Below, in pieces: positions 1 through 34,641 of a stretch of DNA of 34,641 nt. Made by a program: the position numbers and the translations under genes. The stretch is from a virus, in IMG/VR virus record IMGVR_UViG_3300047322_000627, positions 1-34,641 of that record; one strand, written 5' to 3'. The notes beneath the pieces are model-generated. The model saw only the letters and a program-made list of their open reading frames with translations, did no database searches and was not told where the DNA came from. How positions within the stretch are numbered: position 1 is the first letter of the stretch; every line of letters begins with the position of its first letter.

Positions 1-526
1 TCTTTGGCCTACTATAAAACTGGCCGCGCGTCAAGAGGGTCGATTTTGTGTACGGTTGGGCAACTTACCCAATCTTGGTTCATCGCAAAGGTGCGCCGCA
101 TGTGGTGAGTTGATTCTTGGGCGATAGAAACTCTACCGGCACCATTACTACCCTATATATATACCTATTAATTAATATATATTGGTATATATAAAGTAAT
201 ATCCCACTAACCTGCGTCCGCTCTGGGTTTGCGGTCGATTGCCCTCGCGGTGACTTTTTATTTGGCCAATCTGCGTGTCCAACACTTGACGTGAACACGC
301 GGCCAGCGCTATTTGCGTACGCCAGCAGGCGATGGGCAGTTCACCTTGCGGCATGTCGCATTGCGCCAAGACCGCGCTCTCATCCTCAGCCAAGCACGCG
401 GCAATATCATCGCACCGGAACATCACAGCACACGCGGCGACACGCAAGCAACAAGGCCCAAACCGAAGAGCGCGGCAAACCTCTCGCACAGTTCGCGCTG
501 AGCCACACACAAACACATCACGCCAG
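1..526. other. Left flank without a convincing gene
   Basis: No gene is convincing here. A rightward frame is open from base 2 to a TAG at 125-127 and contains a CAAC cysteine pair. It could be the last 41 codons of a gene entering from the left, but it has no start and I would not call it. A small hairpin (TTGGG 56-60, CCCAA 68-72) follows. An AT-rich block with an inverted repeat occupies about 152-212. A leftward frame covers 172-696 but runs over the terminase start, has no ribosome-binding site and ends inside the AT-rich block. Confidence 0.5.
156..193. repeat. AT-rich inverted repeat
   Basis: TATATATACC (156-165) and GGTATATATA (184-193) are perfect 10-base inverted arms. The 18-base spacer between them is entirely A and T and contains TTAATTAA. 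The block stands out in otherwise GC-rich DNA and contains no credible gene. It could be a protein-binding or unwinding site, or part of a promoter region; the sequence does not decide. Confidence 0.6.
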
Positions 527-539
527 TACAATCGCGAAC
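527..539 (+). promoter_or_regulatory. Candidate late promoter upstream of terS
   Basis: TACAAT (527-532) is followed directly by CGCGAAC (533-539), 25 bases before the small terminase start. The same pair, a TANAAT-like hexamer then CGCGAAC within 0-3 bases, precedes the large terminase and the head protease. No TTGACA-like -35 box lies at the right distance, so transcription may need a phage or host activator. The call rests only on this similarity. Confidence 0.4.
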
Positions 540-564
540 AACAGATCACTCTCCGGATAGCATC

Positions 565-1233
565 ATGCCACGCCAACGTAACCCGAACAATCGCCCGCGC
601 CCCAAGGAGCAGCAGAGCCAAAGCCCATGGGACAACGAAGGCGATGACATCAGCCAGTCCGCCAAAGACTTTGCGGATGAGGACAAGGACGGCCAACCGC
701 CACGCGACATCACGACGACCAACGTAATGTCGCCGTTGCAGTTCAGGTCCGAACGCTTCGCTGAGCTAAACATTAAGCTGGTGAGCGACTACGCAGACTA
801 TCGCGTGATTGGCTGGAACGCAGAGCGCGCATTCACCCGCGTCTTCGGCACTGACTACGCAGACCTGCACCTGTACGCGCGCATCGAAGCGCTCGAACAC
901 AACATGGTGTATCGGAAGGTCTTCGCGCAGAAGTTCGGCGTGGTGAAGCTCGAAGAGATGTATGGTCCGAAGCTGGCCGTTTATGAGCTTGTAAGCCTGA
1001 TGAACAACCCGTTCACCAAGTGCTCCACGAAGCTCAGCGCGATGAAGGAACTCAACGTGCTGTTCGGCATCACGGTGATTGACGACTCTGGCAGGACGCG
1101 CGCAGGCCGGTCGCTGAAGGAGTTCTATGAGGATACCAACCAGCCTACGCCGAACGCCAAGCCGAATCTGACTGGCCGTCACCCCGAACCTGGCTCCAAG
1201 GAGTCGGAAGAGTTCTTAACGGCACAGAAGTAA
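565..1233 (+). CDS. Putative terminase small subunit
   Basis: A 222-residue protein, probably the DNA-recognition subunit of the packaging motor. The first 55 residues are polar and probably disordered. Residues about 77-120 form a helix-turn-helix-like region with the pattern A-x3-F-x3-F typical of small terminases, and about 138-170 are helical, ending in KELNVLFGIT, which resembles the usual oligomerisation segment. Its length fits the family. It is the only rightward gene in the first 14 kb and lies 12.9 kb from the large subunit, whereas the two are normally adjacent. It ends before a strong terminator. The ribosome-binding site is weak (CGGATAG). The assignment rests on the fold pattern, not on a motif that proves function. 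Confidence 0.6.
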   Translation: MPRQRNPNNRPRPKEQQSQSPWDNEGDDISQSAKDFADEDKDGQPPRDITTTNVMSPLQFRSERFAELNIKLVSDYADYRVIGWNAERAFTRVFGTDYADLHLYARIEALEHNMVYRKVFAQKFGVVKLEEMYGPKLAVYELVSLMNNPFTKCSTKLSAMKELNVLFGITVIDDSGRTRAGRSLKEFYEDTNQPTPNAKPNLTGRHPEPGSKESEEFLTAQK

Positions 1234-1317
1234 TCCGTTCGTGCTATTTGCACACAAGGAAATGTGGCGAGGTTGGGCTGATTTCGGAAATACTTAACGT
1301 TGCCCATACCAAACGAA

Positions 1318-1359
1318 GAAGGCCCAAGGAACACTAGTTCTCTTGGGCCTTCTCTTTTT
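1318..1359 (+). terminator. Rho-independent terminator, probably bidirectional
   Basis: GAAGGCCCAAG (1318-1328) pairs perfectly with CTTGGGCCTTC (1342-1352). An inner GAAC/GTTC helix (1329-1332 with 1337-1340) closes an ACTA loop. TTTTT follows at 1355-1359, giving a strong terminator for the small terminase transcript. On the opposite strand the hairpin is followed by TTCTTCGTTT and lies directly after the stop of the last leftward gene, so it probably ends that transcript too. Confidence 0.85.
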
Positions 1360-1573
1360 AGGAACTCCATGCAGGATCGTCCGTTTGCAACACCGTCATA
1401 TCCCAGCCAGTCGGTGAAGATCGACCAGACTTGCGCCAACGCCTATCAACCTCTTCTTTGGCACGTATTCGCGCTTGTCGCTGATCATTACCGGTGACTG
1501 TAACTTTGTACGACAGATTGTCAAAGGAGTATTGGAACTGGTATTTATACCGGCCTTTCTTTGACTTGATCAT
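1358..1573 (-). CDS. Hypothetical protein, last gene of leftward block
   Basis: A basic 71-residue protein that I do not recognise as a named family. The N-terminal half reads as two beta strands (YKYQFQYSF, SYKVTVTG), followed by a helix rich in Arg, Lys and Glu that begins NDQRQARIRAKEEVDRR. This resembles the small accessory proteins common in phage early regions. Its ATG overlaps the stop of the XRE gene upstream by four bases (ATGA), so it is translated as part of the same operon. Its TAA lies in the T-run of the convergent terminator, marking the end of the unit. Confidence 0.7.
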   Translation of the reverse strand: MIKSKKGRYKYQFQYSFDNLSYKVTVTGNDQRQARIRAKEEVDRRWRKSGRSSPTGWDMTVLQTDDPAWSS

Positions 1574-1812
1574 TTATTGAACACTCCGTAGTTCGAACCA
1601 TACGCCAGGTAGTCAATCGAAACGCCCAGCGCCTTCGCCACGTCGATCAACGTGAACATGTTGGTCGAGCGCTTGCCGGTCTCCAGCGCCCAGATGACGG
1701 CTGTGCTCGTGTGAATCTTCAAGGCAAGCTCTCGAAGGCCGATGCCCTTGGCCAGTCGGACACGCCTAACTCGCGCGCCGATTGACTCAAGGTTCGCTGG
1801 CTGGTGCATCAT
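1570..1812 (-). CDS. XRE-family helix-turn-helix regulator
   Basis: An 80-residue single-domain DNA-binding protein of the Cro/C1/XRE type. Residues about 12-70 form the five-helix fold: IGARVRRVRLAKGIGLREL, then the recognition region KIHTSTAVIWALETGKRS, then LIDVAKALGVSIDYLAYG. Proteins of this kind usually bind palindromic operators as dimers. It has no oligomerisation or cleavage domain, so it looks Cro-like rather than like a full repressor. The frame is open much further upstream, but that part overlaps the preceding gene. The ATG at 1812 (or 1809) lies one base after that gene's stop and is preferred. Target sites may be among the palindromes in the leftward promoters, but this is untested. 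Confidence 0.85.
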   Translation of the reverse strand: MMHQPANLESIGARVRRVRLAKGIGLRELALKIHTSTAVIWALETGKRSTNMFTLIDVAKALGVSIDYLAYGSNYGVFNK

Positions 1813-1813
1813 G

Positions 1814-2074
1814 TCAGTACAGGTTCTCTGAGTAGAGCGTACCGCCATTCGTTTCATCGCCACCGCAGCGACGGATGATCTGACCAGCGGCCAAGGCCAC
1901 CTTCCACGCTTCGGTGCGCGAGAGGAAATTGCCACGGTTGTCGATGAAGCCCTGGTCCACTGGATCACCTTCGGAGTCCATATGGTCCATGAACGCGTCC
2001 CAGTGGCGTATGCCCAGAACGACTTGGCCGGTGAACCTCTTGCGATTCGCGGCGCACACTATTCGTTGGTCCAT
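1814..2074 (-). CDS. Conserved phage protein, AAGQI/LYSENLY type
   Basis: An 86-residue protein with a pattern I have met in many phage genomes: an N-terminal GIRHWD segment, then GFIDNRGNFLSRTEAWKVA, AAGQIIRRCG, and a C-terminal LYSENLY. No function is established to my knowledge. It is probably a small cytoplasmic protein of mixed alpha and beta structure, with no membrane segment. A good ribosome-binding site (AGGAG, 8 bases from ATG) lies in the 15-base gap after the upstream gene. The XRE regulator begins one base after its stop, so the two are probably co-translated. Confidence 0.75.
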   Translation of the reverse strand: MDQRIVCAANRKRFTGQVVLGIRHWDAFMDHMDSEGDPVDQGFIDNRGNFLSRTEAWKVALAAGQIIRRCGGDETNGGTLYSENLY

Positions 2075-2089
2075 CTCAGAAGCTCCTGT

Positions 2090-2278
2090 TTACGAAGTCG
2101 GCACGCAGACCAACTCAGTCTGGTTGCGGTGCATCTTCGTCATATGTTGGTTGACCACGGCTGCAGCGACTTCGCACGCCTGCTTGGTGTTGAACTCGAT
2201 GTGATCGACACGCGCGTTGTCGGCGCGACCGACTCCAGCGCCGCTGAAGAAGATGGCAATGAGAATGAAGTGGGTCAT
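2090..2278 (-). CDS. Small exported or membrane-anchored protein
   Basis: A 62-residue protein with a hydrophobic N-terminus (THFILIAIFFSGAGVG) and a possible signal-peptidase site near GRADNA. The remaining 42 residues are soluble and contain two cysteines, which suggests a periplasmic product. I chose the ATG at 2278, which overlaps the upstream stop by one base (TGATG) and has AAGGA seven bases upstream, over the GTG one codon earlier. Function is unknown. Export by the host Sec machinery is inferred from the hydrophobic leader alone. Confidence 0.65.
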   Translation of the reverse strand: MTHFILIAIFFSGAGVGRADNARVDHIEFNTKQACEVAAAVVNQHMTKMHRNQTELVCVPTS

Positions 2279-2718
2279 CACTCGTCCTTGACGATGTACG
2301 CTTTGGGCACGGACAGATCGACTTCGATCATATCATCGTGTGACAAAGGCATTTGCTCTGGCAGGCCTTCTGCTATGATCTGCAGAGTCATCAGGTGCGC
2401 GGCGTGCGAACGGCTCTCCGCGATTACAACGCCATATGCACCAAGCGACATGCAGCGACCGGTGAAGGCGTGCGACGCAAAGACCTTGAGTGGCTGTCGC
2501 TCTGGAACAGGCTCGCTCCGGTCAATCGTGATCTTGACGTTGGTGGCGACGCGGAAGACTGAGCCGAACAAGACAGTCTCGTGGACTTCGATACGCCCAG
2601 CCTTGACGTGACACGTGCTGATGTATCCAGCGACGTAGCTCGCGACATTCGAGAAGCGCCCAGAGATTGCCTCTGCCGGCACGCCGTCTTCCATGTCTAT
2701 TTCGAGTGTGATCTTCAT
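2278..2718 (-). CDS. Hypothetical protein with a C-terminal domain shared with its neighbour
   Basis: A 146-residue protein of unknown function in two parts. Residues 1 to about 70 are strand-rich (KITLEIDMEDGVPAEAISG, later NVKITIDRS). The last 70 residues, starting at LKVFASHAF, align with almost all of the 69-residue product of the next gene upstream. Both keep KVF, a later Phe-x-Gly, VV-A-x-S, two Ala, GLP and a final Asp-Glu or Gly-Asp tail. A domain duplication is therefore likely. The start is the ATG at 2718, with GGAG seven bases upstream and a TGATG junction with the preceding gene. Confidence 0.7.
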   Translation of the reverse strand: MKITLEIDMEDGVPAEAISGRFSNVASYVAGYISTCHVKAGRIEVHETVLFGSVFRVATNVKITIDRSEPVPERQPLKVFASHAFTGRCMSLGAYGVVIAESRSHAAHLMTLQIIAEGLPEQMPLSHDDMIEVDLSVPKAYIVKDE

Positions 2719-2927
2719 CAATAATCTCCGTCACAAAGCACGCGGACGTGCAACGAGTCTGTCTTGACTTCTTCCATGCGCGATGCTTCGATGGTCTGAG
2801 GCAATCCGATGGCATGCAGGTGGCCGGTGAGCAGCAGCGCGGCTTCCTCTGCACTCTGAGCGACGACCACAGCAGCGGTGCCCACCGGGTTGTGGCCTCT
2901 GAAGCCTTTGCAGGTAAACACTTTCAC
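2718..2927 (-). CDS. Hypothetical protein, paralogue of the downstream gene's C-terminal domain
   Basis: A 69-residue single-domain protein beginning VKVFTCKGFRGHNPVGTAA, then VVVAQSAEEAALLLTGHL and GLPQTIEAS. The fold looks like strand, strand, helix, strand. It aligns along its length with the last 70 residues of the gene that follows it. It starts at a GTG that overlaps the previous stop (GTGA) and has GGGAG six bases upstream. Function is unknown. Confidence 0.7.
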   Translation of the reverse strand: MKVFTCKGFRGHNPVGTAAVVVAQSAEEAALLLTGHLHAIGLPQTIEASRMEEVKTDSLHVRVLCDGDY

Positions 2928-3295
2928 GACGAACTCCCTTTCAAAACCGGCACGATGATCTGCGCAATACGGTCGCGCAGTTGCTGAGTAGCACTATACT
3001 CTCGCGCAGTGACCGTTAGGCAATTGACGATGTCTCGAATCTCATGATCTTTCGGACGGCTAATGCTATTGCCCAAGATCAAATCCTTAGCCTGGACGGA
3101 GAGCAGCAAAGCTTCCTTCTCACGCTCCAGCATCGCCACCTGCTTGGCAAACTCCTGTGTCGTTTGCCAGTAGACCATCGTGAGAAGGGCGCGTGCCTCT
3201 TCTTCGGTCAGCCGTGGCTCTTTGCGCTTGATGCTCGCCAGCATCTCAGTCGAGTCGAGCTTGAACTTTAAGGCGTCCGCTGTTGCGTCAGGCAT
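2924..3295 (-). CDS. Hypothetical helical protein
   Basis: A 123-residue, charged and mostly helical protein. Residues about 10-45 carry KRKEPRLTEEEARALLTMV and about 48-75 (FAKQVAMLEREKEALLLSV) have heptad-like spacing suggesting a short coiled coil. No membrane segment, cysteine cluster or catalytic motif is visible. The ATG at 3295 follows GGAG by eight bases and lies just after the upstream stop. Its own stop overlaps the next start (GTGA). It may be an oligomeric accessory factor, but function is not known. Confidence 0.7.
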   Translation of the reverse strand: MPDATADALKFKLDSTEMLASIKRKEPRLTEEEARALLTMVYWQTTQEFAKQVAMLEREKEALLLSVQAKDLILGNSISRPKDHEIRDIVNCLTVTAREYSATQQLRDRIAQIIVPVLKGSSS

Positions 3296-3296
3296 C

Positions 3297-3602
3297 TCAA
3301 ATCTCCATCTCTAAGTACAGCGAACCAAGGAACTCTCTGACGCGGTCATCGCCGTTCACCAGGCGAAGCTTCCATTGAGCTATGCCCAGCACCGGGCGCA
3401 CGATCATCTGGCCGTTGGTCTTGGTGTTGTCGTGCGAGTAGACCTGATAGCCGTCGAATGTCCCGCCAAGCGGATCGGTCACAATCCATCCGTTGCCCAT
3501 GTGGACAGCCAGAGGACTATGAAGCTCAACGACTCTGAACATGTTGCGCGGCCATTCGGTGACGATGATCGCCGCGCGTGCGCCGGGTTGCCATTCGTTC
3601 AT
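3297..3602 (-). CDS. Hypothetical protein
   Basis: A 101-residue protein, rich in Trp and beta strands, with a compact N-terminal part (EWQPGARAAIIVTEWPRN, FRVVELHSPL) that resembles a small SH3-like barrel; that is only an impression. The frame is open to a GTG at 3614, but that codon is part of GTGGAGAGGG, the ribosome-binding site. The ATG at 3602, which overlaps the upstream stop as ATGA, is the better start. A similar leader occurs at two other genes (9912 and 10508). Confidence 0.65.
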   Translation of the reverse strand: MNEWQPGARAAIIVTEWPRNMFRVVELHSPLAVHMGNGWIVTDPLGGTFDGYQVYSHDNTKTNGQMIVRPVLGIAQWKLRLVNGDDRVREFLGSLYLEMEI

Positions 3603-3901
3603 TTCCCTCTCCACTTTCGCAGCAGGCGAATGATCGACATCCCTATTGAACGCGACTCGATCACGGTCGAAGGGCGCGACGAAAACAGCTTCCCGTCCAT
3701 GCCGCAGCCACCGGTCGTCCGCTCATCCAGCGCGACGCCTACGAAGCTATGTTCATAGCCTACGGACTTACCGCGTACAGGATCAACGAACTCAACGCGC
3801 TTCGTGCCTCTGACGCACATGCCAACGCCAGCAGGACTGCTGTCACGGAAGTTTGAACAGTCAACGCAGAACTTGGTCAGCGTATAGTCAGTCTTTCTCA
3901 T
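3599..3901 (-). CDS. Cys-rich putative zinc-binding protein
   Basis: A 100-residue protein with a CVDC pair at 12-15, further cysteines at 29 and 66, and the segments MCVRGTKRVEFVDPVRGK and GCGMDGKLF. The four cysteines are spaced as a probable zinc site, and the pattern is familiar from phage proteins of unknown role. The first seven residues, MRKTDYT, are identical to those of the gene upstream, and the underlying DNA is nearly identical too, so the start region was probably duplicated. The C-terminus is basic (RLLRKWRGK). The start overlaps the preceding stop as ATGA. Confidence 0.7.
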   Translation of the reverse strand: MRKTDYTLTKFCVDCSNFRDSSPAGVGMCVRGTKRVEFVDPVRGKSVGYEHSFVGVALDERTTGGCGMDGKLFSSRPSTVIESRSIGMSIIRLLRKWRGK

Positions 3902-4341
3902 GACTCTTCACCCAGATCGGTTTCATCAAACTCCTTCAACTTCCGCTCGAAGCGCGCCATGTAATAGCGCAGCGCCGTCCGCGCGAGAGGCGTCAGGAAC
4001 TCGTCACCGCTGAAGAGCGCGGCGTCCAGAACGTCGAGCGCGTCATATGTCGAATCGCGGAACTTGTACTGGCGGGCTTCGGTGAGAAGGGCTTGGAACT
4101 TTGCTTCGTCGTCTTGTGTTTCGGTGGATCGCACGAGTGAGGCGCGGGCTTTCCATCCGTCCAGCGCTGCAGTGGCCAACTTTGTGTACTCGTAAGCGTC
4201 CGCTGTGCGATCCATATACGTGCCGATATGGCGGGTTGAATACCGGCCTTTAGCCCACGACTCAAACGCTTCCCGCTCCCCAATCGCCCCATTGGCGGCG
4301 TCACCGCACAACTGCTCAGGCGTGTAGTCAGTCTTCCTCAT
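3898..4341 (-). CDS. Hypothetical helical protein
   Basis: A 147-residue, predominantly helical protein. Residues 14-60 have the EREAFESWAKGRYSTR and AALDGWKARASL pattern found in many phage proteins of unknown function, and the C-terminal half (FLTPLARTALRYYMARFE) is amphipathic. I chose the ATG at 4341, with GAGGG six bases upstream, over the adjacent GTG at 4344. With this start the protein begins MRKTDYT, exactly as its neighbour does. Function unknown. Confidence 0.7.
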   Translation of the reverse strand: MRKTDYTPEQLCGDAANGAIGEREAFESWAKGRYSTRHIGTYMDRTADAYEYTKLATAALDGWKARASLVRSTETQDDEAKFQALLTEARQYKFRDSTYDALDVLDAALFSGDEFLTPLARTALRYYMARFERKLKEFDETDLGEES

Positions 4342-4676
4342 CACAATCCCTCATATCGGTAGTTGTCCCAGTCGCGCTGACGCTCGAATGCCAGTACATC
4401 CTGGAACCACAAAGGTGTTCCGGCATACTCGCCGGATTCACGCGCCGCAAACGATGCTGCTCTGCGTTGAATGGCCAAGCCAATCTCTTCAGCGGTGATT
4501 TTACCCGGCTTCTGATGGAAGAGTCCAAGAGTCGTCAGCGCCTGCCGATAAATCTGATACGCGCGCTGCATCGAGATTTTGTGAAGGACTCCGATCTGTT
4601 CGAACGTCAAGCCTTCAGCGTGGTGCTGTAGCGCGATCTGGAAGCCGCGACGCTGTGGGATAAGGAACTCAGACAT
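4341..4676 (-). CDS. Sigma-region-4-like helix-turn-helix protein
   Basis: A 111-residue putative DNA-binding protein. Residues about 9-50 read QRRGFQIALQHHAEGLTFEQ followed by IGVLHKISMQRAYQIYRQAL, matching the 'T-x-E-x-I-G-x-x-x-x-I-S-x-x-R-x-x-Q' pattern of sigma-70 region 4 and related HTH domains. The rest is helical. It could be a transcription regulator or a small sigma-like factor for late genes, which here appear to lack -35 boxes; that link is conjecture. The ATG follows GAGGG and overlaps the upstream gene by eight bases. Confidence 0.7.
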   Translation of the reverse strand: MSEFLIPQRRGFQIALQHHAEGLTFEQIGVLHKISMQRAYQIYRQALTTLGLFHQKPGKITAEEIGLAIQRRAASFAARESGEYAGTPLWFQDVLAFERQRDWDNYRYEGL

Positions 4677-4998
4677 TCTTGCCCTCTTGATCGCCCGGTT
4701 GCGCGGCGAGAATGGCGCGAAGGTCGCTGGCTCGTCGGTGCATCAACGATCCTGGCTCCGGTTCATTCTTCTCAGCCTCCAAGACTGCCCACCATACCGA
4801 CTTGCGCTGCTCGTCCGTCAGCGCCAATTGCGCCTGCACCGGTTGCGTTGCCGCGTCCATTCGCTTCAGGTGGAAGGATACAGTTCGAAGGACGCTGACG
4901 ACAAGCTGCCTCACTTCTGGCGATACAGAACCTTGCAGAGATAGAAGGTCAGCGGCATCAACGCAATTGCGCGATAGGTTGATTGAAAGGTTATCCAC
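4669..4998 (-). CDS. Hypothetical protein
   Basis: A 109-residue acidic-to-neutral helical protein. The first half (SPEVRQLVVSVLRTVSFHLK) and the second (LTDEQRKSVWWAVLEAEKNE) each form an amphipathic helix. The second resembles the C-terminal segment of several phage proteins that precede nuclease or methylase genes, but I cannot name a family. The start is GTG, eight bases inside the upstream gene, and the ribosome-binding site is weak. Confidence 0.65.
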   Translation of the reverse strand: MDNLSINLSRNCVDAADLLSLQGSVSPEVRQLVVSVLRTVSFHLKRMDAATQPVQAQLALTDEQRKSVWWAVLEAEKNEPEPGSLMHRRASDLRAILAAQPGDQEGKNV

Positions 4999-5206
4999 GA
5001 CGATCCACCATGAATGAAATTTGGTCCGTGAAGAGGACGGGCAAGGGTTCGCCTTCGAAGCCGATAGCAGCGAACTCGCGACACTTCAGGCGAGCCATCA
5101 AACCGGGAGTTTGCGAGGCGTCGAGCGCGAGCCGGAAAGCGACCGTCTTTCCGTTGCGCAGACGGTCACCCGGCTGCAGGTGCGGGCCTGGGACGGTGAT
5201 GATCAT
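4991..5206 (-). CDS. Hypothetical beta-rich protein
   Basis: A 71-residue protein with several short strands: MIITVPGPHLQPGDRL, KTVAFRLAL, PLPVLFTDQISFMV. The N-terminal 'V-P-G-P-H-L-Q-P-G-D-R-L' turn looks like a small beta barrel. The frame is open to 5242 but the ATG at 5206 overlaps the upstream stop (ATGA) and has GGAGG seven bases upstream, which settles the start. No function assigned. Confidence 0.65.
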   Translation of the reverse strand: MIITVPGPHLQPGDRLRNGKTVAFRLALDASQTPGLMARLKCREFAAIGFEGEPLPVLFTDQISFMVDRRG

Positions 5207-5400
5207 TTCCGTTCCTCCACGACAGTCGGAACGTCCTGCCACTTGCCGTTGTGGTCACAGAACTGCAGGCGCGGCTTCGACTCGTTCATCAACTCGCGCT
5301 TCGCATCCATCATCGTCACGCCACGCCCGATGGCGTACGCGCGAACCTCGTGGGCCTGTGGAACGCGGTTGCGTTCGATGTACCAGCGGATGCCGTTCAT
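5203..5400 (-). CDS. Hypothetical protein
   Basis: A 65-residue basic protein. The helical N-terminal part (IRWYIERNRVPQAHEVRAYA, then RGVTMMDAKRELMNES) resembles a small winged-helix or ANTAR-like turn and is followed by a strand-rich tail ending KWQDVPTVVEERK. Such 'ERNRVP...A...G....DAKREL' proteins recur in phages, role unknown. The ATG at 5400 follows the upstream stop as TGATG; a GTG one codon upstream is possible. Confidence 0.65.
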   Translation of the reverse strand: MNGIRWYIERNRVPQAHEVRAYAIGRGVTMMDAKRELMNESKPRLQFCDHNGKWQDVPTVVEERK

Positions 5401-5609
5401 CACTGGCCGTCCAGCAGAAGGCGCTTGAGGTCGAGAGCGTCATTGTAGACGCTGCCGACAGAGCGCGAGGCCCATTTGTCGCCGCGCTTGGCTAGATGGT
5501 TTGCGACTTCGACAAGCGAATCGTTGTTGTGGTTGTTCTCGTCCAGCCGCGAGCCGTTGATAATGCGGTCGAGAAGCGCCATGACGGCGTCGTCTTCTTT
5601 CTTGGGCAT
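5400..5609 (-). CDS. Hypothetical acidic helical protein
   Basis: A 69-residue protein, helical and acidic at its start (PKKEDDAVMALLDRIINGSR), with an Asn/His/Asp-rich loop (DENNHNNDS) and a second helical part that includes VYNDALDLKRLLLDGQ. I do not recognise it. The ATG at 5609 is preferred to a TTG at 5618; AGGGA lies about ten bases upstream. It is the first gene after a 156-base gap. Confidence 0.6.
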   Translation of the reverse strand: MPKKEDDAVMALLDRIINGSRLDENNHNNDSLVEVANHLAKRGDKWASRSVGSVYNDALDLKRLLLDGQ

Positions 5610-5765
5610 AATGTGCAATCCCTAAAGTTGAGTGGTGGACGGCGAATGGATTCTCACCATCGGCCCTTTTCCTCTGCTTCTTTCAGCCACCGTTCATAGC
5701 TTACTCACAGAGGTTCAGCGTCGCGCACGCCGACTCGCGCCGTCCGTAGAACTGATACTAACCGA

Positions 5766-5981
5766 TTATGATGAACGTTCGATTTCGAGCACGCATTCAC
5801 CGCCGAATGCGTCAGCCACCTTGGCTGCAAGGTCCGCTGCATCGCGCGGCAACGTCGAGAGCGGGCCATACGCCGTCCGCAGCTTGCGCCACAGCATCGG
5901 CACCAGCTTTCGTTCCTCGCCGCTCGCCGCGAACGTGACGCCAGCATCGCCGTCCACGAAGTACATCGTGAGTGTGCTCAT
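5766..5981 (-). CDS. Hypothetical protein
   Basis: A 71-residue protein: STLTMYFVDGDAGVTFAAS (two strands), then ERKLVPMLWRKLRTAYG and a helix DAADLAAKVADAFGGE, ending in a strand VLEIERS. The alpha/beta order looks like a compact single domain. Its ATG overlaps the preceding stop by one base (TGATG). The 156 bases after it (5610-5765) hold no gene, only a 15-codon open stretch reading SYERWLKEAEEKGRW without a start codon, which could be a gene remnant. Confidence 0.65.
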   Translation of the reverse strand: MSTLTMYFVDGDAGVTFAASGEERKLVPMLWRKLRTAYGPLSTLPRDAADLAAKVADAFGGECVLEIERSS

Positions 5982-6151
5982 CAGGACACCTCATAGAAGT
6001 TCATCAGCTGCGGACGGAAGTCGGCGTGTAGGCAGGCTTCAGCCTTCGCGATTGCCTGCTCTACCGTATGCGCCTTGACTTCGATTGTGGCCGTGGCAGA
6101 CCAGTTCTGCGACGAGAACTCAATGCTGAACGTTCGGCGGTCGTCTTTCAC
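5981..6151 (-). CDS. Small hypothetical protein
   Basis: A 56-residue protein, with an N-terminal strand pair (TFSIEFSSQNWSATATIEVK) then a helix (TVEQAIAKAEACLHA). This fits a small alpha/beta domain of the kind found in phage accessory proteins; no function is known. It starts at GTG 6151, which overlaps the upstream stop as GTGA, with AAGGAG upstream. The frame continues open above that, but the upstream part lies over a different gene. Confidence 0.65.
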   Translation of the reverse strand: MKDDRRTFSIEFSSQNWSATATIEVKAHTVEQAIAKAEACLHADFRPQLMNFYEVS

Positions 6152-6309
6152 GACTGAATCTCCTTGTGGCCGATTGGCCAGTTGATCGAGCGCTTGCGTT
6201 TGTCGATGTCCGACATACGGCGATTGAATTTGCGCTGCGAGTCGCGACCAACGATCCAGCCGATGGCAAAGGCCGGCAGGCAAACTCCGATGATTAAAGC
6301 GATGGCCAT
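6148..6309 (-). CDS. Single-pass membrane miniprotein
   Basis: A 53-residue protein. Residues 2-21 form one hydrophobic segment (AIALIIGVCLPAFAIGWIVG), followed by a basic cytoplasmic tail (RDSQRKFNRRMSDIDKRKRS). By the positive-inside rule the tail stays in the cytoplasm. The gene fits exactly between its neighbours: its ATG is one base after the upstream stop and its TGA overlaps the next GTG (GTGA), which supports it as a true gene. It could be an inhibitor or anchor acting on a host membrane protein, but there is no direct evidence. Confidence 0.7.
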   Translation of the reverse strand: MAIALIIGVCLPAFAIGWIVGRDSQRKFNRRMSDIDKRKRSINWPIGHKEIQS

Positions 6310-6310
6310 G

Positions 6311-6538
6311 TCATTTCTTCCCTGGTTGCTGCAACTTGGTTACGTCAACGCGTATCGCGTCTTTGACCATCGCCTTGAGATAGGGCGATGGCGCTTTCTT
6401 TTCCGTCAGAAAGATCGAAGGCCAGGCGTCCAGGAAGGTCCTGCGCACAGGCGCATCGTCCGCTAGTTCGAAGACTTCCACGCGCACCTTGAAGTCGATC
6501 TTCGCGATGCGCTTAGCAACTTCCTTGGCTTCGACCAT
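6311..6538 (-). CDS. Hypothetical protein with a hairpin over its ribosome-binding site
   Basis: A 75-residue alpha/beta protein (VEAKEVAKRIAKIDFKVRVE, then PVRRTFLDAWPSIFLTEKKA), ending in a basic tail. The frame is open to a TTG at 6598, but the ATG at 6538 has GGAG six bases upstream and is preferred. A perfect 14-base inverted repeat (6546-6590) lies immediately before it, and its 3' arm includes the first bases of the ribosome-binding site, so translation may be controlled by this structure. Function unknown. Confidence 0.65.
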   Translation of the reverse strand: MVEAKEVAKRIAKIDFKVRVEVFELADDAPVRRTFLDAWPSIFLTEKKAPSPYLKAMVKDAIRVDVTKLQQPGKK

Positions 6539-6545
6539 CTGGCTC

Positions 6546-6590
6546 TCCGATTCGTCAGAAAATGAACAGATTATCGTCTGACGAATCGGA
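6546..6590 (-). promoter_or_regulatory. 14-base-pair stem-loop in the leader
   Basis: TCCGATTCGTCAGA (6546-6559) and TCTGACGAATCGGA (6577-6590) are perfect inverted arms around a 17-base loop. In the leftward RNA the second arm ends within CGGAGAG, so the GGA of the ribosome-binding site for the gene starting at 6538 would be paired. No U-run follows, so it is not an ordinary terminator. It could also be a DNA operator or a protein-binding site. Confidence 0.65.
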
Positions 6591-6623
6591 ACCGGCAAGC
6601 ACTATTTCGCGTGCCGGTGAATC

Positions 6624-7025
6624 TTATCCGCCGTAGAGAGCCTTGGAACGCGCCGTGTAGAAACTCGTCGGACGCTCCGGTGACATGAAGGCCGTCCAGC
6701 GACCGGACGGAAGGCGCTTTTGAACCGTATCGCTGTCTGCGGTGCAGCGATAGTTGAATTGGCCGTCCTGGAATTCAAACCACACCGGCTCAACGGCGTG
6801 CTCTTCGGGTCCGAAGTACGCGATGACGCAGTTGAGGCGTTTAGACACCTCTCCTTCTTCTCCGACCGTGCGGACGATAGCGGGCGTCCCCAGGCGCGTC
6901 GCGGTAAGTTCGGCGTACGCGAGGGCCATGCCCTTCGTTTCGACCGGCTCCGATGCGACTTCCCAACGCGCGTGGATCGGGTCCGAACCGTTACGGATTT
7001 GCTTGAATTCGACTTGGTATTTCAT
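6624..7025 (-). CDS. Hypothetical protein, first gene behind a leftward promoter
   Basis: A 133-residue protein of beta-rich character: KYQVEFKQIRNGSDPIHARW, then VETKGMALAYAELTATRLG, then RLNCVIAYFGPEEHAVEPVW. The short C-terminal region (PSGRWTAFMSPERPTSFYTA) is rich in Arg, Ser and Tyr. No motif that I can link to a function. The ATG at 7025 has the repeated leader GGAGCTAAACGCCATG, and a promoter lies 49 bases further upstream. The 39 codons of open frame above this ATG lie over the promoter and are not used. Confidence 0.7.
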   Translation of the reverse strand: MKYQVEFKQIRNGSDPIHARWEVASEPVETKGMALAYAELTATRLGTPAIVRTVGEEGEVSKRLNCVIAYFGPEEHAVEPVWFEFQDGQFNYRCTADSDTVQKRLPSGRWTAFMSPERPTSFYTARSKALYGG

Positions 7026-7038
7026 GGCGTTTAGCTCC
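7023..7038 (-). repeat. Repeated ribosome-binding cassette, copy 1
   Basis: Leftward sequence GGAGCTAAACGCCATG, identical at 8542-8557, 19213-19228 and 19401-19416 and with one extra base at 7805-7821. It places GGAG nine bases before ATG. Confidence 0.85.
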
Positions 7039-7073
7039 TGGGTTTTCGGCGTCCGGTTGGACACCGTGAAGAG

Positions 7074-7102
7074 ATTATGACGGAGTGTTCACATTCCGTC
7101 AA
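7074..7102 (-). promoter_or_regulatory. Sigma-70-like promoter with internal palindrome
   Basis: Leftward TTGACG (7102-7097), 17 bases, CATAAT (7079-7074). This is the best match to the host consensus in the window and drives the gene starting at 7025 and probably those behind it to 1358. The spacer region carries a 22-base dyad (7079-7100) with outer arms GACGGA/TCCGTC and inner TGT/ACA, placed where a repressor would block polymerase. The gap from 7039 to 7120 holds nothing else. Confidence 0.75.
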
Positions 7103-7120
7103 GCACTTTCGCACAAAAGT

Positions 7121-7330
7121 TCAAAAATTTTTGAACTCGTGTTTCGAGCCGTCCGCGTAATACTCCGTGGCCATGTAGTCCAGGCCTTGCTCGTGGAGAA
7201 GGGCCGTGCGACTAGCCGCGCGCTGGCGGGCAGCAGTGGGGCCAAGACGCCCAGCGCTGTAAGTCGCGGTGCCGGTCACGCCGTCCTTCTGCTTCCAGAC
7301 GATGATGATGTTAGTTACCGTCTTCGACAT
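7121..7330 (-). CDS. Small hypothetical protein
   Basis: A 69-residue protein. The N-terminal strand (SKTVTNIIIVWKQKDGVTGT) is followed by a helix rich in Arg and Ala (GPTAARQRAASRTALLHEQG) and a final aromatic tail ending SKHEFKNF. Looks like a small two-layer alpha/beta domain. The ATG at 7330 has AAGGA nine bases upstream and is preferred to codons in the overlapping frame above. Last gene of the unit that begins at 7807. Function unknown. Confidence 0.65.
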   Translation of the reverse strand: MSKTVTNIIIVWKQKDGVTGTATYSAGRLGPTAARQRAASRTALLHEQGLDYMATEYYADGSKHEFKNF

Positions 7331-7346
7331 ATTCTTACATTCCTTA

Positions 7347-7622
7347 TTACTTGCCCAAGGCCCGTTCCGCTTCCCGCTGCACGCGGCGCGAGTCCGTACG
7401 CACCCAGCCCAGGTGTTTCCCATCGTTACGCTCGATCAGGGTGGCGTCGCGGTTGGTCCGGTAGTCGATCCCCAGGAACTTGAAGTAGACCCAGACGGCC
7501 TGGCCTTCTACGGCCTTCCGCAGCTTCTCTTCGAGTTCTTCGGGCGTATCTGCGCGGCGCAATTCGCGTTCGTACGCTTCCTGGCCGTAGATCGCAACGT
7601 ATTCGCGAACGATTTTACTCAT
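7347..7622 (-). CDS. Hypothetical protein
   Basis: A 91-residue charged protein with a helical first half (IVREYVAIYGQEAYERELRR, PEELEEKLRKAVEG) and a strand-rich second half (AVWVYFKFLGIDYRTNRDA). The C-terminal helix is basic (RRVQREAERALGK). The alternating acidic and basic helices suggest a partner-binding protein. Its ATG overlaps the previous stop by four bases (ATGA). No family recognised. Confidence 0.65.
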   Translation of the reverse strand: MSKIVREYVAIYGQEAYERELRRADTPEELEEKLRKAVEGQAVWVYFKFLGIDYRTNRDATLIERNDGKHLGWVRTDSRRVQREAERALGK

Positions 7623-7807
7623 CGTGCGATAGCCTTCCGACCGCGACGCGGAGCGGGCTGGATGCCGTTATCAGCGGCGATCATCGACACCAGAATCAGC
7701 GATGCCAAATCCGGCTTCGTTTCGACGTACTCCGCGAACGAGATACGCGGCTGCGGCTTCGTCTTATAGTTGACGTAAGCGAGGAAGAGTTGGGTGGTAT
7801 TTTTCAT
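7619..7807 (-). CDS. Small basic hypothetical protein
   Basis: A 62-residue protein, basic overall, with KNTTQLFLAYVNYKTKPQPR at the start and a C-terminal PAPRRGRKAIAR tail that could contact nucleic acid. The central part (DLASLILVSMIAADNG) is hydrophobic but short for a membrane span. It is the first gene behind the promoter at 7854-7882 and has the repeated GGAGCTAAACGCC leader with one extra A before ATG. Confidence 0.65.
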   Translation of the reverse strand: MKNTTQLFLAYVNYKTKPQPRISFAEYVETKPDLASLILVSMIAADNGIQPAPRRGRKAIAR

Positions 7808-7821
7808 TGGCGTTTAGCTCC
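7805..7821 (-). repeat. Repeated ribosome-binding cassette, copy 2
   Basis: Leftward GGAGCTAAACGCCAATG. It differs from the other four copies by one extra A before the start codon. Confidence 0.8.
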
Positions 7822-7851
7822 TGTCCATGGCATCCGGTGGACACCAGACTA

Positions 7852-7891
7852 GAATTCTGCCTGAGATGGAATGACCCGTCAAGCAGAATTC
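7852..7891 (-). promoter_or_regulatory. Sigma-70-like promoter framed by an inverted repeat
   Basis: Leftward TTGACG (7882-7877), 17 bases, CAGAAT (7859-7854). Nine-base inverted arms GAATTCTGC (7852-7860) and GCAGAATTC (7883-7891) frame it, one covering the -10 box and the other abutting the -35 box. This is a likely double operator. It serves the genes starting at 7807, 7622 and 7330. Confidence 0.65.
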
Positions 7892-7906
7892 CGAAGAAAG
7901 TGGCAA

Positions 7907-8275
7907 TTACTTCGCGGTGATCATCGCGAGAACACTGTCCAGCTGTTCGATGGCGTCTTTCAGCGCGATGCAAATGTGAACCGCGCGACCGTGATTGCCG
8001 TTGCCGTCCGTTACGGCGTCCGCGACGTTTTCCGCGTCCGTACGGGAGAATCGGGTGGCCTGGTGCGGCCCGCCTGCCGGCACCGGCTCAGTGACCTGTT
8101 GGCCTTCGACCTTGAACTTGAGGGCGATGCCCGCGCCGCTTAGGACGACGAAGCCTTGGCCCAGCAGGACGTTCGAAAGGGAAGCGAGCGCGGCGGCGAG
8201 TTCCGCGCGCTTGGCCTGGATTTCGGAGATGAACTTGGCGGTGAAGACTTTGTTGTTGGTTGGTATCTTAGCCAT
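7907..8275 (-). CDS. Hypothetical protein
   Basis: A 122-residue protein. The N-terminal helix (KFISEIQAKRAELAAALASL) is followed by a hydrophobic strand region (VLLGQGFVVLSGAGIALKFK), a Gly/Pro loop, and a C-terminal helix (ICIALKDAIEQLDSVLAMI). It is probably a soluble dimer built from the two helices. TTAGGAG lies before the ATG. It follows the hairpin at 8302-8324, so some of its transcript may come from read-through. Function not recognised. Confidence 0.65.
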   Translation of the reverse strand: MAKIPTNNKVFTAKFISEIQAKRAELAAALASLSNVLLGQGFVVLSGAGIALKFKVEGQQVTEPVPAGGPHQATRFSRTDAENVADAVTDGNGNHGRAVHICIALKDAIEQLDSVLAMITAK

Positions 8276-8289
8276 TTTGGCTGCTCCTA

Positions 8290-8324
8290 AAGGGAAGAGA
8301 ACGGCGCGACCGAACGCCGCGCCG
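8290..8324 (-). terminator. Rho-independent terminator, leftward
   Basis: On the leftward strand CGGCGCG, a nine-base loop and CGCGCCG (8324-8302) are followed by the pyrimidine-rich TTCTCTTCCCTTT. The run is interrupted, so termination may be partial, leaving the gene at 8275 under read-through. It lies directly after the stop of the gene ending at 8332. Confidence 0.55.
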
Positions 8325-8331
8325 GATGGAA

Positions 8332-8544
8332 TTATTTGTGCAGGCTGCTGCCGAACTGGACTGTGAAGGTGGGCTGAGCGACCTTGTGGCCGGTCGCGCG
8401 CTTGGCTTCTCGCTTAAGGAGCGGAACTTGATCGTTATAGGCTTCTCCGATCCAAAGAACGCGGCTGAGTGAAGGGTCTTTGGACTCTTCGATCAGAACG
8501 AGTCGCGTCTTATCCGCGAAGATTTCGAGTCGGGAAGTGATCAT
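8332..8544 (-). CDS. Hypothetical protein
   Basis: A 70-residue strand-rich protein: ITSRLEIFADKTRLVLIEES, SRVLWIGEAYND, then a basic helix (PLLKREAKRATGHK) and a last strand (TFTVQFGSS). It could be a small antitoxin-like or nucleic-acid-binding fold, but there is no diagnostic motif. The gene stands alone, with its own promoter (8588-8616), the repeated GGAGCTAAACGCCATG leader and a hairpin terminator after it. Confidence 0.65.
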   Translation of the reverse strand: MITSRLEIFADKTRLVLIEESKDPSLSRVLWIGEAYNDQVPLLKREAKRATGHKVAQPTFTVQFGSSLHK

Positions 8545-8557
8545 GGCGTTTAGCTCC
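8542..8557 (-). repeat. Repeated ribosome-binding cassette, copy 3
   Basis: Leftward GGAGCTAAACGCCATG, identical to copies 1, 4 and 5. Confidence 0.85.
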
Positions 8558-8587
8558 TTGGTCGGTGTTCACTGCATCAGAGACTCT

Positions 8588-8616
8588 ATTATCTTTGATA
8601 TCCGACCAGGAGTAAA
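8588..8616 (-). promoter_or_regulatory. Sigma-70-like promoter
   Basis: Leftward TTTACT (8616-8611), 17 bases, GATAAT (8593-8588). Upstream lies CACAAAGTGC, shared in part with the promoters at 7074-7102 (GCGAAAGTGC) and 19449-19478 (CACAAAGTTA). It drives the single gene starting at 8544. Confidence 0.7.
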
Positions 8617-8631
8617 GCACTTTGTGAACTT

Positions 8632-8931
8632 TTATGACGTAGATGATTCCATTGATACGGCCACCACGATATCCTGACGTTCCATCGGGCAGGGCGTGCC
8701 GTCCGGCAACGATCCTTCGAGCAGGCACCGGACGGCCAACGGGTCGTAAGCTTCGTCCAGCGACATTCCGCAGCGCCTGCACACCCACAGGCTTTTGCGT
8801 TCGAAGCGCAGGCCGTCATCAGGCGGCGCGAGCATCTGCACCGGCGGATAGCGCGCGCAGATGATCAACGCGATGATCAAAGCAGAAACGGTCAGGCCGA
8901 TAACGATTGCAAGCGCGACAGGGAAGGTCAT
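8632..8931 (-). CDS. Membrane-anchored protein with a putative zinc site
   Basis: A 99-residue protein. Residues 3-25 form a membrane segment (VALAIVIGLTVSALIIALII), followed by a soluble part with CRRC at 51-54 and cysteines at 69 and 81, a spacing consistent with one zinc ion. It presumably faces the cytoplasm. The ATG at 8931 overlaps the stop of the HNH gene (ATGA), with GGAG five bases upstream. It is the last gene of the long leftward unit that starts near 11630. Function unknown. Confidence 0.65.
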   Translation of the reverse strand: MTFPVALAIVIGLTVSALIIALIICARYPPVQMLAPPDDGLRFERKSLWVCRRCGMSLDEAYDPLAVRCLLEGSLPDGTPCPMERQDIVVAVSMESSTS

Positions 8932-9314
8932 AGCAACTCCAGTTGTTGAACAGGCATATCTGGCCACTCATAGTTGCCACGTTGGGCGTTCGGTTTCCAG
9001 TGGACCACGCGCATGTTGTAATCGACGTGAAGCCCGCTGACGATGTTTACGCCGTTGTACTTACCAATCAACGGCACGATGTGATCGACCACGTGCAACT
9101 CGCCGGTCAACTTCGTCAGGCGGCGCGCTTCGTTGTACAGGGCACGTATCGCCTTCCGATCAGCCCAGGGCGGTCTACGGCGACGCTCCTGGGCGCGGCG
9201 TACCGCTCCCTGCTTGCCGTGCGGACGCGCCAACGGTCGCTGCTTCTGGATAATGAAGAGCGGACCGGCGTGCGAGCCGCCTACAAGATCAATGTTCAGA
9301 TTCACGTGCTTCAC
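8928..9314 (-). CDS. HNH-family endonuclease
   Basis: A metal-dependent nuclease of the HNH family, about 128 residues. A basic arm (RRAQERRRRPPWADRKAIRA) leads to the catalytic region: HVVDH at about 74-78, GLHVDYN at about 94-100 and N109, giving the His-Asn-His pattern and the 'VDHIVPL' strand. Phage HNH proteins nick or cut DNA in packaging, homing or host-genome breakdown. Those working with terminase are usually next to it; this one is 5 kb away on the other strand. The start is uncertain: GTG at 9314 or 9305 or TTG at 9332, none with a good ribosome-binding site, all overlapping the small gene upstream. Confidence 0.8.
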   Translation of the reverse strand: MKHVNLNIDLVGGSHAGPLFIIQKQRPLARPHGKQGAVRRAQERRRRPPWADRKAIRALYNEARRLTKLTGELHVVDHIVPLIGKYNGVNIVSGLHVDYNMRVVHWKPNAQRGNYEWPDMPVQQLELL

Positions 9315-9426
9315 GGTCGTCCAGCCATCCAAGGATACGGCTCATTGCGAGCGAAAGAACGAGCGACAGCAGAATCCATCCGCCACAAACTTTGGCGAGG
9401 GTCCAGAGCACTTGATGGTCAGCCAT
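9289..9426 (-). CDS. Single-pass membrane miniprotein
   Basis: A 45-residue protein: a short N-terminus (MADHQVLWTLAKVCGG), a hydrophobic stretch (WILLSLVLSLAMSRILGWL) and an acidic tail (DDREARESEH). The ATG has GAGGAG seven bases upstream and overlaps the previous gene's end by eight bases; its end overlaps the HNH gene. The fit of start, ribosome-binding site and neighbours supports a real gene. The role is unknown. Confidence 0.65.
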   Translation of the reverse strand: MADHQVLWTLAKVCGGWILLSLVLSLAMSRILGWLDDREARESEH

Positions 9427-9739
9427 AATTCATCTCCTCAATCCACATCGGGTCAATAAAGTAGTCCTTATCACCGTGCTCTCGCTTCTCACCGTTCGCG
9501 CGATACCAGCAGCGCAACGAGCCGCGACGATGCATGGCTCCAGTCATCATTCCTTCCCACGCGTACCCAGCGCACATACAGCCCATTGCACGTGTATTGC
9601 GTTGGTTCATCCACTTATCCGGTCGCAGCGTTCCGTCCGTGCAATATCGGCACTTAGGAGTCCTACGGTATAGGTCAGGATGCTTCGGCAGGACTCGCCG
9701 CGCATCGCACTTGCGACAGCGGCAGTGGACACAGCTCAT
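9419..9739 (-). CDS. Cys-rich putative zinc-binding protein
   Basis: A 106-residue protein with nine cysteines: CVHCRCRKC at 3-11, CRYC at 30-33, CMC at 54-56 and C77. Conserved-looking segments are RPDKWMNQRN and MHRRGSLRCWYR. Two zinc sites are likely. I recall similar phage proteins of unknown role; the basic, aromatic tail would suit nucleic-acid binding. The ATG at 9739 overlaps the upstream stop (ATGA); the 34 codons above it lie over the neighbouring gene. Confidence 0.7.
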   Translation of the reverse strand: MSCVHCRCRKCDARRVLPKHPDLYRRTPKCRYCTDGTLRPDKWMNQRNTRAMGCMCAGYAWEGMMTGAMHRRGSLRCWYRANGEKREHGDKDYFIDPMWIEEMNYG

Positions 9740-9912
9740 CTTTTTTCTTCCGGCTTCAGAAGGTCCGTCAACGGGCCTTCGCTGAACTCGTGGACGCGCG
9801 GCCTGATCCAAGTATTCGCAGCGCAACCGACATGGTACCACGAACGACCAGCCTTAACGCCTTCGCTCTCCTGCAGCGTTCTTTCGCACTTGGCGCACAG
9901 TCTGAGGTTCAT
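9736..9912 (-). CDS. Small zinc-ribbon-like protein
   Basis: A 58-residue protein with CAKC at 6-9 and WYHVGC ending at 30, giving a C-x2-C...H-x2-C site that probably binds one zinc. The remainder is polar. The start is ATG 9912, with GGAG seven bases upstream in a GGAGAACGAAATGAACC cassette also found at the MazG-like gene. Function unknown; it may be a protein-interaction or nucleic-acid-binding zinc finger. Confidence 0.65.
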   Translation of the reverse strand: MNLRLCAKCERTLQESEGVKAGRSWYHVGCAANTWIRPRVHEFSEGPLTDLLKPEEKR

Positions 9913-10117
9913 TTCGTTCTCCACGTTTTTTTGCTTCGGGCCTTCTCACGAATTCTACTTCAGCCGGGTGAAGATACTGCGCACAGAGCGTCCGTTTATT
10001 CATTATGAACACCAGATCGAGCGCAGCGAACACGCACAGAACCTCGCACGGCGACTCGTCGTGCTTGACGATGTCACCGGGCTTAAGCTGCGTCCGTTTC
10101 TGATTTGTCGAAGACAT
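9854..10117 (-). CDS. Hypothetical protein with a possible frameshift at its end
   Basis: An 87-residue protein. Residues 10-60 (TQLKPGDIVKHDESPCEVL, then FAALDLVFIMNKRTL and LHPAEVEFV) look like a compact beta domain. The last 23 residues (starting RGERNEPQTVRQ) overlap the next gene by 59 bases, unlike the four-base overlaps usual here. Just before that lies GCAAAAAAAC. With one more A, or a -1 shift at A-AAA-AAA, the protein would end after five different residues at a TGA forming the usual ATGA junction. The start at ATG 10117 lies inside the MazG gene and lacks a good ribosome-binding site. Confidence 0.55.
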   Translation of the reverse strand: MSSTNQKRTQLKPGDIVKHDESPCEVLCVFAALDLVFIMNKRTLCAQYLHPAEVEFVRRPEAKKRGERNEPQTVRQVRKNAAGERRR

Positions 10118-10508
10118 AGACGCACGCACCGGTCGCGGCCTCTTGCATGAACACCGTGGAATCAACGCGTCGCGAGACTTCGTTGAATTTTTGCATGACG
10201 GCTTCGCCAAGGTCGATGCCGAACTGCGCCGCCATGATGTCGGCGTACGTGATGAAGTCGGCAAACTCCTTCTGCAGCTTCTCCTTTGCCTCCAGCAGAT
10301 CGCACATGGTGGCGAAGTCGCCGCGACGAATTTTCTTCATCAGGTTCGCGGCCTCGCCAAGTTCTCCAACGACAGCGACCATCCAGTCAGCCGGTGACCA
10401 ATCGCTGCCGTCCGGTTGCGAGTGCGCCGGTTCTCCTTGAGCGTTCTTGAATTGCGGAAGGCGCAGCGTGTTGGCCAGTCGAAGGTCTGCAAACTTGAGT
10501 TGGTTCAT
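10083..10508 (-). CDS. MazG-like nucleotide pyrophosphohydrolase
   Basis: A 141-residue protein of the all-alpha NTP-pyrophosphatase superfamily (MazG/dUTPase-like), which cleaves nucleoside triphosphates to monophosphate and pyrophosphate. The metal-binding motif is present: E49-x2-E52 in GELGEAANLM and E81-x2-D84 in KEFADFITYADI, followed by the FGIDLGEAVMQKFNEVSRRV helix. Phage MazG proteins have been proposed to clean the nucleotide pool or lower (p)ppGpp in infected cells. The TTG at 10520 lies in the ribosome-binding site, so ATG 10508 (overlapping the previous stop as ATGA, GGAG seven bases upstream) is the start. Confidence 0.85.
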   Translation of the reverse strand: MNQLKFADLRLANTLRLPQFKNAQGEPAHSQPDGSDWSPADWMVAVVGELGEAANLMKKIRRGDFATMCDLLEAKEKLQKEFADFITYADIMAAQFGIDLGEAVMQKFNEVSRRVDSTVFMQEAATGACVYVFDKSETDAA

Positions 10509-10759
10509 TTCGTTCTCCAAAGTAATTCAATTACTGGGGTTGACCAGTGACGCCAAAAGCTACGGAGCCAAATGAATCCGTAGACAAAGCAAAGCGTGAA
10601 CATGCCCCACTGGTGGTTTGTGGACGTGCTGAGCATCCAAAGAGGTTGGACGGACAGCCCGAAGAAGCACGCCCATTTCTGGCGCGTCGGATGAAGGCTC
10701 AAGTACGTTGCCGACAACGACATGGCCGCGATGAGCGCTTGGACCAGAGCGTCGATCAT
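10505..10759 (-). CDS. Small polytopic membrane protein
   Basis: An 84-residue Trp-rich protein with two or three membrane segments: about 4-22 (ALVQALIAAMSLSATYLSL), 29-46 (WACFFGLSVQPLWMLST) and 50-68 (QWGMFTLCFVYGFIWLRSFW). The arrangement recalls small PnuC-like or phage 'WGMF' membrane proteins I have seen in early regions. A holin is possible but no lysis gene is adjacent, so I do not call it. The start overlaps the preceding stop (ATGA), and the stop overlaps the MazG start. Confidence 0.65.
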   Translation of the reverse strand: MIDALVQALIAAMSLSATYLSLHPTRQKWACFFGLSVQPLWMLSTSTNHQWGMFTLCFVYGFIWLRSFWRHWSTPVIELLWRTK

Positions 10760-10986
10760 AGCGCGTCCAAATCGTTAAAGATGGATCGTGCGCCGGTCGC
10801 CGTAACCATCAACGTTCCGTCAGCCGCGTAGTACGTCAAGCGCCCTTGCTCCTTCGCCAGAAGCCGTTCGCACTCGTCATAGATCGCGGCAGCTTTCTTC
10901 CGGTCGCCGTCTTCGAGAGCCTGGAAGAGTTGCGAACCGGGCGCGGCGTACACATCGCGGAACCGCTTACACTTTGCCGTGTTCAT
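10756..10986 (-). CDS. Hypothetical protein
   Basis: A 76-residue protein. The N-terminal half is helical (FQALEDGDRKKAAAIYDECE, then RLLAKEQG) and the second half holds two strands (RLTYYAADGTLMVTATGAR). No motif recognised. The ATG at 10986 lies 20 bases inside the end of the upstream gene, and its TGA overlaps the next start (ATGA). Confidence 0.65.
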   Translation of the reverse strand: MNTAKCKRFRDVYAAPGSQLFQALEDGDRKKAAAIYDECERLLAKEQGRLTYYAADGTLMVTATGARSIFNDLDAL

Positions 10987-11245
10987 AATTGGACACTGAG
11001 TTGGCGAGTTGTTGGGCTGAAATGCTGCCGGTAACGTTCACGTTGACAACAGGCGGTCTGCGCGATTCATGCCACAGCACGGTACGCTCCAGCGCGATGA
11101 TGTAGTCAACCGCGTGCTTCAGGGCGGCGCGGTCTTCATTCGAAACGCCGTTGACGTCGCGCATATCCAGCAGAACCTTGGCGACGTGCACCCGCTTGCC
11201 GGTCTTCGGATGAGAGGTCTTACCAGTCTTGAAATTGAACGGCAT
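10967..11245 (-). CDS. Hypothetical protein
   Basis: A 92-residue protein, with a basic N-terminus (FNFKTGKTSHPKTGKRVHVA), a helix (NEDRAALKHAVDYIIALERT) and a C-terminal strand region (PPVVNVNVTGSISAQQLA). The Lys-rich start could contact DNA. ATG 11245 is one base after the upstream stop, with AAGGA eight bases upstream. The longer frame above it belongs to another gene. Function unknown. Confidence 0.65.
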   Translation of the reverse strand: MPFNFKTGKTSHPKTGKRVHVAKVLLDMRDVNGVSNEDRAALKHAVDYIIALERTVLWHESRRPPVVNVNVTGSISAQQLANSVSNYEHGKV

Positions 11246-11246
11246 G

Positions 11247-11630
11247 TCATTTTCCTTCGAAAAGTTTGGTGATTTCCTCTTCGCAGCGCTCGCGCACGAG
11301 ACTGCTGCCAGAGTACCAAGAGAAGTGCTTGCGCACAACGTCGATTACCTCGCTGGCTGACGGCCCGCCAACGCGCTTGTGGTTGAATAGTTCACCTTGA
11401 ATGTCCTCTTCGGACACTGGACGGGCAGGCTCAGGCGCGGCTTGTGCCGTCAATAGCTCGCGCTCGATGACGTCAATGGGGTTGCTGAATAGCGGGCCGC
11501 GTGTGACTTGTAGCTCGCGAATCTGGTGAGGGTGCCCGTTGAGGGCGTTGACGATCTGGGCAAGCGCTTGCGTTGAGACTTCGATGCGAGCGGGAAGAGG
11601 ACGACTGACGCGGGATGGTGCTGTGGACAT
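11247..11630 (-). CDS. Conserved phage protein of HxIRELQ type
   Basis: A 127-residue protein. Residues about 21-45 (TQALAQIVNALNGHPHQIRE then LQVTRG) are a pattern I recall from many phages of beta-proteobacteria, followed by SNPIDVIERELL. The C-terminal half is helical (SASEVIDVVRKHFSWYSGSS). No function is established to my knowledge. The ATG has AGGAG upstream, and the gene lies directly after the terminator at 11651-11693. It is the first gene of a run of overlapping genes to 8632, so read-through or an unseen promoter must feed it. Confidence 0.7.
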   Translation of the reverse strand: MSTAPSRVSRPLPARIEVSTQALAQIVNALNGHPHQIRELQVTRGPLFSNPIDVIERELLTAQAAPEPARPVSEEDIQGELFNHKRVGGPSASEVIDVVRKHFSWYSGSSLVRERCEEEITKLFEGK

Positions 11631-11650
11631 TTCTGTCTCCTAAACTGCTG

Positions 11651-11693
11651 GCGCAAAAAGAAGGGGCGCACAATCCATTCGGACGTGCGCCCC
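11651..11693 (-). terminator. Rho-independent terminator, leftward
   Basis: GGGGCGCAC and GTGCGCCCC (11663-11671 and 11685-11693) form a nine-pair GC-rich stem with a 13-base loop. On the leftward strand the stem is followed by TTCTTTTTGC, a good U-run. It ends the transcript of the gene at 11758-12063. Confidence 0.8.
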
Positions 11694-11757
11694 ATAACGA
11701 GGGCTTAGACTCCGATCAACTGCAAGGCTAGTTTAATCGGAAATAGTGACGAAGAGG

Positions 11758-12063
11758 TTACACAGCGCCAGCGCTCTTGATGATGTCGTCTTCTGAGCGA
11801 AGGGTGCCGTTACCGTCGATCCAGGCCACTTCGTCACCCTTCTGGATGGAGATGATGCAGCGCTGCTCTTTGGCGTTGGCAACGATTGATCGAGCTTCCC
11901 AGCCCTGATCGCCTGCGACCTTCAAAGCGGTTGCCTGGGCTTCGGTCATATAGCGTTGACCAGCGGCACGGATACGCTTCTGCTGCGTTGACGCGCGCTT
12001 GCTAACTGCCGAAGGCACGCGGATGGCACGGAAAACTTCTTTTGCGGTCGTTTGAGCGATCAT
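11758..12063 (-). CDS. Hypothetical basic protein in a one-gene unit
   Basis: A 101-residue protein with a very basic N-terminal half (SAVSKRASTQQKRIRAAGQR) and a second half of helix plus strands (TEAQATALKVAGDQGWEARS, then RCIISIQKGDEVAWIDGNG). A DNA-binding role is possible but unproven. It is set apart by a promoter-like region upstream (TATAAT at 12136-12141) and the terminator at 11651-11693, so it is probably expressed separately. AAAGGAG lies seven bases before ATG. Confidence 0.7.
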   Translation of the reverse strand: MIAQTTAKEVFRAIRVPSAVSKRASTQQKRIRAAGQRYMTEAQATALKVAGDQGWEARSIVANAKEQRCIISIQKGDEVAWIDGNGTLRSEDDIIKSAGAV

Positions 12064-12135
12064 GGTAAAACTCCTTTCTGAGATTCGAATTAGTGAGGTA
12101 TAAGGTTCTGCAACTCCCTGTTGACTACGGAACCA

Positions 12136-12141
12136 ATTATA
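12136..12141 (-). promoter_or_regulatory. Candidate -10 box
   Basis: Leftward TATAAT (12141-12136), a perfect -10 hexamer in an AT-rich gap before the gene starting at 12063. No good -35 box lies 16-18 bases upstream, so it may be weak or activator-dependent. Confidence 0.4.
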
Positions 12142-12158
12142 AGTGATTCGACAAAGAA

Positions 12159-12212
12159 AATACGGACACTAATGCCCGTATTCTGACTAAGCGCGAGCTT
12201 AGGTCAGTTTTT
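12159..12212. terminator. Tandem hairpins, terminator-like in both directions
   Basis: Hairpin 1: AATACGG (12159-12165) with CCGTATT (12176-12182); on the leftward strand it is followed by TTCTTTG. Hairpin 2: CTGACTAAGC (12183-12192), GCGA loop, then GCTTA, a bulged G and GTCAG to 12207; on the rightward strand TTTTT follows (12208-12212). They lie after the stop of the leftward gene ending at 12241. Confidence 0.65.
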
Positions 12213-12240
12213 ATCCGCCGAATCCCAGAAGGCGATCAGT

Positions 12241-12612
12241 TCACAGTACACTATCCGATGTCGGAAATAGGACATTCATATTGCGAGCGAATCGAAGGTG
12301 CTGGCTTGCCACGCGCCGATGCGAAGTGGCCGTGCGCTCAAAGGCGTCGCGAGAATCGCCCTTATCCAAGCGCCCAGCAGCTTTCTTCTCCATCTCCGCA
12401 GCGCGTTGAGAGAAGCTTACATACTGATCGTAATGGTATTGGCGGATCGCACGGAGCGCGGCGAGGTCTTCGCCTTTCGGACCCTGGGAGACTTCGAGAA
12501 CTGAAATGGCTTCACGGACAGCCGCGCTACTTTCGCGGTGCCCGTGACCTAAGAGAAGACCAGCCGCGCCAAGCAACCGGTCGTTAAGAGTGGCGAGAAG
12601 CCCGTTGTTCAT
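12241..12612 (-). CDS. Hypothetical helical protein
   Basis: A 123-residue helical protein. The first part (LLATLNDRLLGAAGLLLGHG, then SSAAVREAISVLEVS) and the central helix (LRAIRQYHYDQYVSFSQRAA followed by EMEKKAAGRL) look like a coiled-coil dimer. The C-terminal segment is Arg/His-rich. The frame is open 43 codons further up, but that part lies over another gene. ATG 12612 has AAGGA close upstream, with short spacing. Last gene of the unit driven from 13968-13996. Function unknown. Confidence 0.65.
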   Translation of the reverse strand: MNNGLLATLNDRLLGAAGLLLGHGHRESSAAVREAISVLEVSQGPKGEDLAALRAIRQYHYDQYVSFSQRAAEMEKKAAGRLDKGDSRDAFERTATSHRRVASQHLRFARNMNVLFPTSDSVL

Positions 12613-12622
12613 ACTTCCTTCC

Positions 12623-12802
12623 TTACTGCGCACGGCCTTCGACTTTTTCAACTCTCGGGCCAATTTGACGATCCACGAAACGCTGACGCCACGCGGCGAT
12701 GGCTTCGTTGATACAGGTGCGATTCCGGACGATGCCGGCACCGTGGACTATCCAGCTGTTGCTTTCCGGATCGTGGACAGCGCGCGGTTTGATGGTCTGC
12801 AC
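12623..12802 (-). CDS. Small hypothetical protein
   Basis: A 59-residue protein: TIKPRAVHDPESNSWIVHGA, then GIVRNRTCINEAIAAWRQRF and a basic tail. The N-terminal hairpin followed by an amphipathic helix suggests a compact domain. It starts at a GTG overlapping the upstream stop by one base (TAGTG), with AAGGAG about seven bases upstream. Its stop is 11 bases before the next gene. The good ribosome-binding site and fit between neighbours make it a likely gene despite its size. Confidence 0.65.
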   Translation of the reverse strand: MQTIKPRAVHDPESNSWIVHGAGIVRNRTCINEAIAAWRQRFVDRQIGPRVEKVEGRAQ

Positions 12803-12939
12803 TATCGGCTCCTTGTGTAGTAGTTTGGTTTGACGAAACGTCCAATAATACGTTGCGAGAGCAGGCCCATAAGGCCACCGAAAACGAGAGTAAGCATGAC
12901 GCTGTCCATCTCAGTGAGTGTATTGATAATCTCGTTCAC
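12802..12939 (-). CDS. Membrane miniprotein
   Basis: A 45-residue protein with a short hydrophobic segment (SVMLTLVFGGLMGLLSQ, residues 13-29) and a basic tail (RIIGRFVKPNYYTRSR), so the C-terminus should stay in the cytoplasm. GTG start with CAGGAG upstream. It lies between the large acidic protein and the 59-residue gene in one operon. Function unknown. Confidence 0.6.
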   Translation of the reverse strand: MNEIINTLTEMDSVMLTLVFGGLMGLLSQRIIGRFVKPNYYTRSR

Positions 12940-12991
12940 AGCAGACTCCTGGGCCACTAGGGCGGGCCTTTCGACCCGCTCCGAAATTCTG

Positions 12992-13906
12992 TTACACGTC
13001 CACTTGCACGATGGTGAAGTGGTACTTCTTGCCGCTGTGCTCGAAGTCAGCACCTTCGCCTTGATCGCGGTGAGCTTCCTTCAGCTTCAGGCGGAAACGG
13101 ATGTGCTTGTTGTCCGGCAGACGCAAGTTGCGGAATGCTTCGCGCGTCGATTTGAACGTGCCGACTTCCTTACCGTCCAACTCGACTTTCACGCCGTCGC
13201 GGGTAAGGCGGGCCGCACGGATATCGGCATCCACCCACGAAGCCGCTACGCCGTCCGAATTCGACGCCTTGGCCGAAGAGGTACGCGTCACCGGCTTCAC
13301 GCCGTTTTCGGCTTCGAGCTTCGATTTATCGCTGAGAGCGGAGAGCGTAGCCTGCAGGGCGTTGAAAGCGCTCGCGCCGCGCGCTGAAGGGGCGATGTCC
13401 TCTTCATCTTCGTCGTCTGCGTTCGGCTCTTCGCCTTCGTCGCCAGAGGGCCGCGCGCCTTGCGCCTGAATCTGGTATTCGCTTTCTTCCATCGCGGCGC
13501 GCTCAGCGTCGGTCGGTTGGTCGGTCGGTTCCAGAACGAGGCGCGAGCCGTCCATATCCGGTTGGACTTTGGACTCGCCTGAGAGTTCGGGCGCGACTTG
13601 TTCGTTCGATTCCGGCGCGGCTTCGTTGTTTTTGTCGTCGGTCGCTGCGCCGTCCGCTTGGCCCGATTCGTTGGTGTCCGATTCGTTGCGGGTCGCGACG
13701 TTCGGGTCCGGAATCGTACCTTCAGGCGTTTCGTCTTCCGGAAAGTGGGATGCGATCTTTTCCACGAGGTCCGCGACGCGCTTTTCTGCCGTCTTACGGT
13801 CTGCGAACTTCTTGATGGCCGTTCCGTCCGGAAAGCGCGTGATGTTCGCGTTGTAGAAGGCTACGAGGTCTGAAGTCTTCGCTTCGGTGATGTTGATCGT
13901 TTGCAT
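12992..13906 (-). CDS. Large acidic-linker protein of unknown function
   Basis: A 304-residue protein in three parts. Residues 1-52 (KTSDLVAFYNANITRFPDGT, then IKKFADRKTAEKRVADLVEK) form a small helical domain seen at the start of many phage proteins. Residues about 55-190 are low-complexity and strongly acidic (for example NADDEDEEDIAPS) and probably disordered. Residues about 212-304 are a beta-rich domain (VELDGKEVGTFKSTREAFRN, then KHIRFRLKLKE and KYHFTIVQVDV) that might bind DNA or a partner. The acidic stretch could mimic DNA, but this is speculation. It is the first gene behind the promoter at 13968-13996. Confidence 0.75.
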   Translation of the reverse strand: MQTINITEAKTSDLVAFYNANITRFPDGTAIKKFADRKTAEKRVADLVEKIASHFPEDETPEGTIPDPNVATRNESDTNESGQADGAATDDKNNEAAPESNEQVAPELSGESKVQPDMDGSRLVLEPTDQPTDAERAAMEESEYQIQAQGARPSGDEGEEPNADDEDEEDIAPSARGASAFNALQATLSALSDKSKLEAENGVKPVTRTSSAKASNSDGVAASWVDADIRAARLTRDGVKVELDGKEVGTFKSTREAFRNLRLPDNKHIRFRLKLKEAHRDQGEGADFEHSGKKYHFTIVQVDV

Positions 13907-13967
13907 GTCTAAGCTCCTTTCTAGGTCTTTCTGGGTTAGCGCTTCATCTCGTCAGCGCATGAGAAGG

Positions 13968-13996
13968 ATTATGAAGCACAAAACGCCAGTCGGCAA
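13968..13996 (-). promoter_or_regulatory. Sigma-70-like promoter
   Basis: Leftward TTGCCG (13996-13991), 17 bases, CATAAT (13973-13968). It lies 61 bases before the ATG at 13906, whose leader (AAAGGAGCTTAGACATG) is a diverged relative of the repeated cassette. It drives the four genes to 12241. The rest of the 213-base gap to the large terminase (13907-14119) holds the candidate rightward promoter. Confidence 0.7.
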
Positions 13997-14085
13997 CAGT
14001 TTTCGTGATCCATCTGACGGTGAGTGGACGAAATAATTTCTATCGACATCGCAAAGATGATAGTCCACGCCGCGCGCTGAACCGC

Positions 14086-14100
14086 TAGAATAACGCGAAC
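14086..14100 (+). promoter_or_regulatory. Candidate late promoter upstream of terL
   Basis: TAGAAT (14086-14091), two bases, CGCGAAC (14094-14100), 19 bases before the ATG. It matches the elements at 527-539 and 23412-23427. No -35 box is recognised. Confidence 0.4.
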
Positions 14101-14119
14101 GACCACGGAACACTACAAA

Positions 14120-15721
14120 ATGCCGATCCCGCTATCACCAGAAGCGTCCGACCCGCACGCCGCACGCAGGCCGGTCACCGCCTATGAGTACACTGACGAG
14201 ACCCTCACCAAACTTCTCAAAGAAGCTGGCGAGCAGGTGGCGCGCGAGATATCCCTGGTCAAGCAGGGTCTGGCGACGTATGATGAGCATTACGAGTCGA
14301 TAACGTTGCGCCAGCTGGAGTCGGAGCGCGACTCCTGGAAAGACATCGCACTGTACTCGCTCAACCCGGCGCTGCGGACGTTCTGGGAGACCGAATCGCG
14401 GTACAAGGTTCTGTACGGTGGGCGCGGCTCGTCCAAGTCGCACGATGCCGCTGGATACGCGGTGTTCCTAGCGGCCAACTACACCGTCAAGATACTCTGC
14501 GCCCGACAATTCCAGAATCGCATCAGCGAGTCTGTATACACTCTTATCAAGGACAAGATAAATGCGTCACCGTATCGCGGTGAATTCGAGATTCTCAAGA
14601 CATCTATTCGCCACAAGCGAACTGGTTCGGAGTTCTTATTTTACGGGATCGCCAGAAACCTTGAGGAAATTAAATCGACAGAAGGGGTTGACATTCTGTG
14701 GCTCGAAGAAGCGCACTATCTCAATAAGGATCAGTGGGAAGTCATTGAACCGACGATTCGTAAAGAAGGCGCGCAGATTTGGTTAATCTTCAACCCGGAT
14801 GAGTTCACTGACTACGTGTACCAGAATTTCGTCGTCAACCCGCCAGCAGACACTGTTGTGCGCGAGATAAATTGGCAGGAAAATCCGTTTCTGTCGGTCA
14901 CCATGCTCAAGGTGATCTATAACTATTACAAGCGCGAGCCGGAAAGCGCGGTGCACGTGTACGGTGGCGAGCCAAAGATGGGCGCGGATAAGTCGATCAT
15001 TCCGATGAAGTACATCATCGCGACTGTGGACGCCCACAAGAAGCTAGGCTGGGAGCCGTCCGGCACCAAAAAGATCGGGTATGACGTTGCGGACGATGGA
15101 GAGGACAAGAACGCAACCGTGTACTCTCACGGCAACGTCGTGATGAACGCTGACGAGTGGGCAGGCCTAGAGGACCAGATTCTCAAAAGCTGTACGCGCG
15201 TCTTTAACCTGGCCGTCGAGAACAACGCGCAGATCGTCTGGGACTCCATCGGCGTAGGCGCGTTTGCAGGCTCGAAGTTTGCAGAGTTGAACGAAGAAAA
15301 CAAGCGCAGAGTGATCTATGAGCCGTTCAATGCTGGCGGCGCGGTCAACGATCCCAAGGGCGCGTACATGGTGTTCCCACACGTGACAATCACGAACGGT
15401 GAACACTTCTCAAACATCAAAGCGCAGATGTGGGATGAGGTCGCGGTGCGGTTCCGCAAGACCTATGAAGCGGTGGAGTTGGGAGTCAAGCACCCGGTTG
15501 ATGAGCTCATCTCGCTGAACTCGGAAACCCTGGGGAAGACGATGGTGGAAAAGATCAAGTTTGAACTCGCGTCGCCGCACAAGGACGTGGACCGTATGGG
15601 CAAGTTCAAGGTGGAGTCGAAAGACGACTTGCGCGACAGGGGCATCAAGTCGCCTAACGTTGCGGACGCGTTGATTATGTCGATGATCCGTCCGAAGCGC
15701 TCTGCTGCGACGTTCTTTTGA
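14120..15721 (+). CDS. Terminase large subunit
   Basis: The ATPase-nuclease that pumps DNA into the prohead, 533 residues, close to the normal length for this family (terminase 3, PBSX XtmB-like). A variable N-terminus of about 90 residues precedes the ATPase: Walker A GGRGSSKS at 100-107, Walker B DILWLEEAH at 191-199 with the catalytic Glu, and coupling motif IFNPDEF at 223-229. The nuclease has acidic residues in GYDVADDGEDKNA (from about 320), D375 in IVWDSIGVG, and SPNVADALIMS near the end. All key residues are kept, so it should be active. It stands alone between two leftward blocks, away from the small subunit and the portal. The ribosome-binding site is weak. Confidence 0.96.
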   Translation: MPIPLSPEASDPHAARRPVTAYEYTDETLTKLLKEAGEQVAREISLVKQGLATYDEHYESITLRQLESERDSWKDIALYSLNPALRTFWETESRYKVLYGGRGSSKSHDAAGYAVFLAANYTVKILCARQFQNRISESVYTLIKDKINASPYRGEFEILKTSIRHKRTGSEFLFYGIARNLEEIKSTEGVDILWLEEAHYLNKDQWEVIEPTIRKEGAQIWLIFNPDEFTDYVYQNFVVNPPADTVVREINWQENPFLSVTMLKVIYNYYKREPESAVHVYGGEPKMGADKSIIPMKYIIATVDAHKKLGWEPSGTKKIGYDVADDGEDKNATVYSHGNVVMNADEWAGLEDQILKSCTRVFNLAVENNAQIVWDSIGVGAFAGSKFAELNEENKRRVIYEPFNAGGAVNDPKGAYMVFPHVTITNGEHFSNIKAQMWDEVAVRFRKTYEAVELGVKHPVDELISLNSETLGKTMVEKIKFELASPHKDVDRMGKFKVESKDDLRDRGIKSPNVADALIMSMIRPKRSAATFF

Positions 15722-15839
15722 CGTCTTCTTCGACGGTACAGGCGCAGTCCCAGCTGCCCTCTTCATCTCTGAACAATCGGACGGTTGCAACAAGACCGTC
15801 CGATTTCGTCACGCTTTCGTGTTCGATTGTGGTGGACAC
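15675..15839 (-). CDS. Possible small acidic protein overlapping terL
   Basis: A 54-residue frame starting at GTG 15839, with AAGGAAG seven bases upstream. It reads STTIEHESVTKSDGLVATVR, then LFRDEEGSWDCACTVEED. It overlaps the end of the large terminase by 47 bases and the gene upstream by 31, and it contains the hairpin at 15775-15805. The good ribosome-binding site and protein-like composition favour it, the double overlap argues against it. Function unknown. Confidence 0.4.
   Translation of the reverse strand: MSTTIEHESVTKSDGLVATVRLFRDEEGSWDCACTVEEDVKRTSQQSASDGSST
15775..15805 (+). terminator. Hairpin after terL
   Basis: AATCGGACGGT (15775-15785) and ACCGTCCGATT (15795-15805) pair perfectly over 11 bases with a nine-base loop, 53 bases after the large terminase stop. 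Only a short T-run follows, so termination is plausible, not certain. The sequence is also inside the possible gene 15675-15839. Confidence 0.5.
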
Positions 15840-15997
15840 TTTTTGGCTTCCTTCTTTGTGGTGGTGGGAACGGGAGATGTGATGAAGCCGATGAAGAGAA
15901 TCACCAGCCAAAAGATGGATGCCGCTGTCTTGACGTGATCGACTGGCGAGCAAAAGAACATAAGGCCGATAAACACCAGGCATGCGATAAATTCCAT
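15809..15997 (-). CDS. Small membrane protein
   Basis: A 62-residue protein with two hydrophobic segments, about 2-16 (EFIACLVFIGLMFFC) and 25-41 (AASIFWLVILFIGFITS), then a Lys-rich tail (TTTKKEAKKCPPQSNTKA). A hairpin-like two-pass topology is likely. GGAGG lies four bases before the ATG. A hairpin at 16015-16050 separates it from the upstream gene. It could act at the host membrane. A holin is possible by size only; no endolysin is near. Confidence 0.6.
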   Translation of the reverse strand: MEFIACLVFIGLMFFCSPVDHVKTAASIFWLVILFIGFITSPVPTTTKKEAKKCPPQSNTKA

Positions 15998-16014
15998 TCG
16001 GCCTCCAAACTAAA

Positions 16015-16050
16015 GTACACCGCGAATTGTACTATGGAATCGCGGTGTAC
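16015..16050 (-). terminator. Hairpin between leftward genes
   Basis: GTACACCGCGA (16015-16025) and TCGCGGTGTAC (16040-16050) are perfect 11-base arms with a 14-base loop. In the leftward direction TTTAGTTT follows. This looks like a terminator or attenuator after the gene ending at 16057 and before the one starting at 15997. Confidence 0.6.
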
Positions 16051-16056
16051 CACTCG

Positions 16057-16290
16057 TCAGCGCCAAACGTTCATCGCCACAATCAACGCGACGGCGATTG
16101 CGAGACCGGAAAGACAGCAAGCCGCCAAAGCTCCTTCCTGGGCCAGCTTAACGCCGCCCTTTAGCTCTTCCCAGGACGCTCGCGATACGGTCACGGTCTC
16201 CAGCTGCTCGCGCGGCGTATCCACGAACGGCACGCCGCGAATCACGCCAAGCTTGGACTTGGAAGGCGCGCCAACGTAGTCTTTGGTCAT
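16057..16290 (-). CDS. Tail-anchored membrane protein
   Basis: A 77-residue protein with a soluble N-terminus (TKDYVGAPSKSKLGVIRG, then TVTVSRASWEELKGGVK) and one C-terminal membrane segment (AACCLSGLAIAVALIVAMNV). The N-terminal part should face the cytoplasm. Its ATG overlaps the upstream gene's stop by four bases. Function unknown. Confidence 0.65.
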   Translation of the reverse strand: MTKDYVGAPSKSKLGVIRGVPFVDTPREQLETVTVSRASWEELKGGVKLAQEGALAACCLSGLAIAVALIVAMNVWR

Positions 16291-16505
16291 ATCTTTATCC
16301 CCATTTGGCGCTCGCGTTCTTTGTCACGCTTCGGCATCGGTGCCCAAGCGATGAAGTGGTTGCGCGTCGAGTTCGTCACCGATCCAAGGCAGGCAACGCC
16401 GCCAGGATTCAGAAGGATGCACTTCACGCCGGTCTGCAGCAAGTTCATATCGTAGTTGAACACGCTGTCCGGCGTGGTGATGTACGTCTTTGCCTTTGCG
16501 TTCAC
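16287..16505 (-). CDS. Hypothetical protein
   Basis: A 72-residue protein: AKAKTYITTPDSVFNYDMNL, then QTGVKCILLNPGGVACLGSV, then a charged tail (PKRDKERERQMGIKI). The middle is strand-rich with two cysteines. GTG start with AAGG seven bases upstream, overlapping the lipoprotein stop. The position next to the lipoprotein gene suggests co-expression. Function unknown. Confidence 0.6.
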   Translation of the reverse strand: MNAKAKTYITTPDSVFNYDMNLLQTGVKCILLNPGGVACLGSVTNSTRNHFIAWAPMPKRDKERERQMGIKI

Positions 16506-16906
16506 TGCTGAACCTTCGCAGACGCGCGACCCGCTTCCATGATCGGCAACCCGGCTTCGGTCGGCACGTAGATCACCTGGCCGCGCCCTTCAGCGTCGCC
16601 AAGTTTGTTGATCCACAGATATCGCAGATAACCGTCATTGCCCTTGAGCGAATCGCCAATGATCTTGTTGGCCTGCGCAACGCCTTGGGCGCGGATTACT
16701 TCTGCGTCCGCGAGTGCCTTTGCGCTTTCCTTCTTCGCAAGCGCGTCCTGGATCTGGACCTGCTTGGAGTAGTTGGCCTTGGCCAGTTCGGCTTCGCCGT
16801 CCATGCGTTGTGAATAGACCTTGTACGGTGGGTACACATCACAACCGGAAAGCGCGAAAAGGGATAGGCCACAGGCGATGGCGGCGCAGATGCGAGTGCG
16901 TTTCAT
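16502..16906 (-). CDS. Lipoprotein resembling the tail of band-7/SPFH proteins
   Basis: A 134-residue lipoprotein. A basic start and hydrophobic core (ICAAIACGLSLFALSGC) end in a lipobox, L19-S20-G21-C22, so it should be lipidated and anchored outside the inner membrane. The mature part has a charged helix (DGEAELAKANYSKQVQIQDA, then KESAKALADAEVIRAQGVAQ) and a C-terminal segment with YLRYLWINKLGD and VIYVPTEAGLPIMEAG. That matches the C-terminal half of prohibitin/stomatin-type (SPFH) proteins, while the SPFH domain itself is absent. Such proteins organise membrane complexes, so this one may act on the envelope or on superinfection. AGGAG is five bases before the ATG. Homology is by pattern only. 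Confidence 0.7.
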   Translation of the reverse strand: MKRTRICAAIACGLSLFALSGCDVYPPYKVYSQRMDGEAELAKANYSKQVQIQDALAKKESAKALADAEVIRAQGVAQANKIIGDSLKGNDGYLRYLWINKLGDAEGRGQVIYVPTEAGLPIMEAGRASAKVQQ

Positions 16907-16928
16907 TAGTGCTCCTGAAGTTATCGGA

Positions 16929-17495
16929 TTACCCGCGAAGGGCAGAGTTGTTCGCGCCGCTCTCCAGCGCGTATTTGGGATCGTACCTGCCCAAAATGTA
17001 GTCCGGTCGGCGCTGGTCCGGTTGCGGGCACGCGGCGATGATCCGCCAGCCGTTGTCCATCTCCATTTGCAGCGCGTCGCTGCAGGCGTCCTGTAGCAGC
17101 ATAACACGGTTAAACAGCATCAGGCCTGCACCGGGCGTATAGACTTCCACGCGCTCGTTGAAGTTGTTGTTCACTTCAGGCAGACTTTCGGAGAAGCGCG
17201 CGACTTTCTCTGCCGCTACTTCAATGGCTTGGGCGGCGCGCATGATAGGGTCTTCAGCCACGTTCAACGACGCCTGCGCTTGGACCGACTGGCCCATGAT
17301 CATAAGATCGGCCAACTGGCGCTCAGTGACCACAACCTGGATCGCACGGGCCAGGTCCGTTTCGTCAGTTTTGATGTCGAGCTTGGCAAGGGCGTCACGT
17401 CGCGCTTCGACAAGCCTGGCAGTCTGCGCTGCCTTCTTCGCATCGTCGCCGTCCCAAACATATATCGCGTGCAGCTGTGCTGTTATGAGTCGCAT
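16929..17495 (-). CDS. Hypothetical helical protein
   Basis: A 188-residue protein, mostly alpha-helical up to residue 110 (DDAKKAAQTARLVEARRDAL, then DLARAIQVVVTERQLADLMI and AAQAIEVAAEKVARFSESLP), then a loop (PEVNNNFNERVEVYTPG) and a more strand-rich end. The repeated long helices suggest an oligomeric or scaffold-like protein. No catalytic motif. The ATG is two bases after the upstream stop; the ribosome-binding site is weak. Function unknown. Confidence 0.65.
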   Translation of the reverse strand: MRLITAQLHAIYVWDGDDAKKAAQTARLVEARRDALAKLDIKTDETDLARAIQVVVTERQLADLMIMGQSVQAQASLNVAEDPIMRAAQAIEVAAEKVARFSESLPEVNNNFNERVEVYTPGAGLMLFNRVMLLQDACSDALQMEMDNGWRIIAACPQPDQRRPDYILGRYDPKYALESGANNSALRG

Positions 17496-17497
17496 GA

Positions 17498-18253
17498 TTA
17501 GTCGTCCAAACGTTTGATGATTTCGATTTTGTGGCCGTCAATGTAGCCTGTCTGACGCGCGTGAGCGCTTTGGCCGTCCTCGTTCCACTTCTTGTTGCGG
17601 TCATTCTGCTTAGTCGGCGGCGCGTAGTGCTCGTTCACAGCAGCCATCTTCAGAACGACAAGCGCAGTGCCGTTTGAGACTGTCAGCTGCTCGCGCTCTG
17701 TCAACATCAACTTGAATTGGGCAATAAGCTGAAGAGCGCAGCCGGTCTTATACTCGCCGCCGATGCGCACGTTATATCGACCGCTGTGATACTCCTGCAT
17801 GTACTTCTTACAGAGCGAGTCGATGTTTTCCAGCAAGCGATTAAGCATGTCAGCGGCCATCTGCGCGTCCGCTTCATATCCGCGAAATACAATCTTTTTG
17901 CCCCAAGACTTGGTGCGTCCGGTGCCTTTCTTCTCGCTCTGATTCGCCTTGGATGCCATCTTGAAGGTCACTTCTGCAGGCGTTAAAACTGCCTGGCAGT
18001 CGTTGTAACGACCGACGAATGAAGACAGAATTTCGACGTGATACGGCATCGCTGAGAAGGCGCGCGTTGCATCGGACTCGCCGAACTGGACTGGCGCGGC
18101 TTCGCTGATGTCGTATTCATCCAACTGATACTTGTCCATAAGAGCGCGAGCGCGCTGCGCGGCAATCGCGGCTTCATTCGGGCTGGACGCATCCTTGGCC
18201 ATCGACAGAAGCTTGGCAATGCGCTCTTTGACCTTTGTCAAATCGTGTTCCAC
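17498..18253 (-). CDS. DUF2786-domain protein
   Basis: A 251-residue protein. Residues about 5-50 (VKERIAKLLSMAKDASSPNE then AAIAAQRARALMDKYQLDEY) match the DUF2786 pattern, a helical domain common in phages and bacteria. The remainder (ILSSFVGRYNDCQAVL, GKKIVFRGYEADAQMAADML, NRLLENIDSLCKKY) fits the domain that usually follows it (DUF7168, by memory). Its role is not established; it is often near replication or transcription genes. GTG start with AAGGA seven bases upstream. Confidence 0.85.
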   Translation of the reverse strand: MEHDLTKVKERIAKLLSMAKDASSPNEAAIAAQRARALMDKYQLDEYDISEAAPVQFGESDATRAFSAMPYHVEILSSFVGRYNDCQAVLTPAEVTFKMASKANQSEKKGTGRTKSWGKKIVFRGYEADAQMAADMLNRLLENIDSLCKKYMQEYHSGRYNVRIGGEYKTGCALQLIAQFKLMLTEREQLTVSNGTALVVLKMAAVNEHYAPPTKQNDRNKKWNEDGQSAHARQTGYIDGHKIEIIKRLDD

Positions 18254-18303
18254 TTTCTTTTCCTTTCTGGAATAGGCGCGACAATTATGCCGCGACTTCG
18301 TGA

Positions 18304-19215
18304 TCAGCCGAAGAAGTTGTCAGCGCAAATCGGGCCGATGCCGCGCGCAACCGAATCAGGGTCGGTGAGCGTACGATTGCAGATCGAGCACAAGCCGAAC
18401 TCCTTGCCGAACGCGATTGCTGCCTGCTCCGGGTCCGCGCAAGCCGCCAGAACGGCCTTGGCACCATCGTCCGTGCAGTCGCGGGACTTCTGGAACTTGT
18501 CGTTGGCAATCTTGCCCAGATACGTGCCGGAGTCGTCCTTGACGTACACTGCACCAGCGTTCGCGCCAGACTCCGGAGCGCGGGAGAAAGTGAGCTTTTG
18601 CCCGTCGCCCAGCAGACGCATTTTCGGCTTGGCGACGCCTTTCCGGATGGCACGAGCAAACGAAGCGGTGACCGACGAGATATCCACCTGCGGCGCGGCT
18701 GAAGCCATCTTGGCTCGCGCTTCCTTTGCCGCTCCGAACTTCTCTGCGCATCGCAGAGCAGCGGCCAGCTGGCCTGCCGTAAGGTTTCCGTACTGCATCG
18801 CCTTTTCGCGCAGATCGACGGCGAAGGGGAAGTCAGAGCCGGTCCACCAAGCTGCGACCTTGGGATGCTCCTTCTCGAATTCCGCGAGGTTTTCGGCGCG
18901 CTTACGCTCCTTCCGCTCTGCGGCCTTGAGCTTGTTCGCGTCGCGGACGGCCTTCGGAGTCTTGAAGGTGAGAACGCCCTTGCCATCGCACTGATAGCAC
19001 TTACCGGCCTCGCGGAAGGCGTACGCGCCGATGTAGCCTTGGCCGCGACACTTACTGCACGGCTCGCTGTAGAGCGTTTCGGCGCGGTCGGTCGGCGTCC
19101 GCTTTTCGAACTTCTTGGACTTCGGCATCGCGGCGAGTTCCGATGCGGTCGGAACACGGCCCAGATCGTCGTCCTGCATATCGTCAAAGCCGGTGATGTT
19201 TTCTGCGAAGGTCAT
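18304..19215 (-). CDS. Protein with DnaJ-type zinc motifs and a DUF6011-like C-terminus
   Basis: A 303-residue protein. Residues 53-80 contain two C-x2-C-x-G-x-G repeats, CSKCRGQG and CYQCDGKG, as in the zinc centre of DnaJ (which has four). A basic helical region (TPKAVRDANKLKAAERKERK) follows. The centre is helical and basic. The last 29 residues, with C276-x2-C279 in CSICNRTLTDPDSVA, GIGPIC ending at C297 and NFFG, match the DUF6011 pattern. It probably binds two zinc ions and nucleic acid or a protein; function unknown. The start has the repeated GGAGCTAAACGCCATG leader, in which the upstream gene's TAA is embedded. Another long frame covers 18285-19187 but is a composition shadow. Confidence 0.8.
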   Translation of the reverse strand: MTFAENITGFDDMQDDDLGRVPTASELAAMPKSKKFEKRTPTDRAETLYSEPCSKCRGQGYIGAYAFREAGKCYQCDGKGVLTFKTPKAVRDANKLKAAERKERKRAENLAEFEKEHPKVAAWWTGSDFPFAVDLREKAMQYGNLTAGQLAAALRCAEKFGAAKEARAKMASAAPQVDISSVTASFARAIRKGVAKPKMRLLGDGQKLTFSRAPESGANAGAVYVKDDSGTYLGKIANDKFQKSRDCTDDGAKAVLAACADPEQAAIAFGKEFGLCSICNRTLTDPDSVARGIGPICADNFFG

Positions 19216-19228
19216 GGCGTTTAGCTCC
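19213..19228 (-). repeat. Repeated ribosome-binding cassette, copy 4
   Basis: Leftward GGAGCTAAACGCCATG. The TAA inside the cassette (19223-19221) is the stop of the upstream gene. Confidence 0.85.
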
Positions 19229-19403
19229 GGTTGGATTCTATTTCTTTGAACTCGCGAACGGCCATCTTCGCGCCAGCGCGCTTGGCAAGAGAGTTCTTGA
19301 GATTTTTGCCTTGTGCTTCGACGTATTCGACGGATACGCTGCCGGTGATCAAGTCGTTCAAAAAGTTGTCGCGGTGCTCAAGGATATCTGCTGCATTGTT
19401 CAT
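19221..19403 (-). CDS. Small hypothetical protein
   Basis: A 60-residue helical protein (NNAADILEHRDNFLNDLITG, then VEYVEAQGKNLKNSLAKRAG and a charged end REFKEIESNRS). It looks like a two-helix bundle. It is the first gene of the second leftward block, with the promoter at 19449-19478 and the repeated cassette at its start. Its TAA is inside the next gene's cassette. Function unknown. Confidence 0.7.
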   Translation of the reverse strand: MNNAADILEHRDNFLNDLITGSVSVEYVEAQGKNLKNSLAKRAGAKMAVREFKEIESNRS

Positions 19404-19416
19404 GGCGTTTAGCTCC
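19401..19416 (-). repeat. Repeated ribosome-binding cassette, copy 5
   Basis: Leftward GGAGCTAAACGCCATG, identical to copies 1, 3 and 4. Confidence 0.85.
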
Positions 19417-19448
19417 GTTCAGTCAGTAAGTTCGTACAACGTGAGAGA

Positions 19449-19478
19449 ATCTTAACCTGAGAGTATTTCGCCAGGCAA
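19449..19478 (-). promoter_or_regulatory. Sigma-70-like promoter
   Basis: Leftward TTGCCT (19478-19473), 18 bases, TAAGAT (19454-19449). Upstream CACAAAGTTA resembles that of the 8588-8616 promoter. It drives the second leftward block. On the other strand of the same 201-base gap, TAAGAT (19564-19569) followed by ACGCGCGA precedes the portal gene and may be a weak relative of the late-promoter element. Confidence 0.6.
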
Positions 19479-19604
19479 TAACTTTGTGTCACTTTTGTGA
19501 AAATAGTGATCTTCTTCATGCAGATCAACAACTTAGGATGGCTACACCTACACTGTATGTCGTTAAGATACGCGCGATAGTCCATCTAATCCACAGACCC
19601 TCCA

Positions 19605-21968
19605 ATGATCCCATCCCTTCTTCGCAAGCTATTCACCCGCGCCCAGCCGCAAGCAGTCGCTACGGAAGAAGAGAAGCGGGCAGAAATTCTCGCGGTCGAT
19701 CCGCTCGACCCAATCCAGAATCGCAAAAACTGGATTGACCACGGCCCGCAATTCAAGCTGCGTAGCGCCACCGACTTCCCTGTGTCCGATGCGCTCGCTG
19801 GCGACGACTCCGTAACGACCGTCAAGGCGATTGGCGACGCGGCCCTGAAGCTCAAGAGTCAGGGCGCGATCATGGACGACAGCGATGGCACAGGAATGCT
19901 AAAGGCCAGTCCGTCTGAGTACACCGTGCCAGTCGGTCTTCAAAGCTGGTACATGTCCCAGAGCTTCATCGGCTATCAGGCGTGCGCGATCATCGCCCAA
20001 CACTGGCTGGTGGACAAGGCGTGCTCGATGTCCGGTGAGGACGCGGTGCGCAACGGCTGGGTCATTAAGGCGCGCGGCGGCGACGACTTGGACAAGGAAG
20101 CACACGACCTGATTCTGTCCGCTGACAAGCGCTATTCGGTCAAGGCCAACTTGATCGAACTGAACCGGTTCAAAAACGTCTTCGGCATTCGCGTTGCCAT
20201 TTTCAAGGTTCGCTCTGAAGACCCTTTGTACTACGAAAAGCCGTTCAACATCGACGGCGTGACAAAGGGATCGTATGACGGCATCTCGCAAATCGACCCG
20301 TACTGGATGATGCCGGTGATGACGACTCGCGGCACCAGCGATCCGTCAGACATTCACTTTTACGACCCTGAATTCTGGGTCATCAGCGGGAAGAAGTATC
20401 ACCGCTCGCATCTGTGCATCGTTCGCGGCCCGCAGCCTGCCGACATTCTGAAGCCAACGTACATCTTCGGCGGCGTGCCGTTGACGCAGCGCATCTATGA
20501 ACGGGTCTATGCCGCTGAGCGGACGGCGAACGAAGCGCCCCTGATGGCGATGTCGAAACGAACGATGGCCATTCACGCCGACCTGGACAAAGTAATGGCG
20601 GACCAGGAAGGCTTCGAGCAACGCCTGCTGACGTGGATTCGATACCGCGACAACCACGGCGTGAAGGTGCTGGGAAAAGAGGAAGCGATGGAGCAGTTTG
20701 ACACCAATATGTCAGACTTCGACTCCATCATCATGAACCAGTATCAGCTGGTCGCGGCCATCGCGCGTACGCCTGCCACGAAGCTCCTTGGGACGTCACC
20801 GAAGGGCTTCAACGCCACTGGCGAATTCGAGATGAAGAGCTATCACGAAGAGCTTGAGTCAGTGCAAGAGCACGTGATGATGCCGATGCTCGAAAGGCAC
20901 TATGATATCCTTTGCCGCAGCGAAGGAATCGCCACTGAAGTTGAAGTCGTCTGCAACTCTGTGGACTCGATCACTGCCGCAGAGCGCGCTGAGCTCAACG
21001 ACAAGAAGGCGAACACCGGCATTGCCCTGATCAACGCTGGCGTCATCTCTGCCGACGAAGAGCGCAACCGGGTTAAGGACGACGAGCACAGCGGCTACAA
21101 CCGCCTTGAAGACGCGCCCGCAAACCAGACGCCTGGCATGTCGCCTGAGAATATCGCAGCGCTGCAAAAGGCCGGTTCGGAGCAGGAGAAGGCAAACGCC
21201 GTCAACACCGAAGCCAATGCCGGTGCGATGGTAGCGAAGAAGGGCGAACCCGGCGCGGAAGGCTCCGAAACGGACACCGTAGAAGGCGCTGGAGCGCTCG
21301 CTGGCGACCCGTTGCAGGCGTTGATTCCTGTGATCGCGCACGGTTTAGTGTCCGGAAAGGGCGGCGCGCAGCAAAACGCCGACCCGATGCAACTCGCCAT
21401 CCTCGCTTTGGCGCACGCTGTATTGGGACAGAATAAGCCGCAGGACGGTCCCGCGATCCAAGGAACGCGCCCTGGCACCAGTCGCACGTCCAAGCCCAGC
21501 GTCGTCCCATCAAGCCAACGCGCTGGCGATGCAAAGGTGATCGGCCCGATGGCGGCGCACAAGCTTCCAAAGATGCGCTTGAACGGCTTGAACATCGTCA
21601 TCGAGAATCCGCGCGGCACTGTCCGCGAAGGGATGAACATGGACGGCAGCGAGTGGTCTGTGGAGATGCCTGATCACTACGGGTACATCAAGGGCTTCGA
21701 CGGCGCGGACGGTGACGAAGTGGATTGCTTCATCGGTCCCAACGCGCGTTCCCAAGACGTATTCGTGATCAGTCAGAAGGACGACAACGGCGAGTTTGAC
21801 GAGTACAAGACGATGATCGGGTATGACGACGAAGAGTCAGCCATCGCCGCGTACAACGCTGCTCACGATGAAAACTTCAAGGGTTATGACTCGTGCCAGA
21901 AGATGTCAATGGACGACTTCAAGAACTGGCTCGAAGCCGGTGAGTGCGCGATGCCGCCCAAGGCATAA
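19605..21968 (+). CDS. Portal protein fused to an inorganic pyrophosphatase-like domain
   Basis: A 787-residue protein. The portal part (about 110-480) is of the DUF1073 type: the ring through which DNA enters the head and to which neck proteins dock. Its signature segment TKLLGTSPKGFNATGEFEMK lies at about 393-412. An Ala/Glu/Gly-rich stretch (about 490-655) follows. Residues 657-775 are the 'InPase' domain found in phage and polyvalent proteins: IENPRGTVREG, MPDHYGYIKGFDGADG, then D702-G-D-E-V-D-C708, which fits the family I pyrophosphatase signature D-[SGDN]-D-[PE]-[LIVMF]-D-[LIVMGAC]. The three Asp that bind metal are kept. A DUF1073 portal is normally about 450-500 residues, so the extra 300 are notable. 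The ribosome-binding site is poor. Confidence 0.93.
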   Translation: MIPSLLRKLFTRAQPQAVATEEEKRAEILAVDPLDPIQNRKNWIDHGPQFKLRSATDFPVSDALAGDDSVTTVKAIGDAALKLKSQGAIMDDSDGTGMLKASPSEYTVPVGLQSWYMSQSFIGYQACAIIAQHWLVDKACSMSGEDAVRNGWVIKARGGDDLDKEAHDLILSADKRYSVKANLIELNRFKNVFGIRVAIFKVRSEDPLYYEKPFNIDGVTKGSYDGISQIDPYWMMPVMTTRGTSDPSDIHFYDPEFWVISGKKYHRSHLCIVRGPQPADILKPTYIFGGVPLTQRIYERVYAAERTANEAPLMAMSKRTMAIHADLDKVMADQEGFEQRLLTWIRYRDNHGVKVLGKEEAMEQFDTNMSDFDSIIMNQYQLVAAIARTPATKLLGTSPKGFNATGEFEMKSYHEELESVQEHVMMPMLERHYDILCRSEGIATEVEVVCNSVDSITAAERAELNDKKANTGIALINAGVISADEERNRVKDDEHSGYNRLEDAPANQTPGMSPENIAALQKAGSEQEKANAVNTEANAGAMVAKKGEPGAEGSETDTVEGAGALAGDPLQALIPVIAHGLVSGKGGAQQNADPMQLAILALAHAVLGQNKPQDGPAIQGTRPGTSRTSKPSVVPSSQRAGDAKVIGPMAAHKLPKMRLNGLNIVIENPRGTVREGMNMDGSEWSVEMPDHYGYIKGFDGADGDEVDCFIGPNARSQDVFVISQKDDNGEFDEYKTMIGYDDEESAIAAYNAAHDENFKGYDSCQKMSMDDFKNWLEAGECAMPPKA

Positions 21969-21970
21969 CG

Positions 21971-22828
21971 ATGCCATTCCAAGCCTCCAAGAAGCGCGAA
22001 CGTCGCGCGGCTGAGCCGGTCGCATACGGCAAGCCGCTCGGACCCAGCGCAGCCATTCGTTCGTGGTACGAAGGGCTGATGCTCGCCGTCACGAACGAGA
22101 TGGTGAAGGATTACCGGAAAGAGCTTCAAGAGGCGCTGGAACACCCAGAGGTTGAGGCGTTCTATGCTGAAGATGCCGCTGATTCGGTCTTTCAGCGCGT
22201 CATGCGCCGGTTGAATAGAAAGTGGTCCGAAGTGTTCAGCGGATTCGCGCAGAAGTACGCGCCAGAGTTCGTTGAGAAGGTGGATGATCACTCGAAGTCA
22301 TCCACGTGGTTCAGCTTATCCGCTGCTGGAGTCAAGGAGCCGCGCACGACCTATAATAACAACGTCGCGGCGACGCTTGGTGCGTCCACTGAGTTCAACC
22401 ACACGCTCATAACGAACATCCAGAAGGATGTCCACGAAAAGATTTACAGCGCGGTGATGCTGTCGTTGACGTCGCCTAATCCGGAAGAGCAAGGAGCGTC
22501 TGGAATCCAGAACGCTCTCCGTGAAGCAGGATCGTTCGCGAAGAAGCGCGTTGACCTGATTGCACGTGACCAGACGAGCAAGCTGTACAGCGCGCTATCT
22601 GACGAGAGGTTACGGCAGAACGGTTGCGGGTACTTCAAGTGGCTTCACTCGTCCGCAGGGAAGGTTCCGCGACAAAGTCACGTTGATAAGGACGGCGAAA
22701 TATTCTCATTGGACGATCCGCGCCTATGGGAAGGTCCAAAATCAGATCAGGGACCGCCTGGATGGGCAATCAATTGCCGCTGTAGAAAAATGCCAGTCAT
22801 CGGATACAGAGAAGACGAAAACGAATAA
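21971..22828 (+). CDS. Mu F-like minor head (head morphogenesis) protein
   Basis: A 285-residue protein of the SPP1 gp7/Mu F family, which sits near the portal inside the prohead and is needed for correct heads. The N-terminal half is helical (VTNEMVKDYRKELQEALEHP). The family signature lies at the C-terminus: PRQSHVDKDGEIFSLDDP, GPPGWAINCRCRKMPVIG with the two cysteines. The ATG at 21971 lies two bases after the portal stop; an ATG nine codons upstream overlaps the portal and is unlikely. The order portal then this protein is normal. Confidence 0.9.
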   Translation: MPFQASKKRERRAAEPVAYGKPLGPSAAIRSWYEGLMLAVTNEMVKDYRKELQEALEHPEVEAFYAEDAADSVFQRVMRRLNRKWSEVFSGFAQKYAPEFVEKVDDHSKSSTWFSLSAAGVKEPRTTYNNNVAATLGASTEFNHTLITNIQKDVHEKIYSAVMLSLTSPNPEEQGASGIQNALREAGSFAKKRVDLIARDQTSKLYSALSDERLRQNGCGYFKWLHSSAGKVPRQSHVDKDGEIFSLDDPRLWEGPKSDQGPPGWAINCRCRKMPVIGYREDENE

Positions 22829-22928
22829 TGCCGCCACGGCTAAAGCGAGAGACCAAACGGTGGTGACGCCAACAATTCTGACTTGAATATTCGGCGTCTT
22901 ATTCAAAACTTTTATGGAGCCTAGTGAC
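22829..22928. other. Intergenic spacer
   Basis: No gene seen. It ends with GGAG, nine bases before the small gene at 22929. Confidence 0.4.
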
Positions 22929-23078
22929 ATGGAACAAATCGCACAGACAGAGCCGCGCACAAGCCGAATCCGCGAGCGTCTTATTGACGCAATCGAATTC
23001 ATTGAAAGCGTCCCGCTTCTTCGACCAAGGTGGGCCGCTTTCGACGTTGCCTTGGTGGTACTCCTGTTCTGGCATTGA
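22929..23078 (+). CDS. Small membrane-like protein
   Basis: A 49-residue protein: EQIAQTEPRTSRIRERLIDA, then EFIESVPLLRPRWAAFDVAL and a hydrophobic end (ALVVLLFWH). GGAG lies nine bases before ATG. The hydrophobic end is only about 13 residues, so insertion into a membrane is uncertain. It lies between the minor head protein and the protease, where no standard gene is expected. Could be a small virion or prohead accessory protein; unproven. Confidence 0.55.
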   Translation: MEQIAQTEPRTSRIRERLIDAIEFIESVPLLRPRWAAFDVALVVLLFWH

Positions 23079-23091
23079 TCTTGCCGCGCCT

Positions 23092-23173
23092 GCCCAATTG
23101 TAGCCAACTCGCCAGAACGCCCGCCCTGTAAGGCTTCGACACCTTTGATTGGGAATTGGGCTAGTTGGCTACA
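23092..23173. repeat. Pair of overlapping inverted repeats
   Basis: GCCCAATT (23092-23099) pairs with AATTGGGC (23154-23161). TGTAGCCAACT (23099-23109) pairs with AGTTGGCTACA (23163-23173). The second arms occur in an order that makes the two pairings cross each other, as in a pseudoknot or as alternative folds. The 230 bases that follow are AT-rich with no credible gene. I checked for a tRNA: the acceptor-like arms are present but no D or T arm fits. Confidence 0.55.
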
Positions 23174-23411
23174 GTTCGGCATCTATATAGCCTCTATATT
23201 CTCCTATACGTATTCTTACCTTATACAATTACTCAATAATCCAACTTTAGGTGTTAAAAGCCTTGCGCGGCGGGCGTTCGAAGAGTTGGATTTTCCGATT
23301 GGGCGCGGCAAAGTCGATGAATCGGTCAACTTAACATCATGCAGCAATGAAAGAGTGATTAACAGTAAGGTGAACGAATCAAATGTAGTACTGTAGGACA
23401 CTGCACAGATA

Positions 23412-23427
23412 CATAATACACGCGAAC
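23412..23427 (+). promoter_or_regulatory. Candidate late promoter upstream of the protease
   Basis: CATAAT (23412-23417), three bases, CGCGAAC (23421-23427), 27 bases before the ATG at 23455. It resembles the elements before both terminase genes. The longer stretch 23174-23454 is otherwise AT-rich and without a gene; one open frame there (23145-23396) has a TTG start and no ribosome-binding site. Confidence 0.4.
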
Positions 23428-23454
23428 GCATACACATTGCACCGACCATAGCGC

Positions 23455-24948
23455 ATGCCACAGTCCGCACGACAACAAGATCAGAATGGATACCTTCGAG
23501 TTAAGGCCTGTCCCATCTCGTCTTTCGGCATCTTTCAATACTCCGCTGCGCAAATCGGATTGGACGGCGATCCCAACAGAATCGTCAATGTATTTCGGCC
23601 TGAATCAGCCGTTAGTGATCCTGAGTTAATCGAATCTCTGCAAGAGGTTCCGCTGATTGACGATCACGAAATGCTCTCCGGATTCGCTGGCGACAAAGAT
23701 GCGACGGCACCGGAAGACTACGGCATAGACGGCATCCTGTTTGACGTCTTCTACGAAAAGCCCTGGACGCGCGGCGATCTGAAAATCTTCACGCGCAAGA
23801 TGCAGGCTGAGTTGAACGGCGGCAAGAAGGATTTATCTCTTGGATACACGTGCGACTTCCTTCTGGAGTCCGGCACCTTTGATGGTCAGGACTACGAAGT
23901 TGTACAAGTGAACATGCGCGGCAATCACATCGCGCTGGTGGACGTTGGTCGCGTGCCGGGTGCTCGTGTTCTCGACGGTGGGAAGAAGCTGTGCTTTGAC
24001 TCGCTTAATTTTGATGTTTCCATTAACCCTCTTTGCGGAGAGATCATGAAGCGTAAAGCTTTGGACGGTAATGTAGTAGCGACCCTCCAGGCCCAGCTGA
24101 AAGCACTCCTGCCGACCTTCGAACAGTTCCTGAGCGAAGAAGCCACCGAACCCGCGCACCAAGGCGGCGAAGGCGGCGCGGCTGGTGCTGCAGAAGCGGG
24201 CGCTGCGGAAGGCGCGGCAGGTGCCGCTGGCACGGAAGGCGCTATGGCTGCTGGTGGCGAAACGGGCACCGGCGAAGTCGCAGCTGAAGGCGCACCGGGC
24301 GCTGCTGCAGCTGGTGGCGAAGAAGGCGAAACCGACAACGGCGCAGCGGAAGGCGCTGAGGCTGGTGCCGCTGCCGCAGGTGCGGAAGGCGGTGAGCAAC
24401 AGGGCGGCGCTGCGCAACTTATCAGCCAACTCGAAGCCATCTTGGCCCAGCTGAAACAAGCGACGGGCGCTGGCGACGAAGGCAGCGAAGGCGAGGCCAC
24501 CAATGCAGCAGGAGAATCGACCGAAGACACCGTTGAAGGGCTTGAAGGAGCGGCGCGAGAAGGTGCGGATGAAGGTGCGGGCGGCGAGCAAGGTGGCGCG
24601 TCGCAAGGACCGGCAGCAGGAAAGCACGCAGGTGCTGATGCTGCGCTTCGTTCTTTCCACGCTGACCTTGCTCTTAAGAATAGCCTCAGCAACCGGCTGT
24701 CTAAGGTGGTTGGCGCATTTGACGGAGCCTTGGACCTCGCATCTGCAACAGCTGGTGACGTCGCTGTTTACGGGGTGAAGAAGCTGAAGCTCAAGTGCGC
24801 GAAGGGCCAGGAAGCAATCGCCCTGGACGCGTACCTGACCGGCATCGAGTCCGCACGCAGCGTTACCCAAACCCATCAACAATCCAAACGCGCTGCGGAT
24901 GCCGCACAGCAAGAAGTGCCGGCAATCAACGCATACTTCAAGGAGTAA
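23455..24948 (+). CDS. Prohead protease with fused scaffold-like region (DUF2213 type)
   Basis: A 497-residue protein. Residues 1 to about 195 match the DUF2213 pattern, thought to be a head-maturation protease: VPLIDDHEMLSGFAGDKDAT, DLSLGYTCDFLL, and NMRGNHIALVDVGRVPGARV with the conserved His. Residues about 237-395 are an Ala/Gly/Glu-rich, low-complexity linker. About 400-497 are helical (ALRSFHADLALKNSLSNRLS). Protease-scaffold fusions are known in this position; the helical end probably directs assembly and is removed on maturation. The gene precedes the decoration and capsid genes, as expected. A 628-codon frame on the other strand is produced by the skewed composition. Confidence 0.85.
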   Translation: MPQSARQQDQNGYLRVKACPISSFGIFQYSAAQIGLDGDPNRIVNVFRPESAVSDPELIESLQEVPLIDDHEMLSGFAGDKDATAPEDYGIDGILFDVFYEKPWTRGDLKIFTRKMQAELNGGKKDLSLGYTCDFLLESGTFDGQDYEVVQVNMRGNHIALVDVGRVPGARVLDGGKKLCFDSLNFDVSINPLCGEIMKRKALDGNVVATLQAQLKALLPTFEQFLSEEATEPAHQGGEGGAAGAAEAGAAEGAAGAAGTEGAMAAGGETGTGEVAAEGAPGAAAAGGEEGETDNGAAEGAEAGAAAAGAEGGEQQGGAAQLISQLEAILAQLKQATGAGDEGSEGEATNAAGESTEDTVEGLEGAAREGADEGAGGEQGGASQGPAAGKHAGADAALRSFHADLALKNSLSNRLSKVVGAFDGALDLASATAGDVAVYGVKKLKLKCAKGQEAIALDAYLTGIESARSVTQTHQQSKRAADAAQQEVPAINAYFKE

Positions 24949-24954
24949 CCAGCG

Positions 24955-25572
24955 ATGTCTCTGCAAACAATCGTCCAGCGTGCCTACACCACCGGCTTCG
25001 CTGGCCAACAAGTGGCTGACGGCCCGCGCCGTGCCAAACCGGCCCGTATCTCGTCGGCAACCCTCGGCGTCGATCCGGCTGCATCCACCAACCGCATGTC
25101 GCGTGCGTTCGGCTACAGCGGCGAAGTTCCTGCTACCGGCACGACGCTCGCGGCTCGCGAAGCACTCGTTGCAGTGGGCGGGCCGATCTTCTTCGGTATC
25201 CTGTTCCATCCGCAGCACCACACGTTGTACGGCTCGAACGGCAACGCGTTGGGCAGCACGATGGACCTGCCGATTGGCGCAGAAGCCGAATTCGCAGACA
25301 TGATTCCAGGCTTGGTCGTGGAACTGTTCAACGAAACCACGGCAACCAAGGCCATGGCGTTCGGTGACCAGGTGGCCTTCTGCCCGAACAACATCACTGC
25401 CGGCAACAACGCGCAAGCGGTGCCCTATGGCGGTCTGATCAGCGTTCCGGCAGGTAGCGCAGCGCCGACCGGTTTCATTTTGATTCCGAACGCCAAGATC
25501 ACCAACGCGGCCAGCATTGCCGCGTCGTCGGCAGGCGCTGCGGTTTCGGCCCTTTCCACCATCCAGCTGTAA
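24955..25572 (+). CDS. Head decoration / structural cement protein
   Basis: A 205-residue protein of the structural-cement type (gp24-like), which stabilises the capsid surface. It has an N-terminal arm (QTIVQRAYTTGFAGQQVADG), many small residues, the segment PIFFGILFHPQHHTLYGSNG, and strands such as ADMIPGLVVELFNETT. The C-terminal 60 residues are Ala/Ser/Gly-rich. It lies between the protease and major capsid genes, the usual place. ATG 24955, six bases after the protease stop. The family assignment rests on position and general pattern. Confidence 0.75.
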   Translation: MSLQTIVQRAYTTGFAGQQVADGPRRAKPARISSATLGVDPAASTNRMSRAFGYSGEVPATGTTLAAREALVAVGGPIFFGILFHPQHHTLYGSNGNALGSTMDLPIGAEAEFADMIPGLVVELFNETTATKAMAFGDQVAFCPNNITAGNNAQAVPYGGLISVPAGSAAPTGFILIPNAKITNAASIAASSAGAAVSALSTIQL

Positions 25573-25603
25573 TCGCACAGCTACATAGGAGCGCGAGATA
25601 ATC

Positions 25604-26743
25604 ATGCAACTCTCCAAAACCCGCTCGTCCATCGCTCCGCGCAAAGTGCGCCCGCTGGCGATGGACAGCAAGGAAATCACCGTTGCGGCGGTGAACCAAC
25701 TGGCCGAAAAATTCGGCATCGTGTTCGATCACGCGACCGTGCTGCAGCAAGTTCAGCTGCTTCACGACCATCGCGCAAGCGGCACGATGGACTCGGCGTT
25801 TGTGGCACCGGCAACCGCTGGCTCGCTGCCGACACCGATCCAGTTCCTGCAAACGTGGCTTCCCGGCTTCATCAAGGTGATGACGGCGGCGCGAAAGATT
25901 GACGACATCATCGGCATCAAGAACGTCGGCAGCTGGGAAGACCAGGAAATCGTTCAAGGCATCGTGGAACCGGCGATGACGGCGACGGAATACGGCGACT
26001 TCACGAACATTCCTCTGTCGAACTGGAATACCAACTTCGTCAAACGCACCATCGTGCGCGGCGAACTCGGCATGCAAGTCGGTCTGCTCGAAGAAGGCCG
26101 CAGCGCCGCCATGCGTCTGAATTCGGCGGACACGAAGCGTACTGCTTCGGCAGTCGGTCTCGAAATCTTCCGTAACGCCATCGGCTTCTACGGCTGGAAT
26201 TCGGGCAACAACCAAACGTTCGGTTTCCTGAACGATCCTTCGCTGCCCGCGTTCATCACATCGAGCGTTACGGGTGGCTGGAACGGCACCAACGGCACGT
26301 TCCAAGGCATCACCGGCGACATCCGGATGGCCATCGTCACGCTCCGTACGCAGTCGCAAGATCAGATCGACCCGGAAAAGGTTGAAATGACGCTGGCGCT
26401 GCCGACCGGCAAGGTGGACTACCTGTCCGTGACGACCGACTTCGGCGTGTCGGTGCGCGACTGGCTGGAGCAGACCTATCCGAAAATCCGCGTGGTCTCC
26501 GCGCCGGAACTCGGTGCGGCCAATGCTGGCGCAGACGTGTTCTATCTGTTCGCTGAAGACATCGACAGCGCGGTGGACGGCTCGACGGACGGCGGCGAAA
26601 CGTTCGCCCAGCTGGTGCAAACGAAGTTCGTGACGCTGGGCGTCGAAAAGCGCGCGAAGTCGTACGTGGAAGACTATTCCAACGGCACGGCTGGCGTTCT
26701 TTGCAAGCGTCCGTGGGCAGTGGTTCGCGTCACCGGCATCTAA
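25604..26743 (+). CDS. Major capsid protein (DUF2184 type)
   Basis: A 379-residue major capsid protein with the HK97 fold, of the DUF2184 type, forming the icosahedral shell. Seen are [40 protein letters not shown], then [20 protein letters not shown], and [20 protein letters not shown]. Length and order, with decoration gene before and a terminator after, are normal. The ribosome-binding site AGGAG lies some distance upstream. High codon regularity here agrees with a highly expressed gene. Confidence 0.92.
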
Positions 26744-26765
26744 TCGCGGAGTAATCTGCGACGCA

Positions 26766-26799
26766 GGGCTGGCTTGGGAAACCTCGCCAGCCCATTTTC
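26766..26799 (+). terminator. Rho-independent terminator after the capsid gene
   Basis: GGGCTGGC (26766-26773) and GCCAGCCC (26786-26793) form an eight-pair stem with loop TTGGGAAACCTC, followed by ATTTTCTC. It lies 22 bases after the capsid stop and would end transcripts of the head block or set a high capsid level. Confidence 0.75.
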
Positions 26800-26853
26800 T
26801 CGACCGCAAAGGCTTCAGGGGCTGCAGCGGCGTAACTACAAGGACTGAAAATC

Positions 26854-27306
26854 ATGACTGTTTATGTACTTTCGAAGATGACCAACGCAGTTTCGTATCG
26901 CAACTATCGCATGGTTGGCGATGTGAACGGAAAACAAGGTCCGCTGCCGGTTCCGACCGACACCGTTATCATTCGCGGCGGCGCAGATCGTCCGTCGCAA
27001 AGGGGTGGCTTTGGAGAGGCTTCCGAAGACATCAATGGCAATGTTCTCTGGACTCCGCGTGGCGTGGTCACAAAGCTTACTGACGACGAGTATGAGCGCG
27101 TCAAAGAACACTGGTTGTTCAAGAAGCACATGGAAGGCGGCTACCTCGCTGTCGTGACTTCGGACGTGGTTGACAACCACAAGAAGGTCACCAAGATCGT
27201 GGAAGACATGGAAGGCCAAGACCCTTCGGCGCAGCTTACCAAGTCCACTGTTGGTCAGCGCATCAAGGTCAAAACGCCGTCCAAGGAACTCGAACAAGGC
27301 CAATAA
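26854..27306 (+). CDS. Hypothetical head or neck protein
   Basis: A 150-residue protein not recognised as a known family. The N-terminal half (VYVLSKMTNAVSYRNYRMVG, then TVIIRGGADRPSQRGGFG) has strands and a Gly/Arg-rich loop; the second half is helical and Lys-rich (LTDDEYERVKEHWLFKKHME, then VDNHKKVTKIVEDME). Lying between major capsid and the DUF4054 protein, it is probably a head or head-tail joining protein. ATG 26854 preceded by AAGGA at some distance. Confidence 0.65.
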   Translation: MTVYVLSKMTNAVSYRNYRMVGDVNGKQGPLPVPTDTVIIRGGADRPSQRGGFGEASEDINGNVLWTPRGVVTKLTDDEYERVKEHWLFKKHMEGGYLAVVTSDVVDNHKKVTKIVEDMEGQDPSAQLTKSTVGQRIKVKTPSKELEQGQ

Positions 27307-27309
27307 GCC

Positions 27310-27774
27310 ATGACACAAGCGTACAACGATGCCGCGTTTCGTCAGCTGTTCACCGCGTTCGCGGACACGACGAAATGGCCGGTGGACAGCCTGTCTATGT
27401 ACTGGACGGTTGCCACCGACTACATCAGCGTGAACGACAATCCGTGCAACATGCTGAACGGCAATTCGTTGGCGCTTGCTCTCAATCTCATGACGGCGCA
27501 CCTAGCGACGTTATTCAACGCTGACGCAACAAACGTCGCAGACGGCGATGCCCCAGGGCAACCAGGCGGCGTAGAAGTCAGCGCGTCAGTCGGTGCTGTG
27601 TCGGTAAGCATGCTGCCGCCACCGATCAAAGACGCGTGGGACTACTGGTTGAATCAGACCGCGTATGGCCAGCAGCTGCTCGCGCTACTGAAGGTCAAGA
27701 GCGTTGGCGGCTTCTATGTCGGCGGTCTGCCGGAGCGCAGCGGATTCCGTAAAGTTGGTGGAGTGTTCTGGTGA
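27310..27774 (+). CDS. DUF4054-type head-tail connector protein
   Basis: A 154-residue protein matching the DUF4054 pattern: FRQLFTAFADTTKWPVDSLS, MYWTVATDYISVND, NSLALALNLMTAHLATL, and a C-terminal YWLNQTAYGQQLLALLKVKS. This family is encoded between the capsid and tail genes of many phages and probably works as a head-completion adaptor. Its last codon overlaps the next start (GTGA). Confidence 0.85.
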   Translation: MTQAYNDAAFRQLFTAFADTTKWPVDSLSMYWTVATDYISVNDNPCNMLNGNSLALALNLMTAHLATLFNADATNVADGDAPGQPGGVEVSASVGAVSVSMLPPPIKDAWDYWLNQTAYGQQLLALLKVKSVGGFYVGGLPERSGFRKVGGVFW

Positions 27775-28157
27775 GTAATCCCGGCTCCAACCTTCTTAAG
27801 CGCGCGTCGAAGCTGATCAAGTTTCAAACGGTGCAGTACTATGCCGCGACCGCGCGCACGCTGAATGCCGCGCGACAATACGTGCCCGGTTTCGCGGCTC
27901 CGACGACTCTGCGCGCGAGCGTCCAGGCAGTCAACCGCTCCAGCTATGCGGAGATGGGCCTGAACTTCAACTCGTTCTATGTCCAGGTGTACGCGAGCCT
28001 GAACATGGTCGATCTGCAGCGCGACACGAGCGGCGACCGGTTCATCTATAACGGCGACCTTTACCAAATGGAGAACGGCCAAAGCTGGTTTGCGCAGGAC
28101 GGCTGGGCAACGTGCCTTGCGGTTCGCGTCAAAACCGGCGCTACTGGGCCGCTTTAA
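27771..28157 (+). CDS. Hypothetical head-tail joining protein
   Basis: A 128-residue protein starting at GTG 27771, overlapping the upstream gene by four bases and with GGAG in the normal position. It is beta-rich (FQTVQYYAATARTLNAARQ, then LRASVQAVNRSSYAEMGLNF and GDLYQMENGQSWFAQDGWA). Located between DUF4054 and the neck terminator gene, it is probably part of the collar. I cannot name a family. Confidence 0.65.
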   Translation: MSNPGSNLLKRASKLIKFQTVQYYAATARTLNAARQYVPGFAAPTTLRASVQAVNRSSYAEMGLNFNSFYVQVYASLNMVDLQRDTSGDRFIYNGDLYQMENGQSWFAQDGWATCLAVRVKTGATGPL

Positions 28158-28160
28158 CTC

Positions 28161-28733
28161 ATGCTGGATAACGCCCTCATCAACCTCATCGCGACCCAGC
28201 TGGAAGCCGCTAGTGCACAGGCTGGCTGGTCCTATCCGGTAATCCAGAAGAACCAACCGACCCAGGAAGGAATTCCAACCGGACCGACGATCTTTTTTGA
28301 GAAGTTGTTTGACATGGCGTATGGCTGGCCGGAAGTCTCTTATGAGGCATACGACCCTGGCACAAACACCTTCCAGCAAACGGAAAAGCAGTGGACTGAG
28401 ACGACATTTCAGGTATCGGCTCTGGTCATCCAAGACCCAACGAACCTGAGCCTGCCGACAGCCTCCGATGTAGTAAACTACATGAAGTTGTTCACTAACA
28501 GCCGCGCGTCCATAAGAACTCTGAAGGCACAGGGCGTTTCAATGCTTAGGATTACTGCCGTTAGGAATCCTTACTTCAGGGATGAGCGTCACACGTTCGA
28601 AGCCAATCCGAATTTCGATGTAGTCCTGCAGCATCAGCGGATCATCGTGAATAGGATAGGCGCGACAGACACCGTGGTTGGCGCGTTGGTGAGCGGATTC
28701 GAAGGCCAAGGCACCTTCCCAGTACCGGACTGA
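28161..28733 (+). CDS. Neck terminator-like protein
   Basis: A 190-residue protein resembling the phage 'neck terminator gp12-like' group (LIC_12616 in databases, from memory). It has an N-terminal helix (NALINLIATQLEAASAQAG), PTGPTIFFEKLFDMAYGW, and QWTETTFQVSALVIQDPTNL, the sort of strand pattern seen in tail-completion proteins that sit on top of the tube. It follows the collar-like gene and precedes the tail completion protein. Confidence 0.7.
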   Translation: MLDNALINLIATQLEAASAQAGWSYPVIQKNQPTQEGIPTGPTIFFEKLFDMAYGWPEVSYEAYDPGTNTFQQTEKQWTETTFQVSALVIQDPTNLSLPTASDVVNYMKLFTNSRASIRTLKAQGVSMLRITAVRNPYFRDERHTFEANPNFDVVLQHQRIIVNRIGATDTVVGALVSGFEGQGTFPVPD

Positions 28734-28735
28734 TC

Positions 28736-29239
28736 ATGGCAAAAGCGGGCAACCTTGTAGAGCGTCACATTCAGGCGCTCAAACAACTCAAGGGCCAATC
28801 CGTCGAAGCGGGTTGGTTTGAGTCCGCACGCTATCGCGCCGGAACGAAAGGCGACGGCAAGCAAATCCCTGATAAGCAAGTCGGCACGTCCATCGCGTAC
28901 GTGATGCGAGTGCAGGAGTTCGGCGCGACGATCAAGCGCGGCAACGCCACCATCGTTATTCCAGCGCGGCCATTCATGCGCCTCGCGTATCAGAACTTTC
29001 TGAAGCAGCGAAAAGCTATTCAGACAAAAATCGCCAAGCAGCTGATCCGTGGTGATATAAAGCCTGAGCAGGCGCTGGGCCAGATCGGTCTCGCACTCGA
29101 AGGCTGCATTGTTGATAGCATCAAAAACGGCGGTTGGGAAGGAAACGCGCCATCGACCGTTGAGAAGAAGGGTTTTGATAAGCCGCTGATTGACTCTGCG
29201 CAGGCGTGGCAGGCTGTCGTCAGCAAAGTTAATCCATAA
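28736..29239 (+). CDS. Tail completion protein, HK97 gp10-like
   Basis: A 167-residue protein of the tail-completion type. Seen are the N-terminal KLKGQSVEAGWFES-like part (QLKGQSVEAGWFESARYR), YVMRVQEFGATIKRG, IPARPFMRLAYQ, and at the end SIKNGGWEGNAPSTVEKKGF followed by DKPLIDSAQAW. The last is the family's typical 'N-x-P-S-T-x-x-x-K-G-x-x-x-P-L-x-D-x-x' segment. It joins the tail to the head. ATG 28736 is two bases after the previous stop. Confidence 0.8.
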   Translation: MAKAGNLVERHIQALKQLKGQSVEAGWFESARYRAGTKGDGKQIPDKQVGTSIAYVMRVQEFGATIKRGNATIVIPARPFMRLAYQNFLKQRKAIQTKIAKQLIRGDIKPEQALGQIGLALEGCIVDSIKNGGWEGNAPSTVEKKGFDKPLIDSAQAWQAVVSKVNP

Positions 29240-29251
29240 GGAGTCACTAAC

Positions 29252-30772
29252 GTGATCAGTCAGTCCAGATACATCAAGATCATTTCCGGCGTGGGGGCTG
29301 GCGCGGCTGTGGCACAGCGTCAGCTTATCATGCGTTTGATCACCCAGAACAACGTGCTGCCTCCTGGCCTCGTTGCGCAGTTCGCGAACGCAGATGCAGT
29401 CGGCGCGTACTTCGGCACGACCTCGGAAGAGTACAAGCGCGCCAAACCGTACTTCGCGTTCGTCAGCAAGAACATCAACTCGCCGCAGCTGCTCAGCTTC
29501 GCGCGCTGGGTATCGGCGGCGATTGCGCCGATGATCGTGGGCGACACGCTGGCCAAGTCGTTGGCCGCGTTCACCGCAATCACGAATGGCACGCTGACGA
29601 TCAATGACGGTGCCACGCCCGTTCCGGTGACGGCGCTGAACTTCTCGACGGCGACGACGCTGACGCAAGTCGCGTCCATCCTGCAGACGGCCTTGCGCGC
29701 AACTGCCGACGCCCAGCTGGCCACGGCGACCGTAGCATACAACACGAACACAGGCCAATTCGTGTTGACCGGCTCGAACACCGGTACAGGCTCCCTTTCG
29801 GCCACTCCTACGGGCCTGTCCACGGACGTCAGCGGACTCCTGGGCTGGACTACGGGCGGCACGATCCTGGTTGCGGGCCAGACAGCAGACACTCCGGACG
29901 TTGCAGTGTCGAAGAGCGCGGCAATTAGCGACAACTTCGGCTCGTTCGCCTACTGCACGCCGTCCACGCCGCTGACCAACGATCAAATCACGGCCATCTC
30001 GTCGTGGACCGATTCGCAGAACAACAAGTTCATGTTCTCGCTGGCCACGCCACTCGCGAATCTGCAGACGTTGTACGCGCTGATCAAGGGTTACAGCGGC
30101 GTCGCCATCAACATCCTGTCCACGACGCAAGCCAACGACTACATCGAGCAGTCGCCTTGCGAGATTCTGGCCGCGACGAACTACAACAACCCGGCAGCGT
30201 CGCAGAACTACATGTTCTATCAGTTCGCGAGCCGCAACATCACGGTTACGGACGACAACACGGCAGATACGGTCGATGCGTCACGCGGCAACTATATCGG
30301 CGCAACGCAAAGCGCTGGTCAAACGCTCGCCTTCTACCAACGCGGCGTGCTGTGCGGCGGATCGACCGCAGCCGTGGACATGAACACGTTCGCGAACGAG
30401 ATGTGGCTGAAGTCGGCGTTCACCGCTCAGTTCATGTCGCTGTTCCTGAACGTTCCGGAAGTGCCTGCCGATGATACGGGCGCGGGGATGCTGCTGGCTG
30501 TTATGACTCCGGTCATCTCGCTGGCAAAGACCAACGGCGTTATCGCGGCTGGCAAGACGCTTTCTGCGGTACAGCAACAGTACATCAGCAGCATCACCGG
30601 CGATCCGAACGCGTGGCGTCAGGTTCAAACGCTTGGCTACTGGCTGAGCATCACGTTCACGTCGCAAGTAAACGAGAACAGTGGCATCACGGAGTGGGTC
30701 GCAAATTACCTCTTCGTGTATTCGAAGTCTGACGCTATCCGTGCGGTCAACGGCAGCGACGTCATGATCTAA
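29252..30772 (+). CDS. Tail sheath protein (DUF3383 type)
   Basis: A 506-residue tail sheath protein, the contractile layer that drives the tube into the host. It matches the DUF3383 pattern: an N-terminal [40 protein letters not shown], a middle domain rich in Thr/Ser/Ala, and the C-terminal region around [19 protein letters not shown]. Length fits the family. GTG start with AAGGAG eight bases upstream. This gene is the best evidence for a contractile tail. Confidence 0.92.
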
Positions 30773-30778
30773 GCCGCT

Positions 30779-30820
30779 GCGCGGCAGGGCGTACTTGAGT
30801 GAATGGTACACCTGCCGCGC
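30779..30820 (+). repeat. GC-rich inverted repeat after the sheath gene
   Basis: GCGCGGCAGG (30779-30788) and CCTGCCGCGC (30811-30820) are perfect ten-base arms with a 22-base loop. No T-run follows. A smaller hairpin, GCCGC/GCGGC at 30773-30785, overlaps it. The structure sits between sheath and tube genes and just before a TATAAT. Confidence 0.65.
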
Positions 30821-30823
30821 CGG

Positions 30824-30829
30824 TATAAT
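30824..30829 (+). promoter_or_regulatory. Candidate -10 box before the tube gene
   Basis: TATAAT (30824-30829), a perfect hexamer preceded by CGG, 23 bases before the ATG at 30853. No clear -35 box 17 bases upstream (GAATGG). Possibly a secondary tail promoter. Confidence 0.35.
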
Positions 30830-30852
30830 CAAGACACTTTCTGGAGTCCTAA

Positions 30853-31314
30853 ATGGAAGACATCAGCATTTTTGGCTTGTCGGCGATCCTCACTGCTGAC
30901 AAGACCTTTCCGAACACGACGACGATCACATCGTTTGCTGACGATGCAGACCCGCTCGACTCGCCTGACTTGGACATCGCAGATATGTCGATGGGTCCGA
31001 ACGGCGATGCAATCACGTGGTCGCGCCCGCAGCTGATCGAGATTGTGATGAACGTCATCCCGCAATCGCAGGACGACCTGAACCTGACCGCGCTTATGGA
31101 CGCCAACCGCGTCGCCAAGGGCAAGTCGTCGGCGCGCGATCAAATCGGCATCGTCTTCTGCTATCCGAACGGCATGAAGGTGACCTGCAGCGAGGGCAAG
31201 TTGGTCGTCGCACCGGCAGTCCAGTCAGGCTCAGCGGCTGGCCGCGCGAAGTCCAAGCGCTACGCGTTCAAGTTCGCCCAAGTATCGCGCCAAAATCCGA
31301 CTTCGGGCAGCTAA
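30853..31314 (+). CDS. Putative tail tube protein, copy 1
   Basis: A 153-residue beta-rich protein directly after the sheath, where the tube gene normally lies. It contains ITSFADDADPLDSPDLDI, a Gly/Asn turn, SQDDLNLTALMDANR, and a final strand YAFKFAQVS. Its order and general pattern fit a tail tube subunit (DUF3277-like), but this is inferred. It aligns along its length with the product of 32233-32730. GGAG is seven bases before ATG. Confidence 0.65.
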   Translation: MEDISIFGLSAILTADKTFPNTTTITSFADDADPLDSPDLDIADMSMGPNGDAITWSRPQLIEIVMNVIPQSQDDLNLTALMDANRVAKGKSSARDQIGIVFCYPNGMKVTCSEGKLVVAPAVQSGSAAGRAKSKRYAFKFAQVSRQNPTSGS

Positions 31315-31320
31315 CGTACC

Positions 31321-31647
31321 ATGCTGGCAATCCCGCTGTCGCCGGTCGCAAATCAGTCCGTTTCGTTTAATGCGGATGGCGTCTTGTGGACGGTTCACGT
31401 CTACCAGGCCGTCAGCCACATGTGCGCGGACATCTCCAAAAACGGTGTAAAGATCGTTGATGGAGTGCGATGCTTTGGTGGGATTCCACTGATGCAGTAC
31501 AGCTATATGTACGCTCCGAATCTCGGCAACTTCTGCTTTGATTCGGACGCTGACTGGACGAACTTCGGCAACTCCTGCAACCTGTACTACATGCCGCAGG
31601 ACGAGTTGGCAGAGTTCCTGGACGCGCTGCAGCAGGGAGTCATCTGA
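31321..31647 (+). CDS. Baseplate plug protein
   Basis: A 108-residue protein with IPLSPVANQSVSFNADGVLW, DISKNGVKIVDGVRCFGGIP, and a C-terminal strand region FCFDSDADW. It resembles the Pam3 gp18-like baseplate plug family, in which a small beta domain closes the central hub. ATG 31321 is six bases after the tube stop. The next start overlaps its stop by one base (TGATG). Confidence 0.75.
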   Translation: MLAIPLSPVANQSVSFNADGVLWTVHVYQAVSHMCADISKNGVKIVDGVRCFGGIPLMQYSYMYAPNLGNFCFDSDADWTNFGNSCNLYYMPQDELAEFLDALQQGVI

Positions 31648-31997
31648 TGGCCACGCAGACCTTCGCCTGCAACGAGAACAACGACCTGTATCTGCCAGAC
31701 GGGCGCAACCTAAGCCTCATCTCTGGGATCGTGGCGTGCGAGCAGAACCTTACCCAGAAGGGCCAGATGCGCCTGGGCGAGAACCAGTACAACACGTCTG
31801 ACGGCGTGGATTACTTCGGCACGGTCTTCACGCCGCAGCCGGATTACGATGCAGCGCGAGCGTCCATAGCAAAGAACATTCTGGAATGCCCAGACGTTCT
31901 GAGCATCGAATCGCTGACTATCACGATCAGCGGCGAAGACTTCAGCTACGTCGCGCGAGTTCACACGATATACGGACCAACAACCATTCAAGGATAA
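31647..31997 (+). CDS. Baseplate wedge protein, gp25-like
   Basis: A 116-residue protein resembling small baseplate wedge proteins (gp25/DUF2634-like). Seen are NNDLYLPDGRNLSLISGIVA, EQNLTQKGQMRLGENQYN, SDGVDYFGTVFTPQ, and a strand at the end (LTITISGEDFSYVARVHTI). The 'GE...D...G..Y' spacing is typical. It sits next to the plug gene, as in related phages. Moderate confidence, no catalytic residues to check. Confidence 0.65.
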   Translation: MATQTFACNENNDLYLPDGRNLSLISGIVACEQNLTQKGQMRLGENQYNTSDGVDYFGTVFTPQPDYDAARASIAKNILECPDVLSIESLTITISGEDFSYVARVHTIYGPTTIQG

Positions 31998-32001
31998 GAC
32001 G

Positions 32002-32232
32002 ATGCCCGCCAACCAGTCTGCCCACGGCGTTATCACCATTCACGCGCCTGCACCCAGCGCGCCGGTTGCTTCGCCTTCCTTCGCGCCCAGCGTCGCGGCA
32101 CTAGGAGCGCACGCCATTTCGACCGGCGCACCGCCTGAGCCGGTAGTCCAGCACAAGACGGCAGCGGAACTCGAAGCCGAAGCGGCAGAGCAAGCCATCA
32201 CCGACGCGAGCACGGAACATACGGACGCCTAA
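32002..32232 (+). CDS. Small Ala/Pro-rich protein
   Basis: A 76-residue protein, low in complexity. It reads SAHGVITIHAPAPSAPVAS, then helical ELEAEAAEQAITDASTEH at the end. It may be a short tail accessory or chaperone-like protein. Its composition resembles a linker; no domain is recognised. The next gene's ATG follows its stop by one codon. Confidence 0.55.
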   Translation: MPANQSAHGVITIHAPAPSAPVASPSFAPSVAALGAHAISTGAPPEPVVQHKTAAELEAEAAEQAITDASTEHTDA

Positions 32233-32730
32233 ATGATCGACATCAGCGGATTCGGCACTGGAATTACCATCGTAAGCACAGCCAGCTTTCCGGTGGGGTT
32301 TCAGGTCACGTCATTTGCTGATGATGAAGACCCGCTGACTATCGAGCAACTTGAAGTCAGCGGCTTCGAAAAACTTTATGACGGCAGTATTTTCACGTTT
32401 GACAAGACCTCGCCTGTGCTCTTGTCCATCGGCGTCAACGCAAACACTGACGACGACATAAACCTGAAGATATTGCTGCAGGCGCGCAAATCGTCGCCGC
32501 AGCTTCTCCCGCTTCCTGATACCACGTCAATGGTCATATCGTATCCGGACGGCGGGCGCGTCCTGTTGAGCGACGGCTTGATGCTCAGCGGCGCTATAGC
32601 GGACAGCTTAACATCTGCCGGACGGAAGAAGGGCAACGTTTATCATTTTGCCTTCGGAACGTTCGCGGGTGCACAGAGCTTCAAAGAGTTGGCCACAACC
32701 GTTCTGCGCGCTGGTCTGGCGCTTCTATAG
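32233..32730 (+). CDS. Putative tail tube-like protein, copy 2
   Basis: A 165-residue protein that aligns with the product of 30853-31314: both open with xDISxFG, share TSFADDxDPL, a DD-x-NL segment (NTDDDINLKILLQARK here), a YPxG turn and a final YxFxF strand. It may be a second tube subunit, a terminal tube ring or a baseplate cap that uses the same fold. Its ATG directly follows the previous stop. The C-terminus has a further helix (KELATTVLRAGLALL) not seen in copy 1. Confidence 0.65.
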   Translation: MIDISGFGTGITIVSTASFPVGFQVTSFADDEDPLTIEQLEVSGFEKLYDGSIFTFDKTSPVLLSIGVNANTDDDINLKILLQARKSSPQLLPLPDTTSMVISYPDGGRVLLSDGLMLSGAIADSLTSAGRKKGNVYHFAFGTFAGAQSFKELATTVLRAGLALL

Positions 32731-32732
32731 TC

Positions 32733-33263
32733 ATGGCAGCCAGCATTCTATCCAGTCTGCTGTCCAAGCCCGCTCTGACTATCGTGAGCAGCTTGACCGG
32801 CCTCAACATCGCGCAAAGCCTGAAGGTTTCGCGCGTTCGGTTCCGCTATCGCTCGCGCGTCATGCGGCATATGCGAGAGGACGGAAATAACATCGTTGAT
32901 GCGCGCGTCGTCATGTCTCCGATAGTTGAGATTGAAGTTTTCTGCGCGACGCTGGATGACTTGGCAATGATTAACTCTGCGATGATGGACCGCTCTGGCG
33001 TGTACACTATCACGTCGCGCGGCTTGGTGCTGACGAATATGATGGCGGACGAAGAGCAGGTGAAGCAGACGCCTGACGTCATCAGCGCGAACCCGGTGCG
33101 CATGTCATTCAAGCAGATTCTGACGCAAAATGGATCCAATCCGCCCTCTGTTGAGCAGGCGGCAGACTCGTCGCTGATGGACAAGGGCATCCAGCAGGTC
33201 AACGCCGCCAAGGTCAGCGTGCAAACCTTTGCGGCGAACGTAGTCAGCCAACTGGGACTCTGA
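32733..33263 (+). CDS. Hypothetical tail or baseplate protein, copy A
   Basis: A 176-residue protein of mixed strand and helix. It starts ASILSSLLSKPALTIVSSL, then RVRFRYRSRVMRHMREDGN, IVEIEVFCATLDDLAMINSA, and PSVEQAADSSLMDKGIQQ near the end. It has a relative in the gene that follows. Both may be Dit-like or hub-associated baseplate proteins, from position, but no family is recognised. ATG 32733, two bases after the tube-like gene's stop. Confidence 0.6.
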   Translation: MAASILSSLLSKPALTIVSSLTGLNIAQSLKVSRVRFRYRSRVMRHMREDGNNIVDARVVMSPIVEIEVFCATLDDLAMINSAMMDRSGVYTITSRGLVLTNMMADEEQVKQTPDVISANPVRMSFKQILTQNGSNPPSVEQAADSSLMDKGIQQVNAAKVSVQTFAANVVSQLGL

Positions 33264-33264
33264 T

Positions 33265-33903
33265 ATGCCCCAGTCCATCCTTTCGACTCTCACCAGCAAG
33301 CCCAAGTTCGTTGCGACGAACGAGAATACCGGCGCGACTATCTGGAGCAAGCTGGGGATCGTTGACGTTGAGGTTTCATCCTCCAGCGCCAACACCGAAA
33401 TGCCGATATCCAACCAGCAGGTTTCGGACACCGAAACGTATCAAACGATTCTTGAACAGGACATTCAGGCAATCAAGATCATCGAGCCGTCGCGCCTTCG
33501 GGTTACGGCTCTTTGCGCGGACATCTCGACGCTGGAGAACGTCATTGCGACGTTCATGGACACGACCGTTACAATATCCATTAACACCAAGTCGATTATC
33601 ACCTCATACCTCGTCCTCAGTCATTTGGACGTAGAGCAAACAGGGGAAATGATATCGGCGTCGCGCGTCATCATGGTCTTCGAGCAGGCGCAACCGCCAG
33701 CCAACTCCGGATACGCACCGGAACAGGCCGCAGATAGTTCGGTGTACGGAGTAAGCATCCAGACGCCTCCGACAGTCGTGCCGCTGGCGACGCTGGTCCA
33801 AGCAGTCAAGAGCGCGGCATACATTCCGACAGTACCGGCCAACGGCGCGTTGATCGACAACCTGGGCGGCTCATTCATTCTTGATTCCAGCAGACTATCG
33901 TGA
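33265..33903 (+). CDS. Hypothetical tail or baseplate protein, copy B
   Basis: A 212-residue protein related to the previous gene: it starts PQSILSTLTSKPKFVATNEN and has an analogous block (PSRLRVTALCADISTLENVI) and PEQAADSS near the end. It has about 36 more residues, chiefly a C-terminal extension (KSAAYIPTVPANGALIDNLG). Gene duplication is likely. Its TGA overlaps the GTG of the tail fibre gene by three bases (33901-33903 against 33900-33902, GTGA). Confidence 0.6.
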   Translation: MPQSILSTLTSKPKFVATNENTGATIWSKLGIVDVEVSSSSANTEMPISNQQVSDTETYQTILEQDIQAIKIIEPSRLRVTALCADISTLENVIATFMDTTVTISINTKSIITSYLVLSHLDVEQTGEMISASRVIMVFEQAQPPANSGYAPEQAADSSVYGVSIQTPPTVVPLATLVQAVKSAAYIPTVPANGALIDNLGGSFILDSSRLS

Positions 33904-34641
33904 GCGACTACACAGCAGGCGAGGTACTCAAAGCCGATGATCTGAACGCGTCGTTTGCCGAAAAGGCAGACAACAGCAACGTTGCGATCACTGGCGGTAC
34001 GATTCAGGGCGTCACGTTCGTCTATGTGACGGGCGGGACCGATTCAACATCACCCGGAACCGGCGCGCTTACCGTCGCTGGCGGGGCAGGGATCGCGAAG
34101 AGCCTTCAAGTCGGCATGTCCATCACGGCAGGCGGCGCGATCACGACGACCGCAACGACCGCTTCCACTTCCACGACGACCGGCGCGCTGGTTGTAGCGG
34201 GCGGGGCAGGGATTGCCGGCAGCGTGAACGTTGGCGGTTCCGTAGGCGTCGCCGGTGGCGTCACAGCGGCAGGGCAGATTGCCGCGAACGCAACGACCGC
34301 TTCAACGTCCACGACGACCGGCGCGCTTGTCGTTGCTGGTGGCGTCGGTGTCGCTGGTGCCCTGTATGTCGGCGGTGCGCTTAATGTATCCGGAACAGTC
34401 ACGCAATCCGGCCAAGTCAACGTTTCCAATGCCACGGCGAGCACCAGCACCAGCACTGGCGCGCTGACTGTTGCCGGTGGCGTAGGCGTGGCTCAAAACG
34501 TCTGGATTGGCGGGACTGCCAACGTTGCTGGCGCGGCCACGCTACAGGGCATTACGACAGTTTCCAACGCCACAACCTCGTCCAGCACGACGACCGGCGC
34601 GCTGGTCGTCACTGGCGGAGTCGGCATCGGCGGCGCGCTGA
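33900..34641 (+). CDS. Tail fibre protein, repetitive, cut by the window edge
   Basis: At least 247 residues, open to the right edge. It starts at GTG 33900, overlapping the previous stop (GTGA), with SDYTAGEVLKADDLNASFAE. After about residue 50 it becomes a repeat: the segment TASTSTTTGALVVAGG recurs every 46 residues (138 bases; GGC of the TGAL motif at 34182, 34320, 34458 and 34596; the first interval, from 34062, is 40). Between motifs come VGVAGALYVGG-like turns. Such alternating Thr/Ser-Ala-Gly repeats are typical of trimeric tail fibre shafts. The receptor-binding end lies outside the window. Confidence 0.85.
   Translation, partial: MSDYTAGEVLKADDLNASFAEKADNSNVAITGGTIQGVTFVYVTGGTDSTSPGTGALTVAGGAGIAKSLQVGMSITAGGAITTTATTASTSTTTGALVVAGGAGIAGSVNVGGSVGVAGGVTAAGQIAANATTASTSTTTGALVVAGGVGVAGALYVGGALNVSGTVTQSGQVNVSNATASTSTSTGALTVAGGVGVAQNVWIGGTANVAGAATLQGITTVSNATTSSSTTTGALVVTGGVGIGGAL

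Follow-up and report, generated by a model that had tools for sequence, protein, structure and literature searches.

A pyrophosphatase-like domain at the C-terminus of a PB1/E217-like phage portal protein

The portal gene and its neighbors

The stretch of DNA analyzed here (the window) is the virus record IMGVR_UViG_3300047322_000627 at its full length of 34,641 nt. Its portal gene lies at 19605-21968 on the plus strand and encodes 787 amino acids without an internal stop, in which a portal core is followed by a linker and a C-terminal inorganic pyrophosphatase-like (InPase) domain. The gene and the features referred to below are as follows:

19605..21968, plus strand: portal-InPase fusion gene, assigned from its open reading frame (ORF) and from PHROG 4660, which matches across residues 11-784
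19869..19880, plus strand: IMDD (residues 89-92), an xMD[DSANE] motif ahead of the core and a putative head-protease site
19974..21014, plus strand: Phage_portal_3 core, residues 124-470 (PF06381, E = 2.2e-86)
21177..21557, plus strand: linker, approximately residues 525-651, variable and predicted to be disordered (from identity, pLDDT and dN/dS)
21558..21935, plus strand: InPase domain, residues 652-777 (PF18823, E = 2.6e-45)
21708..21728, plus strand: DGDEVDC, a metal-binding signature (D702, D704, D707; PS00387-type match)
21944..22828, plus strand: MuF-like minor head protein, the next gene (PF04233, 1.9e-10; phrog_324, 1.2e-72)
23455..24948, plus strand: DUF2213 head maturation protease, a candidate processing enzyme (PF09979, 8.5e-32; phrog_3778, 1e-139)
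25604..26743, plus strand: major capsid protein (phrog_264, 9.6e-72)
10083..10520, minus strand: weak MazG-like ORF (PF12643 below cut-off; phrog_229, 6e-4)

The portal core scored 290 bits in Pfam (PF06381, residues 124-470; curated cut-off: 33.8), and the protein matched the E217 portal (8fvh) with an E-value of 5e-199. The genes of the head cluster are arranged in the usual order, namely TerL (14120), portal, MuF (21944), DUF2213 protease (23455) and capsid (25604). The original prediction, made from the sequence alone, was that the portal runs on into a C-terminal domain resembling family I pyrophosphatases (PPases), and this was confirmed by the presence of both PF06381 and PF18823 in one 787-residue ORF. 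The HMMER search against the InPase family gave a score of 154 bits (curated cut-off: 26.8) over profile positions 9-135 of 135. No stop or frameshift separates the two domains: the ORF is open throughout, and the identical fusion occurs on a second contig. The extent of the domain had to be revised, from 21573-21965 and 119 residues to 21558-21935 and 126 residues. The window protein is the usual portal of contractile-tailed phages of the PB1/E217-like type, with an InPase domain at its C-terminus.

A MazG-like enzyme encoded in the same window had also been put forward as a partner of the InPase domain. This part of the prediction was not supported: MazG (PF03819) had no match anywhere in the record by profile search, and the ORF at 10083-10520 on the minus strand scored 18.2 bits against PF12643, below the cut-off of 27, with a marginal phrog_229 match. 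A MazG partner was therefore rejected as strong evidence.

Active site and fold of the InPase domain

Residue conservation was determined across 72 non-redundant InPase domains, 29 from portals and 43 from other proteins. Invariant in 72/72 domains were E667, R674, G676, Y692, G693, D702, D707, Q724, F731, D732, E733, K735, A746 and Y750. The position of D704 is occupied by D or E except in single cases. The contigs L007 (DEQDVDC) and L130 (DGQDVDC) have Q at this position, and the portals of both also bear a third enzyme domain; the InPase domains of these two may be decaying or altered.

For comparison with E. coli Ppa we used the residue numbering (without the initiator Met) and the catalytic roles that we take to apply to that enzyme. 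In the profile alignment Y692 aligned to Y55, and D702, D704 and D707 aligned to D65, D67 and D70 (LDGDPVDV aligned to DGDEVDC). The PROSITE-type signature at 21708-21728 is intact, as originally described. A chance origin of this motif was considered and rejected: DGDEVDC is the sole PS00387-type match in the six frames of the window, with approximately 0.1 expected from composition. The original prediction had also hinged on the other catalytic residues, which are kept in part. The Glu is present, E667 being aligned to E20 by global alignment only, as is the Tyr (Y692/Y55). Past the GE of 'DEAGE' the profile alignment of the C-terminal half is unreliable, which leaves the assignment of D97, D102 and K104 tentative; with this qualification, D732/E733 are probably the counterparts of D102 and K735 that of K104. 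K29 is possibly replaced by R674. The column of D97 is not conserved among InPase domains, the R43 segment is absent from the phage InPase alignment, and the profile alignments gave no clear counterpart of Y141/K142. In sequence, the spacing between E667 and Y692 is 25 residues, compared with approximately 35 in E. coli Ppa. Iyer et al. 2017 (PMC5512222) described the phage InPase clade as lacking a beta-hairpin that stands between the first two strands in solved PPases. Because the R43 segment is absent and Y141/K142 are unmatched, we file the domain under the PF18823 InPase clade rather than among canonical family I PPases.

The AlphaFold2 model of the InPase domain had a pLDDT of 90. The best 50 PDB matches of this model in Foldseek were all family I PPases (probability 1.00; TM-score 0.40-0.55 by query length). 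The full-length portal was modeled with a pTM of 0.39, from a shallow alignment and as one protomer of the dodecamer; this model serves only to show a folded InPase domain and a linker with pLDDT mostly <60. As modeled, and as judged from its residues, the InPase domain has a fold like that of family I and keeps the greater part of the metal site. Its PPase activity is predicted, given that only part of the active site maps, and its substrate may be other than plain pyrophosphate (PPi).

Spread of the fusion and other enzymes on portal tails

The joining of the domain to a portal had been called unusual, which did not survive comparison with other phages. Of the 377 phage records retrieved at E ≤ 1e-80 by a tblastn search with the full protein, 344 covered ≥80% of the query; since coverage at this level needs the InPase domain, these 344 records carry the same fusion. 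The architecture is the normal portal type of the PB1/E217-like group, with at least 344 phage records, is captured by PHROG 4660, and was named for Burkholderia phage BcepF1 by Iyer et al. in 2017 (PMC5512222). The fusion records include PB1-like Pseudomonas phages together with phages of Escherichia, Serratia, Xanthomonas, Burkholderia, Pantoea, Erwinia and others. Contig L002 bears the fusion at 100% identity and further relatives bear it at 78-88% core identity, which argues that it is not an accident of sequencing or assembly. Annotations of such genes vary. The whole portal is annotated as 'inorganic pyrophosphatase' in some records, such as that of Luteibacter phage Pluto, and the portal gene of Serratia phage KKP 3709 is split into several annotated ORFs, probably through sequencing errors. 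The 'putative portal' of Achromobacter phage CF418P1 (approximately 2684 aa) is a polyvalent protein with InPase and LPD3 domains; a portal Pfam match was absent in the stretch read.

Among IMG/VR portals of the same family, those with core identity of at least approximately 56% have the InPase domain unless the contig is cut, and those at approximately 52-56% (L163-L165, L167-L189, L191-L193) are devoid of it, most of them stopping shortly past the core. Bordetella phage IFTN7 likewise has a 491-residue portal without InPase. In a tree of the 72 InPase domains, 28 of the 29 portal versions fell into a single group (support 98/94), which also includes a short ORF at the end of contig L048, probably a cut portal. 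The InPase domain of Aeromonas phage Gekk3-15 lay outside the portal group on a very long branch. The simplest reading is a single acquisition followed by vertical descent, with the domain ancestral in the group. Relative to the two closest relatives compared (L031 and L003), dN/dS was approximately 0.14 for InPase, 0.08-0.11 for the portal core and 0.24-0.28 for the linker; by these sequence comparisons the InPase domain is under purifying selection near that of the core. Beyond the closest two relatives, linker identity was mostly 19-35%, against 54-78% in the core.

Several portals of the family carry other enzymes at the C-terminus. Two contigs from two different samples encode a portal-InPase-topoisomerase IB protein (L037:3006-6467, 1154 aa; L007:3613-6930, 1106 aa), with PF01028 matched at E = 4e-22 in L037 and 8e-21 in L007. 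Their topoisomerase domains are 59% identical, their InPase domains are sisters in the tree (100/98), and the L037 domain matches the solved bacterial type IB enzyme 2f4q lengthwise (1e-22). Three contigs encode a portal-InPase-ADP-ribosyltransferase protein of approximately 1050-1250 aa (L012:3905-7117, L011:3905-7072, L130:4617-8357; PF03496 at 3e-25 for L011/L012 and 7e-19 for L130), L011 being assigned through its near-identity to L012. An InPase-less portal of the same family is joined to the anti-CBASS enzyme Acb1 (L173:762-2780; PF23474, 1e-19), with identical-length relatives on L174 and L175. A Mu-type portal (PF06074) joined to topoisomerase IB (L119:3144-5810) apparently represents a fusion independent of the L007/L037 type. 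An HPRxxxGxF-type motif lies between the InPase and third domains at residue 792 of L007, 811 of L037 and 815 of L130 (ORF numbering); it was discarded as evidence, with 17 occurrences against 5 in one shuffle and some of these being near-copies of one locus. Portal-joined ADP-ribosyltransferases (PMC9503650) and 2H domains (PMC5512222) have been mentioned earlier. A limited literature search did not find topoisomerase IB and a phage portal together, and the portal-InPase-topoisomerase IB arrangement of the two contigs appears undescribed.

Virion position, possible role and comparison with known systems

Homologous long portals are built into virions with the barrel on the head side (PMC10329688, PMC11042391, PMC6521218). 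In the E217 portal, residues 97-528 of 765 were built, the C-terminal barrel points into the head and is disordered after ejection, and the portal is retained in the capsid after ejection (PMC10329688). The Pa193 structure covers residues 94-528; density was lacking for 529-765, and LC-MS did not detect 1-93 (PMC11042391). As originally proposed, the InPase domain could sit at the head entrance, be cut off later or be ejected with the DNA; these cryo-EM structures agree with its lying within the head, close to where the DNA enters. The 84.5-kDa portal of SCUT-S1 virions was identified by 44 peptides at 59% coverage (PMC6521218); residues 94-528 can account for at most 57% if the chain is the same 765 residues, so some of these peptides lie outside that segment, and the suggestion is that they most simply come from the C-terminal part. 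The quantitative proteomics of PMC13232282 concern LUZ19, which is outside the PB1/E217-like group.

The linker is 105-155 residues long in relatives and would span at most approximately 56 nm fully stretched, compared with an E217 tail of approximately 150 nm; with the portal staying in the capsid, the InPase domain is thus unable to enter the cell while attached. Of 27 relatives, 23 have the xMD[DSANE] motif, which was picked by eye, in the region ahead of the core; 2 of 27 have it in the linker, where it is not conserved. It may be a site at which the head maturation protease cuts; if so, nothing indicates that cleavage at this motif would release the InPase domain. The major capsid protein (gene 25604-26743) has a similar (A/T)MD[SA] in its N-terminus, before the visible part of the capsid. 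The xMD[DSA] form is shared by portal and capsid and lies near the edges of segments unseen in E217/Pa193.

We somewhat favor a role as a C-terminal cargo enzyme that is tethered in the head, is freed there, leaves with the DNA and acts early. A disordered tether of approximately 127 residues would hold the domain beyond the barrel, on the head side, and up to twelve copies would sit as cargo inside the head. It would hydrolyze either pyrophosphate or a nucleotide bond of similar kind, and this activity would counter host nucleotide chemistry or relieve PPi inhibition. The most likely time of action would be early, after the domain had detached from the portal inside the head and exited with the DNA. 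Conservation of the fusion, purifying selection, the intact DxDxxD, the family I PPase fold of the model, the barrel that points into the head and the enzymes on sister portals support a cargo enzyme; the missing R43 and hairpin, the variable D97, the unmatched Y141/K142 and the Q in place of D704 in L007 and L130 count against it. A literature search found no assay of the portal InPase domain. Because sister phages bear other conflict or DNA enzymes at the same place, the portal tail can be regarded as a cargo slot. That it is a modular, 12-copy slot inside the head, filled by topoisomerase IB or ADP-ribosyltransferase behind InPase and by Acb1 on InPase-less sisters, is a tentative proposal to which we give slightly less than even weight. 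If it is true, a topoisomerase held by its tether at the DNA gate could control DNA topology while the genome is packaged or ejected, or could be delivered with the genome.

What counts against early delivery is also what favors the main rival, in which an active InPase works late in the producing cell, on free portal before assembly, and is packaged merely because it is attached; there it would remove the PPi released as phage DNA and RNA are made, or would degrade a nucleotide signal. The portal stays in the capsid on a tether too short to reach the cell, no conserved cleavage motif was seen in the linker, and nearly every full-length clade member keeps the fusion, all of which a late role would accommodate. 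Most of the other InPase carriers found, however, are polyvalent phage proteins of very large size for which packaging and ejection have been suggested. A late role would be served equally well by a separate soluble enzyme, but what persists is a fusion to a virion component present in 12 copies. We consider late action a real but rather unlikely possibility. Less probable again is that the fold serves as a non-catalytic module, for example one that binds DNA, phosphate, metal or scaffold in the head. Such a module would allow for the canonical catalytic residues that have been lost or could not be mapped, and for the loss of D704 in L007 and L130, but D702, D707, D732, E733, K735, Y692 and E667 do not vary between portals and unrelated polyvalent carriers, which points to a shared chemistry, and InPase-less sister portals of the same family still assemble. 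That two genes were fused by a sequencing or assembly error is refuted by the hundreds of records with the same fusion and the identical second contig; KKP 3709 serves as an example of how errors appear in this gene, and the window itself offers no support for one. Among these readings the tethered cargo enzyme is the one that we somewhat favor.

The window portal is a further example of a published portal-InPase type, and its novelty is low; the pattern of the portal as a cargo slot is the part worth following. What several hundred PB1-like records annotate as 'minor head protein' is a portal whose tail is conserved and resembles an enzyme; some of the phages in these records have been used or proposed in phage therapy, and the tail is the region that is invisible in two cryo-EM papers (PMC10329688, PMC11042391). 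Portals as enzyme carriers, with topoisomerase IB placed where the DNA enters as one case, would bear on how phages deliver enzymes into cells or handle DNA topology.

The closest named system is the BcepF1 portal (YP_001039808.1; L008), which has the same architecture, domain order and linker type, the cores being 67% and the InPase domains 49% identical; it differs in its diverged sequence and in a longer tail of approximately 64 residues past InPase. The E217/Pa193 gp19 portal (8fvh, 9b41; PHROG 4660) is of the same full-length chain type, matching 9b41 by phmmer at E = 2e-241 over residues 101-784, and differs in that its InPase region is not resolved in the structures and the term 'pyrophosphatase' is absent from PMC10329688 and PMC11042391. 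The phage domain resembles E. coli Ppa in the DGDxVD core, YGYI, the IE-x-P strand and the fold, whereas it is approximately 126 rather than 176 residues long, is fused to a portal, lacks the R43 beta-hairpin and does not conserve D97. The Acb1 portals (L173-L175) share the core and a C-terminal enzyme and differ in having an anti-CBASS cargo and no InPase. InPase domains of polyvalent/DarB-like proteins belong to the same Pfam family and have the same invariant residues, but they are mostly internal to proteins of 1000-3400 residues, whereas the portal InPase domains form a clade of their own.
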